This document shows positions 1-64,000 of a stretch of 64,000 nucleotides of DNA, in pieces. The DNA lies in contig NZ_RHJI01000011.1 in NCBI RefSeq assembly GCF_004211955.1, positions 62,001 to 126,000 on the forward strand, read 5' to 3'. Under the pieces are notes generated by a model, which saw only the letters and a list, made by a program, of their open reading frames with translations, was not told the DNA's origin and did not search any database. The stretch's first letter is position 1. Every line of letters starts with the position of its first letter. The position numbers and the translations under genes were made by a program. The stretch is from Escherichia sp. E1V33 (GTDB lineage: Bacteria; Pseudomonadota; Gammaproteobacteria; Enterobacterales; Enterobacteriaceae).

Positions 1-1965
1 CGGCAGGCGGTCTTTAGCGATATTCCGGTCGGAGAGCACCAGCAGCACGGTGCCGCTACGTACCATTTTTTCGGCTTTGTCGCACAGCTCTTTGACCGTC
101 GCTTCGAGCGTGGTTTTGGTGACGTCAAAGGTGATATCCAGCGTATCTGCGCGGTAGTGCTCCTCTTTCATGGTTGTGAGCTGTTTGAAATCGGAGTAGA
201 GCAGAATCGGCGATTTAAAGCTTAACCGGTGCGCCTGGCCTTCTGCTTCACAGAAGACGTTCATTTCACGACCGATGCTGGTGGCGAGCGACATAACATG
301 CGCTTCACGCAGTGGGTCGATTGGCGGGTTGGTTACCTGGGCAAACTGCTGGCGGAAGTAGTCGTAAATAATGCGCGGCTGGCTGGAGAGCACGGCGAAT
401 GGCGTGTCGTCGCCCATCGAACCGACGGCTTCCTGGCCGTTTTCGCCCAGCACGCGGATCACAGAGTCCAGTTCTTCCGCGCTGTAGTTAAACTGTTTCT
501 GGTAGCTGGCAAGCGTGTCGTCGTCCAGTTCGCGGCTACCTACTTCTTCATCGGGCAGATCTTCAAACGGTACCAGACGGCGGACGTTTTTCTCCATCCA
601 CTCTTTATATGGATGGCGGCTTTTCAGATCGTCATCGGTTTCTGCCGAGTGCAGAATACGCCCACTGCGGGTGTCGATAACCATCAGTTCGCCTGGGCCC
701 ACGCGGCCTTTTTCGACCACTTCGTCAGGCTGATAATCCCAGATGCCGACTTCCGAGGCACAGGTGATCAGTTTGTCTTTGGTGATAACGTAGCGCGCCG
801 GGCGCAGACCGTTACGGTCGAGGTTACAGGCAGCGAAACGACCGTCGGACATCACGATGCCCGCCGGACCATCCCACGGCTCCATATGCATAGAGTTAAA
901 GTCGAAGAAGGCGCGCAGTTCCGGGTCCATATCCGGGTTGTTCTGCCAGGCGGGCGGCACTAACAGACGCATAGCGCGGATGATATCCATCCCGCCAGCC
1001 AGCAACAGTTCCAGCATGTTATCCATCGAGCTGGAGTCAGAACCGGTTTCGTTGACGAACGGTGCGGCGTCGTGCAGATCAGGGATAAGCGGCGTCTGGA
1101 ATTTATAGGTACGGGCGCGCGCCCATTGGCGGTTACCGGTGATGGTGTTGATTTCACCGTTATGCGCCAGATAGCGGAACGGCTGCGCCAGCGGCCAGCG
1201 CGGTACGGTGTTAGTGGAGAAGCGCTGGTGGAACAGGCAAATGGCCGATTCCAGACGCAGGTCCGCGAGATCCAGGTAAAAGCGCGGCAGATCCGCCGGC
1301 ATACACAGACCTTTATAGATATTGACCAGATTAGACAGGCTACAGACGTAAAAATCTTTATCGGCTTCGAGGCGCTTTTCAATGCGGCGGCGGGCGATAA
1401 ACAGACGGCGTTCCATATCACGCGGACGCCAGCCAGCCGGAGCGTTCACGAAAATTTGCTCAATACGCGGCAGAGAGGAGAGGGCTATTTCACCCAGCAC
1501 GCCTTCGTTGGTGGGGACATCACGCCAGCCCACAATTGACAAGGTTTCGCGTTGCAGTTCTTCTTCAACGGCGCGACGTGCGGCAGCGGCGAGTTCAGGA
1601 TCTTTATTCAGGAAGATCATCCCGACAGCGTAGTTTTTGGCTAAACGCCAGCCGCGTTCCTGCGCAACGATGCGAAAAAAGCGATCTGGTTTTTGTAATA
1701 GCAGGCCACAACCGTCACCGGTTTTACCATCGGCGAGGATCGCGCCACGGTGCTGCATGCGGGCCAGTGCGTGTATTGCAGTACGCACTACCTTGTGGCT
1801 AGGTTCGCCTTCTATGTGGGCGATCAGGCCGAAACCACAGTTATCCCTCTCAAGGGATTTATCGTACAACATATCGTGAACCTCCCCCAGGCTCTGCGGG
1901 AACCCCACTTCCGAACCGCTACGCACGGGCACAGAAAGAGCATGGCGACGGGGTTTGCGTATCAT
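1..1965 (-). CDS. gltB: Glutamate synthase (NADPH) large subunit, 5' part only
   Basis: Alpha subunit of GOGAT, which with GltD turns glutamine and 2-oxoglutarate into two glutamates. The first 655 codons are present and the gene runs off the left edge. The start ATG lies six bases after GAGGTAA. The proteolytically removed leader is residues 1-42, and Cys43 in the context ERDNCGFGLIAH is the class II glutaminase nucleophile. The class II amidotransferase domain fills most of the visible part, including LCMPADLPRF and the RFSTNT motif. The protein begins MIRKP where I recall MTRKP in K-12. It is divergent from yhcC across a 582-base gap; in E. coli gltBD is controlled by Lrp and other global factors. 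Confidence 0.97.
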   Translation of the reverse strand, partial: MIRKPRRHALSVPVRSGSEVGFPQSLGEVHDMLYDKSLERDNCGFGLIAHIEGEPSHKVVRTAIHALARMQHRGAILADGKTGDGCGLLLQKPDRFFRIVAQERGWRLAKNYAVGMIFLNKDPELAAAARRAVEEELQRETLSIVGWRDVPTNEGVLGEIALSSLPRIEQIFVNAPAGWRPRDMERRLFIARRRIEKRLEADKDFYVCSLSNLVNIYKGLCMPADLPRFYLDLADLRLESAICLFHQRFSTNTVPRWPLAQPFRYLAHNGEINTITGNRQWARARTYKFQTPLIPDLHDAAPFVNETGSDSSSMDNMLELLLAGGMDIIRAMRLLVPPAWQNNPDMDPELRAFFDFNSMHMEPWDGPAGIVMSDGRFAACNLDRNGLRPARYVITKDKLITCASEVGIWDYQPDEVVEKGRVGPGELMVIDTRSGRILHSAETDDDLKSRHPYKEWMEKNVRRLVPFEDLPDEEVGSRELDDDTLASYQKQFNYSAEELDSVIRVLGENGQEAVGSMGDDTPFAVLSSQPRIIYDYFRQQFAQVTNPPIDPLREAHVMSLATSIGREMNVFCEAEGQAHRLSFKSPILLYSDFKQLTTMKEEHYRADTLDITFDVTKTTLEATVKELCDKAEKMVRSGTVLLVLSDRNIAKDRLP

Positions 1966-2093
1966 ACGCTTACCTCGCATTCGCCCCCTTTTTTGTCCTT
2001 TTCGCATCGGTTAATACGGTGAAGAGGGGATCTCAATTACTGCATAAATATGATAAGCAGGCTGCTTATCCAGAAAGCTTCCAGCGGATTTCC

Positions 2094-2122
2094 AACTTAT
2101 CGGGAAAGCTGATACAGGTCAA
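2094..2122 (-). promoter_or_regulatory. Candidate sigma-70 promoter of gltBD
   Basis: On the minus strand TTGACC (2117-2122) is followed after 17 bases by TAAGTT (2094-2099). It points at gltB and would leave a leader of about 120 bases. The spacing is ideal; the -10 match is moderate. This is a motif reading only. Confidence 0.5.
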
Positions 2123-2547
2123 ATGGCAAGCTTATTGGTACAGAAATGTGCTTTAGCGCAAAATTCTTTACTAATTAATTGAAATTAAAAAATATTTGTT
2201 CTTTAAGCTTAATGTGTTGCTCATAAGGGAAACATTCAGTTCCTGACTGCCTTAGAGTCGTGATAGCCCTTATCCTGCCTTGAACAGGCAGAGAATCCAG
2301 TATTTTATGCTGCTTTAATCATCAATGACGTTTCATGCTACTGTTTTTGCCTAAAATCTATAAGGAGATAAAAAAATCCGATGCCAGATAAGCAAAAGTA
2401 ATTCATGTTATTCTGCATGGAATTTCATTAATTGTGATTGATTATGCAGTTGATAAAGGCGGGGCGGGGCGATTGATCCAGGTCATCGCCAAATTGGGCT
2501 AAAAATGGCAGGCTTTGGCCTCTTTTCAAGGCGCGGTCTATCAGATT
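2123..2547. other. Long gltB-yhcC intergenic region
   Basis: AT-rich, gene-free stretch between divergent gltB and yhcC. It holds A/T tracts around 2160-2215, a short inverted repeat CTGCCT/AGGCAG (2275-2291), and AAGGAGATA at 2362-2370 with a six-codon frame 13 bases further on. In E. coli this side of gltB binds Lrp and IHF; I could not assign exact sites. No convincing gene is visible. Confidence 0.5.
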
Positions 2548-3477
2548 ATGCAGTTACAGAAATTAGTCAATATGTTTGGTGGTGATCTTACCCGTCGTTA
2601 CGGGCAAAAGGTGCATAAACTGACGCTGCACGGCGGTTTTAGCTGCCCGAATCGCGACGGCACTATCGGGCGCGGCGGCTGTACGTTCTGTAATGTTGCC
2701 TCGTTTGCCGATGAGACGCAGCAGCATCGTTCCATTGCCGAACAACTGGCGCACCAGGCGAATTTAGTTAACCGCGCGAAACGTTATCTGGCTTACTTTC
2801 AGGCCTACACCAGCACTTTTGCGGAAGTTCAGGTGCTGCGCTCTATGTATCAGCAGGCGGTAAGTCAGGCGAATATCGTTGGCTTGTGTGTGGGGACGCG
2901 CCCGGACTGCGTGCCGGATGCGGTGCTTGATCTGCTTTGTGAATATAAAGACCAGGGCTACGAAGTGTGGCTGGAACTGGGGCTGCAAACCGCGCACGAC
3001 AAAACGCTGCATCGCATCAATCGCGGACATGATTTCGCCTGCTATCAGCGCACGACGCAGCGGGCTCGCCAGCGCGGGTTGAAGGTGTGCGCGCATTTAA
3101 TTGTCGGCCTGCCAGGAGAAGGGCACGCGGAATGTCTGCAAACGCTGGAACGGGTAGTGGAAACCGGCGTAGACGGTATAAAGCTGCATCCGCTGCATAT
3201 TGTGAAAGGCAGCATTATGGCCAAAGCCTGGGAAGCGGGGCGTTTGAACGGTATTGAACTGGAGGATTACACGCTCACTGCCGGAGAAATGATTCGCCAT
3301 ACGCCACCGGAAGTTATCTACCACCGCATTTCCGCCAGTGCCCGTCGCCCGACGCTGCTTGCCCCGCTGTGGTGTGAAAATCGCTGGACGGGTATGGTCG
3401 AGTTGGATCGCTATCTTACTGAACATGGCGTACAGGGATCGGCGCTGGGGCGGCCGTGGTTACCTCCAACGGCGTAG
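2548..3477 (+). CDS. yhcC: Radical SAM protein YhcC
   Basis: 309-residue radical SAM protein of unknown substrate, Elp3/MiaB-like fold. The cluster-binding cysteines are spread as C-x12-C-x2-C in SCPNRDGTIGRGGCTFCN near residue 35, typical of the YhcC subfamily rather than the classical CxxxCxxC. Later motifs WLELGLQT and HLIVGLPGEG fit the radical SAM barrel. I use the ATG at 2548 (MQLQKL), the family start; an in-frame TTG at 2515 would add 11 residues without a good ribosome site. It is followed by arcB after 95 bases. Its biochemical role is not established. Confidence 0.93.
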   Translation: MQLQKLVNMFGGDLTRRYGQKVHKLTLHGGFSCPNRDGTIGRGGCTFCNVASFADETQQHRSIAEQLAHQANLVNRAKRYLAYFQAYTSTFAEVQVLRSMYQQAVSQANIVGLCVGTRPDCVPDAVLDLLCEYKDQGYEVWLELGLQTAHDKTLHRINRGHDFACYQRTTQRARQRGLKVCAHLIVGLPGEGHAECLQTLERVVETGVDGIKLHPLHIVKGSIMAKAWEAGRLNGIELEDYTLTAGEMIRHTPPEVIYHRISASARRPTLLAPLWCENRWTGMVELDRYLTEHGVQGSALGRPWLPPTA

Positions 3478-3572
3478 GTCTATGAGGGGATTTCTGTATT
3501 TCTCACACAATTTATAACGTAACTGTCAGAATTGGGTATTATTGTGGCAGATTGATGTGAAGGAATCCCCTA

Positions 3573-5909
3573 ATGAAGCAAATTCGTCTGCTGGCGCAGT
3601 ACTATGTTGACCTGATGATGAAGTTAGGTCTGGTGCGCTTCTCAATGCTGCTGGCATTGGCCCTCGTCGTACTTGCCATCGTGGTACAAATGGCGGTGAC
3701 CATGGTGCTGCATGGTCAGGTCGAAAGTATTGATGTTATCCGCTCTATTTTCTTTGGTTTGTTGATCACGCCATGGGCGGTCTACTTTCTTTCGGTTGTC
3801 GTTGAACAACTCGAGGAGTCGCGGCAACGCCTGTCACGCCTGGTGCAAAAGCTGGAGGAGATGCGCGAGCGGGATCTAAGCCTCAACGTACAGCTGAAAG
3901 ATAATATTACCCAGCTTAATCAGGAAATTGCTGTTCGTGAAAAAGCAGAAGCCGAATTGCAGGAAACCTTCGGTCAGCTGAAAATTGAAATCAAAGAGCG
4001 CGAAGAGACGCAAATTCAGCTCGAGCAACAATCCTCATTCTTACGTTCCTTCCTTGATGCTTCACCCGATCTGGTTTTTTACCGTAACGAAGATAAAGAG
4101 TTTTCTGGCTGTAACCGTGCGATGGAACTGTTGACCGGAAAAAGCGAAAAACAGTTGGTGCATTTGAAACCTGCGGATGTTTACTCGCCGGAAGCCGCAG
4201 CAAAAGTCATTGAAACCGACGAGAAAGTGTTCCGCCATAATGTGTCACTGACCTATGAACAGTGGCTGGATTATCCGGACGGACGCAAAGCCTGTTTTGA
4301 AATCCGTAAAGTGCCGTACTACGACCGTGTGGGTAAACGCCACGGCTTGATGGGGTTCGGCCGCGACATTACCGAGCGTAAGCGTTATCAGGATGCGCTC
4401 GAACGCGCCAGCCGCGATAAAACAACCTTTATCTCCACCATCAGTCATGAGTTGCGTACGCCGCTGAACGGTATCGTCGGCCTGAGCCGAATTCTGCTGG
4501 ATACAGAACTCACCGCCGAGCAGGAAAAATATCTCAAAACTATCCATGTTTCCGCCATCACTCTGGGCAATATCTTCAACGATATTATTGATATGGATAA
4601 GATGGAGCGACGTAAAGTTCAGCTCGATAACCAGCCGGTTGATTTCACCAGCTTCCTGGCCGATCTGGAAAATCTCTCTGCACTGCAGGCGCAACAAAAA
4701 GGTTTACGCTTTGTTCTTGAACCAACACTGCCGTTGCCGCATCAGGTCATTACCGATGGGACTCGCTTACGCCAGATCCTGTGGAACTTAATCAGTAACG
4801 CTGTGAAATTCACCCAGAAGGGCCAGGTGACTGTTCGCGTACGTTATGACGACGGCGACATGCTGCATTTTGAAGTGGAAGACTCCGGCATCGGTATTCC
4901 ACAGAATGAACTGGATAAAATTTTCGCCATGTATTACCAGGTGAAAGACAGCCACGGTGGCAAACCTGCAACCGGTACTGGTATTGGTCTGGCGGTTTCT
5001 CGTCGGCTGGCGAAAAATATGGGCGGTGATATCACTGTCACCAGCGAACAAGGTAAAGGCTCGACCTTTACTCTGACGATCCACGCGCCGTCGGTGGCGG
5101 AAGAAGTGGATGACGCGTTTGACGAAGATGATATGCCTTTACCTGCGCTGAATGTGCTGTTGGTAGAAGACATTGAGCTGAACGTCATCGTTGCCCGTTC
5201 GGTGCTGGAAAAACTGGGCAACAGCGTTGATGTGGCGATGTCTGGTAAGGCTGCTCTGGAGATGTTTAAGCCGGGCGAATACGACCTTGTATTGCTGGAT
5301 ATTCAGTTACCAGATATGACCGGGCTGGATATATCACGCGAACTGACGAAGCGTTATCCGCGTGAAGATTTACCACCGCTGGTGGCCTTAACCGCCAACG
5401 TGCTGAAAGATAAACAAGAGTACCTTAATGCCGGAATGGATGATGTGCTGAGTAAGCCACTTTCAGTACCGGCGCTAACCGCGATGATCAAGAAATTCTG
5501 GGATACCCAGGATGATGAGGAGAGCACGGTGACGACAGATGAGAGTGGTAAATCAGAAGCATTGCTCGATATTCCCATGCTGGAACAGTATCTCGAACTT
5601 GTAGGACCGAAGCTGATCACTGACGGGTTGGCTGTGTTTGAGAAAATGATGCCGGGATATGTCAGCGTACTAGAGTCGAACCTGACGGCACAGGACAAAA
5701 AAGGCATCGTTGAGGAAGGACATAAAATCAAAGGCGCAGCGGGTTCAGTGGGGTTACGTCATCTACAACAGCTTGGCCAGCAAATTCAGTCACCAGACCT
5801 TCCTGCGTGGGACGATAATGTTGGTGAATGGATTGAAGAGATGAAAGAAGAGTGGCGTCACGACGTAGAAGTGCTGAAAGCGTGGGTGGCAAAAGCCGCT
5901 AAAAAATGA
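3573..5909 (+). CDS. arcB: Hybrid sensor histidine kinase ArcB
   Basis: Inner-membrane tripartite kinase that phosphorylates ArcA when quinones are reduced, repressing aerobic respiration genes. 778 residues, the family length. Two membrane helices lie at about 23-46 and 58-77, then a coiled linker, a PAS domain (about 150-270), a dimerisation/kinase core with His292 in STISHELRTPLNG, a G-box DSGIGIP and GTGIGLAVS, a receiver domain with Asp576 in LLDIQLPD, and a C-terminal HPt domain with His717 in GHKIKGAAGS. Codon positions 292, 576 and 717 were counted from the DNA. Both redox-sensing cysteines, Cys180 and Cys241, are present. Its last nine bases overlap the antisense sRNA ArcZ. Confidence 0.98.
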   Translation: MKQIRLLAQYYVDLMMKLGLVRFSMLLALALVVLAIVVQMAVTMVLHGQVESIDVIRSIFFGLLITPWAVYFLSVVVEQLEESRQRLSRLVQKLEEMRERDLSLNVQLKDNITQLNQEIAVREKAEAELQETFGQLKIEIKEREETQIQLEQQSSFLRSFLDASPDLVFYRNEDKEFSGCNRAMELLTGKSEKQLVHLKPADVYSPEAAAKVIETDEKVFRHNVSLTYEQWLDYPDGRKACFEIRKVPYYDRVGKRHGLMGFGRDITERKRYQDALERASRDKTTFISTISHELRTPLNGIVGLSRILLDTELTAEQEKYLKTIHVSAITLGNIFNDIIDMDKMERRKVQLDNQPVDFTSFLADLENLSALQAQQKGLRFVLEPTLPLPHQVITDGTRLRQILWNLISNAVKFTQKGQVTVRVRYDDGDMLHFEVEDSGIGIPQNELDKIFAMYYQVKDSHGGKPATGTGIGLAVSRRLAKNMGGDITVTSEQGKGSTFTLTIHAPSVAEEVDDAFDEDDMPLPALNVLLVEDIELNVIVARSVLEKLGNSVDVAMSGKAALEMFKPGEYDLVLLDIQLPDMTGLDISRELTKRYPREDLPPLVALTANVLKDKQEYLNAGMDDVLSKPLSVPALTAMIKKFWDTQDDEESTVTTDESGKSEALLDIPMLEQYLELVGPKLITDGLAVFEKMMPGYVSVLESNLTAQDKKGIVEEGHKIKGAAGSVGLRHLQQLGQQIQSPDLPAWDDNVGEWIEEMKEEWRHDVEVLKAWVAKAAKK

Positions 5910-6021
5910 CCCCGGCTAAACCGGGGTGCGCGAATACTGCGCCAACACCAGGGAAATCTTGGCTGCGCCATAATTTTTTATGATAAGTAACAAAGGCACA
6001 GCACTGTTTTTCAGGCCGCAT
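5901..6021 (-). ncRNA. arcZ: Hfq-dependent small RNA ArcZ
   Basis: The minus strand reads as ArcZ, a 121-base RNA that is processed to a short 3' form and base-pairs with mRNAs; in E. coli it activates rpoS and represses flhDC, among others. It begins TGCGGCCTGAAAAACAGTGC, carries the core seed GATTTCCCTGGTGTTGGCGC, and ends in a CCCCGG/CCGGGG hairpin with a run of six T. The terminator overlaps the arcB stop codon on the other strand. The central segment (about 5968-5990) and the first base differ from the K-12 version as I remember it. ArcA represses it in E. coli, forming a loop with arcB. Confidence 0.93.
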
Positions 6022-6138
6022 GCAGTTAAGATAGCAAATCTTAAATGATTTGTTACATGAATCAGTTAAATGTGTGATGCGTAGCGTTTTTATTAAAAAA
6101 ATTAATGTGTTTCAGTCAATTGCGAAAGGATGATCACA

Positions 6139-6792
6139 ATGAAAAAAATTGGTGTAGTTCTGAGCGGATGCGGCGTCTATGACGGTTCTGAAATTCATGA
6201 AGCGGTCTTGACGTTATTAGCGATATCTCGCAGCGGCGCGCAGGCAGTATGTTTTGCTCCAGATAAGCAGCAGGTTGATGTCATCAACCATTTAACCGGT
6301 GAAGCAATGGCGGAAACGCGCAATGTGTTGATTGAAGCGGCGCGTATTACGCGTGGTGAGATCCGTCCTCTGGCACAGGCTGATGCCGCCGAACTGGATG
6401 CGTTAATTGTGCCGGGCGGATTTGGCGCGGCTAAGAATTTAAGCAATTTTGCTAGTCTTGGCAGTGAATGCAGCGTAGACCTTGAGTTAAAGGCGCTGGC
6501 ACAGGCAATGCATCAGGCCGGAAAACCGCTTGGCTTTATGTGCATTGCCCCGGCAATGTTGCCGAAAATCTTCAATTTCCCGCTGCGTTTGACCATCGGC
6601 ACAGATATCGATACCGCTGAAGTACTGGAAGAGATGGGCGCAGAACATGTGCCGTGTCCTGTAGATGATATTGTCGTTGATGAAGACAATAAGATTGTCA
6701 CCACGCCTGCGTATATGTTGGCACAGAGCATTGCGGAAGCAGCAAGCGGCATTGATAAGCTGGTTTCCCGCGTACTGGTTCTGGCGGAATGA
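6139..6792 (+). CDS. elbB: DJ-1/PfpI-family glyoxalase-like protein ElbB
   Basis: 217-residue protein of the DJ-1/PfpI superfamily (older names yhbL, SCRP-27A), reported to have weak glyoxalase activity and genetic links to isoprenoid synthesis. The nucleophile-elbow cysteine is in [10 protein letters not shown], and [15 protein letters not shown] is the oxyanion-hole loop. The start at 6139 has AAGGA eight bases upstream; an ATG at 6130 in the same frame overlaps that site and is rejected. The stop codon overlaps the mtgA start by four bases (ATGA), which suggests translational coupling. Its physiological role is unsettled. Confidence 0.95.
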
Positions 6793-7517
6793 ACAAGCGC
6801 CGCGTAACGGCGTTCGGTTTCGTTCGCCGTTTCATTCTACGGTTATTGATTGTACTCGTTGTGTTTTGGGGCGGGGGGATAGCGCTGTTTAGCATAGCGC
6901 CAGTCCCGTTCTCTGCGGTGATGGCCGAGCGTCAGCTAAGTGCCTGGCTGCACGGTAACTTTCATTACGTGGCGCATTCTGATTGGGTCAGTATGGATCA
7001 AATATCGCCGTGGATGGGACTGGCGGTGATTGCCGCAGAAGATCAGAAATTCCCCGAGCACTGGGGCTTTGATGTTGCTTCCATTGAGAAAGCCCTGGCG
7101 CACAACGAGCGCAATGAAAACCGCATCCGCGGCGCATCAACAATTTCGCAGCAGACAGCCAAAAATCTCTTTTTGTGGGATGGGCGTAGCTGGGTAAGAA
7201 AAGGGCTGGAAGCTGGATTAACACTGGGGATAGAAACGGTCTGGAGCAAAAAGCGCATCCTGACGGTTTACCTGAATATCGCTGAATTTGGCGACGGTGT
7301 GTTTGGCGTTGAAGCTGCGGCACAACATTATTTTCATAAACCAGCCAGTAAACTCACTCAGTCGGAAGCGGCGTTACTGGCGGCAGTGTTACCGAGTCCA
7401 CTACGCTTTAAAGCTTCCGCACCGTCAGGCTACGTGCGTAGCCGTCAGGCGTGGATATTACGGCAGATGCATCAGTTGGGCGGTGAGTCGTTTATGCGGC
7501 AACACCAGTTGTATTAA
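6789..7517 (+). CDS. mtgA: Monofunctional peptidoglycan glycosyltransferase MtgA
   Basis: 242-residue inner-membrane enzyme that polymerises lipid II into glycan strands without a transpeptidase domain. One N-terminal membrane helix (about 19-40) is followed by the GT51 domain with the catalytic-Glu motif [14 protein letters not shown], then [21 protein letters not shown] and [14 protein letters not shown]. It overlaps elbB by four bases and, at its 3' end, the convergent yrbL stop by three bases. Family length and all core motifs are intact. Confidence 0.97.
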
Positions 7518-8146
7518 GCTTCGCGCGAGAAGAGGGCGAGCTTTTTACTTTCACGAGGTTGCGTTTCTTTTTGCAGAGCAACAGATAACGCAGGTTGAGC
7601 GATAAAACGTCGCCACAGTCGCTGTTGTTTACGCAAACAACACCACTTCGACCAGGTCGCCAGTGGAATCAACGTGCTTTCACCGATGTTGTCACAGACG
7701 ACGGGGATAATTTCTGACTCACTGATGCGTTGGCAGAGGATATTCTGCGGCTTCAGCGACATCGTCACGATGTGGTTATCTTGCAAATAGCGCTTTAACT
7801 GTTTCAGTAACTGGCGCAGTTGTGCAACGTCTTCTTCGTAATGGCATTGTTTAGCAAATTCGCTCAGTGTTATAGACGGTTTGCCATCGAAATCGACAAT
7901 GACATCGTAGACATAACCGGTTCCGCAATCCGTCTCAACCGTACCGTGAAAGCGCGGAATACCGCTCCAGTCTTTCAAACGACGACCAAGATGCGCATAG
8001 TACTTTAACTCACGGCGGATCTCTTTATCACCACCGTCGCCACGGTGGTAGACAATTTTAATACAGCGCTGGGCATCTTCCGGATGCGCATAACATTTTC
8101 GATGTCTTCCGGTGCCCAGGGGACTTTGTTCAGATAAGCGAATCAT
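7514..8146 (-). CDS. yrbL: PhoP-activated kinase-like protein YrbL
   Basis: 210-residue PhoP regulatory network protein YrbL, a small protein-kinase-like fold of unknown function. It contains an N-terminal nucleotide-loop-like [20 protein letters not shown], and a degenerate catalytic loop around [13 protein letters not shown], where the usual HxD is replaced. The start at 8146 has AGGAG just upstream; 19 further in-frame codons upstream lie in the promoter region. It is convergent with mtgA. In E. coli it is induced by low magnesium through PhoPQ, and I recall BasR control as well; matching boxes are present upstream. Confidence 0.94.
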
Positions 8147-8179
8147 GCCATCTCCTGGAGGTATTTTCTGACTGTCTCT

Positions 8180-8213
8180 AGTATGAGGGCTTAACTTAAA
8201 CAAAACCTAAACA
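8180..8213 (-). promoter_or_regulatory. PhoP box and -10 of the yrbL promoter
   Basis: On the minus strand TGTTTA-GGTTT-TGTTTA (8197-8213) is a perfect PhoP direct repeat with a 5-base spacer. Eleven bases downstream is CATACT (8180-8185), a fair -10 element. This is the arrangement of directly PhoP-activated promoters, in which the PhoP box replaces the -35. Confidence 0.85.
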
Positions 8214-8219
8214 GCTCTT

Positions 8220-8236
8220 CTTAAGGTTTTCTTAAG
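8220..8236. promoter_or_regulatory. Candidate BasR (PmrA) box upstream of yrbL
   Basis: CTTAAG-GTTTT-CTTAAG is a direct repeat of CTTAAG with 11-base periodicity, the layout expected of BasR/PmrA sites. It lies six bases upstream of the PhoP box. CTTAAG is self-complementary, so orientation cannot be read. Confidence 0.6.
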
Positions 8237-8369
8237 GTTTTATACTTACAGGAAAGCGCACGAAATGTACAATTTGCAAGAAATGGGGGACATTTGGGGG
8301 TTGTGTTTTTTTCGCCCGTTAGGGCGGAAGGGGCGTGTCTGGGGGAACTAAGCGTCAGAATGACGAAGA
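8237..8369. other. Gap between yrbL and npr
   Basis: It contains a hairpin CCGCCC/GGGCGG at about 8317-8331 downstream of npr on the minus strand. The strand-appropriate T run is missing (A follows), so I do not call it an intrinsic terminator. The G-rich tract near 8285-8300 has no clear role. Confidence 0.4.
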
Positions 8370-8642
8370 TTAATCTTCGTCAAAACCTGAGTTAAAGAGG
8401 GCGATGACGGCGGCCAGCGCCTCGACTTCCTGCGGGCCGGTCGCTTCGACTTCAATCTGTCGTCCTTTGGCAGAATCCAGCATCAACAACGCAATAACGC
8501 TGTTGGCTTCAGCCTCGGTGCCTTCATCATTACGTAAAAGCACTTCGGCGTCAAAACCCTGCATTAATTCAAACAGTTTCATAGCAGGCCGGGCATGCAT
8601 GCCCAGCTTGTTAGTGATTTCAACAGTTTGTTTAACGGTCAT
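8370..8642 (-). CDS. npr: Nitrogen phosphotransferase HPr-like protein NPr
   Basis: 90-residue phosphocarrier of the nitrogen PTS (ptsO). It carries phosphate from EI-Ntr (PtsP) to PtsN. The phosphorylated His16 is in LGMHARPAM and the second conserved segment, [12 protein letters not shown], is present. It ends the rpoN-hpf-ptsN-rapZ-npr cluster and overlaps rapZ by four bases. Also reported to inhibit LpxD, a link to lipid A synthesis. Confidence 0.97.
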
Positions 8643-9493
8643 GGTTTACGTTTTTCCAGCGTGCGATGGCGTGACTGGACGTTTTTACCGCGTGAGCGGA
8701 AGTAGTCTGCCAACTGTTCTGCAATATACACCGAACGGTGTTTCCCGCCAGTACAACCAATGGCGACCGTCAGGTAGCTACGGTTGTTGGTTTCCAGCAT
8801 AGGTAACCATAGCTCAAGATAGCTACGCGTCTGGTAGATAAAATTGTGTACTTCTGTGTGTCTGTCGAGGAATGCGGCGACAGGTTTATCAAGGCCCGTC
8901 ATCGGACGCAGTTTCGGATCCCAGTGCGGGTTCGGCAGGAAACGTACGTCAAAGACGTAATCCGCGTCGATAGGAATACCGTGTTTGAAGCCGAAGGACT
9001 CAAAGACCATTGTCAGTTCACGCTCGCGTTTACCCAGCAGACGGGTACGCAGCATTTCTGCCAGTTCATGAACGGACATTTCAGATGTATCGACAATCAG
9101 ATCAGCGCGCGAACGCAGTGGCTCCAGAAGATCGCTTTCTTTGTCGATAGCACTTTCCAGCGACAGGTTTTTGCTGGAAAGCGGATGCAGTCGGCGTGTG
9201 TCACTGTAACGACGAATTAAGGTATTACGGTCGGCATCCAGGAACAGTAGTTGCGGTGAGAAAGCGTCAGGCAGGTTACTCATCGCCTGTTCGAATATTT
9301 CTGGCGACTCTGGCATATTGCGAACATCAATGCTGACGGCGGCAGAAATCTCGCGATCGGCCAGAGTCCGAGCCAGATCGGGTAACAGCACCACGGGAAG
9401 GTTATCCACGCAGTAAAAACCCATATCTTCCAGCGCTCGCAGGGCGACAGATTTGCCTGACCCTGAACGTCCGCTGACGATCATCAGTACCAT
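8639..9493 (-). CDS. rapZ: RNase adapter protein RapZ
   Basis: 284-residue RNA-binding adapter (yhbJ) that senses glucosamine-6-phosphate and delivers sRNA GlmZ to RNase E, so controlling glmS. The Walker A motif GRSGSGKS is at residues 8-15 and a Walker B-like LLFLDAD follows near 80. The C-terminal domain has [11 protein letters not shown] and a basic tail ([12 protein letters not shown] type) needed for RNA binding. Lies between ptsN and npr. The glucosamine pathway enzyme glmM is elsewhere in this window. Confidence 0.97.
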
Positions 9494-9538
9494 GTACTGT
9501 TTCTCCTCACAACGTCTAAAAGAGACATTACAGAATAA

Positions 9539-10030
9539 CTACGTTTCATCCGGAGTACCTTCGGTATCCGTAATGATTTGATACAGCTCTTCATCGCTCT
9601 GGGCTGCACGTAAACGGCGGCAGATAGTTTTGTCCGCCAGACGTTTCGCGACCAGAGAAAGAGTATGCAGGTGCGTTTTGGTTTGGTCTGCAGGTACCAA
9701 CAGGGCAAAAAGTAAGTCTACCGGCTGGTTGTCGATGGCATCGAAAGCAATGGGTGTTTCTAGCTGAACGAAAACACCAACAGCGCGTAGGGTATCTTCT
9801 TCCAGTTTGCCGTGCGGAATGGCAATGCCATTACCAATACCGGTACTGCCCATTTTTTCCCGCGTCAGAATAGCTTCAAAAACCACCTGTGGCGGCAGGC
9901 TAAGTTGTTTTGCCGCCAGTTCGCTGATGATTTCCAGGGCGCGTTTTTTGCTCTGACAGTGGACGCGGCTTCGCGTACATTCCCTGTTAAGAACACTGCT
10001 AAGCTGTAGAGTTGTATCATTATTTGTCAT
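9539..10030 (-). CDS. ptsN: Nitrogen-regulatory PTS EIIA protein PtsN
   Basis: 163-residue EIIA-Ntr, a regulator of potassium uptake (TrkA, KdpD), phosphate-starvation and other functions according to its phosphorylation state. The phosphorylated His73 is in GIAIPHGKLEE. The start at 10030 is preceded by AGGTG; eight upstream in-frame codons lack a ribosome site. The sequence ends TPDET, where I recall TPDEA in K-12. It sits between hpf and rapZ in the rpoN cluster. Confidence 0.96.
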   Translation of the reverse strand: MTNNDTTLQLSSVLNRECTRSRVHCQSKKRALEIISELAAKQLSLPPQVVFEAILTREKMGSTGIGNGIAIPHGKLEEDTLRAVGVFVQLETPIAFDAIDNQPVDLLFALLVPADQTKTHLHTLSLVAKRLADKTICRRLRAAQSDEELYQIITDTEGTPDET

Positions 10031-10147
10031 AATTTCACCTAAGAATCTGCCCACTCAAACAGTGGGGCAGATTCGGAGCATTAACCGTACAAATGGCCTG
10101 TTGTGCTATACAACAGGCCGCCATGCACTTGCTAATTGCCCGGACAA

Positions 10148-10435
10148 TTAGTGTTGTTTCAATTTATCTTTATGCTTGGTTAGCTGACGTGCCAACTTAT
10201 CAATTAAGCCATCAATGGCGGCGTACATGTCCTGACCTTCCGCGCTGGCATGAATTTCGCCACCGTTAACATGCAGTGTTGCATCTGAGGTGTGGGTGAC
10301 TTTCTCCACTTTCAGAACAACATAAACCTGGTTGATTCGGTCAAAATATTGCTCAAGTTTGGCAAACTTTGAGGTGACAAATTCGCGCAGGGCCTCGGTG
10401 ATCTCGACGTTATTTCCGGTAATGTTGAGCTGCAT
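10148..10435 (-). CDS. hpf: Ribosome hibernation promoting factor Hpf
   Basis: 95-residue short-form HPF that stabilises 100S ribosome dimers in stationary phase. It shows the beta-alpha-beta fold segments NITGNNVEITEALREF and YVVLKVEKVTHTSDATL and ends in a lysine-rich tail. The ATG at 10435 gives the known MQLNITG start; 28 upstream in-frame codons run back to rpoN. The gene lies 22 bases after the rpoN stop. Confidence 0.96.
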   Translation of the reverse strand: MQLNITGNNVEITEALREFVTSKFAKLEQYFDRINQVYVVLKVEKVTHTSDATLHVNGGEIHASAEGQDMYAAIDGLIDKLARQLTKHKDKLKQH

Positions 10436-10457
10436 AGTGTCTTCCTTATCGGTTGGG

Positions 10458-11891
10458 TCAAACGAGCTGTTTACGCTGGTTTGACGGCGGAATGGATAAA
10501 GACTCTCGGTACTTCGCAACAGTGCGGCGTGCCACCATGATACCTTGTTCCGACAGCAAAGAGGTTAACTTGCTGTCGCTCAACGGTTTCGCTGGGTTTT
10601 CCGCCGCGATTAATTTCTTCACCAGCGCACGAATCGCCGTGGAGGAAGCTTCTCCGCCGCCCTCGGTATTGACGTGACTGGAAAAGAAATACTTCAGTTC
10701 AAAAATGCCTCGTGGACTATGCAGGTACTTTTGCGTGGTCACGCGAGATATCGTCGATTCATGCATCTCGACGGCCTGGGCGATATCAGCCAGCACCATC
10801 GGTTTCATATATTCTTCGCCTTGCTCAAAGAAGGCTTGCTGTTGTTCAACAATACAGCGACTGACGCGCAGTAGTGTATCGTTACGGCTTTCCAGACTTT
10901 TTATCAACCATTTGGCATCCTGCAAATTGCTGCGGATAAATTGGTTGTCACCATCGTTGCGTGTGCTGTTACACATCGAGGCATAATGCTGGTTGATTTG
11001 CAGACGTGGAATACTGTCGCTGTTGAGTTCAACCGTCCAGTGGCCGTTATGCTTACGTACCAGAACATCGGGTATGACATATTCTGGTTCACCTGTCTGG
11101 ATCGACTGGCCGGGACGTGGATCGAGTGACTGGATCAGATTGACGGCTTCTTTCAGCACATCTTCTTTCAGACGCGTGACGCGCATTAATGAGCGAAAGT
11201 CGTGATTGGCCAGCAGATCGAGATGATCGCTAATGATCAGTCGGGCCTCTTCCAGCCACGGCGTGTTTTTGTCGAATTGGGAGAGTTGGATCAACAAGCA
11301 GTCGCGCAGATCTTTCGCCGCCACACCGACCGGGTCAAAACGCTGAATGCGTTTAAGAACGGCTTCAACTTCATCGATGTCGATCTCTTCATCGCCCATA
11401 CTTTCGAGAATATCTTCCAGTGGGACGGTCAGATAACCGGTATCATCAACGGCATCGACGATGGAGGTGGCGATAGCGCGATCGGTGTCAGAAAACGGTG
11501 TCAGCTCGACCTGCCACATCAGGTAATCTTGCAGGGTCTGCGTTGTTTCGCCCTGATAGACCGGCAATTCGTCGTCGATGTAGTCACCGCTGGTGCCAGA
11601 TGGCGTACCGGCGGTGTAAATGGTGTCCCAACTGGCATCGAGCGGCAGTTCTTCCGGCATCTCTTTTTGTTCGAGCGCGTCGGCGGTGTCCAGCGTTTCG
11701 CTGTCCGGCGTTTCACGAGTATCGATTTCATCATGAGTGTCGATTTGCTCAAGCAGTGGATTACTTTCCAGCGCCTGCTGTAGCTCCTGCTGAAGTTCCA
11801 GCGTGGACAACTGCAACAGACGAATCGCCTGTTGTAGCTGAGGCGTCATCGCCAGTTGTTGGCTAAGCCTGAGTTGCAAACCTTGCTTCAT
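10458..11891 (-). CDS. rpoN: RNA polymerase sigma-54 factor
   Basis: 477-residue sigma-N, which directs RNA polymerase to -24/-12 promoters of nitrogen, formate, phage-shock and other genes. Region I is glutamine-rich at the N terminus ([28 protein letters not shown]). An acidic region II spans about 50-105. The core-binding and HTH regions follow, and the C-terminal RpoN box [10 protein letters not shown] is intact. It lies 47 bases downstream of lptB and starts the rpoN-hpf-ptsN-rapZ-npr group. Confidence 0.98.
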
Positions 11892-11938
11892 GTTCAGAAT
11901 CGTACTCTCCTGCTAAAACGTCGCAAACTTCTACCCTA

Positions 11939-12664
11939 TCAGAGTCTGAAGTCTTCCCCAAGGTATACACGCTTAACATGTTCATCTTGTAAGATTTCTG
12001 TCGGCGTGCCATGAGCGATTAAATGCCCCTGACTGACGATATAAGCGCGTTCACAAACAGCCAGCGTTTCACGCACGTTATGGTCGGTGATAAGCACGCC
12101 CAGGCCGCTGTCGCGCAGGTGTTCAATGATACGTTTGATGTCGATAACCGAGATCGGGTCAACCCCGGCAAATGGTTCATCGAGGAGGATAAATTTCGGA
12201 TTCGCAGCCAGTGCGCGCGCAATTTCTACACGACGGCGTTCACCACCGGAGAGCGATTGCCCCATGCTGTCGCGTAAATGCTCAATGTGGAACTCTTCCA
12301 TCAACTCGTTCGCGCGATCTTCACGCTGTTCAGCGGATAAGTCATCACGAATTTGCAGTACTGCCATCAGGTTATCGTAAACGCTGAGGCGACGGAAAAT
12401 AGAGGCTTCCTGCGGCAAATAGCCGATACCGCGACGCGCACGTGCATGCAGCGGCAGAAGGCTGATATCGTCGTCATCAATAATAATGTTGCCCGCATCG
12501 CGCGGCACAATGCCAACGACCATGTAGAAAGTGGTCGTCTTACCGGCACCGTTTGGCCCCAGCAGACCGACAATCTCCCCGGAGTTGACGGTCAGGCTGA
12601 CGTCTTCCACCACGCGGCGGCCTTTATAGGCTTTTGCAAGGTTCTTTGCAGTTAAAGTTGCCAT
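11939..12664 (-). CDS. lptB: LPS export ABC transporter ATP-binding protein LptB
   Basis: 241-residue cytoplasmic ATPase of the LptB2FGC complex, which extracts LPS from the inner membrane. Walker A is GPNGAGKTT (about 36-44), the signature LSGGERRR, Walker [14 protein letters not shown], and the switch histidine is in [10 protein letters not shown]. It follows lptA by six bases and its partner genes lptF/lptG are not in this window. Confidence 0.98.
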
Positions 12665-12670
12665 AACGAA

Positions 12671-13228
12671 TTAATTACCCTTCTTCTGCGCCGGGGTCTG
12701 GCCTTTGTTGTTTTTGTCCTGCAACTGTGACGGCACCAGAACGGTGGTCACACGCTTACCTTTGTCGCTGAAAGCCTGCATTTTCTGCTCTTTCACCAGG
12801 TAAGTGATCTTATCACCCTTAATATTGCTATCGACCTGTTGCAGATAAGCATTACCGGTGAGCACGACGAAATCTTTCGCCAGCTCGTAATGCATCTGGG
12901 ATGCATGGCCTTCGACTGGCTTGCCGTTATCCTGCATTTGATAGAAGGTGGCCGGGTTGCCGTAACCGTCGATCACTTCCTTGCCTTGTTCACCGCCCGG
13001 ACGGGTGACGACCACTTTATCGGCATTGATTTTAATGGTGCCTTGAGTCACGACGACATTACCGGTGAAAGTGACCACGTTGCCTTGCATATCAAGAGAT
13101 TGCTGGTCCGACTCAATGTGGATCGGTTGGTCAGTATCTCCGGTAACGGCAAATGCCGGAATGCTGGCGGCCAGAAGTGAGCTGGCAAGCACAAGATTAA
13201 GGCTGAGTTTGTTTGTTTTGAATTTCAT
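12671..13228 (-). CDS. lptA: Periplasmic LPS-transport bridge protein LptA
   Basis: 185-residue OstA-fold protein that forms the periplasmic bridge between LptC and LptD. A signal peptide ends at SIPAFA (residues 22-27). The OstA domain runs from IHIESDQQSL to about 160 and a lysine-rich tail closes it. The start at 13228 (MKFKTNK) lies inside the end of lptC, overlapping by 32 bases; seven further codons upstream are possible but unlike the family start. Confidence 0.96.
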   Translation of the reverse strand: MKFKTNKLSLNLVLASSLLAASIPAFAVTGDTDQPIHIESDQQSLDMQGNVVTFTGNVVVTQGTIKINADKVVVTRPGGEQGKEVIDGYGNPATFYQMQDNGKPVEGHASQMHYELAKDFVVLTGNAYLQQVDSNIKGDKITYLVKEQKMQAFSDKGKRVTTVLVPSQLQDKNNKGQTPAQKKGN

Positions 13229-13772
13229 AGGATGTTCTAACCTTTTCAATCAGCTCGGCATTCTTGCTGCGTAAGTTGCCGCGCATTTTCAGACCGCTGG
13301 AGTTAAATGTTGTTCCGTATAACGTGACGAGGTCTTCAGAGGTAACATCCTGCGTCACCAGATTGATCTGCGCGTTATCCGTCGTGATTCTGCGAAGTTG
13401 AGAGTCCGGCACGAGTGCGTTGACTTCAACGTGTCCATATAAATAGAGCATCCGGTCATTGGTTAGCTTGGCTTTATCTGCTTTAACCGACCATGTCGGG
13501 ATTTTATCCTTATCAAACGTGGTAAGTACGGGTTGCGTAAACCACGAAACGGCCTGATCGGAATAATATTCAACGTGTTGAGCAATCAATCGATAGCTTA
13601 GGGCTCCTTCTGGGTTATAGACGAGCGTGTCCGTATGCTCGCTTTTATAGGTGGGATCATTGTTGTTGACGACCACCTGGGCGGTATCGTCTTTCTCGGT
13701 CATGTTAACGCCGATCATCACCAGAACCGCCAGTGATAGCACAATGATAACCCAACGTCTGGCTTTACTCAT
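13197..13772 (-). CDS. lptC: LPS export complex inner-membrane protein LptC
   Basis: 191-residue bitopic protein that passes LPS from LptB2FG to LptA. One N-terminal membrane helix (about 7-25) is followed by a periplasmic beta-jellyroll. The gene overlaps kdsC by four bases and lptA by 32, so the three are tightly coupled. In E. coli a sigma-E promoter for lptAB lies within this neighbourhood; I did not locate it. Confidence 0.97.
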   Translation of the reverse strand: MSKARRWVIIVLSLAVLVMIGVNMTEKDDTAQVVVNNNDPTYKSEHTDTLVYNPEGALSYRLIAQHVEYYSDQAVSWFTQPVLTTFDKDKIPTWSVKADKAKLTNDRMLYLYGHVEVNALVPDSQLRRITTDNAQINLVTQDVTSEDLVTLYGTTFNSSGLKMRGNLRSKNAELIEKVRTSYEIQNKQTQP

Positions 13773-14335
13773 ATCGATTGCCCTTTGGCTTCATCCAGTT
13801 TGCCCTGCGCCAGAAGTAATAAGTCGCAAACTTCACGCACCGCGCCGCGACCGCCAGCAATGCGCGTCACGTAATCAGCGCGCGGAATCAATAGCGGATG
13901 CGCATCGGCTACGGCCACGCTTAAGCCCACTTTTTCCATCACTGGCCAGTCGATAAGATCATCACCAACATAAGCCACGTTTTCTGGTGCAATCGCCAGT
14001 TTTTCCAGCAGATCGCCAAAGGCGATAAGCTTGTTTGATTGCCCCTGATACAGATGGGAGATCCCTAACGTTGCACACCGATCTTCTACCAGTTTAGCCT
14101 TTCGTCCAGTAATGATGGCGACTTCAATATCAGAGGTGAGCGCACAGCGGATACCATAACCGTCACGAACGTTGAACGCTTTCAGCTCTTCGCCATTGTT
14201 ACCCATATAAATCAGGCCATCTGACAATACGCCATCAACGTCGAGGATCAGCAGACGAATGTTCTCTGCTTTTGCCATCACATCGGCGCTAACAGGGCCG
14301 TAACAGGTCGCAAGCGACGCACCTGCTTTACTCAT
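13769..14335 (-). CDS. kdsC: Kdo-8-phosphate phosphatase KdsC
   Basis: 188-residue HAD-type phosphatase releasing Kdo from Kdo-8-P for the LPS inner core. The nucleophile motif is LLILDVDGVLSDG, motif II is IITGRKA, and the acidic motif is VAYVGDDLIDWPVM. It is preceded by kdsD, the step two reactions earlier, with 20 bases between. Confidence 0.98.
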   Translation of the reverse strand: MSKAGASLATCYGPVSADVMAKAENIRLLILDVDGVLSDGLIYMGNNGEELKAFNVRDGYGIRCALTSDIEVAIITGRKAKLVEDRCATLGISHLYQGQSNKLIAFGDLLEKLAIAPENVAYVGDDLIDWPVMEKVGLSVAVADAHPLLIPRADYVTRIAGGRGAVREVCDLLLLAQGKLDEAKGQSI

Positions 14336-14355
14336 TGTTGTTTATCCTTGAATCT

Positions 14356-15342
14356 TTACACTACGCCAGCACGCAATAAATCGTGCATATGTAACACACC
14401 GAGTAAATGGTCGCCATCGGCAACCATTACGGAAGTGATATGGCGGGACTGCATTAAGTTCAGCGCCTCAACGGCCAGAATGCCAGGGCGTACACGAATT
14501 CCCCCCGGCGTCATCACATCGGCAATACCTAACTGACGGACATCCACGCCCATATCGAAGACACGGCGTAAATCACCGTCGGTAAAGATGCCTTCAATCA
14601 TCATATTGTCATCGCAAATGACGGTCATACCAAGATTTTTGCGGGTGACTTCCAGCAGCGCATCGCGCAGGCTGGCCGTTTTCTTGACACGCGGGATCTC
14701 GTCGCCCGTATGCATAATATCGCTGACGCGCAGCAGAAGTTTACGACCTAGTGCGCCACCTGGATGCGAAAGTGCAAAATCTTCGGCGGTAAAGCCGCGC
14801 GCTTTCAACAAGGCGACGGCGAGCGCATCTCCCATAACCAGCGTCGCGGTAGTGCTGCTGGTTGGCGCCAGCCCTAACGGACAGGCTTCCTTCGCTACTT
14901 TAACACACAGATGGACGTCTGCTGCGCGTGCCATGCTGCTCTCCGGACGCCCGGTGATGCAAATTAATGGCACATGCAGGCGTTTGAGTACCGGGATTAA
15001 GGCCGTGATTTCGCTGGATTCACCTGAGTTAGAAATTGCAATGACCACGTCCTGCGGGGTGACCATGCCTAAATCGCCATGTGCGGCCTCACCGGGATGG
15101 ACAAAAAATGACGGAGTACCGGTGCTGGCAAACGTTGCTGCCATTTTGCGCCCAATGTGTCCCGATTTACCCATTCCCATGACCACCACTTTACCTTTAC
15201 ACCAGAACATCTTTTCACAGGCGAGCGTGAAATTCTGATTGATGTATTGATCAAGCTCTGCCAGGCATTCACGTTCAATCGCCAGGACTTCTTTACCTGC
15301 TTGCTGAAAGTCAAAACCCGGTTGCAACTCTACGTGCGACAT
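14356..15342 (-). CDS. kdsD: Arabinose-5-phosphate isomerase KdsD
   Basis: 328-residue enzyme making arabinose-5-phosphate from ribulose-5-phosphate for Kdo synthesis. An N-terminal SIS domain contains VVVMGMGKSGHIGRK and ISNSGESSEI; two CBS domains follow (about 200-325, e.g. DIMHTGDEIP and MTVICDDNMMIEGIFTDGDL in separate parts). The ATG at 15342 (MSHVELQ) is the family start; 22 earlier in-frame codons overlap yrbG and are not used. It is the second gene of the cluster. Confidence 0.97.
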   Translation of the reverse strand: MSHVELQPGFDFQQAGKEVLAIERECLAELDQYINQNFTLACEKMFWCKGKVVVMGMGKSGHIGRKMAATFASTGTPSFFVHPGEAAHGDLGMVTPQDVVIAISNSGESSEITALIPVLKRLHVPLICITGRPESSMARAADVHLCVKVAKEACPLGLAPTSSTTATLVMGDALAVALLKARGFTAEDFALSHPGGALGRKLLLRVSDIMHTGDEIPRVKKTASLRDALLEVTRKNLGMTVICDDNMMIEGIFTDGDLRRVFDMGVDVRQLGIADVMTPGGIRVRPGILAVEALNLMQSRHITSVMVADGDHLLGVLHMHDLLRAGVV

Positions 15343-15355
15343 AATGCGTTTCCAG

Positions 15356-16333
15356 TTATTCAACGAGTATTGGCGATAACCAGTACAACATCGCCAGCCA
15401 TACGACAAATCCGCCTGTTAATAATACCCCAATGCCACGGCCAGATTGCGGGGAGCGTCGCCAGCATAGCAACGCAAAAATAATGCTGACCAACAGCATG
15501 ACGCTGCAGTCACGGCTGTATGCTAGTGGGTTAACCTCCCCGGGCGTTATCAGCGCGGGTAAACCCAGCACGATGACAATATTAAAAATGTTTGCGCCAA
15601 TGATATTACCGACAGCGATGTCGTTTTCACCTTTGCGAAAACCTGCTATCGCGGTCGCCAGTTCCGGCAGACTAGTGCCGATAGCGATTGCCGTCAGACC
15701 AATAGTCAACTCGCTAATGGCAAAGTAATTCGCCAGTACAGTGGCGTTATCAATCACCATCCGCGTTGCTACCGGCATGATAATCAATGCAATGCCGAGC
15801 CATAAAAACGCGACAGGCAAACCACCTTCGCGCGGTAGCTCTGCAAGCTGTTCTCTGGTCAGGCTGTCAGTCCCCTGACGTTCTGCCTGGCGTGCAAGTT
15901 TAACAATGAACAGCAGCCATAGCACAGCCAGAAAGAGGAGAAAGATACCATCGCTGCGACCAAGTTGTCCGTCATAGAGTACGGAACCGGCCACCACACT
16001 GACTAACAACATTAATGGTAATTCACGGCGCAGAACATCGGAATGGACGGTAAAAGGGCGCACCAGCGCAGCCAGACCGAGGATCAGTAATATATTGATT
16101 ATGTTTGAGCCGAGTGCTGTGCCGACGGCTAAATCTCGTTGTTCATGCAGCGACGCGGCAAGCGAAACGATTATTTCTGGAAGTGACGTGCCAATACTGA
16201 CTACGGTCATGCCAATGATCAGTGGCGGGATGCCAAAAGTGCGGCAAAGAATAGAGGCGGCAAATACCAGACGGTCGGCACTGTAAACGACCAAAAGTAA
16301 ACCAACAATTAACAGTGCCGTAGCTAAAAGCAT
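15356..16333 (-). CDS. yrbG: Calcium/cation:proton antiporter-family protein YrbG
   Basis: 325-residue inner-membrane protein of the CaCA exchanger family with about ten membrane segments. It contains the two inverted alpha-repeats, GTSLPEIIVS with GSNIINILLILG, and GTSLPELATA with GANIFNIVIVLG. The transported ion is not firmly established. First gene of the yrbG-kdsD-kdsC-lpt cluster; divergent from mlaF. Confidence 0.95.
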   Translation of the reverse strand: MLLATALLIVGLLLVVYSADRLVFAASILCRTFGIPPLIIGMTVVSIGTSLPEIIVSLAASLHEQRDLAVGTALGSNIINILLILGLAALVRPFTVHSDVLRRELPLMLLVSVVAGSVLYDGQLGRSDGIFLLFLAVLWLLFIVKLARQAERQGTDSLTREQLAELPREGGLPVAFLWLGIALIIMPVATRMVIDNATVLANYFAISELTIGLTAIAIGTSLPELATAIAGFRKGENDIAVGNIIGANIFNIVIVLGLPALITPGEVNPLAYSRDCSVMLLVSIIFALLCWRRSPQSGRGIGVLLTGGFVVWLAMLYWLSPILVE

Positions 16334-16541
16334 CTAACGTCCTTTCTTCAGGTATACTCGCCGGTCGCTGAAGATTTTCAGAAAGCCGAGACGGATTCTT
16401 AATTTTGACTTTATGCGGCTAAAAAGTAAAACAAATGCCAGCTTTCGCTAACCGCGGCGGGTAATATTCTGTAAATATGTGGGGTTCAAGGTTAAATTGA
16501 GCGCCATGCTTAGAAAATCAACGCAAGACGAAGGGTGAATT
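16334..16541. promoter_or_regulatory. Divergent yrbG/mlaF promoter region
   Basis: 208 gene-free bases between divergent operons. On the plus strand TTGACT (about 16404) is followed after 16 bases by TAAAAC, a weak candidate mla promoter. GAAGGGTGAATT just before the mlaF ATG is a good ribosome site. On the minus strand GTATACC near 16350 could be a -10 for yrbG. None is firm. Confidence 0.4.
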
Positions 16542-18141
<1,600 letters not shown>

Positions 18142-18145
18142 GTTC

Positions 18146-18697
18146 ATGCAAACGAAAAAAAATGAAATTTGGGTGGGTATCTTTTTATTAGCAGCACTGT
18201 TGGCGGCGCTGTTTGTTTGCCTGAAGGCGGCAAACGTGACGTCAATGCGAACTGAACCGACCTACACGCTTTACGCGACGTTCGATAATATCGGCGGCCT
18301 GAAAGCGCGCTCTCCGGTCAGTATTGGTGGCGTTGTCGTAGGCCGGGTCGCAGATATTACGCTGGACCCCAAAACCTATCTACCGCGCGTGACGCTGGAA
18401 ATTGAACAACGTTATAACCACATTCCTGATACCAGTTCGTTGAGCATTCGTACTTCCGGTTTGCTTGGGGAACAATACCTGGCATTAAACGTCGGTTTTG
18501 AAGACCCGGAACTGGGGACTGCTATTCTGAAAGAGGGGGATACGATTCAGGACACCAAATCTGCGATGGTTCTGGAAGATCTCATTGGTCAGTTCCTTTA
18601 CGGCAGTAAAGGTGATGACAATAAGAATAGTGGCGATGCGCCAGCCGCTGCGCCAGGTAATAATGAAACCACTGAACCTGTGGGTACAACGAAATAA
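18146..18697 (+). CDS. mlaD: MCE-domain phospholipid-binding protein MlaD
   Basis: 183-residue membrane-anchored protein forming the hexameric MCE ring of the inner-membrane Mla complex. One N-terminal helix (about 7-28) is followed by the MCE domain (YATFDNIGGLKARSPVSIGG) with GLLGEQYLAL, and a low-complexity Ala/Pro/Thr tail from about 150. The ATG at 18146 is the family start; in-frame codons back to 18131 overlap mlaE. Confidence 0.97.
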   Translation: MQTKKNEIWVGIFLLAALLAALFVCLKAANVTSMRTEPTYTLYATFDNIGGLKARSPVSIGGVVVGRVADITLDPKTYLPRVTLEIEQRYNHIPDTSSLSIRTSGLLGEQYLALNVGFEDPELGTAILKEGDTIQDTKSAMVLEDLIGQFLYGSKGDDNKNSGDAPAAAPGNNETTEPVGTTK

Positions 18698-19350
<653 letters not shown>

Positions 19351-19351
<1 letters not shown>

Positions 19352-19644
19352 TGAGTGAGTCACTGAGCTGGATGCAGACGGGTGACACCCTGGTATTGAC
19401 CGGAGAGCTGGATCAGGACGTTCTGCTGCCGCTTTGGGAAATGCGTGACGAAGCGGTGAAGGGGATTACCCGCATCGATCTTAGTCGAGTGTCCCGCGTT
19501 GATACGGGTGGACTGGCGTTGCTGCTCCATCTGATCGATCTGGCGAAAAAGCAAGGCAACAGCGTGACGCTTCAGGGGGTAAACGACAAGGTGTATACCC
19601 TGGCAAAATTGTATAATTTGCCGTCTGATGTTCTGCCTCGTTAA
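19351..19644 (+). CDS. mlaB: STAS-domain subunit MlaB
   Basis: 97-residue cytoplasmic STAS-domain protein that binds and activates MlaF. The STAS core ITRIDLSRVSRVDTGGLALL is clear. Translation is coupled to mlaC by the overlapping stop/start. Last gene of the mla operon, followed by a REP-like sequence and a terminator. Confidence 0.97.
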
Positions 19645-19652
19645 TTTTTTTC

Positions 19653-19690
19653 AGGCTGGATAAGGCGTTACCCGCCTGTCCGGCAAACCT
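19653..19690. repeat. REP-like palindrome after mlaB
   Basis: GGATAAGGCG with GCCTGTCCGGC forms an imperfect stem typical of a REP unit. It lies just after the mlaB stop. Confidence 0.5.
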
Positions 19691-19702
19691 ACCAGTAAGT
19701 CG

Positions 19703-19734
19703 AGCCTTGTCTGATTAATCAGCAAGGCTTTTTG
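19703..19734 (+). terminator. Rho-independent terminator of mlaFEDCB
   Basis: Stem AGCCTTG / CAAGGCT flanks an inner palindrome CTGATTAATCAG and is followed by TTTTT. It separates the mla operon from ibaG-murA. Confidence 0.85.
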
Positions 19735-19803
19735 CTTATTTATGACAGCGCAACTTTGCTCTAAGATGTTTCGCTGGTTTATTAACTGATGAATGAAGAT
19801 CCC

Positions 19804-20058
19804 ATGGAAAATAATGAAATTCAGAGCGTGCTGATGAACGCTCTTTCCCTCCAGGAAGTCCACGTTTCCGGCGATGGCAGCCACTTTCAGGTTATTGCCG
19901 TGGGTGAGATGTTTGATGGCATGAGCCGGGTTAAAAAACAGCAGACGGTTTACGGTCCGCTGATGGAATATATTGCGGATAACCGCATTCATGCTGTGTC
20001 GATCAAAGCATATACCCCTGCGGAATGGGCGCGCGATCGCAAACTGAACGGCTTTTGA
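19804..20058 (+). CDS. ibaG: BolA-family protein IbaG
   Basis: 84-residue BolA-like protein (yrbA), an acid-responsive iron-sulfur partner of monothiol glutaredoxin Grx4. It shows the BolA fold with [16 protein letters not shown] and the class-II helix-turn-helix-like end [13 protein letters not shown]. Two starts are possible: ATG 19789 (89 residues) and ATG 19804. I use the latter because GAAGA precedes it. It is upstream of murA by 54 bases, probably an operon. Confidence 0.92.
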
Positions 20059-20112
20059 GCTATGGGCGATACGCCGGTAGCGGATATGAATTGTTAACTG
20101 AGAACATACTAA

Positions 20113-21372
<1,260 letters not shown>

Positions 21373-21387
21373 TCGTCTGATAGCTGG

Positions 21388-21410
21388 CAGCCCCGTTCGC
21401 GGGGCTACCG
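21388..21410. terminator. Hairpin between murA and sfsB
   Basis: AGCCCCG TTCG CGGGGCT is a strong hairpin with a UUCG loop between convergent murA and sfsB. No clear T run follows on either strand, so termination is only probable. Confidence 0.5.
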
Positions 21411-21419
21411 CCAGGCTAC

Positions 21420-21698
21420 TCATTTTTGCGGTTTGGTGTAGCTGCGCATCAACTGCGATCTGTCGATAAATTCATGGGTCAGCGGGTCATGATAGCGTGA
21501 TGGCCAGATAATCCAGGGATCAGTTCCTAATGCTTTCGCAATAATCATCTCTCCTTTCGGCCAGGGACGCGATAATGCATTCGCCAGTGTCGAGGAACTC
21601 AAACCATTTCTGCGAGATTCCGCCGCCATTGACGTTCCTTTTTTCCGCAAACCCGCAATGATATCGGCGGGATGCCAGTCAATGAAATTATTCTCCAT
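21420..21698 (-). CDS. sfsB: Ner-like DNA-binding regulator SfsB
   Basis: 92-residue protein (nlp) similar to phage Ner repressors, reported to activate maltose-utilisation genes. The HTH is around ADIIAGLRKKGTSMAAESRR and GLSSSTLANALSR. Downstream of ispB in the same direction but separated by 226 bases, so it probably has its own promoter. Convergent with murA. Confidence 0.94.
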   Translation of the reverse strand: MENNFIDWHPADIIAGLRKKGTSMAAESRRNGLSSSTLANALSRPWPKGEMIIAKALGTDPWIIWPSRYHDPLTHEFIDRSQLMRSYTKPQK

Positions 21699-21924
21699 CT
21701 TTCCTCACTCCTTAAGTTAGTCGCTTTCATTCAGAACATGCGTTCTGTCAGGAATCACTATACTCCTGATGACGGATTGCTCTAAAAAGTTCCTGTAAAG
21801 AGTGTGAATATTCAGAATATATCAAGATAAGTCGCCTGTATTTCAGACGGTTTTGCGCTTTATTAAGGTTTTTTGGGATTTTACTGGAATTATCCCGCGC
21901 GGTGCGCGGGATAACAGGAAGGGA
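21699..21924. other. Gap between sfsB and ispB
   Basis: No gene seen. A perfect inverted repeat TTATCCCGCGC / GCGCGGGATAA (about 21891-21915) lies just after the ispB stop on the minus strand, a likely transcript end without a marked T run. Confidence 0.45.
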
Positions 21925-22896
21925 TTAACGATCGCGTTGAACAGCGATGTGTGCGAGGCCGATTAACGCCTCTCTCCATGGGGTATCCGGCAACACTTGC
22001 AATGCCGCAATGGCTTTGTCTGCTTCTTCTTCTGCACGCTGACGCGTCCATTCCAGAGAGCCGCAAGCGTTCATTGCTTCCAGAACCGGTTCCAGAAGAT
22101 GTCGACCGTTCCCTTGCTCGATGGCGGTACGGATCATCTGCGCCTGTTCTGGTGTGCCATGATGCATCGCATGCAGCAGCGGCAGCGTTGGTTTTCCTTC
22201 GTTCAGATCGTCGCCGACGTTTTTACCTAACTGTTCGCCATCGGCATTGTAATCAAGTAGATCGTCGATCAGCTGGAAAGCCGTGCCGAGGTAACGACCA
22301 TAATCCTGCAGACCTTTTTCCTCTTCCGGCGTACAGCCTGCAAGAATACCGGAACACTGAGCAGCAGCCTCGAACAGACGTGCGGTTTTGCTGTAAATAA
22401 CACGCATGTAGTTCTCTTCGGTAATGTCCGGATCATTAACGTTCATCAGTTGCAGAACTTCACCTTCCGCGATGACGTTTACGGCTTCTGACATTACTTC
22501 CAGCACTTTGAGCGAGCCGAGGCTGGTCATCATCTGGAATGCACGGGTATAAATAAAATCGCCTACCAGCACGCTGGCAGCGTTACCAAAAGCGGCGTTA
22601 GCGGTAGCTTTACCTCGGCGCATATCTGATTCATCCACAACGTCGTCGTGTAGCAGTGTCGCCGTGTGGATAAACTCAATTAGGGCAGCAATGGTGACAT
22701 GTGCATTCCCCTCATAGCCAACAGCTCGTGCAGCCAGTACAGCAATCATCGGACGAATACGTTTACCGCCGCCGCTGACGATGTAATAGCCTAACTGATT
22801 GATCAGTTGGACGTCGGAATTAAGCTGCTCGAGAATTGCTGCATTAACACCCGCCATATCTTGCGCGGTTAACTCATTGATTTTTTCTAAATTCAT
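21925..22896 (-). CDS. ispB: Octaprenyl diphosphate synthase IspB
   Basis: 323-residue trans-prenyltransferase making the C40 side chain of ubiquinone and menaquinone. Both aspartate-rich motifs are present: LLHDDVVDESD (FARM) and LIDDLLDYNAD (SARM), with GGGKRIRPM near the N terminus. Essential in E. coli. Divergent from rplU. Confidence 0.98.
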   Translation of the reverse strand: MNLEKINELTAQDMAGVNAAILEQLNSDVQLINQLGYYIVSGGGKRIRPMIAVLAARAVGYEGNAHVTIAALIEFIHTATLLHDDVVDESDMRRGKATANAAFGNAASVLVGDFIYTRAFQMMTSLGSLKVLEVMSEAVNVIAEGEVLQLMNVNDPDITEENYMRVIYSKTARLFEAAAQCSGILAGCTPEEEKGLQDYGRYLGTAFQLIDDLLDYNADGEQLGKNVGDDLNEGKPTLPLLHAMHHGTPEQAQMIRTAIEQGNGRHLLEPVLEAMNACGSLEWTRQRAEEEADKAIAALQVLPDTPWREALIGLAHIAVQRDR

Positions 22897-23053
22897 CGCA
22901 AAAGCCGGGCTTTTCGCCCCGATTACCTTACTGTGAACAGTGGCAACTTAGGGTTTATGGTTAGGAATATAGAGTGATTGTACTGAAAAAATGGCACAGA
23001 TAAACGTTACCGTACAAGTTGTGTTTTTTTTCTTCGTGTATTGACTGTAGCAC

Positions 23054-23082
23054 TTGTCAAAGGCGTGCGTTTTGCGTAATAT
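23054..23082 (+). promoter_or_regulatory. Promoter of rplU-rpmA
   Basis: TTGTCA (23054-23059), a 17-base spacer and TAATAT (23077-23082) form a good sigma-70 promoter about 75 bases before rplU. Confidence 0.7.
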
Positions 23083-23118
23083 TCGCGCCCTATTGTGAAT
23101 ATTTATAGCGCACTCTGA

Positions 23119-23744
<626 letters not shown>

Positions 23745-23771
23745 GTTTTTCGCGTCCCGGTAACGGATGAA

Positions 23772-23799
23772 AGCCCCGCAACACGTTGCGGGGCTTTTT
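23772..23799 (+). terminator. Terminator after rpmA
   Basis: GCCCCGCAAC / GTTGCGGGGC stem directly followed by TTTTT. Read-through would feed yhbE-obgE. Confidence 0.88.
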
Positions 23800-23870
23800 A
23801 CATTCGATAACCGGTAAAAATGCGCATGGTGCGGCGTTAATCCGCAAATGTGCTTTGTAGGGAATACGGT

Positions 23871-24836
23871 ATGAAGCAGCAGGCAGGCATTGGTATTCTT
23901 TTGGCGCTCACGACCGCAATTTGCTGGGGTGCGTTGCCAATTGCAATGAAGCAGGTGCTGGAGGTGATGGAGCCTCCGACGATCGTGTTTTACCGTTTCT
24001 TAATGGCGAGTATAGGTCTTGGCGCAATTCTTGCGGTGAAGAAGAGGCTGCCGCCATTACGCGTGTTTCGTAAGCCGCGCTGGCTGATTTTGCTGGCTGT
24101 AGCGACCGCCGGGCTGTTTGGGAACTTCATCCTGTTCAGCTCATCCTTACAATACTTGAGTCCGACCGCCTCGCAGGTAATTGGGCAACTCTCGCCAGTA
24201 GGCATGATGGTTGCCAGCGTATTTATCCTGAAAGAGAAAATGCGCAGCACGCAGGTGGTGGGAGCATTGATGCTCCTGAGCGGGCTGGTGATGTTTTTTA
24301 ATAACAGTCTGGTCGAGATTTTCACGAAGCTCACTGATTACACCTGGGGAGTTATCTTTGGTGTCGGAGCGGCGACGGTCTGGGTAAGTTATGGCGTGGC
24401 GCAAAAGGTTTTATTGCGTCGACTGGCTTCACCGCAGATCCTGTTTTTACTGTACACTTTATGTACAATGGCGCTCTTCCCGCTGGCGAAGCCTGGGGTA
24501 ATAGCGCAGCTTAGCCATTGGCAGCTCGCATGTTTAATTTTTTGCGGACTGAATACCTTGGTAGGATATGGCGCCCTGGCGGAAGCGATGGCACGCTGGC
24601 AGGCAGCGCAGGTGAGCGCGATCATCACGCTTACTCCACTGTTTACGCTGTTTTTTTCAGATCTTTTATCACTGGCCTGGCCCGATTTCTTCGCCAGACC
24701 GAAGTTAAACCTTTTAGGTTATCTCGGTGCGTTTGTCGTGGTTGCGGGCGCGATGTATTCCGCCATTGGTCATCGTATTTGGGGCGGATTACGTAAGCAT
24801 ACAACGGTGGTATCGCAACCCCGCGCAGGCGAATGA
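23871..24836 (+). CDS. yhbE: EamA/DMT-superfamily transporter YhbE
   Basis: 321-residue inner-membrane protein with about ten hydrophobic segments in two EamA repeats; the substrate is unknown. The ATG at 23871 (MKQQAGIG) matches the family; seven upstream codons have no ribosome site. Lies between rpmA and obgE in the same direction. Confidence 0.93.
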   Translation: MKQQAGIGILLALTTAICWGALPIAMKQVLEVMEPPTIVFYRFLMASIGLGAILAVKKRLPPLRVFRKPRWLILLAVATAGLFGNFILFSSSLQYLSPTASQVIGQLSPVGMMVASVFILKEKMRSTQVVGALMLLSGLVMFFNNSLVEIFTKLTDYTWGVIFGVGAATVWVSYGVAQKVLLRRLASPQILFLLYTLCTMALFPLAKPGVIAQLSHWQLACLIFCGLNTLVGYGALAEAMARWQAAQVSAIITLTPLFTLFFSDLLSLAWPDFFARPKLNLLGYLGAFVVVAGAMYSAIGHRIWGGLRKHTTVVSQPRAGE

Positions 24837-26024
<1,188 letters not shown>

Positions 26025-26029
26025 TCAGC

Positions 26030-26058
26030 AAAACCCCGGCCATGCGCCGGGGTTTCTC
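26030..26058. terminator. Bidirectional terminator between obgE and dacB
   Basis: AACCCCGG / CCGGGGTT stem with TTTCTCTTT on the plus side and TTTTGC on the minus side serves convergent obgE and dacB. Confidence 0.8.
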
Positions 26059-26064
26059 TTTAGA

Positions 26065-27498
26065 CTAATTGTTCTGGTAAATATCTTTATACAAACGGCT
26101 TTCAAATCGCACTAACGGAATACGGCGATTACGCTGATCCGCCGGTTCTACTGCATAACCAGAAAGATATTGTACGAACGCCATTCGTTGCCCACTTGCT
26201 GTGGTGATGAATCCTGCCAGGTTATACACGCCCTGCAACGAACCTGTTTTCGCTGAAACTTTACCATCTACGCCCGCTTGATGTAGACCTGCACGGTACT
26301 GCAACGAACCATCGTAGCCAGCCAAAGGTAGCATTGAGATAAAGTTAAGCTCATTGTCGTGTTGGGCAATGTATTGCAGCACCTGCATCATGGTGGCTGG
26401 CGCAATCAGGTTATGCCGTGAAAGCCCTGAACCATCCGCAATAATCGTGTTGCCAATATCCACACCCGCCTGCTTACGCAGGATCTGGCGTACGGCATCG
26501 GATCCGGCCCGCCATGTCCCCGGGACATTAAAGCGCGCATGACCAATCATGCGAAAGACGGTATCGGCGATCATGTTGTCGGACTTTTTCAGCATAATCT
26601 TAAGCAGATCATGCAAAGGGGCCGACTGTTTACTGGCAACTACCGTTCCAGGGGCGTTAACCTGCGTTTGTCGCAGTAGCGTGCCGGAATAGGTAATGCC
26701 TGCCTGTTTTAACTCATCTTTCAGAATTGCTCCGGCGTAGCTGGCGCCATCCTGTACGGCAAAAGCCAACGGTAGCGGCTCTGAACGTTGTGGTAGGCAT
26801 CCGGTTAACGTAAAGCGGTTAAGGTCGCCTGGTACCACATCCAGCTCGCAATATTGCGCTTCGGCTGAACCACGGGGGAGAGTGCGTACCTGGCTGAACA
26901 TAGTAACCGGATAATAAGAGGCCACGCGAACATAGGCCATATCACCGGGTTTTTGGGCACTGTAGAGCGAGACGGAAAAGCAATTGCGGTCAACAATGGC
27001 GGCAGCAGGTGGGGCGCTAAAGCATTGTGTCATATCATTCCAGGGCCAGCCGGGGGCTTTATCGTGACTGGCAAAAATGGACGTGTCTATAAACACATTG
27101 CCATCGATTTGGGTGACACCTGATTTTTTCAGGGTCGCCACCATATTACGAATATCCTGACGTTTTAGCGTCGGATCGGCACCAAATCGCGCCACTAAAT
27201 CGCCTTTAAGCACCCCGTTCTCCACATTGCCTTTGGTTTCAAGCGTCGTGGTAAAACGAAAATCGGGGCCAAGTTGAATCAACGCCGCCAGCGCAGTGAT
27301 CACCTTCTGCGTACTGGCGGGCAGCGCCATTTGCTGACTATGGTAATCAATAGCGGGGGCAGACGCGCCGACTTTTTGCACCATCAGGGCAAGGTTGGCG
27401 CCAGCGGGGAGTTGAGTAATATACTCATCTACATTCGCGGCCTGAACACTGAACGCTATACAGCTGGTCAATCCGATGATAAATCTGGAAAATCGCAT
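26065..27498 (-). CDS. dacB: D-alanyl-D-alanine carboxypeptidase/endopeptidase PBP4
   Basis: 477-residue periplasmic class C penicillin-binding protein that trims and cuts peptide cross-links. A signal peptide ends about residue 20 (CIAFSVQAA). The SxxK motif is ASTQKVITAL (Ser62), the SxN is KKSDNMIAD, and the KTG triad is SAKTGSLQGV. Divergent from greA, convergent with obgE. Confidence 0.97.
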   Translation of the reverse strand: MRFSRFIIGLTSCIAFSVQAANVDEYITQLPAGANLALMVQKVGASAPAIDYHSQQMALPASTQKVITALAALIQLGPDFRFTTTLETKGNVENGVLKGDLVARFGADPTLKRQDIRNMVATLKKSGVTQIDGNVFIDTSIFASHDKAPGWPWNDMTQCFSAPPAAAIVDRNCFSVSLYSAQKPGDMAYVRVASYYPVTMFSQVRTLPRGSAEAQYCELDVVPGDLNRFTLTGCLPQRSEPLPLAFAVQDGASYAGAILKDELKQAGITYSGTLLRQTQVNAPGTVVASKQSAPLHDLLKIMLKKSDNMIADTVFRMIGHARFNVPGTWRAGSDAVRQILRKQAGVDIGNTIIADGSGLSRHNLIAPATMMQVLQYIAQHDNELNFISMLPLAGYDGSLQYRAGLHQAGVDGKVSAKTGSLQGVYNLAGFITTASGQRMAFVQYLSGYAVEPADQRNRRIPLVRFESRLYKDIYQNN

Positions 27499-27574
27499 AA
27501 TCTCGCGCTAACAACCTGGAATCGAGCCGTCATACTACGGCGCAACGCCCTATAAAGTAAACGATGACCCTTCG

Positions 27575-27602
27575 GGAACTTCAGGGTAAAATGACTATCA
27601 AA
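27575..27602 (+). promoter_or_regulatory. Candidate sigma-E promoter of greA
   Basis: GGAACTT (27575-27581), 16 bases, TCAAA (27598-27602) match the sigma-E pattern. TATAAA at about 27551 could serve an additional sigma-70 promoter. E. coli greA is known to have both types. Confidence 0.65.
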
Positions 27603-27651
27603 ATGTGAATTATTGCTGACCTGGGACCTGTTCCCGGGTCGGTATTTTTTT
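27600..27651 (+). ncRNA. graL: GraL leader RNA of greA with its terminator
   Basis: A nine-pair stem GACCTGGGA / TCCCGGGTC (27618-27640) followed by TATTTTTTT lies about 95 bases before greA. In E. coli early termination here yields the GraL RNAs. The 5' end given is approximate. Confidence 0.65.
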
Positions 27652-27745
27652 GCTTCTGGTCCCGACGAGGAGTTGTGCCGGGCATGCCGAACAGCCGGGG
27701 CGAGTGGAGACTCGCCCTATCAGGAATATTCAAGAGGTATAACAA

Positions 27746-28222
27746 ATGCAAGCTATTCCGATGACCTTACGCGGCGCTGAAAAATTACGCGAAGAGCTGG
27801 ATTTTCTGAAATCTGTGCGCCGTCCTGAAATCATTGCTGCTATCGCGGAAGCGCGTGAGCATGGCGACCTGAAAGAGAACGCCGAATACCACGCTGCGCG
27901 TGAGCAGCAGGGTTTTTGCGAAGGCCGTATCAAAGATATCGAAGCCAAGCTGTCGAACGCGCAGGTAATTGATGTCACCAAAATGCCCAACAATGGTCGC
28001 GTGATTTTTGGCGCTACCGTGACGGTTTTGAATCTGGATTCTGATGAAGAACAGACTTATCGCATCGTGGGCGATGATGAAGCTGACTTTAAACAGAACC
28101 TGATTTCTGTTAACTCGCCTATCGCTCGTGGACTGATTGGCAAAGAAGAAGATGATGTCGTGGTCATCAAAACGCCGGGCGGCGATGTAGAATTTGAAGT
28201 AATTAAGGTGGAATACCTGTAA
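27746..28222 (+). CDS. greA: Transcript cleavage factor GreA
   Basis: 158-residue factor that enters the RNA polymerase secondary channel and stimulates cleavage of backtracked RNA. The N-terminal coiled coil carries the catalytic acidic tip in [14 protein letters not shown]; the C-terminal FKBP-like domain follows from about 80. Family length is exact. Confidence 0.98.
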
Positions 28223-28264
28223 GAATTACCCAATACTCAAAATGTTGATGTATTGTAAAGAAAG

Positions 28265-28290
28265 GAAAAAGGCCGCTATGCGGCCTTTTA
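28265..28290 (+). terminator. Terminator of greA
   Basis: AAAAAGGCCGC / GCGGCCTTTT hairpin with a four-base loop and T run after greA. Confidence 0.85.
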
Positions 28291-28377
28291 TCAACGAACA
28301 GAGCGTGGCATTTTGCTCTCCTGCTTGCGGAAAATCCCTCGTTTTACACAGCAAATGTGTGTAACTTTAGGATAATC

Positions 28378-28671
28378 TTAGCGTGGCAGCGAGATTTTAC
28401 GTTCTTTAGTTGGACGATAAAGCACCAGCGTTTTACCGATGACCTGTACATTACAGGCGCCGGTTTCGCGCACGATAGCTTCCACGATCAAGGTTTTAGT
28501 GTCGCGATCTTCAGTGGCGATTTTCACCTTGATGAGTTCATGGTGCTCTAACGCTTGTTCAATCTCGGCCAGCACCCCTTCGGTCAAACCATTACTGCCA
28601 AGCAGAACAACTGGCTTGAGCGGATGTGCCAGACCTTTCAGGTGCTGTTTTTGTTTAGTACTCAGATTCAT
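28378..28671 (-). CDS. yhbY: CRM-domain RNA-binding protein YhbY
   Basis: 97-residue single CRM-domain protein associated with pre-50S ribosomal particles. The GxxG loop is in VLLGSNGLTEGVL. The ATG at 28671 (MNLSTKQK) matches the family; 19 earlier in-frame codons lie in the promoter. Divergent from rlmE, pointing to a shared rRNA-maturation context. Confidence 0.96.
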   Translation of the reverse strand: MNLSTKQKQHLKGLAHPLKPVVLLGSNGLTEGVLAEIEQALEHHELIKVKIATEDRDTKTLIVEAIVRETGACNVQVIGKTLVLYRPTKERKISLPR

Positions 28672-28797
28672 CGTATTTTTTTGCTTACGTTGGGATTGAA
28701 AACGGGTCATTCTACCGCCATCTCCCATATATCGCCAAATAGGCGCGTAAAAATTTACGCAATTGGTTACGATGAGTTATCCCAATGGGAAAGTTAA

Positions 28798-29427
28798 ATG
28801 ACAGGTAAGAAGCGTTCTGCCAGCTCCAGTCGCTGGCTTCAGGAACACTTTAGCGATAAATATGTTCAACAGGCACAGAAAAAGGGGTTACGTTCCCGTG
28901 CCTGGTTTAAACTTGATGAAATACAGCAAAGTGACAAACTCTTTAAACCGGGAATGACGGTTGTCGACCTTGGTGCTGCGCCAGGTGGTTGGTCACAATA
29001 TGTGGTCACCCAAATTGGCGGCAAAGGCCGCATCATCGCTTGCGATCTTTTACCTATGGATCCTATCGTTGGTGTGGACTTTCTTCAGGGCGATTTTCGT
29101 GATGAACTGGTCATGAAAGCACTGCTGGAACGCGTAGGCGACAGTAAAGTCCAGGTTGTCATGTCCGATATGGCACCAAACATGAGCGGAACACCGGCGG
29201 TGGATATCCCCCGTGCCATGTATCTGGTGGAACTGGCGTTAGAAATGTGTCGTGATGTATTAGCGCCAGGTGGCAGTTTTGTAGTGAAGGTGTTCCAGGG
29301 CGAAGGTTTCGATGAGTATCTAAGGGAAATTCGCTCCCTGTTTACGAAGGTCAAAGTTCGTAAGCCGGACTCTTCTCGCGCACGTTCGCGGGAAGTGTAT
29401 ATTGTAGCGACCGGGCGTAAACCCTAA
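28798..29427 (+). CDS. rlmE: 23S rRNA Um2552 2'-O-methyltransferase RlmE
   Basis: 209-residue heat-shock methyltransferase (rrmJ/ftsJ). The SAM motif is [13 protein letters not shown]; the K-D-K-E catalytic tetrad is visible as K in RAWFKLDE, D in [12 protein letters not shown] in [10 protein letters not shown] and E in RSREVYIV. Upstream of ftsH; in E. coli the pair is heat-inducible. Confidence 0.98.
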
Positions 29428-29449
29428 CCGGGAGATTTCAGACGAAAGT

Positions 29450-29477
29450 TTGAAAGCTGCTGGATATAGAGTATCCT
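29450..29477 (+). promoter_or_regulatory. Weak candidate promoter before ftsH
   Basis: TTGAAA (29450-29455), 16 bases, TATCCT (29472-29477). Fair -35, weak -10. Heat-shock transcription in E. coli starts upstream of rlmE. Confidence 0.35.
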
Positions 29478-29526
29478 GACGCTGTTTTTAACACAGTTGT
29501 AATAAGAGGTTAATCCCTTGAGTGAC

Positions 29527-31461
29527 ATGGCGAAAAACCTAATACTCTGGCTGGTCATTGCCGTTGTGCTGATGTCAGTATTCCAGAGCTTTGGGCCCAG
29601 CGAGTCTAATGGACGTAAGGTGGATTACTCTACCTTCCTACAAGAGGTCAATAACGACCAGGTTCGTGAAGCGCGTATCAACGGACGTGAAATCAACGTT
29701 ACCAAGAAAGATAGTAACCGTTATACCACTTACATTCCGGTTCAGGATCCGAAGTTACTGGATAACCTGCTGACCAAGAACGTCAAGGTTGTCGGTGAAC
29801 CGCCTGAAGAGCCAAGCCTGCTGGCTTCTATCTTCATCTCCTGGTTCCCGATGCTGTTGCTGATTGGTGTCTGGATCTTCTTCATGCGTCAAATGCAGGG
29901 CGGCGGTGGCAAAGGTGCCATGTCGTTCGGTAAGAGCAAAGCGCGCATGCTGACGGAAGATCAGATCAAAACGACCTTTGCTGACGTTGCGGGTTGCGAC
30001 GAAGCAAAAGAAGAAGTTGCCGAACTGGTTGAGTATCTGCGTGAGCCGAGCCGCTTCCAGAAACTCGGCGGTAAGATCCCGAAAGGCGTCCTGATGGTCG
30101 GTCCTCCGGGTACTGGTAAAACGCTGCTGGCGAAAGCGATTGCAGGCGAAGCGAAAGTTCCGTTCTTTACTATCTCCGGTTCTGACTTCGTAGAAATGTT
30201 CGTCGGTGTGGGTGCATCCCGTGTGCGTGACATGTTCGAACAGGCGAAGAAAGCGGCACCGTGTATCATCTTTATCGATGAAATTGACGCCGTAGGCCGC
30301 CAGCGTGGCGCTGGTCTGGGCGGTGGTCACGATGAACGTGAACAGACTCTGAACCAGATGCTGGTTGAGATGGATGGCTTCGAAGGTAACGAAGGTATCA
30401 TCGTTATCGCCGCGACTAACCGTCCGGACGTTCTCGACCCGGCCCTGCTGCGTCCTGGCCGTTTCGACCGTCAGGTTGTGGTCGGCTTGCCAGATGTTCG
30501 CGGTCGTGAGCAGATCCTGAAAGTTCACATGCGTCGCGTACCATTGGCACCCGATATCGACGCGGCAATCATTGCCCGTGGTACTCCTGGTTTCTCCGGT
30601 GCTGACCTGGCGAACCTGGTGAACGAAGCGGCACTGTTCGCTGCGCGTGGCAACAAACGCGTTGTGTCGATGGTTGAGTTCGAGAAAGCGAAAGACAAAA
30701 TCATGATGGGTGCGGAACGTCGCTCCATGGTGATGACGGAAGCGCAGAAAGAATCGACGGCTTACCACGAGGCGGGTCATGCGATTATCGGTCGCCTGGT
30801 GCCGGAACACGATCCGGTGCACAAAGTGACGATTATCCCACGCGGTCGTGCGCTGGGTGTGACTTTCTTCTTGCCTGAGGGCGACGCAATCAGCGCCAGC
30901 CGTCAGAAACTGGAAAGCCAGATTTCTACGCTGTACGGTGGTCGTCTGGCAGAAGAGATCATCTACGGGCCGGAACATGTTTCTACCGGTGCGTCCAACG
31001 ATATTAAAGTTGCGACCAACCTGGCACGTAACATGGTGACTCAGTGGGGCTTCTCTGAGAAATTGGGTCCACTGCTGTACGCGGAAGAAGAAGGTGAAGT
31101 GTTCCTCGGCCGTAGCGTAGCGAAAGCGAAGCATATGTCCGATGAAACTGCACGTATCATCGACCAGGAAGTGAAAGCACTGATTGAGCGTAACTATAAT
31201 CGTGCGCGTCAGCTTCTGACCGACAATATGGATATTCTGCATGCGATGAAAGATGCTCTCATGAAATATGAGACTATCGACGCACCGCAGATTGATGACC
31301 TGATGGCACGTCGCGATGTACGTCCGCCAGCGGGCTGGGAAGAACCAGGCGCTTCTAACAATTCTGGCGACAATGGTAGTCCAAAGGCTCCTCGTCCGGT
31401 TGATGAACCGCGTACGCCGAACCCGGGTAACACCATGTCAGAGCAGTTAGGCGACAAGTAA
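29527..31461 (+). CDS. ftsH: ATP-dependent zinc metalloprotease FtsH
   Basis: 644-residue membrane AAA+ protease that degrades sigma-32, LpxC, SecY and others. Two membrane helices (about 5-24 and 98-120) bracket a periplasmic domain. Walker A is GPPGTGKT, Walker [35 protein letters not shown], and the zinc site is HEAGH. I report the ATG giving [12 protein letters not shown] at 29518 (three codons earlier) has the better-spaced ribosome site, GAGG eight bases upstream. The ATG is 17 bases from it. FtsH controls LpxC, and so balances LPS against the pathways encoded elsewhere in this window. Confidence 0.97.
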
Positions 31462-31492
31462 GTTCCCGCATCAGATGACTGTATTTGTACCG

Positions 31493-31522
31493 AAAACCCC
31501 GGGGCGTGCTCCGGGGTTTTTT
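31493..31522 (+). terminator. Terminator after ftsH
   Basis: AAAACCCCGG / CCGGGGTTTTTT strong hairpin between ftsH and folP. Confidence 0.85.
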
Positions 31523-31550
31523 CTTATCAATTCATACCAGGGATAACATC

Positions 31551-32399
31551 ATGAAACTCTTTGCCCAGGGTACTTCACTGGACCTTAGCCATCCTCACGT
31601 AATGGGGATCCTCAACGTTACGCCTGATTCCTTTTCGGATGGTGGCACGCATAACTCGCTGATAGATGCGGTGAAACATGCGAATCTGATGATCAACGCT
31701 GGCGCGACGATCATTGACGTTGGTGGCGAGTCCACGCGGCCAGGGGCGGCGGAAGTTAGCGTTGAAGAAGAGTTGCAACGTGTTATTCCTGTGGTTGAGG
31801 CAATTGCTCAACGCTTCGAAGTCTGGATCTCGGTCGATACATCCAAACCAGAAGTCATCCGTGAGTCAGCAAAAGTTGGCGCTCACATTATTAACGATAT
31901 CCGCTCCCTTTCCGAACCTGGCGCTCTGGAGGCGGCTGCAGAAACCGGTTTACCGGTTTGTCTGATGCATATGCAGGGAAATCCAAAGACCATGCAGGAA
32001 GCGCCAAAGTATGACGATGTCTTTGCCGAGGTAAATCGCTACTTTGTTGAGCAAATAGCACGCTGCGAACAGGCTGGTATCGCAAAAGAGAAATTGTTGC
32101 TCGACCCCGGATTCGGTTTCGGTAAAAATCTCCATCACAACTATGCATTACTGGCGCGTCTGGCTGAATTTCATCATTTCAACCTGCCGCTGTTGGTGGG
32201 TATGTCACGAAAATCGATGATTGGACAGCTCTTGAACGTGGGGCCGTCAGAGCGTCTGAGCGGTAGTCTGGCCTGTGCGGTAATTGCCGCAATGCAAGGC
32301 GCGCACATTATTCGTGTTCATGACGTCAAAGAAACCGTAGAAGCGATGCGAGTGGTGGAAGCTACTCTGTCTGCAAAGGAAAACAAACGCTATGAGTAA
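31551..32399 (+). CDS. folP: Dihydropteroate synthase FolP
   Basis: 282-residue TIM-barrel enzyme condensing p-aminobenzoate with hydroxymethyl-dihydropterin diphosphate, the sulfonamide target. [14 protein letters not shown] and the loop GGESTRPGA are intact, as is [12 protein letters not shown]. The ATG at 31551 is the family start; 22 upstream in-frame codons cover the terminator. Its end overlaps glmM by eight bases. Confidence 0.97.
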
Positions 32400-33729
32400 T
32401 CGTAAATATTTCGGTACCGATGGGATTCGTGGTCGTGTTGGGGATGCGCCGATCACACCTGATTTTGTACTTAAGCTGGGTTGGGCCGCGGGTAAAGTGC
32501 TGGCGCGCCACGGCTCCCGTAAGATTATTATTGGTAAAGACACGCGTATTTCTGGCTATATGCTGGAGTCGGCGCTGGAAGCGGGTCTGGCGGCTGCCGG
32601 TCTTTCCGCGCTCTTCACTGGCCCGATGCCAACACCGGCCGTGGCTTATCTGACGCGTACCTTCCGCGCAGAAGCCGGCATTGTAATTTCTGCATCGCAT
32701 AACCCATTCTACGATAACGGGATCAAATTCTTTTCTATTGATGGCACCAAGCTGCCGGATGCAGTAGAAGAGGCCATCGAAGCGGAAATGGAAAAAGAGA
32801 TCAGCTGTGTTGATTCGGCAGAACTGGGTAAAGCCAGCCGTATCGTTGATGCTGCGGGTCGCTATATCGAATTTTGTAAAGCCACGTTCCCGAATGAACT
32901 TAGCCTGAGCGAATTGAAAATTGTGGTGGATTGCGCCAACGGCGCGACTTATCACATTGCGCCGAACGTGCTACGCGAGCTGGGAGCGAATGTTATCGCT
33001 ATCGGTTGTGAGCCGAACGGTGTAAACATCAACGCCGAAGTAGGAGCAACTGATGTTCGTGCATTACAGGCGCGCGTACTGGCTGAAAAAGCAGATCTCG
33101 GTATCGCCTTTGACGGTGACGGCGATCGCGTGATTATGGTGGACCATGAAGGCAATAAAGTCGATGGCGACCAGATTATGTATATCATCGCACGCGAAGG
33201 TCTGCGTCAGGGCCAGCTGCGTGGTGGCGCGGTGGGTACATTGATGAGCAACATGGGGCTGGAACTGGCGCTGAAACAGTTAGGCATTCCATTTGCGCGC
33301 GCGAAAGTGGGCGATCGCTACGTACTGGAAAAAATGCAGGAGAAAGGCTGGCGCATCGGTGCCGAGAACTCTGGCCACGTGATCCTGCTGGATAAAACCA
33401 CCACCGGTGATGGCATTGTTGCAGGTTTGCAGGTCCTGGCGGCGATGGCGCGTAACCATATGAGTCTGCACGACCTTTGCAGTGGCATGAAAATGTTCCC
33501 GCAGATTCTGGTTAACGTGCGTTACACCGCAGGTAGTGGCGATCCGCTTGAGCATGAGTCAGTTAAAGCTGTGACCGCAGAGGTTGAAGCGGCGCTGGGC
33601 AACCGTGGACGCGTATTACTGCGTAAATCTGGCACCGAGCCGTTAATTCGCGTGATGGTAGAAGGTGAAGACGAAGCGCAGGTAACCGAATTTGCGCACC
33701 GCATTGCTGACGCGGTAAAAGCGGTTTGA
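32392..33729 (+). CDS. glmM: Phosphoglucosamine mutase GlmM
   Basis: 445-residue enzyme converting glucosamine-6-P to glucosamine-1-P for UDP-GlcNAc. The phosphorylated Ser102 is in [11 protein letters not shown] (codon 102 counted from the DNA); the metal loop is FDGDGDRV, the sugar loop GAENSGHV, and the phosphate loop [10 protein letters not shown]. Coupled to folP by overlap. Its product feeds MurA, also in this window. Confidence 0.98.
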
Positions 33730-33749
33730 TTTGATAGCTAACTGGCTAA

Positions 33750-33774
33750 AAAGGCGGCGATTGTCGCCTTTGTT
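33750..33774 (+). terminator. Terminator after glmM
   Basis: AAAGGCGGCGA / TCGCCTTT hairpin followed by TTTGTTCTT. Confidence 0.75.
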
Positions 33775-33956
33775 CTTCTTAAGCACATCGGTTTTGCTGT
33801 TTTTTTCCGCAGTTGATACAATGCGATAAAATTGCCCTTGCGAAGGTCATTCGCTTTGGTTAGTATTCACACCCGCTTCAGTGGGAAAGATTAAAAACTC
33901 CCGCTTTATTGGTTGAAGCATTGGTACGCGGCAACTCCGCAAGGAACAGGTTGATT

Positions 33957-34289
33957 ATGTACGAAGCTCTTTTAGTAGTTTTCCTTATTGTAGCAATTGG
34001 CCTTGTTGGTCTTATCATGCTGCAGCAAGGTAAAGGCGCTGATATGGGAGCCTCCTTCGGAGCAGGCGCTTCCGCTACGCTGTTTGGTTCAAGTGGTTCT
34101 GGTAACTTCATGACCCGCATGACGGCGCTGCTGGCAACGTTATTCTTCATCATCAGTCTGGTGCTGGGTAACATCAACAGCAATAAAACCAATAAAGGTA
34201 GCGAATGGGAAAACCTGAGTGCTCCGGCGAAAACCGAACAAACTCAGCCAGCTGCTCCGGCTAAGCCGACCAGCGATATCCCGAACTAA
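33957..34289 (+). CDS. secG: Protein translocase subunit SecG
   Basis: 110-residue inner-membrane partner of SecYE. Two membrane helices (about 3-23 and 52-72) enclose the loop with GKGADMGASFGAGASATLFG; the tail is rich in Ala, Pro, Thr. The start at 33957 (MYEALLV) is the family start. The gene is followed after 14 bases by leuU. Confidence 0.97.
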   Translation: MYEALLVVFLIVAIGLVGLIMLQQGKGADMGASFGAGASATLFGSSGSGNFMTRMTALLATLFFIISLVLGNINSNKTNKGSEWENLSAPAKTEQTQPAAPAKPTSDIPN

Positions 34290-34303
34290 AAAGTAATATC
34301 CGT

Positions 34304-34390
34304 GCCGAGGTGGTGGAATTGGTAGACACGCTACCTTGAGGTGGTAGTGCCCAATAGGGCTTACGGGTTCAAGTCCCGTCCTCGGTACCA
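34304..34390 (+). tRNA. leuU: tRNA-Leu (GAG)
   Basis: 87-base class II tRNA: acceptor GCCGAGG / CCTCGGT with encoded CCA, D-arm AATTGGTAGAC, anticodon loop TTGAGGT (GAG, reads CUC/CUU), long variable arm and T-loop GGTTCAAGTCC. Confidence 0.98.
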
Positions 34391-34401
34391 AATTCCAGAA
34401 A

Positions 34402-34428
34402 AGAGACGCTGAAAAGCGTCTTTTTTTG
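34402..34428 (+). terminator. Terminator of secG-leuU
   Basis: AGACGCT GAAA AGCGTCT stem with a run of seven or more T. Confidence 0.88.
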
Positions 34429-34465
34429 TTTTATATATCCGCATTTTATCTGCTGGACAATGTGC

Positions 34466-34487
34466 CTCCTCAACTCCTCAACTCCTC
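34466..34487. repeat. Short tandem octamer repeat
   Basis: Two perfect copies of CTCCTCAA and a third cut to CTCCTC, in the gap between leuU and yhbX; related CTCC/CCTCC words recur to 34520. Function unknown. Confidence 0.7.
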
Positions 34488-34584
34488 GCTCTTTGCCTCC
34501 TGACTCCGCATAAACTCCTCTGAATAAGATTTGAATCACTTTTGTTTTTTAGAGCATATAAGCTAAGTGTAAACATTTTTTCAA

Positions 34585-34600
34585 AATGATATAGATCAGG
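34585..34600 (+). promoter_or_regulatory. Possible CRP-like site before yhbX
   Basis: AATGATATAGATCAGG matches 11 of 16 positions of the CRP consensus and keeps the inner TGATnTAGATCA core. The outer bases are poor. The site is about 70 bases before the gene. Confidence 0.3.
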
Positions 34601-34670
34601 ACTTCAGTTTTTCTAATGTATAAAATCGCACGCCGTCGATATTTACTCTTTTTTTATCTACGGGTTTGGG

Positions 34671-36266
34671 ATGGCTGCACATAACATATTTCGAAAAATT
34701 GAAAATAACTGGCTTATAATTTTTTGTGTAATTATTTTTGCTCTGATTAATATCGTTGCTTCTTCAGGAGCACATCTGGTTCATCGGACGCTTTTCTTTG
34801 TGCTTTTTATCCTTGTTATAAAACGCATAGCTTCTTTCCCTATGCGCTTATTATCTAGTGTCCCATTTATGCTGCTGGCTGCGGCGGATCTCTGTATCAG
34901 CCTCTACGCATGGTGTACCTTTGGCACAAGTTTCAATGATGGCTTTGCAATAAGCGTATTGCAAAGTGATCCTGATGAGATAACAAAGATGCTGAGGCTA
35001 TATGTTGTTTATTGCATTATTTTCATTGCCCTGTTCACACTCTTTTTATCCTCGATAATAAAATATGATGTTTCGCTACCGGGTAAAAAAATTACACTAA
35101 CGTTGTTGCTGATTCTGATTGCGATAAGTTTATTTTCTTCTGTCAAATTTGCCCTTAAAGATAAAAAAGCAAAGAAAACGGCAGATCCTTATATTGTGGC
35201 ATCCCGATTTGCAACATATACACCCTTTTTCAACTTAAATTATTTCGCTTTAGCCGCAAAGGAATACCACAGGCTGATGGCCATTGCTGACAAAGTGCCT
35301 GGCTATCAATTAGAACTAAACGATAATGGCATCGATGACTATGTATTAATTGTGGGGGAGTCAGTAAGGGCCGCGAATATGTCCATCTATGGGCATAACA
35401 GATCGACAACGCCACAGCTCGAAAAACAGAAGGCTCGTATTAAGCTTTTTACTCAGGCGATAAGTGGAGCGCCTTATACTGCGTTAGCCGTTCCCCTTAC
35501 TTTAACTGCGGATACTGTATCTGATCACGATATCCAGCATTACCCTGACAACATCATTAATATGGCGAATCAGGCAGGGGTTGACACATACTGGCTTAGT
35601 GCGCAATCTGCATTCAGACAGAACGGGACTGCTGTTGCCAGCATTGCAATGCGAGCGAAAGAAAGAGTCTATGTCAAAGGATATGACGAATTGTTGCTTC
35701 CGCATCTGGCTGAGGTATTAAATAAAAAATCGCCAAATAAGAAACTGATTGTTCTCCATCTGGTTGGCAGTCATGAACCTGTTTGCGCCACATATCCAAA
35801 AGCAAAAGCTGTGTATTATCCATTGGATAACCAGGATGCCTGTTATGACAACTCAATTCATTATACCGATAGTATTATAGGGCAGGTCTTTGCGCTGCTT
35901 AAAGATAAGCGAGCCTCGGTTATGTATTTTGCTGACCATGGGCTTGAACGTGATCCCATGGCAAAACATAGTTATTTCCACGGAGGGAAGAAACCTAGTC
36001 AGGAGGCTTATCATGTACCGATGTTTATCTGGTACAGCCCAATGCTCGGTGAGAATGTTGATCGTTCGACAGTAACGGATATTTTTTCCACTGCTTATAA
36101 CGACTATCTTATCAATGCGTGGATGGGCGTTACCCGACCAGAGCAACCTAAAACACTTAAAGACGTGATCTCTCACTATCAGGGGGATTCGCGGGTTGTT
36201 GACGGAAGCCATGAAATGTTTGATTACCGGGAACTAAGACGAAATTTTAATGCGGACAAGCAGTAA
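34671..36266 (+). CDS. yhbX: YhbX-like phosphoethanolamine transferase-family membrane protein
   Basis: 531-residue inner-membrane protein of the alkaline phosphatase superfamily, EptA/OpgE-like. Several hydrophobic helices in the first 150 residues precede a periplasmic hydrolase domain. Candidate metal-site segments are YVLIVGESVRAANMSIYG, the nucleophile region SGAPYTALAVPL, VMYFADHGLERDP and YFHGGKKPS. It occupies the K-12 yhbX position but, compared with the K-12 protein as I remember it, differs at many positions and in its C terminus. The DNA is markedly more AT-rich than neighbours. No confirmed substrate; modification of lipid A or glycan is inferred from family. Confidence 0.88.
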   Translation: MAAHNIFRKIENNWLIIFCVIIFALINIVASSGAHLVHRTLFFVLFILVIKRIASFPMRLLSSVPFMLLAAADLCISLYAWCTFGTSFNDGFAISVLQSDPDEITKMLRLYVVYCIIFIALFTLFLSSIIKYDVSLPGKKITLTLLLILIAISLFSSVKFALKDKKAKKTADPYIVASRFATYTPFFNLNYFALAAKEYHRLMAIADKVPGYQLELNDNGIDDYVLIVGESVRAANMSIYGHNRSTTPQLEKQKARIKLFTQAISGAPYTALAVPLTLTADTVSDHDIQHYPDNIINMANQAGVDTYWLSAQSAFRQNGTAVASIAMRAKERVYVKGYDELLLPHLAEVLNKKSPNKKLIVLHLVGSHEPVCATYPKAKAVYYPLDNQDACYDNSIHYTDSIIGQVFALLKDKRASVMYFADHGLERDPMAKHSYFHGGKKPSQEAYHVPMFIWYSPMLGENVDRSTVTDIFSTAYNDYLINAWMGVTRPEQPKTLKDVISHYQGDSRVVDGSHEMFDYRELRRNFNADKQ

Positions 36267-36273
36267 CTGAATG

Positions 36274-36294
36274 ACCCTGCCCATAAAGGGCAGG
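36274..36294. terminator. Hairpin between yhbX and argG
   Basis: CCCTGCCC / GGGCAGGG stem between convergent genes; A rather than T follows on the plus strand, so its efficiency as a terminator is doubtful. Confidence 0.5.
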
Positions 36295-36308
36295 GAAAAA
36301 TTGAGGTT

Positions 36309-37679
<1,371 letters not shown>

Positions 37680-37703
37680 TTATGAGCCTGGATTTCCGCT
37701 CTA

Positions 37704-37742
37704 ATTGAATTTTTATGCAAAATAAATGAGTTTTCATTTAAT
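37704..37742 (-). promoter_or_regulatory. Pair of ArgR-binding ARG boxes upstream of argG
   Basis: Two 18-base imperfect palindromes, starting ATTGAATTTTTATGCAAA (37704-37721) and AATGAGTTTTCATTTAAT (37725-37742), are separated by exactly three bases, the usual ArgR operator layout. Confidence 0.85.
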
Positions 37743-37877
37743 CATCTTTTATCCGAGACAGGAAGAGTTTAGTGTGTTTTTTGTAAAATAATGCGCTTAA
37801 GAAAGGTAAGTGGAGGGCGAATGTATTCAACAGATGGACATTAACTGGATATCCATTCACGTGGATTGCAATAAATG

Positions 37878-37907
37878 TTGACAAAATGTGGCGTAGATCA
37901 CTATAAT
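37878..37907 (+). promoter_or_regulatory. Promoter of the metY-rimP-nusA-infB operon
   Basis: Perfect TTGACA, 18-base spacer and perfect TATAAT, about 93 bases before the tRNA. Confidence 0.9.
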
Positions 37908-37999
37908 GCACGCAGATTTTACGTCCCGTCTCGGTACACCAAATCCCAGCAGTATTTGCATTTTTTACCCAAAACGAGTAGAATTTGCCACGTTTCAGG

Positions 38000-38076
<77 letters not shown>

Positions 38077-38197
38077 CTTTCCCTTAGAGTCCTTTTTCAA
38101 ATATACTGTGAAGACTTCGGCCTTCGTAGTGGGATTTGAAAAAATCCTTCTGGAAAGTGTTCCAGACCGCAGTTGCGGTTATAGGGTTCAGTTATAT

Positions 38198-38224
38198 AAA
38201 GCCCCGATTTATCGGGGTTTTTTG
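38198..38224 (+). terminator. Attenuator/terminator between metY and rimP
   Basis: CCCCGAT / ATCGGGG hairpin with TTTTTT, about 60 bases before rimP. Partial read-through into the operon is expected because no other strong promoter was seen. Confidence 0.85.
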
Positions 38225-38282
38225 TTATCTGACTACAGAATAACTGGGCTTTAGGCCCTTTTTTTATGTCTTGGGGGTGGGC

Positions 38283-38735
38283 TTGTCCACATTAGAGCAA
38301 AAATTAACAGAGATGATTACTGCGCCAGTTGAGGCCCTGGGTTTTGAACTGGTTGGCATCGAGTTTATTCGCGGTCGCACATCCACACTGCGCATCTATA
38401 TTGATAGTGAAGATGGCATCAATGTTGATGATTGTGCTGATGTGAGCCACCAGGTAAGCGCTGTGCTGGATGTTGAAGATCCCATCACCGTTGCTTATAA
38501 CCTGGAAGTCTCCTCACCGGGGCTCGATCGCCCACTGTTCACGGCTGAACACTACGCCCGTTTCGTCGGAGAAGAGGTGACTCTGGTTCTCCGTATGGCG
38601 GTACAAAACCGTCGTAAATGGCAGGGCGTTATCAAAGCGGTAGACGGTGAAATGATCACAGTTACCGTCGAAGGTAAAGATGAAGTGTTCGCGCTGAGTA
38701 ATATCCAGAAGGCGAACCTGGTTCCCCACTTTTAA
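38283..38735 (+). CDS. rimP: Ribosome maturation factor RimP
   Basis: 150-residue protein needed for 30S assembly, with an N-terminal alpha/beta domain and C-terminal Sm-like domain ([12 protein letters not shown] in the linker). The family start is a TTG at 38283 (MSTLEQK) with GGGGGTGGG just upstream. Followed by nusA after 27 bases. Confidence 0.95.
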
Positions 38736-38762
38736 TAGTCTGGATGAGGTGAAAAGCCCGCG

Positions 38763-40250
<1,488 letters not shown>

Positions 40251-40274
40251 TAAACTGTAGCAGGAAGGAACAGC

Positions 40275-42947
40275 ATGACAGATGTAACGATTAAAACGCT
40301 GGCCGCAGAGCGACAGACCTCCGTGGAACGCCTGGTACAGCAATTTGCTGATGCAGGTATCCGGAAGTCTGCTGACGACTCTGTGTCCGCACAAGAGAAA
40401 CAGACTTTGATTGACCACCTGAATCAGAAAAATTCAGGCCCGGACAAATTGACGCTGCAGCGTAAAACACGCAGCACCCTTAACATTCCTGGTACCGGTG
40501 GAAAAAGCAAATCGGTACAAATCGAAGTCCGCAAGAAACGCACCTTTGTGAAACGTGACCCGCAAGAGGCCGAGCGCCTTGCGGCGGAAGAGCAAGCGCA
40601 GCGTGAAGCGGAAGAGCAAGCCCGTCGTGAGGCAGAAGAATCGGCCAAACGCGAGGCGCAACAAAAAGCTGAACGTGAGGCCGCAGAACAAGCTAAACGT
40701 GAAGCCGCTGAACAAGCGAAACGTGAAGCTGCGGAAAAAGACAAAGTGAGCAATCAACAAGACGATATGACTAAAACCGCCCAGGCTGAAAAAGCCCGCC
40801 GTGAGCAGGAAGCTGCAGAGCTCAAGCGTAAAGCTGAAGAAGAAGCGCGTCGTAAACTCGAAGAAGAAGCACGTCGCGTTGCTGAAGAAGCACGTCGTAT
40901 GGCGGAAGAAAACAAATGGACTGATAACGCGGAACCGACTGAAGATTCCAGCGATTATCATGTCACTACTTCTCAACATGCTCGCCAGGCAGAAGACGAA
41001 AGCGATCGTGAAGTCGAAGGCGGCCGTGGCCGTGGTCGTAACGCGAAAGCAGCGCGTCCGAAGAAAGGCAACAAACACGCTGAATCAAAAGCTGATCGTG
41101 AAGAAGCACGCGCAGCAGTACGTGGCGGTAAAGGCGGAAAACGTAAAGGTTCTTCGCTGCAGCAAGGCTTCCAGAAGCCAGCTCAGGCCGTTAACCGTGA
41201 CGTTGTGATTGGCGAAACCATTACTGTAGGCGAACTGGCTAACAAGATGGCGGTTAAAGGCTCTCAGGTCATCAAAGCGATGATGAAACTGGGCGCAATG
41301 GCAACCATCAACCAGGTTATCGACCAGGAAACCGCACAGCTGGTTGCTGAAGAGATGGGCCACAAAGTTATCCTGCGTCGTGAAAACGAGCTGGAAGAAG
41401 CGGTAATGAGCGACCGTGACACGGGTGCTGCGGCTGAACCGCGCGCTCCGGTTGTAACCATCATGGGTCACGTTGACCACGGTAAAACCTCTCTGCTGGA
41501 CTACATTCGTTCAACGAAAGTGGCCTCTGGCGAAGCGGGCGGCATTACCCAGCACATTGGTGCATACCACGTTGAAACTGACAACGGCATGATCACTTTC
41601 CTGGACACCCCGGGGCACGCCGCGTTTACTTCAATGCGTGCACGTGGTGCGCAGGCAACTGACATCGTAGTCCTGGTTGTTGCTGCCGACGACGGCGTAA
41701 TGCCGCAGACCATCGAAGCAATCCAGCACGCGAAAGCGGCGCAGGTACCGGTGGTTGTTGCAGTGAACAAGATCGATAAACCAGAAGCCGATCCGGATCG
41801 CGTTAAGAACGAACTCTCCCAGTACGGCATCCTGCCGGAAGAGTGGGGCGGTGAAAGCCAGTTCGTACACGTGTCTGCGAAAGCGGGTACCGGTATCGAT
41901 GAACTGCTGGACGCTATCCTGCTGCAGGCGGAAGTTCTGGAGCTGAAAGCGGTACGTAAAGGTATGGCGAGCGGTGCGGTTATCGAATCCTTCCTCGATA
42001 AAGGTCGTGGTCCGGTTGCTACCGTTCTGGTACGTGAAGGTACTCTGCACAAGGGCGACATCGTTCTGTGTGGCTTCGAATACGGTCGTGTTCGTGCAAT
42101 GCGTAACGAACTGGGTCAGGAAGTGCTGGAAGCGGGTCCGTCCATTCCGGTGGAAATCCTCGGCCTGTCCGGCGTACCGGCTGCGGGTGATGAAGTGACC
42201 GTTGTACGTGACGAGAAGAAAGCGCGTGAAGTTGCACTCTATCGTCAGGGTAAATTCCGCGAAGTTAAACTGGCGCGTCAGCAGAAATCTAAACTCGAGA
42301 ACATGTTCGCCAACATGACCGAAGGCGAAGTTCACGAAGTGAATATCGTGCTGAAGGCTGACGTTCAGGGTTCTGTAGAAGCGATCTCCGACTCCTTGCT
42401 GAAACTGTCTACTGACGAAGTTAAAGTGAAGATCATCGGTTCTGGCGTAGGTGGTATCACCGAAACCGACGCCACCCTGGCGGCAGCATCCAACGCTATT
42501 CTGGTTGGCTTTAACGTTCGTGCCGATGCATCTGCGCGTAAAGTGATTGAGGCTGAAAGCCTGGATCTGCGTTACTACTCCGTCATCTATAACCTGATCG
42601 ACGAAGTGAAAGCGGCGATGAGCGGTATGCTGTCTCCGGAACTGAAACAGCAGATTATCGGTCTGGCGGAAGTTCGTGACGTGTTCAAATCGCCGAAATT
42701 TGGTGCCATCGCAGGCTGTATGGTTACCGAAGGTGTGGTTAAACGTCACAACCCGATCCGCGTTCTGCGTGACAACGTGGTTATCTATGAAGGCGAGCTG
42801 GAGTCCCTGCGCCGCTTCAAAGATGACGTTAACGAAGTCCGTAACGGTATGGAATGTGGTATCGGCGTTAAGAACTACAACGACGTCCGTACTGGCGATG
42901 TGATCGAAGTATTCGAAATCATCGAGATCCAACGTACCATCGCTTAA
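40275..42947 (+). CDS. infB: Translation initiation factor IF-2
   Basis: 890-residue GTPase bringing initiator tRNA to the 30S subunit. A charged coiled region rich in KREAAEQA repeats (about 95-220) precedes the G domain: G1 [10 protein letters not shown]3 DTPGH, G4 NKID. Two internal starts for shorter forms are intact: GTG at codon 158 (40746) and ATG at codon 165 (40767), both counted from the DNA. It follows nusA by 24 bases. Confidence 0.98.
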
Positions 42948-42962
42948 GGTTTTTAGGGTTCC

Positions 42963-43034
42963 ATGCGGGATAAGGCGTTTACGCCGCATCCGGCATGGAT
43001 TGCCTGATGCGACGCTGGCGCGTCTTATCAGGCC
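42963..43034. repeat. BIME: two REP units between infB and rbfA
   Basis: GGATAAGGCG...CGCCGCATCCGGC (42968-42994) and GCCTGATGCGACGC...GCGTCTTATCAGGC (43001-43033) are two REP palindromes in opposite orientation. Confidence 0.9.
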
Positions 43035-43070
43035 AACGTGAACAGCCCTTCCACCTGAAATTAATTTTAA

Positions 43071-43095
43071 AAAGGGGCTAACAGCCCCTTTTTTG
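43071..43095 (+). terminator. Terminator-like hairpin before rbfA
   Basis: GGGGCTAACAGCCCC followed by TTTTTT, 16 bases before the rbfA start. Likely a partial terminator within the operon. Confidence 0.75.
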
Positions 43096-43110
43096 TCAGG
43101 AGAATTTATT

Positions 43111-43512
43111 ATGGCGAAAGAATTTGGTCGCCCGCAGCGCGTAGCGCAGGAAATGCAAAAAGAGATCGCTCTCATCCTGCAACGCGAAATTAAAGACCCT
43201 CGTCTGGGCATGATGACCACCGTTTCCGGTGTCGAGATGTCTCGTGATCTGGCGTATGCCAAAGTGTATGTGACTTTCCTCAACGACAAAGATGAAGACG
43301 CGGTTAAAGCGGGCATCAAAGCGTTGCAGGAAGCTTCTGGTTTCATCCGCAGCCTGCTGGGTAAAGCGATGCGCCTGCGTATCGTGCCGGAACTGACCTT
43401 CTTCTACGACAACTCTCTGGTTGAAGGGATGCGCATGTCAAACCTGGTGACCAGCGTGGTCAAACATGACGAAGAACGTCGTGTTAACCCGGACGACAGC
43501 AAGGAGGACTAA
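43111..43512 (+). CDS. rbfA: Ribosome-binding factor A
   Basis: 133-residue KH-type protein needed for 16S rRNA 5'-end maturation and cold growth. [16 protein letters not shown] is the family start, with AGGAG upstream. Its stop overlaps the truB start by one base (TAATG). Confidence 0.97.
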
Positions 43513-44456
43513 TGAGTCGTCCTCGTCGTCGCGGTCGCGACATTAACGGCGTTTTGTTGCTGGATAAACCTCAGGGTATGTCCAGCAACGATGCGCTGCA
43601 AAAAGTGAAACGGATTTATAACGCCAACCGTGCCGGTCATACCGGTGCGCTGGACCCGCTGGCGACCGGCATGTTGCCGATTTGCCTCGGGGAAGCGACG
43701 AAGTTTTCCCAGTATCTGCTGGACTCCGACAAACGCTATCGGGTCATTGCGCGTCTTGGACAGCGTACCGATACTTCTGACGCCGACGGACAAATCGTTG
43801 AAGAGCGTCCGGTAACCTTTAGTGCAGAACAACTGGCGGCGGCACTGGATACTTTCCGTGGCGATATCGAACAGATCCCATCGATGTATTCAGCACTGAA
43901 ATACCAGGGCAAAAAACTGTACGAATATGCGCGTCAGGGCATTGAAGTTCCGCGTGAAGCGCGTCCGATTACCGTTTATGAATTGCTGTTTATTCGCCAT
44001 GAAGGCAATGAGCTGGAGCTGGAAATTCACTGCTCAAAAGGCACTTATATCCGCACTATCATTGACGACCTGGGTGAGAAACTCGGCTGTGGCGCGCATG
44101 TTATTTACCTGCGCCGTCTGGCGGTAAGTAAATATCCGGTTGAACGGATGGTGACCCTGGAGCACCTGCGTGAACTTGTTGAGCAAGCCGAACAGCAGGA
44201 TATTCCGGCTGCGGAGTTACTCGATCCATTACTGATGCCAATGGACAGTCCAGCTTCGGACTATCCTGTGGTAAATCTTCCGTTAACGTCTTCTGTTTAC
44301 TTCAAAAATGGTAACCCGGTTCGTACATCCGGTGCGCCGCTGGAAGGACTGGTTCGTGTTACAGAAGGTGAGAGCGGCAAGTTTATCGGTATGGGCGAAA
44401 TTGACGATGAAGGCCGCGTCGCGCCTCGTCGCCTGGTGGTTGAATACCCGGCGTAA
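43512..44456 (+). CDS. truB: tRNA pseudouridine-55 synthase TruB
   Basis: 314-residue enzyme making psi55 in the T-loop of tRNAs. The catalytic aspartate is in [29 protein letters not shown] and a C-terminal PUA domain are present. Coupled to rbfA. Confidence 0.98.
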
Positions 44457-44508
44457 TGTTAACCGTCTTGCGATAACAGGTCGCTACGAGTAGAATACTG
44501 CCGCTTAA

Positions 44509-44874
<366 letters not shown>

Positions 44875-44889
44875 TTCTTGCGAGTTTCA

Positions 44890-45063
44890 GAAAAGGGGCC
44901 TGAGTGGCCCCTTTTTTCAAACTGACGGCAGCAATTCACTGGAAACTAATGTATTGTTGCTATGAATGATCTTCCGTTGCAGAGGTTCGCGCGGCTAATG
45001 AGAGGCTTTACCCACATTTGGCTGGGTTAGGGTTGTCATTAGTCGCGAGGATGCGCAGAAGAT
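44890..45063 (-). ncRNA. sraG: Probable sRNA SraG (PsrO) antisense to the pnp leader
   Basis: In E. coli a sRNA of about 174 bases is made from this interval opposite pnp and ends at the shared hairpin. The terminator on the minus strand is visible here; the 5' end is set from the known length and was not confirmed by a promoter. Confidence 0.5.
44891..44917. terminator. Terminator between rpsO and pnp
   Basis: AAAAGGGGCC TGAGT GGCCCCTTTTTT hairpin. The minus strand reads the same stem followed by TTTTC, so it can end transcripts from both sides. Confidence 0.85.
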
Positions 45064-45118
45064 CGGGTATTAACACCAGTACCGTAAGGTGCTGTCTAAG
45101 AAAGAAAAGGGTATTACA

Positions 45119-47254
45119 TTGCTTAATCCGATCGTTCGTAAATTCCAGTACGGCCAACATACCGTGACTCTGGAAACCGGCATGATGGCGCGTCAAGCCA
45201 CTGCCGCTGTTATGGTTAGCATGGATGACACCGCGGTATTTGTTACCGTTGTCGGCCAGAAAAAAGCCAAACCAGGTCAGGACTTCTTCCCGCTGACCGT
45301 TAACTATCAGGAGCGTACCTACGCTGCTGGTCGTATCCCGGGTAGCTTCTTCCGTCGTGAAGGCCGCCCAAGCGAAGGCGAAACCCTGATCGCGCGTCTG
45401 ATTGACCGCCCGATTCGCCCGCTGTTCCCGGAAGGTTTCGTCAACGAAGTTCAGGTTATCGCCACCGTGGTTTCTGTAAATCCGCAGGTTAACCCGGATA
45501 TCGTTGCGATGATTGGTGCTTCCGCAGCACTGTCTCTGTCTGGTATTCCGTTCAATGGTCCGATTGGTGCTGCTCGCGTAGGTTACATCAATGACCAGTA
45601 CGTACTGAATCCGACTCAGGACGAGCTGAAAGAGAGCAAACTGGACTTGGTTGTTGCGGGTACTGAAGCCGCTGTACTGATGGTTGAATCTGAAGCTGAA
45701 CTGCTGAGCGAAGACCAGATGCTGGGCGCAGTAGTGTTCGGTCATGAACAACAGCAGGTTGTTATTCAGAACATCAATGAATTGGTGAAAGAAGCCGGTA
45801 AACCGCGTTGGGACTGGCAGCCGGAGCCGGTAAACGAAGCGCTGAACGCGCGCGTTGCTGCACTGGCTGAAGCTCGTCTGAGCGATGCTTACCGCATCAC
45901 CGACAAACAAGAGCGTTATGCGCAGGTTGATGTCATCAAATCTGAAACCATCGCGACGCTGCTTGCTGAAGACGAAACCCTGGACGAAAACGAACTGGGT
46001 GAAATTCTGCACGCTATCGAGAAAAACGTTGTTCGTAGCCGCGTACTGGCAGGCGAACCGCGTATCGACGGCCGTGAAAAAGATATGATCCGTGGTCTGG
46101 ATGTACGTACTGGTGTGCTGCCGCGCACTCACGGTTCTGCTCTGTTCACCCGTGGTGAAACTCAGGCGCTGGTTACCGCAACGCTGGGTACTGCACGTGA
46201 CGCGCAGGTTCTTGATGAACTGATGGGCGAACGTACTGACACCTTCCTGTTCCACTACAACTTCCCTCCGTACTCCGTAGGCGAAACCGGCATGGTCGGT
46301 TCTCCGAAGCGTCGTGAAATTGGTCACGGTCGTCTGGCGAAGCGCGGTGTGCTGGCAGTAATGCCGGATATGGACAAATTCCCGTACACCGTACGTGTTG
46401 TGTCTGAAATTACCGAATCTAACGGTTCTTCTTCTATGGCTTCCGTGTGCGGCGCGTCTCTGGCGCTGATGGACGCCGGTGTGCCGATCAAAGCCGCTGT
46501 TGCGGGTATCGCAATGGGTCTGGTGAAAGAAGGCGACAACTACGTTGTACTGTCTGACATCCTGGGCGACGAAGATCACCTGGGCGATATGGACTTCAAA
46601 GTTGCGGGTTCTCGCGACGGTATCTCTGCACTGCAGATGGATATCAAAATTGAAGGTATCACCAAAGAGATCATGCAGGTTGCGCTGAATCAGGCTAAAG
46701 GTGCGCGTCTGCACATCCTGGGCGTAATGGAACAGGCGATCAACGCGCCGCGCGGCGATATCTCTGAGTTCGCTCCGCGTATCCATACCATCAAGATCAA
46801 CCCGGACAAGATCAAAGACGTTATCGGTAAAGGCGGTTCTGTTATCCGTGCCCTGACCGAAGAAACTGGCACCACCATCGAAATCGAAGATGACGGTACT
46901 GTGAAGATCGCAGCGACCGATGGCGAAAAAGCGAAACATGCTATTCGTCGTATCGAAGAGATCACTGCAGAAATTGAAGTGGGCCGCGTCTACAATGGTA
47001 AAGTGACCCGTATCGTTGACTTTGGCGCATTTGTTGCCATCGGCGGCGGTAAAGAAGGTCTGGTACACATCTCTCAGATCGCTGACAAACGCGTTGAGAA
47101 AGTGACCGATTACCTGCAGATGGGTCAGGAAGTTCCGGTGAAAGTTCTGGAAGTTGATCGCCAGGGCCGTATCCGTCTGAGCATTAAAGAAGCGACTGAG
47201 CAGTCTCAACCTGCTGCAGCACCGGAAGCTCCGGCTGCTGAACAGGGCGAGTAA
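45119..47254 (+). CDS. pnp: Polyribonucleotide nucleotidyltransferase (PNPase)
   Basis: 711-residue phosphorolytic 3'-5' exoribonuclease and degradosome part. Two RNase PH domains are followed by KH ([16 protein letters not shown]) and S1 ([20 protein letters not shown]) domains. The family start is a TTG at 45119 (MLNPIVRKF). Ten extra upstream in-frame codons are in the RNase III-processed leader used for autoregulation. Confidence 0.97.
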
Positions 47255-47265
47255 GGTTGCCATTT

Positions 47266-47292
47266 GCCCTCCGCTGCGGCGGGGGGCTTTTA
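47266..47292 (+). terminator. Terminator after pnp
   Basis: GCCCTCCGC TGCG GCGGGGGGC with TTTTAA; imperfect stem with one mismatch. Confidence 0.7.
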
Positions 47293-47362
47293 ACCGGGCA
47301 GGACGCCTTGTTAGCAACCGGGAACAGGACGTTCATTCAACCGTGGTCTTCGGGAGTGGGAA

Positions 47363-48247
47363 ATGAAGCCTTTTTTGCGCTGGTGTTTCGTTGCGACAGC
47401 ACTTACGCTTGCAGGATGCAGTAATACTTCCTGGCGTAAAAGTGAAGTCCTCGCGGTACCATTGCAACCGACTTTACAGCAGGAAGTGATTCTGGCACGT
47501 ATGGAACAAATCCTTGCCAGTCGGGCTTTAACCGATGACGAACGCGCACAGCTTTTATATGAGCGCGGAGTGTTGTATGATAGTCTCGGTCTGAGGGCAT
47601 TAGCGCGTAACGATTTTTCGCAAGCGCTGGCAATCCGACCGGATATGCCTGAAGTATTCAATTACTTAGGCATATATTTAACGCAGGCAGGCAATTTTGA
47701 TGCTGCCTATGAAGCGTTTGATTCTGTACTTGAGCTTGATCCAACTTACAACTACGCGCACTTGAATCGCGGGATCGCATTATATTACGGCGGTCGTGAC
47801 AAGTTAGCGCAAGATGATCTGCTGGCGTTTTATCAAGACGATCCCAATGATCCTTTCCGTAGTTTGTGGCTTTATCTCGCCGAGCAGAAGCTCGATGAGA
47901 AGCAGGCTAAAGAAGTGTTGAAACAGCACTTCGAAAAATCGGACAAGGAGCAGTGGGGATGGAACATTGTCGAGTTCTACCTGGGCAACATTAGCGAACA
48001 AACGTTAATGGAAAGGCTCAAGGCGGACGCAACGGATAACACCTCGCTCGCTGAGCATCTCAGTGAAACCAACTTCTATTTAGGTAAGTACTACCTAAGT
48101 CTGGGGGATTTGGACAGCGCCACGGCACTGTTCAAACTGGCGGTTGCCAACAACGTTCATAACTTTGTTGAGCACCGATACGCATTGTTGGAATTATCGC
48201 TCCTGGGCCAGGACCAAGATGACCTGGCAGAATCGGACCAGCAATAG
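47363..48247 (+). CDS. nlpI: Outer-membrane lipoprotein NlpI
   Basis: 294-residue TPR lipoprotein that recruits protease Prc to degrade the hydrolase MepS and scaffolds peptidoglycan enzymes. The lipobox is LAGC with Cys19. TPR-like helices include [20 protein letters not shown] and [15 protein letters not shown]-type segments. Between pnp and deaD; in E. coli it is partly co-transcribed with them. Confidence 0.97.
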
Positions 48248-48353
48248 CTGACGTACACATCAGCCCGTAATCTTTTTTGATTGCCATCACCTTAACGGGT
48301 GAGGGCGTTGTTGTTCGTTAATACACCTACTTTGAGCCGGTTCACACTTTTCA

Positions 48354-48434
48354 ATGAAAATTGCTGATCAATTTCATGATGAGTTATGTAGACTGGCCGC
48401 CATTAATTTTGAGGCACACGTACTACATGGCTGA
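48354..48434 (+). CDS. yrbN: Small protein YrbN, leader ORF of deaD
   Basis: 26-codon frame [18 protein letters not shown]... ending TGA at 48432-48434. The deaD ATG (48427) lies inside its end, so the frames overlap by eight bases, suggesting translational coupling. It matches the annotated K-12 small protein in length and sequence as I remember it. Confidence 0.85.
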
Positions 48435-50316
48435 ATTCGAAACCACTTTTGCAGATCTGGGCCTGAAGGCTCCTATCCTTGAAGCCCTTAACGATCTGGG
48501 TTACGAAAAACCATCTCCAATTCAGGCAGAGTGTATTCCACATCTGCTGAATGGCCGCGACGTTCTGGGTATGGCCCAGACGGGGAGCGGAAAAACTGCA
48601 GCATTCTCTTTACCTCTGCTGCAGAATCTTGATCCTGAGCTGAAAGCACCACAGATTCTGGTGCTGGCACCGACCCGCGAACTGGCGGTACAGGTTGCTG
48701 AAGCAATGACGGATTTCTCTAAACACATGCGCGGCGTAAACGTGGTTGCCCTGTACGGCGGCCAGCGTTATGACGTGCAATTACGCGCCCTGCGTCAGGG
48801 GCCGCAGATCGTTGTCGGTACTCCGGGCCGTCTGCTGGACCACCTGAAACGTGGCACTCTGGACCTCTCTAAACTGAGCGGTCTGGTTCTGGATGAAGCT
48901 GACGAAATGCTGCGCATGGGCTTCATCGAAGATGTTGAAACCATTATGGCGCAGATCCCGGAAGGTCATCAGACCGCTCTGTTCTCTGCAACCATGCCGG
49001 AAGCGATTCGTCGCATTACCCGCCGCTTTATGAAAGAGCCGCAGGAAGTGCGCATTCAGTCCAGCGTAACGACCCGTCCTGACATCAGCCAGAGCTACTG
49101 GACTGTCTGGGGGATGCGTAAAAACGAAGCACTGGTACGTTTCCTGGAAGCGGAAGATTTTGATGCGGCGATTATCTTCGTTCGTACCAAAAACGCGACT
49201 CTGGAAGTGGCAGAAGCCCTTGAGCGTAATGGTTACAACAGCGCCGCGCTGAACGGTGACATGAACCAGGCGCTGCGTGAGCAGACGCTGGAACGTCTGA
49301 AAGACGGTCGACTGGACATCCTGATTGCGACCGACGTTGCGGCCCGTGGCCTGGACGTTGAGCGTATCAGCCTGGTCGTAAACTACGATATCCCGATGGA
49401 TTCTGAGTCTTACGTTCACCGTATCGGTCGTACCGGTCGTGCGGGTCGTGCTGGCCGCGCGCTGCTGTTCGTTGAGAACCGCGAGCGTCGTCTGCTGCGC
49501 AACATTGAACGCACCATGAAGCTGACCATTCCGGAAGTAGAACTGCCGAACGCAGAACTGCTGGGCAAACGCCGTCTGGAAAAATTCGCTGCTAAAGTAC
49601 AGCAGCAACTGGAAAGTAGCGATCTGGATCAATACCGCGCACTGTTGAGCAAAATTCAGCCGACTGCAGAAGGTGAAGAGCTGGATCTCGAAACTCTGGC
49701 AGCCGCACTGCTGAAAATGGCCCAGGGTGAACGTACTCTGATCGTGCCGCCAGATGCGCCGATGCGTCCGAAGCGTGAGTTCCGTGACCGTGATGATCGT
49801 GGTCCGCGCGATCGTAACGACCGTGGCCCGCGTGGCGACCGTGAAGATCGTCCGCGTCGTGAACGTCGTGATGTTGGCGACATGCAGCTGTACCGCATTG
49901 AAGTGGGCCGCGATGATGGTGTTGAAGTTCGTCATATCGTTGGCGCGATTGCTAACGAAGGCGACATCAGCAGCCGTTACATCGGTAACATCAAGCTGTT
50001 TGCATCTCACTCCACCATCGAACTGCCGAAAGGTATGCCGGGTGAAGTGCTGCAGCACTTTACGCGTACTCGCATCCTCAACAAGCCGATGAACATGCAG
50101 TTGCTGGGCGATGCACAGCCGCATACTGGCGGTGAGCGTCGTGGCGGTGGTCGTGGTTTCAGTGGCGAACGTCGTGAAGGCGGTCGTAACTTCAGCGGTG
50201 AACGCCGTGAAGGTGGTCGTGGTGATGGTCGTCGTTTCAGCGGCGAACGTCGTGAAGGCCGCGCACCGCGTCGTGATGATTCTACCGGTCGTCGCCGTTT
50301 CGGTGGTGATGCGTAA
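48427..50316 (+). CDS. deaD: Cold-shock DEAD-box RNA helicase DeaD (CsdA)
   Basis: 629-residue RNA helicase acting in 50S assembly and mRNA decay at low temperature. Motifs: Q region [19 protein letters not shown], Ia [44 protein letters not shown]-terminal RNA-binding domain (about 480-560) precedes an Arg/Gly-rich tail with repeated FSGERREG. The ATG at 48427 (MAEFETTF) is used; upstream in-frame codons overlap yrbN. Confidence 0.97.
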
Positions 50317-50341
50317 TCATCGCTGATTAGCGAACACAAAC

Positions 50342-50359
50342 TGTAAAATAATATATACA
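50342..50359. promoter_or_regulatory. TyrR box upstream of mtr
   Basis: TGTAAA-ATAATA-TATACA agrees with the TGTAAAN6TTTACA consensus at 11 of 12 positions. It lies before, and touches, the deaD terminator. E. coli mtr is activated by TyrR. Confidence 0.75.
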
Positions 50360-50388
50360 GCCCCGATTTTAACAATCGGGGCTTTTTT
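50359..50388 (+). terminator. Terminator of deaD
   Basis: AGCCCCGATT / AATCGGGGCT hairpin followed by seven T. Confidence 0.9.
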
Positions 50389-50397
50389 TCTGTCTTT

Positions 50398-50417
50398 TGT
50401 ACTCATGTACTGGTACA
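50398..50417. promoter_or_regulatory. Probable TrpR operator of mtr
   Basis: TGTACTCATGTACTGGTACA has inverted TGTAC/GTACA ends like other trp operators. It overlaps a possible -35 (TTGTAC). E. coli mtr is repressed by TrpR. Confidence 0.6.
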
Positions 50418-50469
50418 GTGCAATGCATAACAACGCAGTCGCACTATTTTTCACTGGAGAGAAGCCCTC

Positions 50470-51714
50470 ATGGCAACACTAACCACCACCCAAACGTCAC
50501 CGTCGCTGCTTGGCGGCGTGGTGATTATCGGCGGCACCATTATTGGCGCAGGGATGTTTTCTCTGCCAGTGGTCATGTCCGGTGCGTGGTTCTTCTGGTC
50601 AATGGCGGCGCTGATCTTCACCTGGTTCTGTATGCTGCATTCCGGCTTGATGATCCTGGAAGCTAACCTGAATTACCGAATCGGTTCGAGCTTTGACACC
50701 ATCACTAAAGATTTGCTGGGCAAAGGTTGGAATGTGGTCAACGGCATTTCCATTGCCTTTGTGCTCTATATCCTGACCTATGCCTATATTTCTGCCAGTG
50801 GTTCGATTCTGCATCACACCTTCGCGGAGATGTCGTTAAACGTCCCGGCACGGGCAGCGGGTTTTGGTTTTGCACTGTTGGTGGCTTTTGTGGTGTGGTT
50901 GAGCACCAAAGCGGTCAGCCGCATGACGGCGATTGTGCTGGGGGCGAAAGTCATTACCTTCTTCCTCACCTTCGGCAGTTTGCTGGGGCATGTGCAGCCG
51001 GCTACCTTGTTCAACGTCGCGGAAAGCAATGCGTCTTATGCACCGTATTTGCTGATGACGTTACCGTTCTGTCTGGCATCGTTTGGTTATCACGGTAACG
51101 TGCCGAGCCTGATGAAGTATTACGGCAAAGATCCGAAAACCATCGTGAAATGCCTGGTGTACGGTACGCTGATGGCACTGGCGCTGTATACCATCTGGTT
51201 GCTGGCGACGATGGGCAACATCCCTCGTCCGGAGTTTATCGGCATTGCCGAGAAGGGCGGTAATATTGATGTGCTGGTACAGGCGCTAAGCGGTGTATTA
51301 AACAGCCGTAGTCTGGACCTTCTGCTGGTCGTGTTCTCAAACTTTGCGGTAGCGAGTTCGTTCCTCGGTGTAACGCTGGGTCTGTTCGACTATCTGGCGG
51401 ATCTGTTTGGTTTCGACGACTCGGCCCTAGGCCGTTTTAAAACGGCACTGCTGACCTTTGCCCCGCCTGTTGTGGGTGGCCTGCTGTTTCCTAACGGATT
51501 CCTGTACGCCATTGGTTATGCTGGCTTAGCGGCTACCATCTGGGCGGCAATTGTTCCGGCGCTGCTGGCCCGCGCATCACGTAAACGCTTTGGTAGCCCG
51601 AAATTCCGCGTCTGGGGCGGCAAGCCGATGATTGTGCTGATTCTGGTGTTTGGCGTTGGCAACGCATTGATCCATATTTTATCGAGCTTTAATTTGCTGC
51701 CGGTGTATCAGTAA
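50470..51714 (+). CDS. mtr: Tryptophan-specific permease Mtr
   Basis: 414-residue aromatic amino acid permease of the HAAAP family with about 11 membrane segments, importing tryptophan and indole with protons. [20 protein letters not shown] opens the first helix. ACTGGAGAG precedes the ATG. Upstream TyrR and TrpR sites fit its function. Confidence 0.97.
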
Positions 51715-51722
51715 TCAGCGGT

Positions 51723-51813
51723 GCCTTATCCGACATTTCTGCTGCCTACACAATGCCTGATGAGCTTCGCTTATCAGGCCTACGTAGGACAGCGTTGCCA
51801 GCTCGGATAAGGC
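51723..51813. repeat. BIME-like element between mtr and yhbW
   Basis: A REP unit GCCTGATGAGCTTCGCTTATCAGGC type (51755-51780) is enclosed by a perfect 11-base inverted repeat GCCTTATCCGA (51723-51733) and TCGGATAAGGC (51803-51813). It lies between convergent genes. Confidence 0.8.
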
Positions 51814-51831
51814 TTCCCGTGTTAAAACACA

Positions 51832-52839
51832 CTATCCCAACAACTCTTCCTTCACATCCATCGCCAGCTCAAACGAATGCAACCGTGCTTGATGATCGAA
51901 TATCTGCCCGTTAACCATAATCTCATCGGCATCGGTTTCGCGCAGGATCGACTGTAAGCCATGGCGCACTTTCGCTTTATCGCCCACCAGCGACATACTC
52001 AGCGCCTGCTGCACGCCATACTGCTCAGACGGCGACCAGAACTGAGCCATATTTTGAATTGGCGGCGGCAGTTGCCCGGTTTCGCCACGGCGCAGCTTCA
52101 CAAAGGCTTGCTGCATTGAGGTAAACAGAAATTCAGCGTCGCGGTTGCTGTCGGCAGCGATAATATTGATGCACACCATCGCGTATGGTTTTTCCAGTCG
52201 TGCCGACGGCTTGAAGTTGCTGCGATAAAGATGCAGCGCCTGGAACAACATATCCGGCGCGAAGTGTGAGGCAAACGCGAACGGCAGACCAAGCTGCGCC
52301 GCCAGTTGCGCACTGTAAAGGCTGGAGCCTAACAACCACACGGGGATTTTCTCGCCATAGCCCGGTACCGGGCGCACATGCGGATTGGGATCGCGGGCGT
52401 CAAACCAGTCCACCAGTTCTGCGACATCGCGGGGGAAATTATCAATATCGCCGCTCATATGACGACGCAGCGCCATCATGGTTCGCTGATCGCTACCCGG
52501 TGCACGACCCAGCCCCAAATCGATTCGCCCCGGATAGAGTGTATTAAGCGTGCCGAACTGTTCGGCAATAACCAACGGTGAATGGTTGGGCAACATCACG
52601 CCGCCGGACCCCAGATGCAGCGTGGTGGTATTCGCCGCCAGATAGCCAATTAACACAGACGTTGCAGCACTGGCAATGCCGGTCATATTGTGGTGTTCCG
52701 CCAGCCAGTAGCGATGATAGCCGCGCTTTTCAGCCAGACGGGCGAGGTCGAGAGAGTGGGAGAATGCTTCTCGTGCTGAAGAACCTTCGGGGATGGGGGC
52801 CAGATCGAGTAGCGAAAACGCAATGGTTTTATCAGTCAT
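51832..52839 (-). CDS. yhbW: Luciferase-like monooxygenase YhbW
   Basis: 335-residue bacterial-luciferase-family (LLM) TIM-barrel protein, probably flavin-dependent, substrate unknown. [32 protein letters not shown] and [13 protein letters not shown] are characteristic (quoted in parts). Convergent with mtr, downstream of ubiUV. Confidence 0.93.
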
Positions 52840-52919
52840 AACAGCTCACTTTGTTACCGATTAATCTTTAATACTGCATTAAAGAGTAGTTAAAGTTGTT
52901 AACAAAGTGAGCTATTTAC

Positions 52920-53798
52920 TTAGGCTTGCAGCTCCAGCCCGGCCAGCCGCCGCCAGTAGCCGTTACAATCGCTGTTTGCCGTCAACGGCAGTGGCGCAGC
53001 GCCATTTTCATTAGCGCGGAAGGCGTCGAGCATAGCGAAAGTGTCAGTACCCTGCGGTGACAGGCGGACCACATCAACCAGCCCCTGCATGGATGCCAGC
53101 TCGTTACCGAGGTTGTAAACGTAGCCGCTCATGGTCTGAATGCCATTGAGTACAAACACTTGCTGGTTCTCCTGCGACAGCACGTTGCGCCCGTTCGGAT
53201 ACTTAATGCAGCAGGTTTCGCACTCATCTTTCGGGCGATCTTCCGAACGCGCGGTAAAGCAGCGGGCGGAGTAGGCCAGCGGCAGATGACCGTAGCTCAG
53301 GACTTCCACTTCAAACTGGTTGCGAATGCCCAGTTCATCGCACTGGGTAAGCAGATTCACCAGCCAGTCGCGGGAAAGTTCCACCGGCATACACCAGCGC
53401 ATCATGCCTTGTTTGAGCAATATTTTCAGCGTCACCGCGTTGTAGCAGTTCAGCGCGTGCCCGGCGACGAACGGCAGTTTGCGTTCAGCGCACATATTCA
53501 CCACGCCGAGATCGCTGGCTTCAATCAGAAACTCACCGTTCTCAACATAGCGTTTCAGTTCGCCCAGTTCGGAGGATGCCTGCACCAGCGCCAGCGTGGA
53601 GAGCACAATCTGCTTGCCACTTCCGGCGAGCGATTTTGCCATCTCCAGCCAGTCGCCAACTTTGGTTGCCCGACGCTTGCTGCATACCGCTTCACCAAGA
53701 TAAATCACGTCGGCGCTGCTGGCGGCGGCCTGCTGATAAAATTCTTCCAGCGTCTCTTTTGGCCAGTACCACAGCACCGGTCCTAAGGAATATTTCAT
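52920..53798 (-). CDS. ubiV: O2-independent ubiquinone hydroxylation protein UbiV
   Basis: 292-residue U32-family-like protein (yhbV) that with UbiU carries out hydroxylations of ubiquinone synthesis without oxygen. It binds a [4Fe-4S] cluster; the visible cysteines include LGEAVCSKRRA, SARCFTARSED and DECETCCIKYPN. ATG at 53798 is the family start. Eight bases after ubiU. Confidence 0.95.
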   Translation of the reverse strand: MKYSLGPVLWYWPKETLEEFYQQAAASSADVIYLGEAVCSKRRATKVGDWLEMAKSLAGSGKQIVLSTLALVQASSELGELKRYVENGEFLIEASDLGVVNMCAERKLPFVAGHALNCYNAVTLKILLKQGMMRWCMPVELSRDWLVNLLTQCDELGIRNQFEVEVLSYGHLPLAYSARCFTARSEDRPKDECETCCIKYPNGRNVLSQENQQVFVLNGIQTMSGYVYNLGNELASMQGLVDVVRLSPQGTDTFAMLDAFRANENGAAPLPLTANSDCNGYWRRLAGLELQA

Positions 53799-53806
53799 TG
53801 CTTTTC

Positions 53807-54802
53807 TCACTGCCATTTACGGTGATACGCGCCAAGGGTGGTCTGCGTGCCTTCGGACATCGACCCGAGCGTCTCCATCCACGCGCTTTGCGGTACGAAG
53901 TTTTGCGGATCGGCCTTACAACGGTCGATAGCCTGACGCCAGACTTTCGCCACCTGGCTGACATACGCCGGGCTACGCTGGCGGCCTTCAATTTTCACCG
54001 AAGCAATATTCGCCGCCATTAGCTCAGGCAGCAGTTCCAGGGTATTGAGACTGGTTGGTTCTTCCAGCGCGTGATAGCGCTCACCGTCCACCAGATAACG
54101 CCCTTTACACAGCGTCGGATAACCTGCGTTTTCGCCGTCCTGATAACGGTCGATCAGCACTTCGTTCAGGCGGGATTCCAGCCCCTGCGGCGTTTGTTGC
54201 CAGCGCACGAAACGGGCCGGAGAACACGCGCCCACGGTGTTGGGCGACTCACCTGTCAGATACGACGACAGATAGCAACGGCCTTCCGACATAATGCACA
54301 AGCTGCCGAAAGCGAACACTTCCAGCGGTACAGGGGTAACCCGTGCCAACTGTTTCACCTGATGAATCGACAACACGCGCGGCAGCACCACGCGGGCAAC
54401 GTCAAAATGGCGATGATAAAAGTGAATCGCCTCTTCATTGGTCGCCGAAGCCTGCACTGACACATGACGCTCAATATGCGGGTATCGCTCGGCGGCGTAT
54501 TCCAGCATGGCGAGGTCGGCGAGGATCAGCGCGTCGGCACCCAGTTGTGCCGCCATATCCACGGCACGCTGCCAGCGGGCGTAACCGTCCGGGTGCGCAA
54601 AAGTGTTAATTGCGATGTGAAGTTTGCGGCGATGTTGATGGACAAAACTCACCGCTTCCTGCAATTTTTTCTCGGTAAAGTTAAGGCCGGCGAAGTGACG
54701 GGCGTTGGTATCATCTTTTAGCCCGATATAAACAGCATCTGCGCCGTTTTCGATGGCCGCCTTAAGCGCCGGGAGATTTCCGGCAGGGCAGAGCAGCTCC
54801 AT
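53807..54802 (-). CDS. ubiU: O2-independent ubiquinone hydroxylation protein UbiU
   Basis: 331-residue peptidase U32-family protein (yhbU), partner of UbiV in anaerobic ubiquinone synthesis. Family signatures FGSLCIMSEGRCYLSSYLTG and CSPARFVRW hold cluster cysteines. The ATG at 54802 (MELLCPAGN) is the family start; nine upstream codons lack support. Divergent from ubiT, which acts in the same pathway. Confidence 0.95.
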   Translation of the reverse strand: MELLCPAGNLPALKAAIENGADAVYIGLKDDTNARHFAGLNFTEKKLQEAVSFVHQHRRKLHIAINTFAHPDGYARWQRAVDMAAQLGADALILADLAMLEYAAERYPHIERHVSVQASATNEEAIHFYHRHFDVARVVLPRVLSIHQVKQLARVTPVPLEVFAFGSLCIMSEGRCYLSSYLTGESPNTVGACSPARFVRWQQTPQGLESRLNEVLIDRYQDGENAGYPTLCKGRYLVDGERYHALEEPTSLNTLELLPELMAANIASVKIEGRQRSPAYVSQVAKVWRQAIDRCKADPQNFVPQSAWMETLGSMSEGTQTTLGAYHRKWQ

Positions 54803-55010
54803 AATTTTTCCTGAAGGTTGCGCAGTCAAAGCGCAAAAATGTTAACGAACTGGGATTTTAGTTAACCTTGCTGCGACAATTTTTGATTTAAGGCAGTTAA
54901 AGTTGTATTGGTGGTAGCAGCAATTTCATATGGAATTGTTGATTTATACCGCTATGTTATTTTTCCAATATGGCAAAATAGGATGATTGTTGAAACAGGG
55001 AGTAAAACTC
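54803..55010. promoter_or_regulatory. Divergent ubiUV/ubiT control region with candidate FNR site
   Basis: 208 bases without a gene. TTGAT-TTAA-GGCAG (54883-54896) keeps one perfect FNR half site and a poor second. A second TTGATTTA occurs at about 54938. Anaerobic activation of ubiUV by FNR is known in E. coli; the exact site is inferred. Confidence 0.45.
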
Positions 55011-55535
55011 GTGTTGGATAAACTGCGTTCCCGCATTGTGCATTTGGGGCCATCTCTGTTGAGTGTACCGGTAAAACTGACGCCATTTGCGCTAAAACGC
55101 CAGGTTCTTGAGCAGGTCTTAAGCTGGCAATTCCGTCAGGCGCTGGACGATGGCGAGCTGGAGTTCCTTGAAGGCCGTTGGTTAAGTATTCATGTGCGTG
55201 ATATTGACCTGCAATGGTTTACCTCGGTGGTGAATGGCAAACTGGTCGTTAGCCAGAACGCGCAAGCTGATGTGAGTTTTAGTGCCGACGCCAGCGATCT
55301 GCTGATGATTGCGGCGCGTAAACAGGATCCGGACACGCTCTTCTTCCAGCGTCGGCTGATGATTGAAGGCGATACGGAACTGGGGCTGTATGTAAAAAAC
55401 CTGATGGACGCCATTGAGCTGGAGCAAATGCCGAAAGCCTTACGCATGATGCTGCTGCAACTGGCGGATTTTGTTGAGGCGGGAATGAAAACCGCGCCTG
55501 AAACCAAACAGACATCGGTAGGTGAACCATGCTAA
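55011..55535 (+). CDS. ubiT: Ubiquinone biosynthesis accessory factor UbiT
   Basis: 174-residue SCP2-domain lipid-binding protein (yhbT) needed for anaerobic ubiquinone synthesis. The start is GTG at 55011 followed by TTGGAT, giving MLDKLRSR, with GGGAG upstream; eight in-frame codons further upstream are rejected. The SCP2 core includes SFSADASDLLMIAARKQDPD. Its end overlaps yhbS by seven bases. Confidence 0.94.
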   Translation: MLDKLRSRIVHLGPSLLSVPVKLTPFALKRQVLEQVLSWQFRQALDDGELEFLEGRWLSIHVRDIDLQWFTSVVNGKLVVSQNAQADVSFSADASDLLMIAARKQDPDTLFFQRRLMIEGDTELGLYVKNLMDAIELEQMPKALRMMLLQLADFVEAGMKTAPETKQTSVGEPC

Positions 55536-56032
55536 TTCGAGTAGAAATTCCCATTGATGCGCCGGGTATTGATGCCCTGCTGCGTCGTTCATTCGAAAGC
55601 GATGCGGAAGCGAAGCTGGTTCACGATCTGCGTGAAGATGGCTTTCTGACGCTGGGGCTGGTGGCGACAGATGACGAAGGTCAGGTCATTGGCTATGTGG
55701 CATTCAGTCCGGTTGATGTGCAGGGTGAAGACCTGCAATGGGTCGGCATGGCACCGCTGGCGGTAGATGAAAAATACCGTGGACAGGGGCTGGCACGCCA
55801 ACTGGTCTATGAAGGACTCGATTCGCTTAATGAGTTCGGCTATGCCGCAGTGGTGACGCTGGGCGATCCGGCGCTGTACAGTCGTTTTGGCTTTGAACTG
55901 GCGGCGCATCACGATCTGCGTTGCCGCTGGCCGGGAACTGAAAGCGCCTTCCAGGTACATCGTTTAGCGGATGACGCGCTGAACGGCGTAACCGGGCTGG
56001 TTGAGTATCACGATCACTTCAATCGCTTTTAA
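55529..56032 (+). CDS. yhbS: GNAT-family acetyltransferase YhbS
   Basis: 167-residue N-acetyltransferase. Motif A is [19 protein letters not shown], and [14 protein letters not shown] follows. The substrate is not firmly established. Its stop overlaps convergent yhbQ by 14 bases. Confidence 0.93.
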
Positions 56033-56321
56033 TCTCCTGGGTTTGCAGACTGCTTAACAGCTCTGCAAACCCTGCGCCTTCCGCTACCAGACGCTCTTTT
56101 TGCCGTTTGGTCAGTTGCTTAACGCGATATTCCGCCCGTAGTGCCAGCGAACGGTCGCCCACTGGTGCGGAAAACGCCAGCGTCAGTTCACCTTTTCCAC
56201 GTAGTGCTTTCGCCCCTTTGCCGCTCTGATGTTGTTGATAGCGGCGTTCGACATCCGTGGTGATCCCGGTATAAAGCTTATTGTCGGCGGTACGGATCAA
56301 GTAAAGAAACCAGGGTGTCAT
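56019..56321 (-). CDS. yhbQ: GIY-YIG-domain protein YhbQ
   Basis: 100-residue single-domain GIY-YIG nuclease-like protein: [19 protein letters not shown] holds the motif, and [15 protein letters not shown] the basic helix. Reported DNA-related activity; cellular role unclear. ATG at 56321 (MTPWFLY) is the family start. Confidence 0.93.
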
Positions 56322-56371
56322 CGTCTGCGTCACATGTTAAGGTCAGGCCCACAGTATAAAAGAGAACAGCA

Positions 56372-56794
56372 ATGGAAACACTTACTGCCATCAGCCGTTG
56401 GCTGGCAAAACAACATGTTGTCACCTGGTGTGTGCAGCAGGAAGGGGAACTCTGGTGCGCTAATGCCTTTTATCTTTTTGATGCACAGAAAGTCGCCTTC
56501 TACATTTTGACGGAAGAAAAAACGCGTCACGCGCAGATGAGTGGGCCGCAGGCGGCAGTTGCCGGAACGGTAAACGGTCAGCCGAAAACGGTAGCATTAA
56601 TTCGCGGCGTGCAGTTTAAAGGTGAGCTCCGCAGGCTGGAAGGTGAGGAAAGCGACCTTGCGCGCAAGGCGTATAATCGTCGCTTTCCGGTTGCCAGAAT
56701 GCTGTCGGCGCCGGTGTGGGAAATCCGGCTAGATGAAATCAAATTCACCGACAACACGCTGGGCTTTGGTAAAAAAATGATTTGGCTACGCGAC

Positions 56795-56815
<21 letters not shown>
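56372..56815 (+). CDS. yhbP: UPF0306 family protein YhbP
   Basis: 147-residue small protein of the FMN-binding split-barrel fold, function unknown. Segments [19 protein letters not shown] and [20 protein letters not shown] are typical (in parts). Divergent from yhbQ by 50 bases and overlaps convergent yhbO by 21 bases at its 3' end. Confidence 0.92.
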
Positions 56816-58076
<1,261 letters not shown>

Positions 58077-58148
58077 TTATTCCCAAGAATTGATAGTGGG
58101 CGTAACATTCACGCGCTCAATTATCATAACTTATTCCTGGGGAATGCT

Positions 58149-59189
58149 ATGACTGGTCAGTCTTCATCTCAGGCGGCAACGCCCATTCAGTGGTGGAAAC
58201 CCGCGCTTTTCTTTCTCGTTGTCATTGCCGGACTCTGGTATGTGAAATGGCAACCTTACTACGGCAAAGCGTTTACTGCAGCCGAAACCCACAGTATCGG
58301 TAAATCTATCCTTGCGCAGGCGGATGCTAATCCGTGGCAAGCGGCGTTGGATTACGCGATGATCTATTTCCTCGCGGTATGGAAAGCGGCAGTGCTGGGG
58401 GTGATCCTCGGTTCGTTGATTCAGGTGCTGATCCCACGCGACTGGCTGCTACGCACGCTTGGGCAGTCGCGCTTTCGCGGCACGCTGCTGGGAACGCTGT
58501 TTTCGCTGCCTGGCATGATGTGTACCTGCTGTGCGGCTCCGGTCGCGGCGGGGATGCGTCGCCAACAGGTATCGATGGGCGGCGCGCTGGCATTCTGGAT
58601 GGGGAATCCGTTGTTAAACCCGGCGACGCTGGTGTTTATGGGGTTTGTCCTCGGCTGGGGTTTTGCGGCGATTCGTCTGGTGGCCGGGCTGGTGATGGTG
58701 TTGCTGATTGCGACGCTGGTGCAAAAATGGGTGCGTGAAACACCGCAAACGCAGGCACCGGTCGAAATTGACATACCGGAAGCACAGGGCGGTTTTTTTA
58801 GCCGCTGGGGCAGGGCGCTATGGACGCTTTTCTGGAGTACGATCCCGGTTTACATCCTTGCAGTACTGGTGTTGGGTGCCGCTCGCGTCTGGTTATTCCC
58901 CCATGCCGATGGTGCTGTCGATAACAGCCTGATGTGGGTGGTGGCGATGGCGGTAGCAGGATGCTTGTTTGTCATTCCCACAGCAGCAGAAATTCCGATT
59001 GTACAAACGATGATGCTGGCAGGTATGGGAACTGCTCCGGCGCTGGCATTGTTGATGACGCTTCCTGCTGTAAGTTTGCCGTCACTGATTATGCTGCGCA
59101 AAGCATTTCCGGCGAATGCCTTATGGCTGACAGGGGCGATGGTGGCAGTATCTGGTGTGATTGTCGGCGGGCTGGCGCTGTTGGTTTGA
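58149..59189 (+). CDS. yraQ: Permease-family membrane protein YraQ
   Basis: 346-residue PF03773-type permease with about eight to nine membrane segments; some family members move organoarsenicals. The conserved MMCTCCAAPVAAGMR and WMGNPLLNPATL are present. Substrate unknown here. Confidence 0.92.
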   Translation: MTGQSSSQAATPIQWWKPALFFLVVIAGLWYVKWQPYYGKAFTAAETHSIGKSILAQADANPWQAALDYAMIYFLAVWKAAVLGVILGSLIQVLIPRDWLLRTLGQSRFRGTLLGTLFSLPGMMCTCCAAPVAAGMRRQQVSMGGALAFWMGNPLLNPATLVFMGFVLGWGFAAIRLVAGLVMVLLIATLVQKWVRETPQTQAPVEIDIPEAQGGFFSRWGRALWTLFWSTIPVYILAVLVLGAARVWLFPHADGAVDNSLMWVVAMAVAGCLFVIPTAAEIPIVQTMMLAGMGTAPALALLMTLPAVSLPSLIMLRKAFPANALWLTGAMVAVSGVIVGGLALLV

Positions 59190-59202
59190 TTTGAGTGAAA
59201 AC

Positions 59203-59289
59203 ATGTCGGATGCGGCGTAAACGCCTTATCCGACCTACGGTTTGCATCGTTGTAGGCCTGATAAGACGCGGCAAGCGTCGCATCAGGCA
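59203..59289. repeat. BIME: two REP units between yraQ and dolP
   Basis: ATGTCGGATGCGGCG...CGCCTTATCCGACCTAC (59203-59238) and TAGGCCTGATAAGACGC...GCGTCGCATCAGGCA (59252-59289) are inverted REP units with a short linker, between convergent genes. Confidence 0.9.
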
Positions 59290-59302
59290 TTACAAGGTGC
59301 TG

Positions 59303-59878
59303 CTATTTAATAAACGTAAACGCTGTGGTCACACGCTTTACGCCGCTTACCCGGCTGGCAATATCTGCCGCCGCTTTCGCTTCACGTTCAGTCACCAGCC
59401 CCATCAGGAACACTTCACCATTTTCGGTGGTCACTTTCACGTTGGACGATTTCACCAGATCGCTGGTTAAGAGCTGCGAACGTACTTTGGTGGTGATCCA
59501 CGTATCGTTAGACGCTTCGCCCAGACCAATCGGCTGGCCCTGACGAATCTCGTTATATACTTCATTCGCGCCGTCTACGCCCATTGCAATCTGTTTTGCA
59601 CGAGCCGAAAGCTCAGAGTTTGGTGACTGCCCAACCAGCAGCACCTTGCCCTGATAGGCCGTTACATTAATGCGCGCTTCTTTCTTAATCTGTTCGTCTT
59701 TTGACAATGCGCTGTTCACGCGCACTTCCAGGGTACCATCGTCCACCTGGGTGCCGACACTGCGAGGGTCAGTTGCGGCTTTGGTACCCACAGCAGCAGT
59801 ACCCACTACGGCCGCAGCAACGCAACCTTGCAACAGCAGCGCGGAAATAAGGACTGCGATTGGCGATAATGCCTTCAT
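59303..59878 (-). CDS. dolP: Division and outer-membrane lipoprotein DolP
   Basis: 191-residue lipoprotein (yraP) acting in outer-membrane integrity and amidase activation at the division site. Lipobox LLQGC with Cys19. Two BON domains follow (about 46-110 and 120-190; e.g. GKVLLVGQSPN and GEVFLMGLVTE). Downstream of diaA by nine bases; sigma-E controlled in E. coli. Confidence 0.96.
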   Translation of the reverse strand: MKALSPIAVLISALLLQGCVAAAVVGTAAVGTKAATDPRSVGTQVDDGTLEVRVNSALSKDEQIKKEARINVTAYQGKVLLVGQSPNSELSARAKQIAMGVDGANEVYNEIRQGQPIGLGEASNDTWITTKVRSQLLTSDLVKSSNVKVTTENGEVFLMGLVTEREAKAAADIASRVSGVKRVTTAFTFIK

Positions 59879-59887
59879 GTATTCTCC

Positions 59888-60478
59888 TTAATCATCCTGG
59901 TGAGGGAAAAGCGTGTTATCGATCAGATCGCACAAACAATTTACCGTCAGCATATGCATTTCCTGAATGCGAGCACTGCGATGCGAAGGGATGCGAATTT
60001 CTACATCCTGTGGCCCTAACAAACCTGCAAGTTCACCACCATCATAGCCGGTCAATGCCACAATGGTCATATCACGCGTAACGGCGGCTTCAACTGCTTT
60101 AACAATATCGCGGCTGTTGCCACGAGTAGAAATGGCTAACAATACGTCTCCCGCATGCCCCAGCGCCCGTACCTGTTTTGCATACACTTCATCATGTAAG
60201 CGATCGTTGGCAATCGCCGTTAAGACAACATTATCAGTATTTAGTGCAATGGCAGGTAAGCTGGGCCGCTCCGTTTCGAAACGGTTGATCATGCTGGCAG
60301 CAAAATGCTGTGCGTTGGCAGCGGAGGTTCCATTACCACAACAGAGGATTTTGTTGCCATTGAGCAGAGACTGAACCAGCGTCATGGCTGCACGGGAGAT
60401 GGCATCCGGAAGCGCCTCTGCTGCCGCAATTTGAGTTTGAATGCTTTCAGTGAAGCAAGCTTTAATTCTTTCTTGCAC
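59888..60478 (-). CDS. diaA: DnaA initiator-associating protein DiaA
   Basis: 196-residue SIS-domain protein that promotes DnaA assembly at ori[19 protein letters not shown] and [17 protein letters not shown] are the SIS motifs. Between yraN and dolP in the same direction. Confidence 0.96.
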
Positions 60479-60497
60479 GCTAATCCTTAAACCTTAA

Positions 60498-60893
60498 TTA
60501 TGAGTGGTCATTAAAGGCATCCTTAATCCACTCAACCTCATTCCCGGTGAAGGCTACCACATCGAACCGGCAATCCACAGTATCAAAACTCCCATTATGA
60601 CGCGCGAGCCACAAGCGGGCAGTCTGTAATAATTTGTGTTGTTTGCTGCGGGTCACACTGGCTGCCGCGCCGCCGTAAAGGGCAGAGCGGCGGTAGCGCA
60701 CTTCGACAAAAACGGTAGTCTGGCCTTCACGCATTATCAGATCGATCTCGCCGCCACGCTCGTTCACGTTAGCGGCGACAAACCGCAGTCCTTTGCCTTC
60801 CAGCCAGCGACGCGCTTGTGCTTCCCATGCGTCGCCGGTCTGTTTAGTGGTTAACTGGCGGGGACTACCTGACCTTGTTGGTACTGTAGCCAT
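60498..60893 (-). CDS. yraN: UPF0102 nuclease-like protein YraN
   Basis: 131-residue protein with a restriction-endonuclease-like fold; function unknown. The catalytic-type pattern is [19 protein letters not shown]. It overlaps the end of lpoA by 43 bases. Confidence 0.93.
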
Positions 60894-62887
60894 GATAACT
60901 TCCTGTTAATCACGCAATCCGGGTTAGCCGTCAGGCTTCCGGTATTACCGTTGATTTCAAAACCCTGAACCTGGCGCATTTGTGAGAAATGATTTGCCAG
61001 CGACCATGCATCAACACCCATTGCATACATGCGAGCCAGCGAATAATCGTTATTCACTGCGCTTAGTGCCTGCTGCATTAACGGTAGATTACCGCCTGCC
61101 AACATCGGGATCTCGCTGTACTGTAATCCTTCCATCTCAAGTCGGAAATCAGGTCCTGCGGAGCCTTGTGCACTGCGGGAACTGGCGTACAGCGTTGCGC
61201 CGCTATGGCTGCCGTTACGCATGGCGATCATCGGTTTGACGAAAGCGATTTCGCCCGGCGTTGCCACAATGTACACCGCATCGACACGACCACCATTGTT
61301 GGTGAACTGGTCATCGGTTGGCGTGGTTTGCAGCGTTGGATTGTTGGTCGTCATGCCGGAGTCGGTTGTCGCTCTGGGAGTGATCGGGCTACCCGTTAAA
61401 GCAATACCAGAACCGCCGTTCACACCCGCGCGTAATTCGCTGGTGGAGCCAAATTTTTGTTGCAGAACGGTGCCGCCACCCAATTTCTGCCACTCTTGCG
61501 CGAAGGCGTTTGCTACGCGATCGCCAAGCGAACTGCGCGGGATCAGCACCAGCGGCGCCTGTTTCCCATGGTCACGAATATGACGTGCCGCATCGCGCGC
61601 TTCATCTTCCGGCGATAGCGCGAAGTAACAGATATTAGCGCGGTTTTCGATATTTTCCGGCTGATTCAGCGCCAGTACGTTCAGTGGCGTGTTGCTCTTC
61701 AGCAACTCCTCAACGTTATTTTTCAGCAGCGGACCGACCACAATGCTCGCGCCGTCCTGCTGAACCTGGCTTAAGATCTGGCTAAGCGGTTGTGATGAGG
61801 TATCGTAGATTTTCAGTTCTGCGGATGGATTCGCTGGCGCGCTTACCGCCGCAGTACTTGCCGCAGGGGCGCTTACAGGCACCGGCTGCGCTGCGGTTTC
61901 TTCACCCGTTAGATCGCTAACCGAGGCTTGTGCCGGGCTGGCAACGCCATCCACGGTTTGTGGCTGGGGTTGTTCTGCTACGTCAGCGGCAGGCGCGGTA
62001 GCTACCTGGGCCGCCACTGGCTGAGTGCCAATGTTTTTCGCCGCTTCAAAGCCTTGCTGAATTGTGCGACCAAATACCGCAGCCTGACCATTCAACGGCA
62101 GCAGCAGGGCGATTTTATTGGTTGACGCTGGTTTGAAAGCTTTTACGTTTACCAACTGCGTTGGCAGCATTTTCGCGCCCGGGTTGTTCGGATAACGTTT
62201 TTGCCAGTCGGCGATCCCGGCTTTCATCATGTTGGGATCGTTACGGTTATCAAACCAGACGCGTTGCAGATCCAGCCAGCCTTGCAGGATATTTTCGTCG
62301 GCGTTAATCACCAGCGTATTCGCCTGCTGTTGGGTCATGGACGATAGCGCCTGCCAGGTAGCGTCAATATTCTGTTGCTTTTCCTTCGCGCCGAGCAGAG
62401 GTTCCTGGGCGACTAACGCACGCAGTAATTCAATGGAAGGACGTCCCTGGCTGGCATCGATTTTCGCCTGCCAGTAGCGCGCCTGCTGATTTTGTTCTAA
62501 ATCGGTCGGCGTGATTTTTGCCAACAAGGTCTGTGCGCCAGTAAAATCTTTTTGCGCCAGCTTGATTTCTACCGCCAGTAGCGTTTTCTCGCGACGCTGG
62601 GCATCGTTTAGTTCTTGCGGCAGCTGATTAAACAACTCCACCGCTTGCCCGGTTTTGCCTTCTTTCACCAGTGCACGAATGGCGAGTAATTGCCAGTTGA
62701 TCCTGGTATCATCAGAGCTTTGCTGCATCTGTTGTAGATAAAAGGCAGAATCAGCCTGCGCCGTGCCCTGCATATAAGCAGTGGACTGATCGGGAGTATG
62801 GGTGCCACAACCGGCGAAAATCAGGGCGGCCAGAACAACAGGCAGACAACGCGCGGCTTTCAAACGAGAAAATGTTGAGGGTACCAT
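60851..62887 (-). CDS. lpoA: Penicillin-binding protein activator LpoA
   Basis: 678-residue outer-membrane lipoprotein (yraM) that activates PBP1A. Lipobox FAGC with Cys27; TPR-like N-terminal domain (to about 250); then a periplasmic-binding-protein-like C domain with an Ala/Pro/Gln-rich insertion near 290-350. The ATG at 62887 is the family start; ten upstream codons cross the intergenic region. Divergent from rsmI by 64 bases. Confidence 0.97.
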
Positions 62888-62951
62888 AATGTATCCAGTG
62901 ATATTTTTTTTACGCAATGCTCAATATTAAATCGGCAATACGGACGACACA

Positions 62952-63815
62952 ATGAAACAACACCAATCGGCGGATAATTCTCAAGGCCAGCTCTATATTG
63001 TACCTACGCCAATCGGTAATCTGGCGGATATCACCCAGCGTGCGCTGGAGGTATTGCAGGCCGTTGATCTGATTGCCGCCGAGGATACCCGTCATACCGG
63101 TTTACTGCTGCAACATTTTGGCATAAACGCCCGGTTGTTCGCGCTTCATGACCATAATGAACAACAAAAAGCCGAAACGCTGCTGGCGAAGTTACAGGAA
63201 GGGCAAAACATTGCACTGGTTTCCGATGCCGGGACGCCGCTGATAAACGACCCTGGCTACCATCTGGTGCGTACCTGCCGTGAAGCGGGGATTCGCGTGG
63301 TGCCACTACCGGGGCCGTGTGCTGCCATCACTGCGTTAAGCGCCGCGGGTTTACCATCAGATCGTTTTTGTTATGAAGGCTTCCTGCCTGCCAAATCAAA
63401 AGGCCGCCGCGATGCGTTGAAAGCCATTGAAGCGGAGCCGCGCACGCTGATTTTTTATGAATCGACCCACCGTCTGTTAGATAGCCTGGAAGATATCGTT
63501 GCGGTATTAGGCGAATCGCGCTATGTGGTTCTGGCGCGTGAGCTAACCAAAACCTGGGAAACCATTCACGGCGCGCCCGTTGGCGAGCTGCTGGCGTGGG
63601 TCAAAGAAGATGAAAACCGTCGCAAAGGCGAAATGGTGCTGATTGTCGAAGGCCATAAAGCGCAGGAAGATGACCTGCCTGCTGATGCCCTGCGCACGCT
63701 GACGCTGCTACAGGCAGAACTGCCGCTGAAAAAAGCGGCGGCGCTGGCCGCAGAAATTCACGGCGTGAAGAAAAATGCGCTGTATAAGTATGCGCTGGAA
63801 CAGCAGGGAGAGTGA
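62952..63815 (+). CDS. rsmI: 16S rRNA 2'-O-ribose C1402 methyltransferase RsmI
   Basis: 287-residue tetrapyrrole-methylase-fold enzyme (yraL). [29 protein letters not shown] and the glycine-rich [10 protein letters not shown] are conserved. Divergent from lpoA; convergent with agaI across a 49-base gap. Confidence 0.97.
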
Positions 63816-63816
63816 T

Positions 63817-63855
63817 TACAGGCGTTGCAGCAGGAATAGCGCTGCAACGCCTGTA
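63817..63855. terminator. Perfect 15-base-pair palindrome between rsmI and agaI
   Basis: TACAGGCGTTGCAGC and GCTGCAACGCCTGTA pair exactly around a nine-base loop. No T run on either side. It sits between two convergent stop codons, so it probably ends or protects both transcripts. Confidence 0.65.
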
Positions 63856-63864
63856 CCAGGCGAG

Positions 63865-64000
63865 TTAACGACGACACATTTCATCAATCACACATGTGAA
63901 ATGGTTATGCAGCCATAAAAATGAAGCCGGGATAGCGGTAGAGACTTTAGCCGTGAGAAAACGTTCTGTCGCATCCTGCTTTCCTTCGCCAGTCACCAGT
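63865..64000 (-). CDS. agaI: Galactosamine-6-phosphate isomerase AgaI, 3' end only
   Basis: The last 44 codons are visible, reading LVTGEGKQDATERFLTAK... to DEMCRR and stop; they match the C terminus of AgaI, a glucosamine-6-phosphate isomerase-like enzyme of the N-acetylgalactosamine pathway. GEGKQDATERFL is the conserved phosphate-sugar isomerase end. The gene continues past the right edge. The last residues differ from the K-12 ending I remember (FICLINT). Confidence 0.87.
   Translation of the reverse strand, partial: LVTGEGKQDATERFLTAKVSTAIPASFLWLHNHFTCVIDEMCRR

Follow-up and report, generated by a model that had tools for sequence, protein, structure and literature searches.

Two highly diverged yhbX alleles alternate between leuU and argG in a close group of Escherichia strains

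Results

Two alternative alleles of yhbX occupy the same position between the tRNA gene leuU and argG in Escherichia, and both are found within one close strain group, both bear the mark of purifying selection and both retain their catalytic residues. We call the K-12 form of the gene A, and B the form found in the window, i.e., the 64,000-nucleotide stretch of contig NZ_RHJI01000011.1 from Escherichia sp. E1V33 that was analysed here. The genome of the window (G000, an Escherichia draft of 4.76 Mb in 62 contigs) very probably carries B as a long-separated cassette, whole cassettes having been replaced at the leuU–argG site. Where xenologous genes replace each other in variable slots of a chromosome, alternative cassettes lie between conserved flanks; in contrast to the general case, two of the alternatives here are highly diverged versions of one gene, and we regard A and B as a neat but unexceptional pair of xenologous alleles. 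The slot also shows that yhbX, a core-looking gene in K-12, is variable content.

Allele B encodes a predicted phosphoethanolamine transferase

The left border of the variable slot is formed by leuU, encoding tRNA-Leu (GAG) (34304..34390, plus strand; ARAGORN), whose sequence is the same in all nine examined rows with allele A or B. The last stretch common to all slot states comprises leuU and the 36–46 bases 3' of it (86–100% identical), within which lies a terminator-like stem (34398..34427, plus strand). Conservation argues for this candidate leuU terminator, as the count of terminator-like sites does not exceed that of shuffled sequences (2 versus 2.1); promoter-like sites also show no excess (3 versus a shuffle mean of 5.4). 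An AT-rich leader without BLAST match to the K-12 leader follows (34428..34670, plus strand), and the distance from leuU to the start codon is 280 bases in the window versus 458 in K-12. Allele B itself (34671..36266, plus strand), identified from its open reading frame, by Pfam and by its identity to K-12 YhbX, encodes a 531-residue YhbX-type protein composed of a membrane domain and a sulfatase-type catalytic domain. It is the sole annotated gene of the interval in a B carrier, and the window has no other gene-sized plus-strand open reading frame between leuU and argG. A perfect 8-base inverted repeat read from the sequence (36275..36295, unstranded) separates the convergent yhbX and argG (36309..37652, minus strand; from the list of open reading frames); it was not scored as a terminator, and a similar repeat accompanies allele A. 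Compared with A, B has its right border within the final 8 bases of argG (36309..36316, minus strand), which differ from K-12 in B carriers, with ArgG ending in AK in B carriers and in GQ in A carriers. These positions agree with the stretch 34391–36308 that the initial annotation had given as lying between leuU and argG. By eye, the two C-terminal residues of ArgG differ with slot content also beyond A and B: GQ recurs in G010 and G006, VK is found in SC423 and G009, and other endings occur in G001 and G011.

The protein matches Pfam PF00884 (sulfatase) with 182.7 bits, and by sequence, EptC and EptA are the closest proteins with a solved structure. Residues E230, T270, D422 and H423 align with E240, T280, D452 and H453 of EptA (5FGN), and we presume that they serve the corresponding catalytic roles (zinc ligands and threonine nucleophile). 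Ten conserved positions, including E230, T270, H368, D422, H423 and H437, are invariant in all 11 sequences checked, indicating that the catalytic residues of B are intact. A PF00884 domain with aligned E/T/D/H residues places the protein in the sulfatase-type phosphoethanolamine transferase superfamily (EptA/EptC/MCR), and it belongs to the YhbX family by its location between leuU and argG and by its 69% identity to K-12 YhbX, versus 26–34% to four other homologues in its own genome. Given the low identity of these four, allele B is the only YhbX-type copy found in that genome. However, no NCBIfam model reaches its curated cut-off with this protein: the best, PRK10649 (CptA), has a cut-off of 404 and scores 145.9 bits, and the MCR models, with cut-offs of 1075 or higher, score 37.6–68 bits. 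Thus, whereas B shares the catalytic domain with EptC/CptA, EptA and MCR, membership of any of these families proper was rejected. Structure prediction of the window protein from seven sequences gave a mean pLDDT of 47, too low for structural reading. From its family, the product of B is predicted to be a periplasm-facing phosphoethanolamine transferase, which would transfer phosphoethanolamine from phosphatidylethanolamine to a periplasmic acceptor.

The initial annotation had described the DNA between leuU and argG as AT-rich. Indeed, the interval has a GC content of 0.408, and the B coding sequence has a GC of 0.415 and a GC3 of 0.394, versus 0.486–0.538 and 0.48–0.59, respectively, for 11 surrounding core genes of the same genome. 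Yet K-12 yhbX is AT-rich as well (GC 0.431, GC3 0.421), and the AT-richness is thus a property of the slot content rather than of B alone. The divergence from K-12, estimated earlier by eye at roughly a third of protein positions, amounts to 69% protein identity and 71% DNA identity, whereas the 11 surrounding core genes range in DNA identity from 90.2% (dacB) to 99.1% (ftsH and rimP), with glmM at 92.2%, secG at 97.9% and argG at 93.3%. The accompanying statement that the flanks differ at only a few positions holds for amino acids (ArgG is 97% identical) but not for DNA, which differs by 1–10%. Compared with B, K-12 YhbX has the same slot, orientation and ten conserved positions, but it has nine more C-terminal residues, its own leader, different C-terminal codons in ArgG and saturated synonymous divergence.

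A and B are swapped within one close strain group

Over folP–leuU, 11 E. coli records reach at least 99% identity to the B carrier E200086. Seven of the 11 carry B, and the remaining four (NZ_AP027764.1, R32_14_1F, 2013C-4282 and 2020CK-00188) carry at the same place an A allele of 1626 bases. This alternation of A and B in strains with at least 99% identical folP–leuU is an allele swap. In a comparison of G004 (A) with E200086 (B), identity in the flanks reaches 99.0% or more in 24 of 28 500-base steps, is lowest at 98.4%, and amounts to 99.6% in the 500 bases of argG adjoining the slot, whereas the yhbX genes of G004 and the B carrier G005 are 71.0% identical. The argG of R32_14_1F (A) is 99.3% identical to that of E200086, but those of 2013C-4282 and 2020CK-00188 (both A) are just 96.6–97.0% identical, so near-identity on both sides of the slot does not extend to all members; G005 is likewise 96–97% identical to E200086 near the 3' end of argG. 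The edges of the swap showed no DNA resembling a B donor. In secG, E200086 is the same as K-12 at three sites where G004 and G005 share another state.

The four A alleles of the swap group are 97.5–99.0% identical to nine E. coli A alleles, among which the lowest pair is 97.2%, although an unrooted argG tree separates the four A strains together with E200086 from E. coli (support 99/98). As the A alleles thus lie within the E. coli spread, the data fit an exchange of A between the swap group and E. coli after their split, in a direction that we can only infer. Whole cassettes would have been exchanged in the interval that runs from the leuU terminator to the end of argG; homologous recombination via the conserved flanks, glmM-secG-leuU on one side and argG on the other, would be the simplest mechanism.

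The alleles appear to have separated long ago

Between A and B, dN is 0.21 and pS is 0.72–0.78, a value at or close to saturation, whereas dS between the window and K-12 is 0.04–0.51 in seven flanking genes. Selection on the protein would not yield saturated synonymous sites, which argues that A and B split well before the sampled lineages did. The B lineage would have parted from A long ago, before the genus arose, and at least one of the alleles may have come from outside the sampled genus, given a wider YhbX pool with island and plasmid copies. With A and B alternating in similar flanks and synonymous sites saturated, the early suggestion of allelic replacement, or of a lineage variant beside a tRNA gene, is borne out. 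The contrary case named by the initial annotation, an allele that tracks the species tree with the divergence of its flanking genes, does not describe A versus B, but the divergence within the B set is flank-like. There, the B alleles of G003, G005 and E200086 are 93–95% identical to that of the window, and dS is 0.13–0.24, similar to the 0.09–0.52 of flanking genes from the same pairs (seven genes, four of those pairs). B may therefore have been inherited vertically for some time and be long resident in the lineage of the window, and A could be the replacer of B in E. coli. As a separate observation, the flanks are mosaic at about 29500–33700 of the window, with ftsH near K-12 (dS 0.04) and glmM far from it (dS 0.41).

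Outside A and B, the closest relatives are a Leminorella gene (65%) and a third type of YhbX homologue, type C (65–67% identical to B). Copies of type C are not at leuU–argG: in G010 the gene adjoins a tyrosine integrase, and others come from an E. coli plasmid and a metagenome-assembled genome. B groups with C in two trees (support 92/93 and 85/85, neither decisive), yet by raw identity B is nearer to A than to C. A clade of A and C is rejected (p-AU 0.014), whereas one of A and B is not (p-AU 0.147), which is why we make no claim that A and B arrived independently. A search of a phage collection returned one distant match only (23.7%). In the literature, genomic island lists name yhbX together with intAS (PMC12054123), and tRNA-linked insertions in one study are stated to have contained YjgX or YhbX (PMC6174562); these records agree with a mobile YhbX pool.

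Among 5426 E. coli genomes, seven carry B (match over at least 80% of the query at 94% identity), and these are the seven B carriers of the swap group. A looser search with the gene found a relative in 5155 of the 5426, and the match covered 80% or more of the gene in 5093; at the best place, identity was 90–95% in seven and 60–80% in 5148, copies outside the slot possibly being counted. In a genus sample of 12 genomes, three carry B (G000, G003 and G005), two carry A (G002 and G004) and the other seven have no intact yhbX at the slot; G010 and G011, the nearest relatives of the window genome, have empty slots, and the more distant G003 has B. A family-level sample searched at E 1e-60 gave matches in 35 of 392 genomes and 18 of 154 genera, counts that include the window's own.

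These data also bear on an unlikely alternative, in which A and B are an ancient trans-species polymorphism, both present in the Escherichia ancestor and maintained by balancing selection, neither having been imported. It would account for the interval and the similar inverted repeats before argG that A and B share, for an A-type 3' remnant beside argG in the more distant G007 and G008, and for the clade of A and B that is not rejected. However, the saturation demands an age far beyond the divergence of the flanks, B tends to group with type C, and the matches are confined to just 18 genera of the family sample.

Both alleles appear constrained. Within A, dN/dS is 0.075–0.092; within B, five of six pairs have 0.18–0.22, and the remaining pair, whose members are very close (dS 0.014), has 0.40; and between B and A it is 0.04–0.09 in the five pairs with finite dS, a rough estimate near saturation. 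These ratios indicate purifying selection on both A and B, and the higher values within B make a somewhat weaker constraint on B possible. Divergence along the protein is greatest in the membrane domain (63% identity between A and B) and least in the catalytic core (74%). The higher dN/dS within B and the divergent membrane domain would speak for accelerated divergence of a single yhbX in situ under relaxed or diversifying selection, a cause that the initial annotation had also proposed. We consider this highly improbable and abandon it: the synonymous sites are saturated too, which protein selection would not cause, dN/dS is low, and B is common to G003, G005 and E200086. Misassembly or contamination of the window contig, conceivable for a draft of 62 contigs, has a negligible probability, as B lies at the same place in the complete chromosome NZ_CP098223.1 and in two other genus genomes.

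Possible functional meaning of the two alleles

No function had been established for YhbX according to a 2014 paper (PMC4013655). One screen counts the yhbX knock-out among six that show more bypass transcription at the pspA promoter (PMC4551910), and the table of another study includes a predicted GalR site at yhbX (PMC5110547); no acceptor is named in either. The literature on yhbX and on leuU integration, as far as it was covered, contains nothing on two yhbX alleles in the slot. Two alleles that are a third different within one close strain group offer a natural experiment for the acceptor of YhbX. It is conceivable, but in our estimate quite unlikely, that A and B are functionally different envelope phosphoethanolamine transferases, distinct in acceptor or regulation, that are swapped like O-antigen types, with specificity residing in the membrane domain.

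The leuU–argG slot takes several states

Between leuU and argG, the slot contains A, B, a region with a helix-turn-helix (HTH) gene, disruptions by IS elements or prophage, or short empty forms. When mapped onto a tree built from eleven core genes of the region (12,954 columns), five slot states in 17 rows require at least eight changes, and B versus not-B requires four; the states were assigned by hand, "empty" lumps unlike sequences, and the core tree is a local one in a mosaic region. The slot of SC423 holds an HTH-annotated gene, and that of G006 a homologous region that is 89% identical. The SC423 protein (L033:2066-3019) has 317 residues and an HTH match below the Pfam cut-off. Among 5426 E. 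coli genomes, 233 have the SC423 gene, whose position was read in SC423 only. In G001, G009, G010 and G011, the slot comprises only 190–362 bases. In G007 and G008, leuU and argG are more than 1 Mb apart, and a large rearrangement thus has a breakpoint in the slot; their A-type 3' remnant beside argG is about 105 bases long and 78% identical to K-12. Disruptions in single E. coli strains comprise an IS1 in yhbX, an ISVsa5-family transposase listed under the yhbX match, and a truncated yhbX adjoining prophage-like genes (Mor activator annotation).

A tRNA-targeting integrative element was considered and rejected, as no integrase was seen in the interval and no flanking repeats were present; a repeat of at least 14 bases of the leuU 3' end was not found before argG. 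The leuU genes of G006, G007, G008 and G011 (L084, L085, L087 and L091) share a form with nine substitutions relative to the canonical sequence, some of which, by eye, compensate each other in stems. Since G011 has this variant despite grouping in the core tree with G010 and G000, which have the canonical leuU, leuU itself may have been exchanged.
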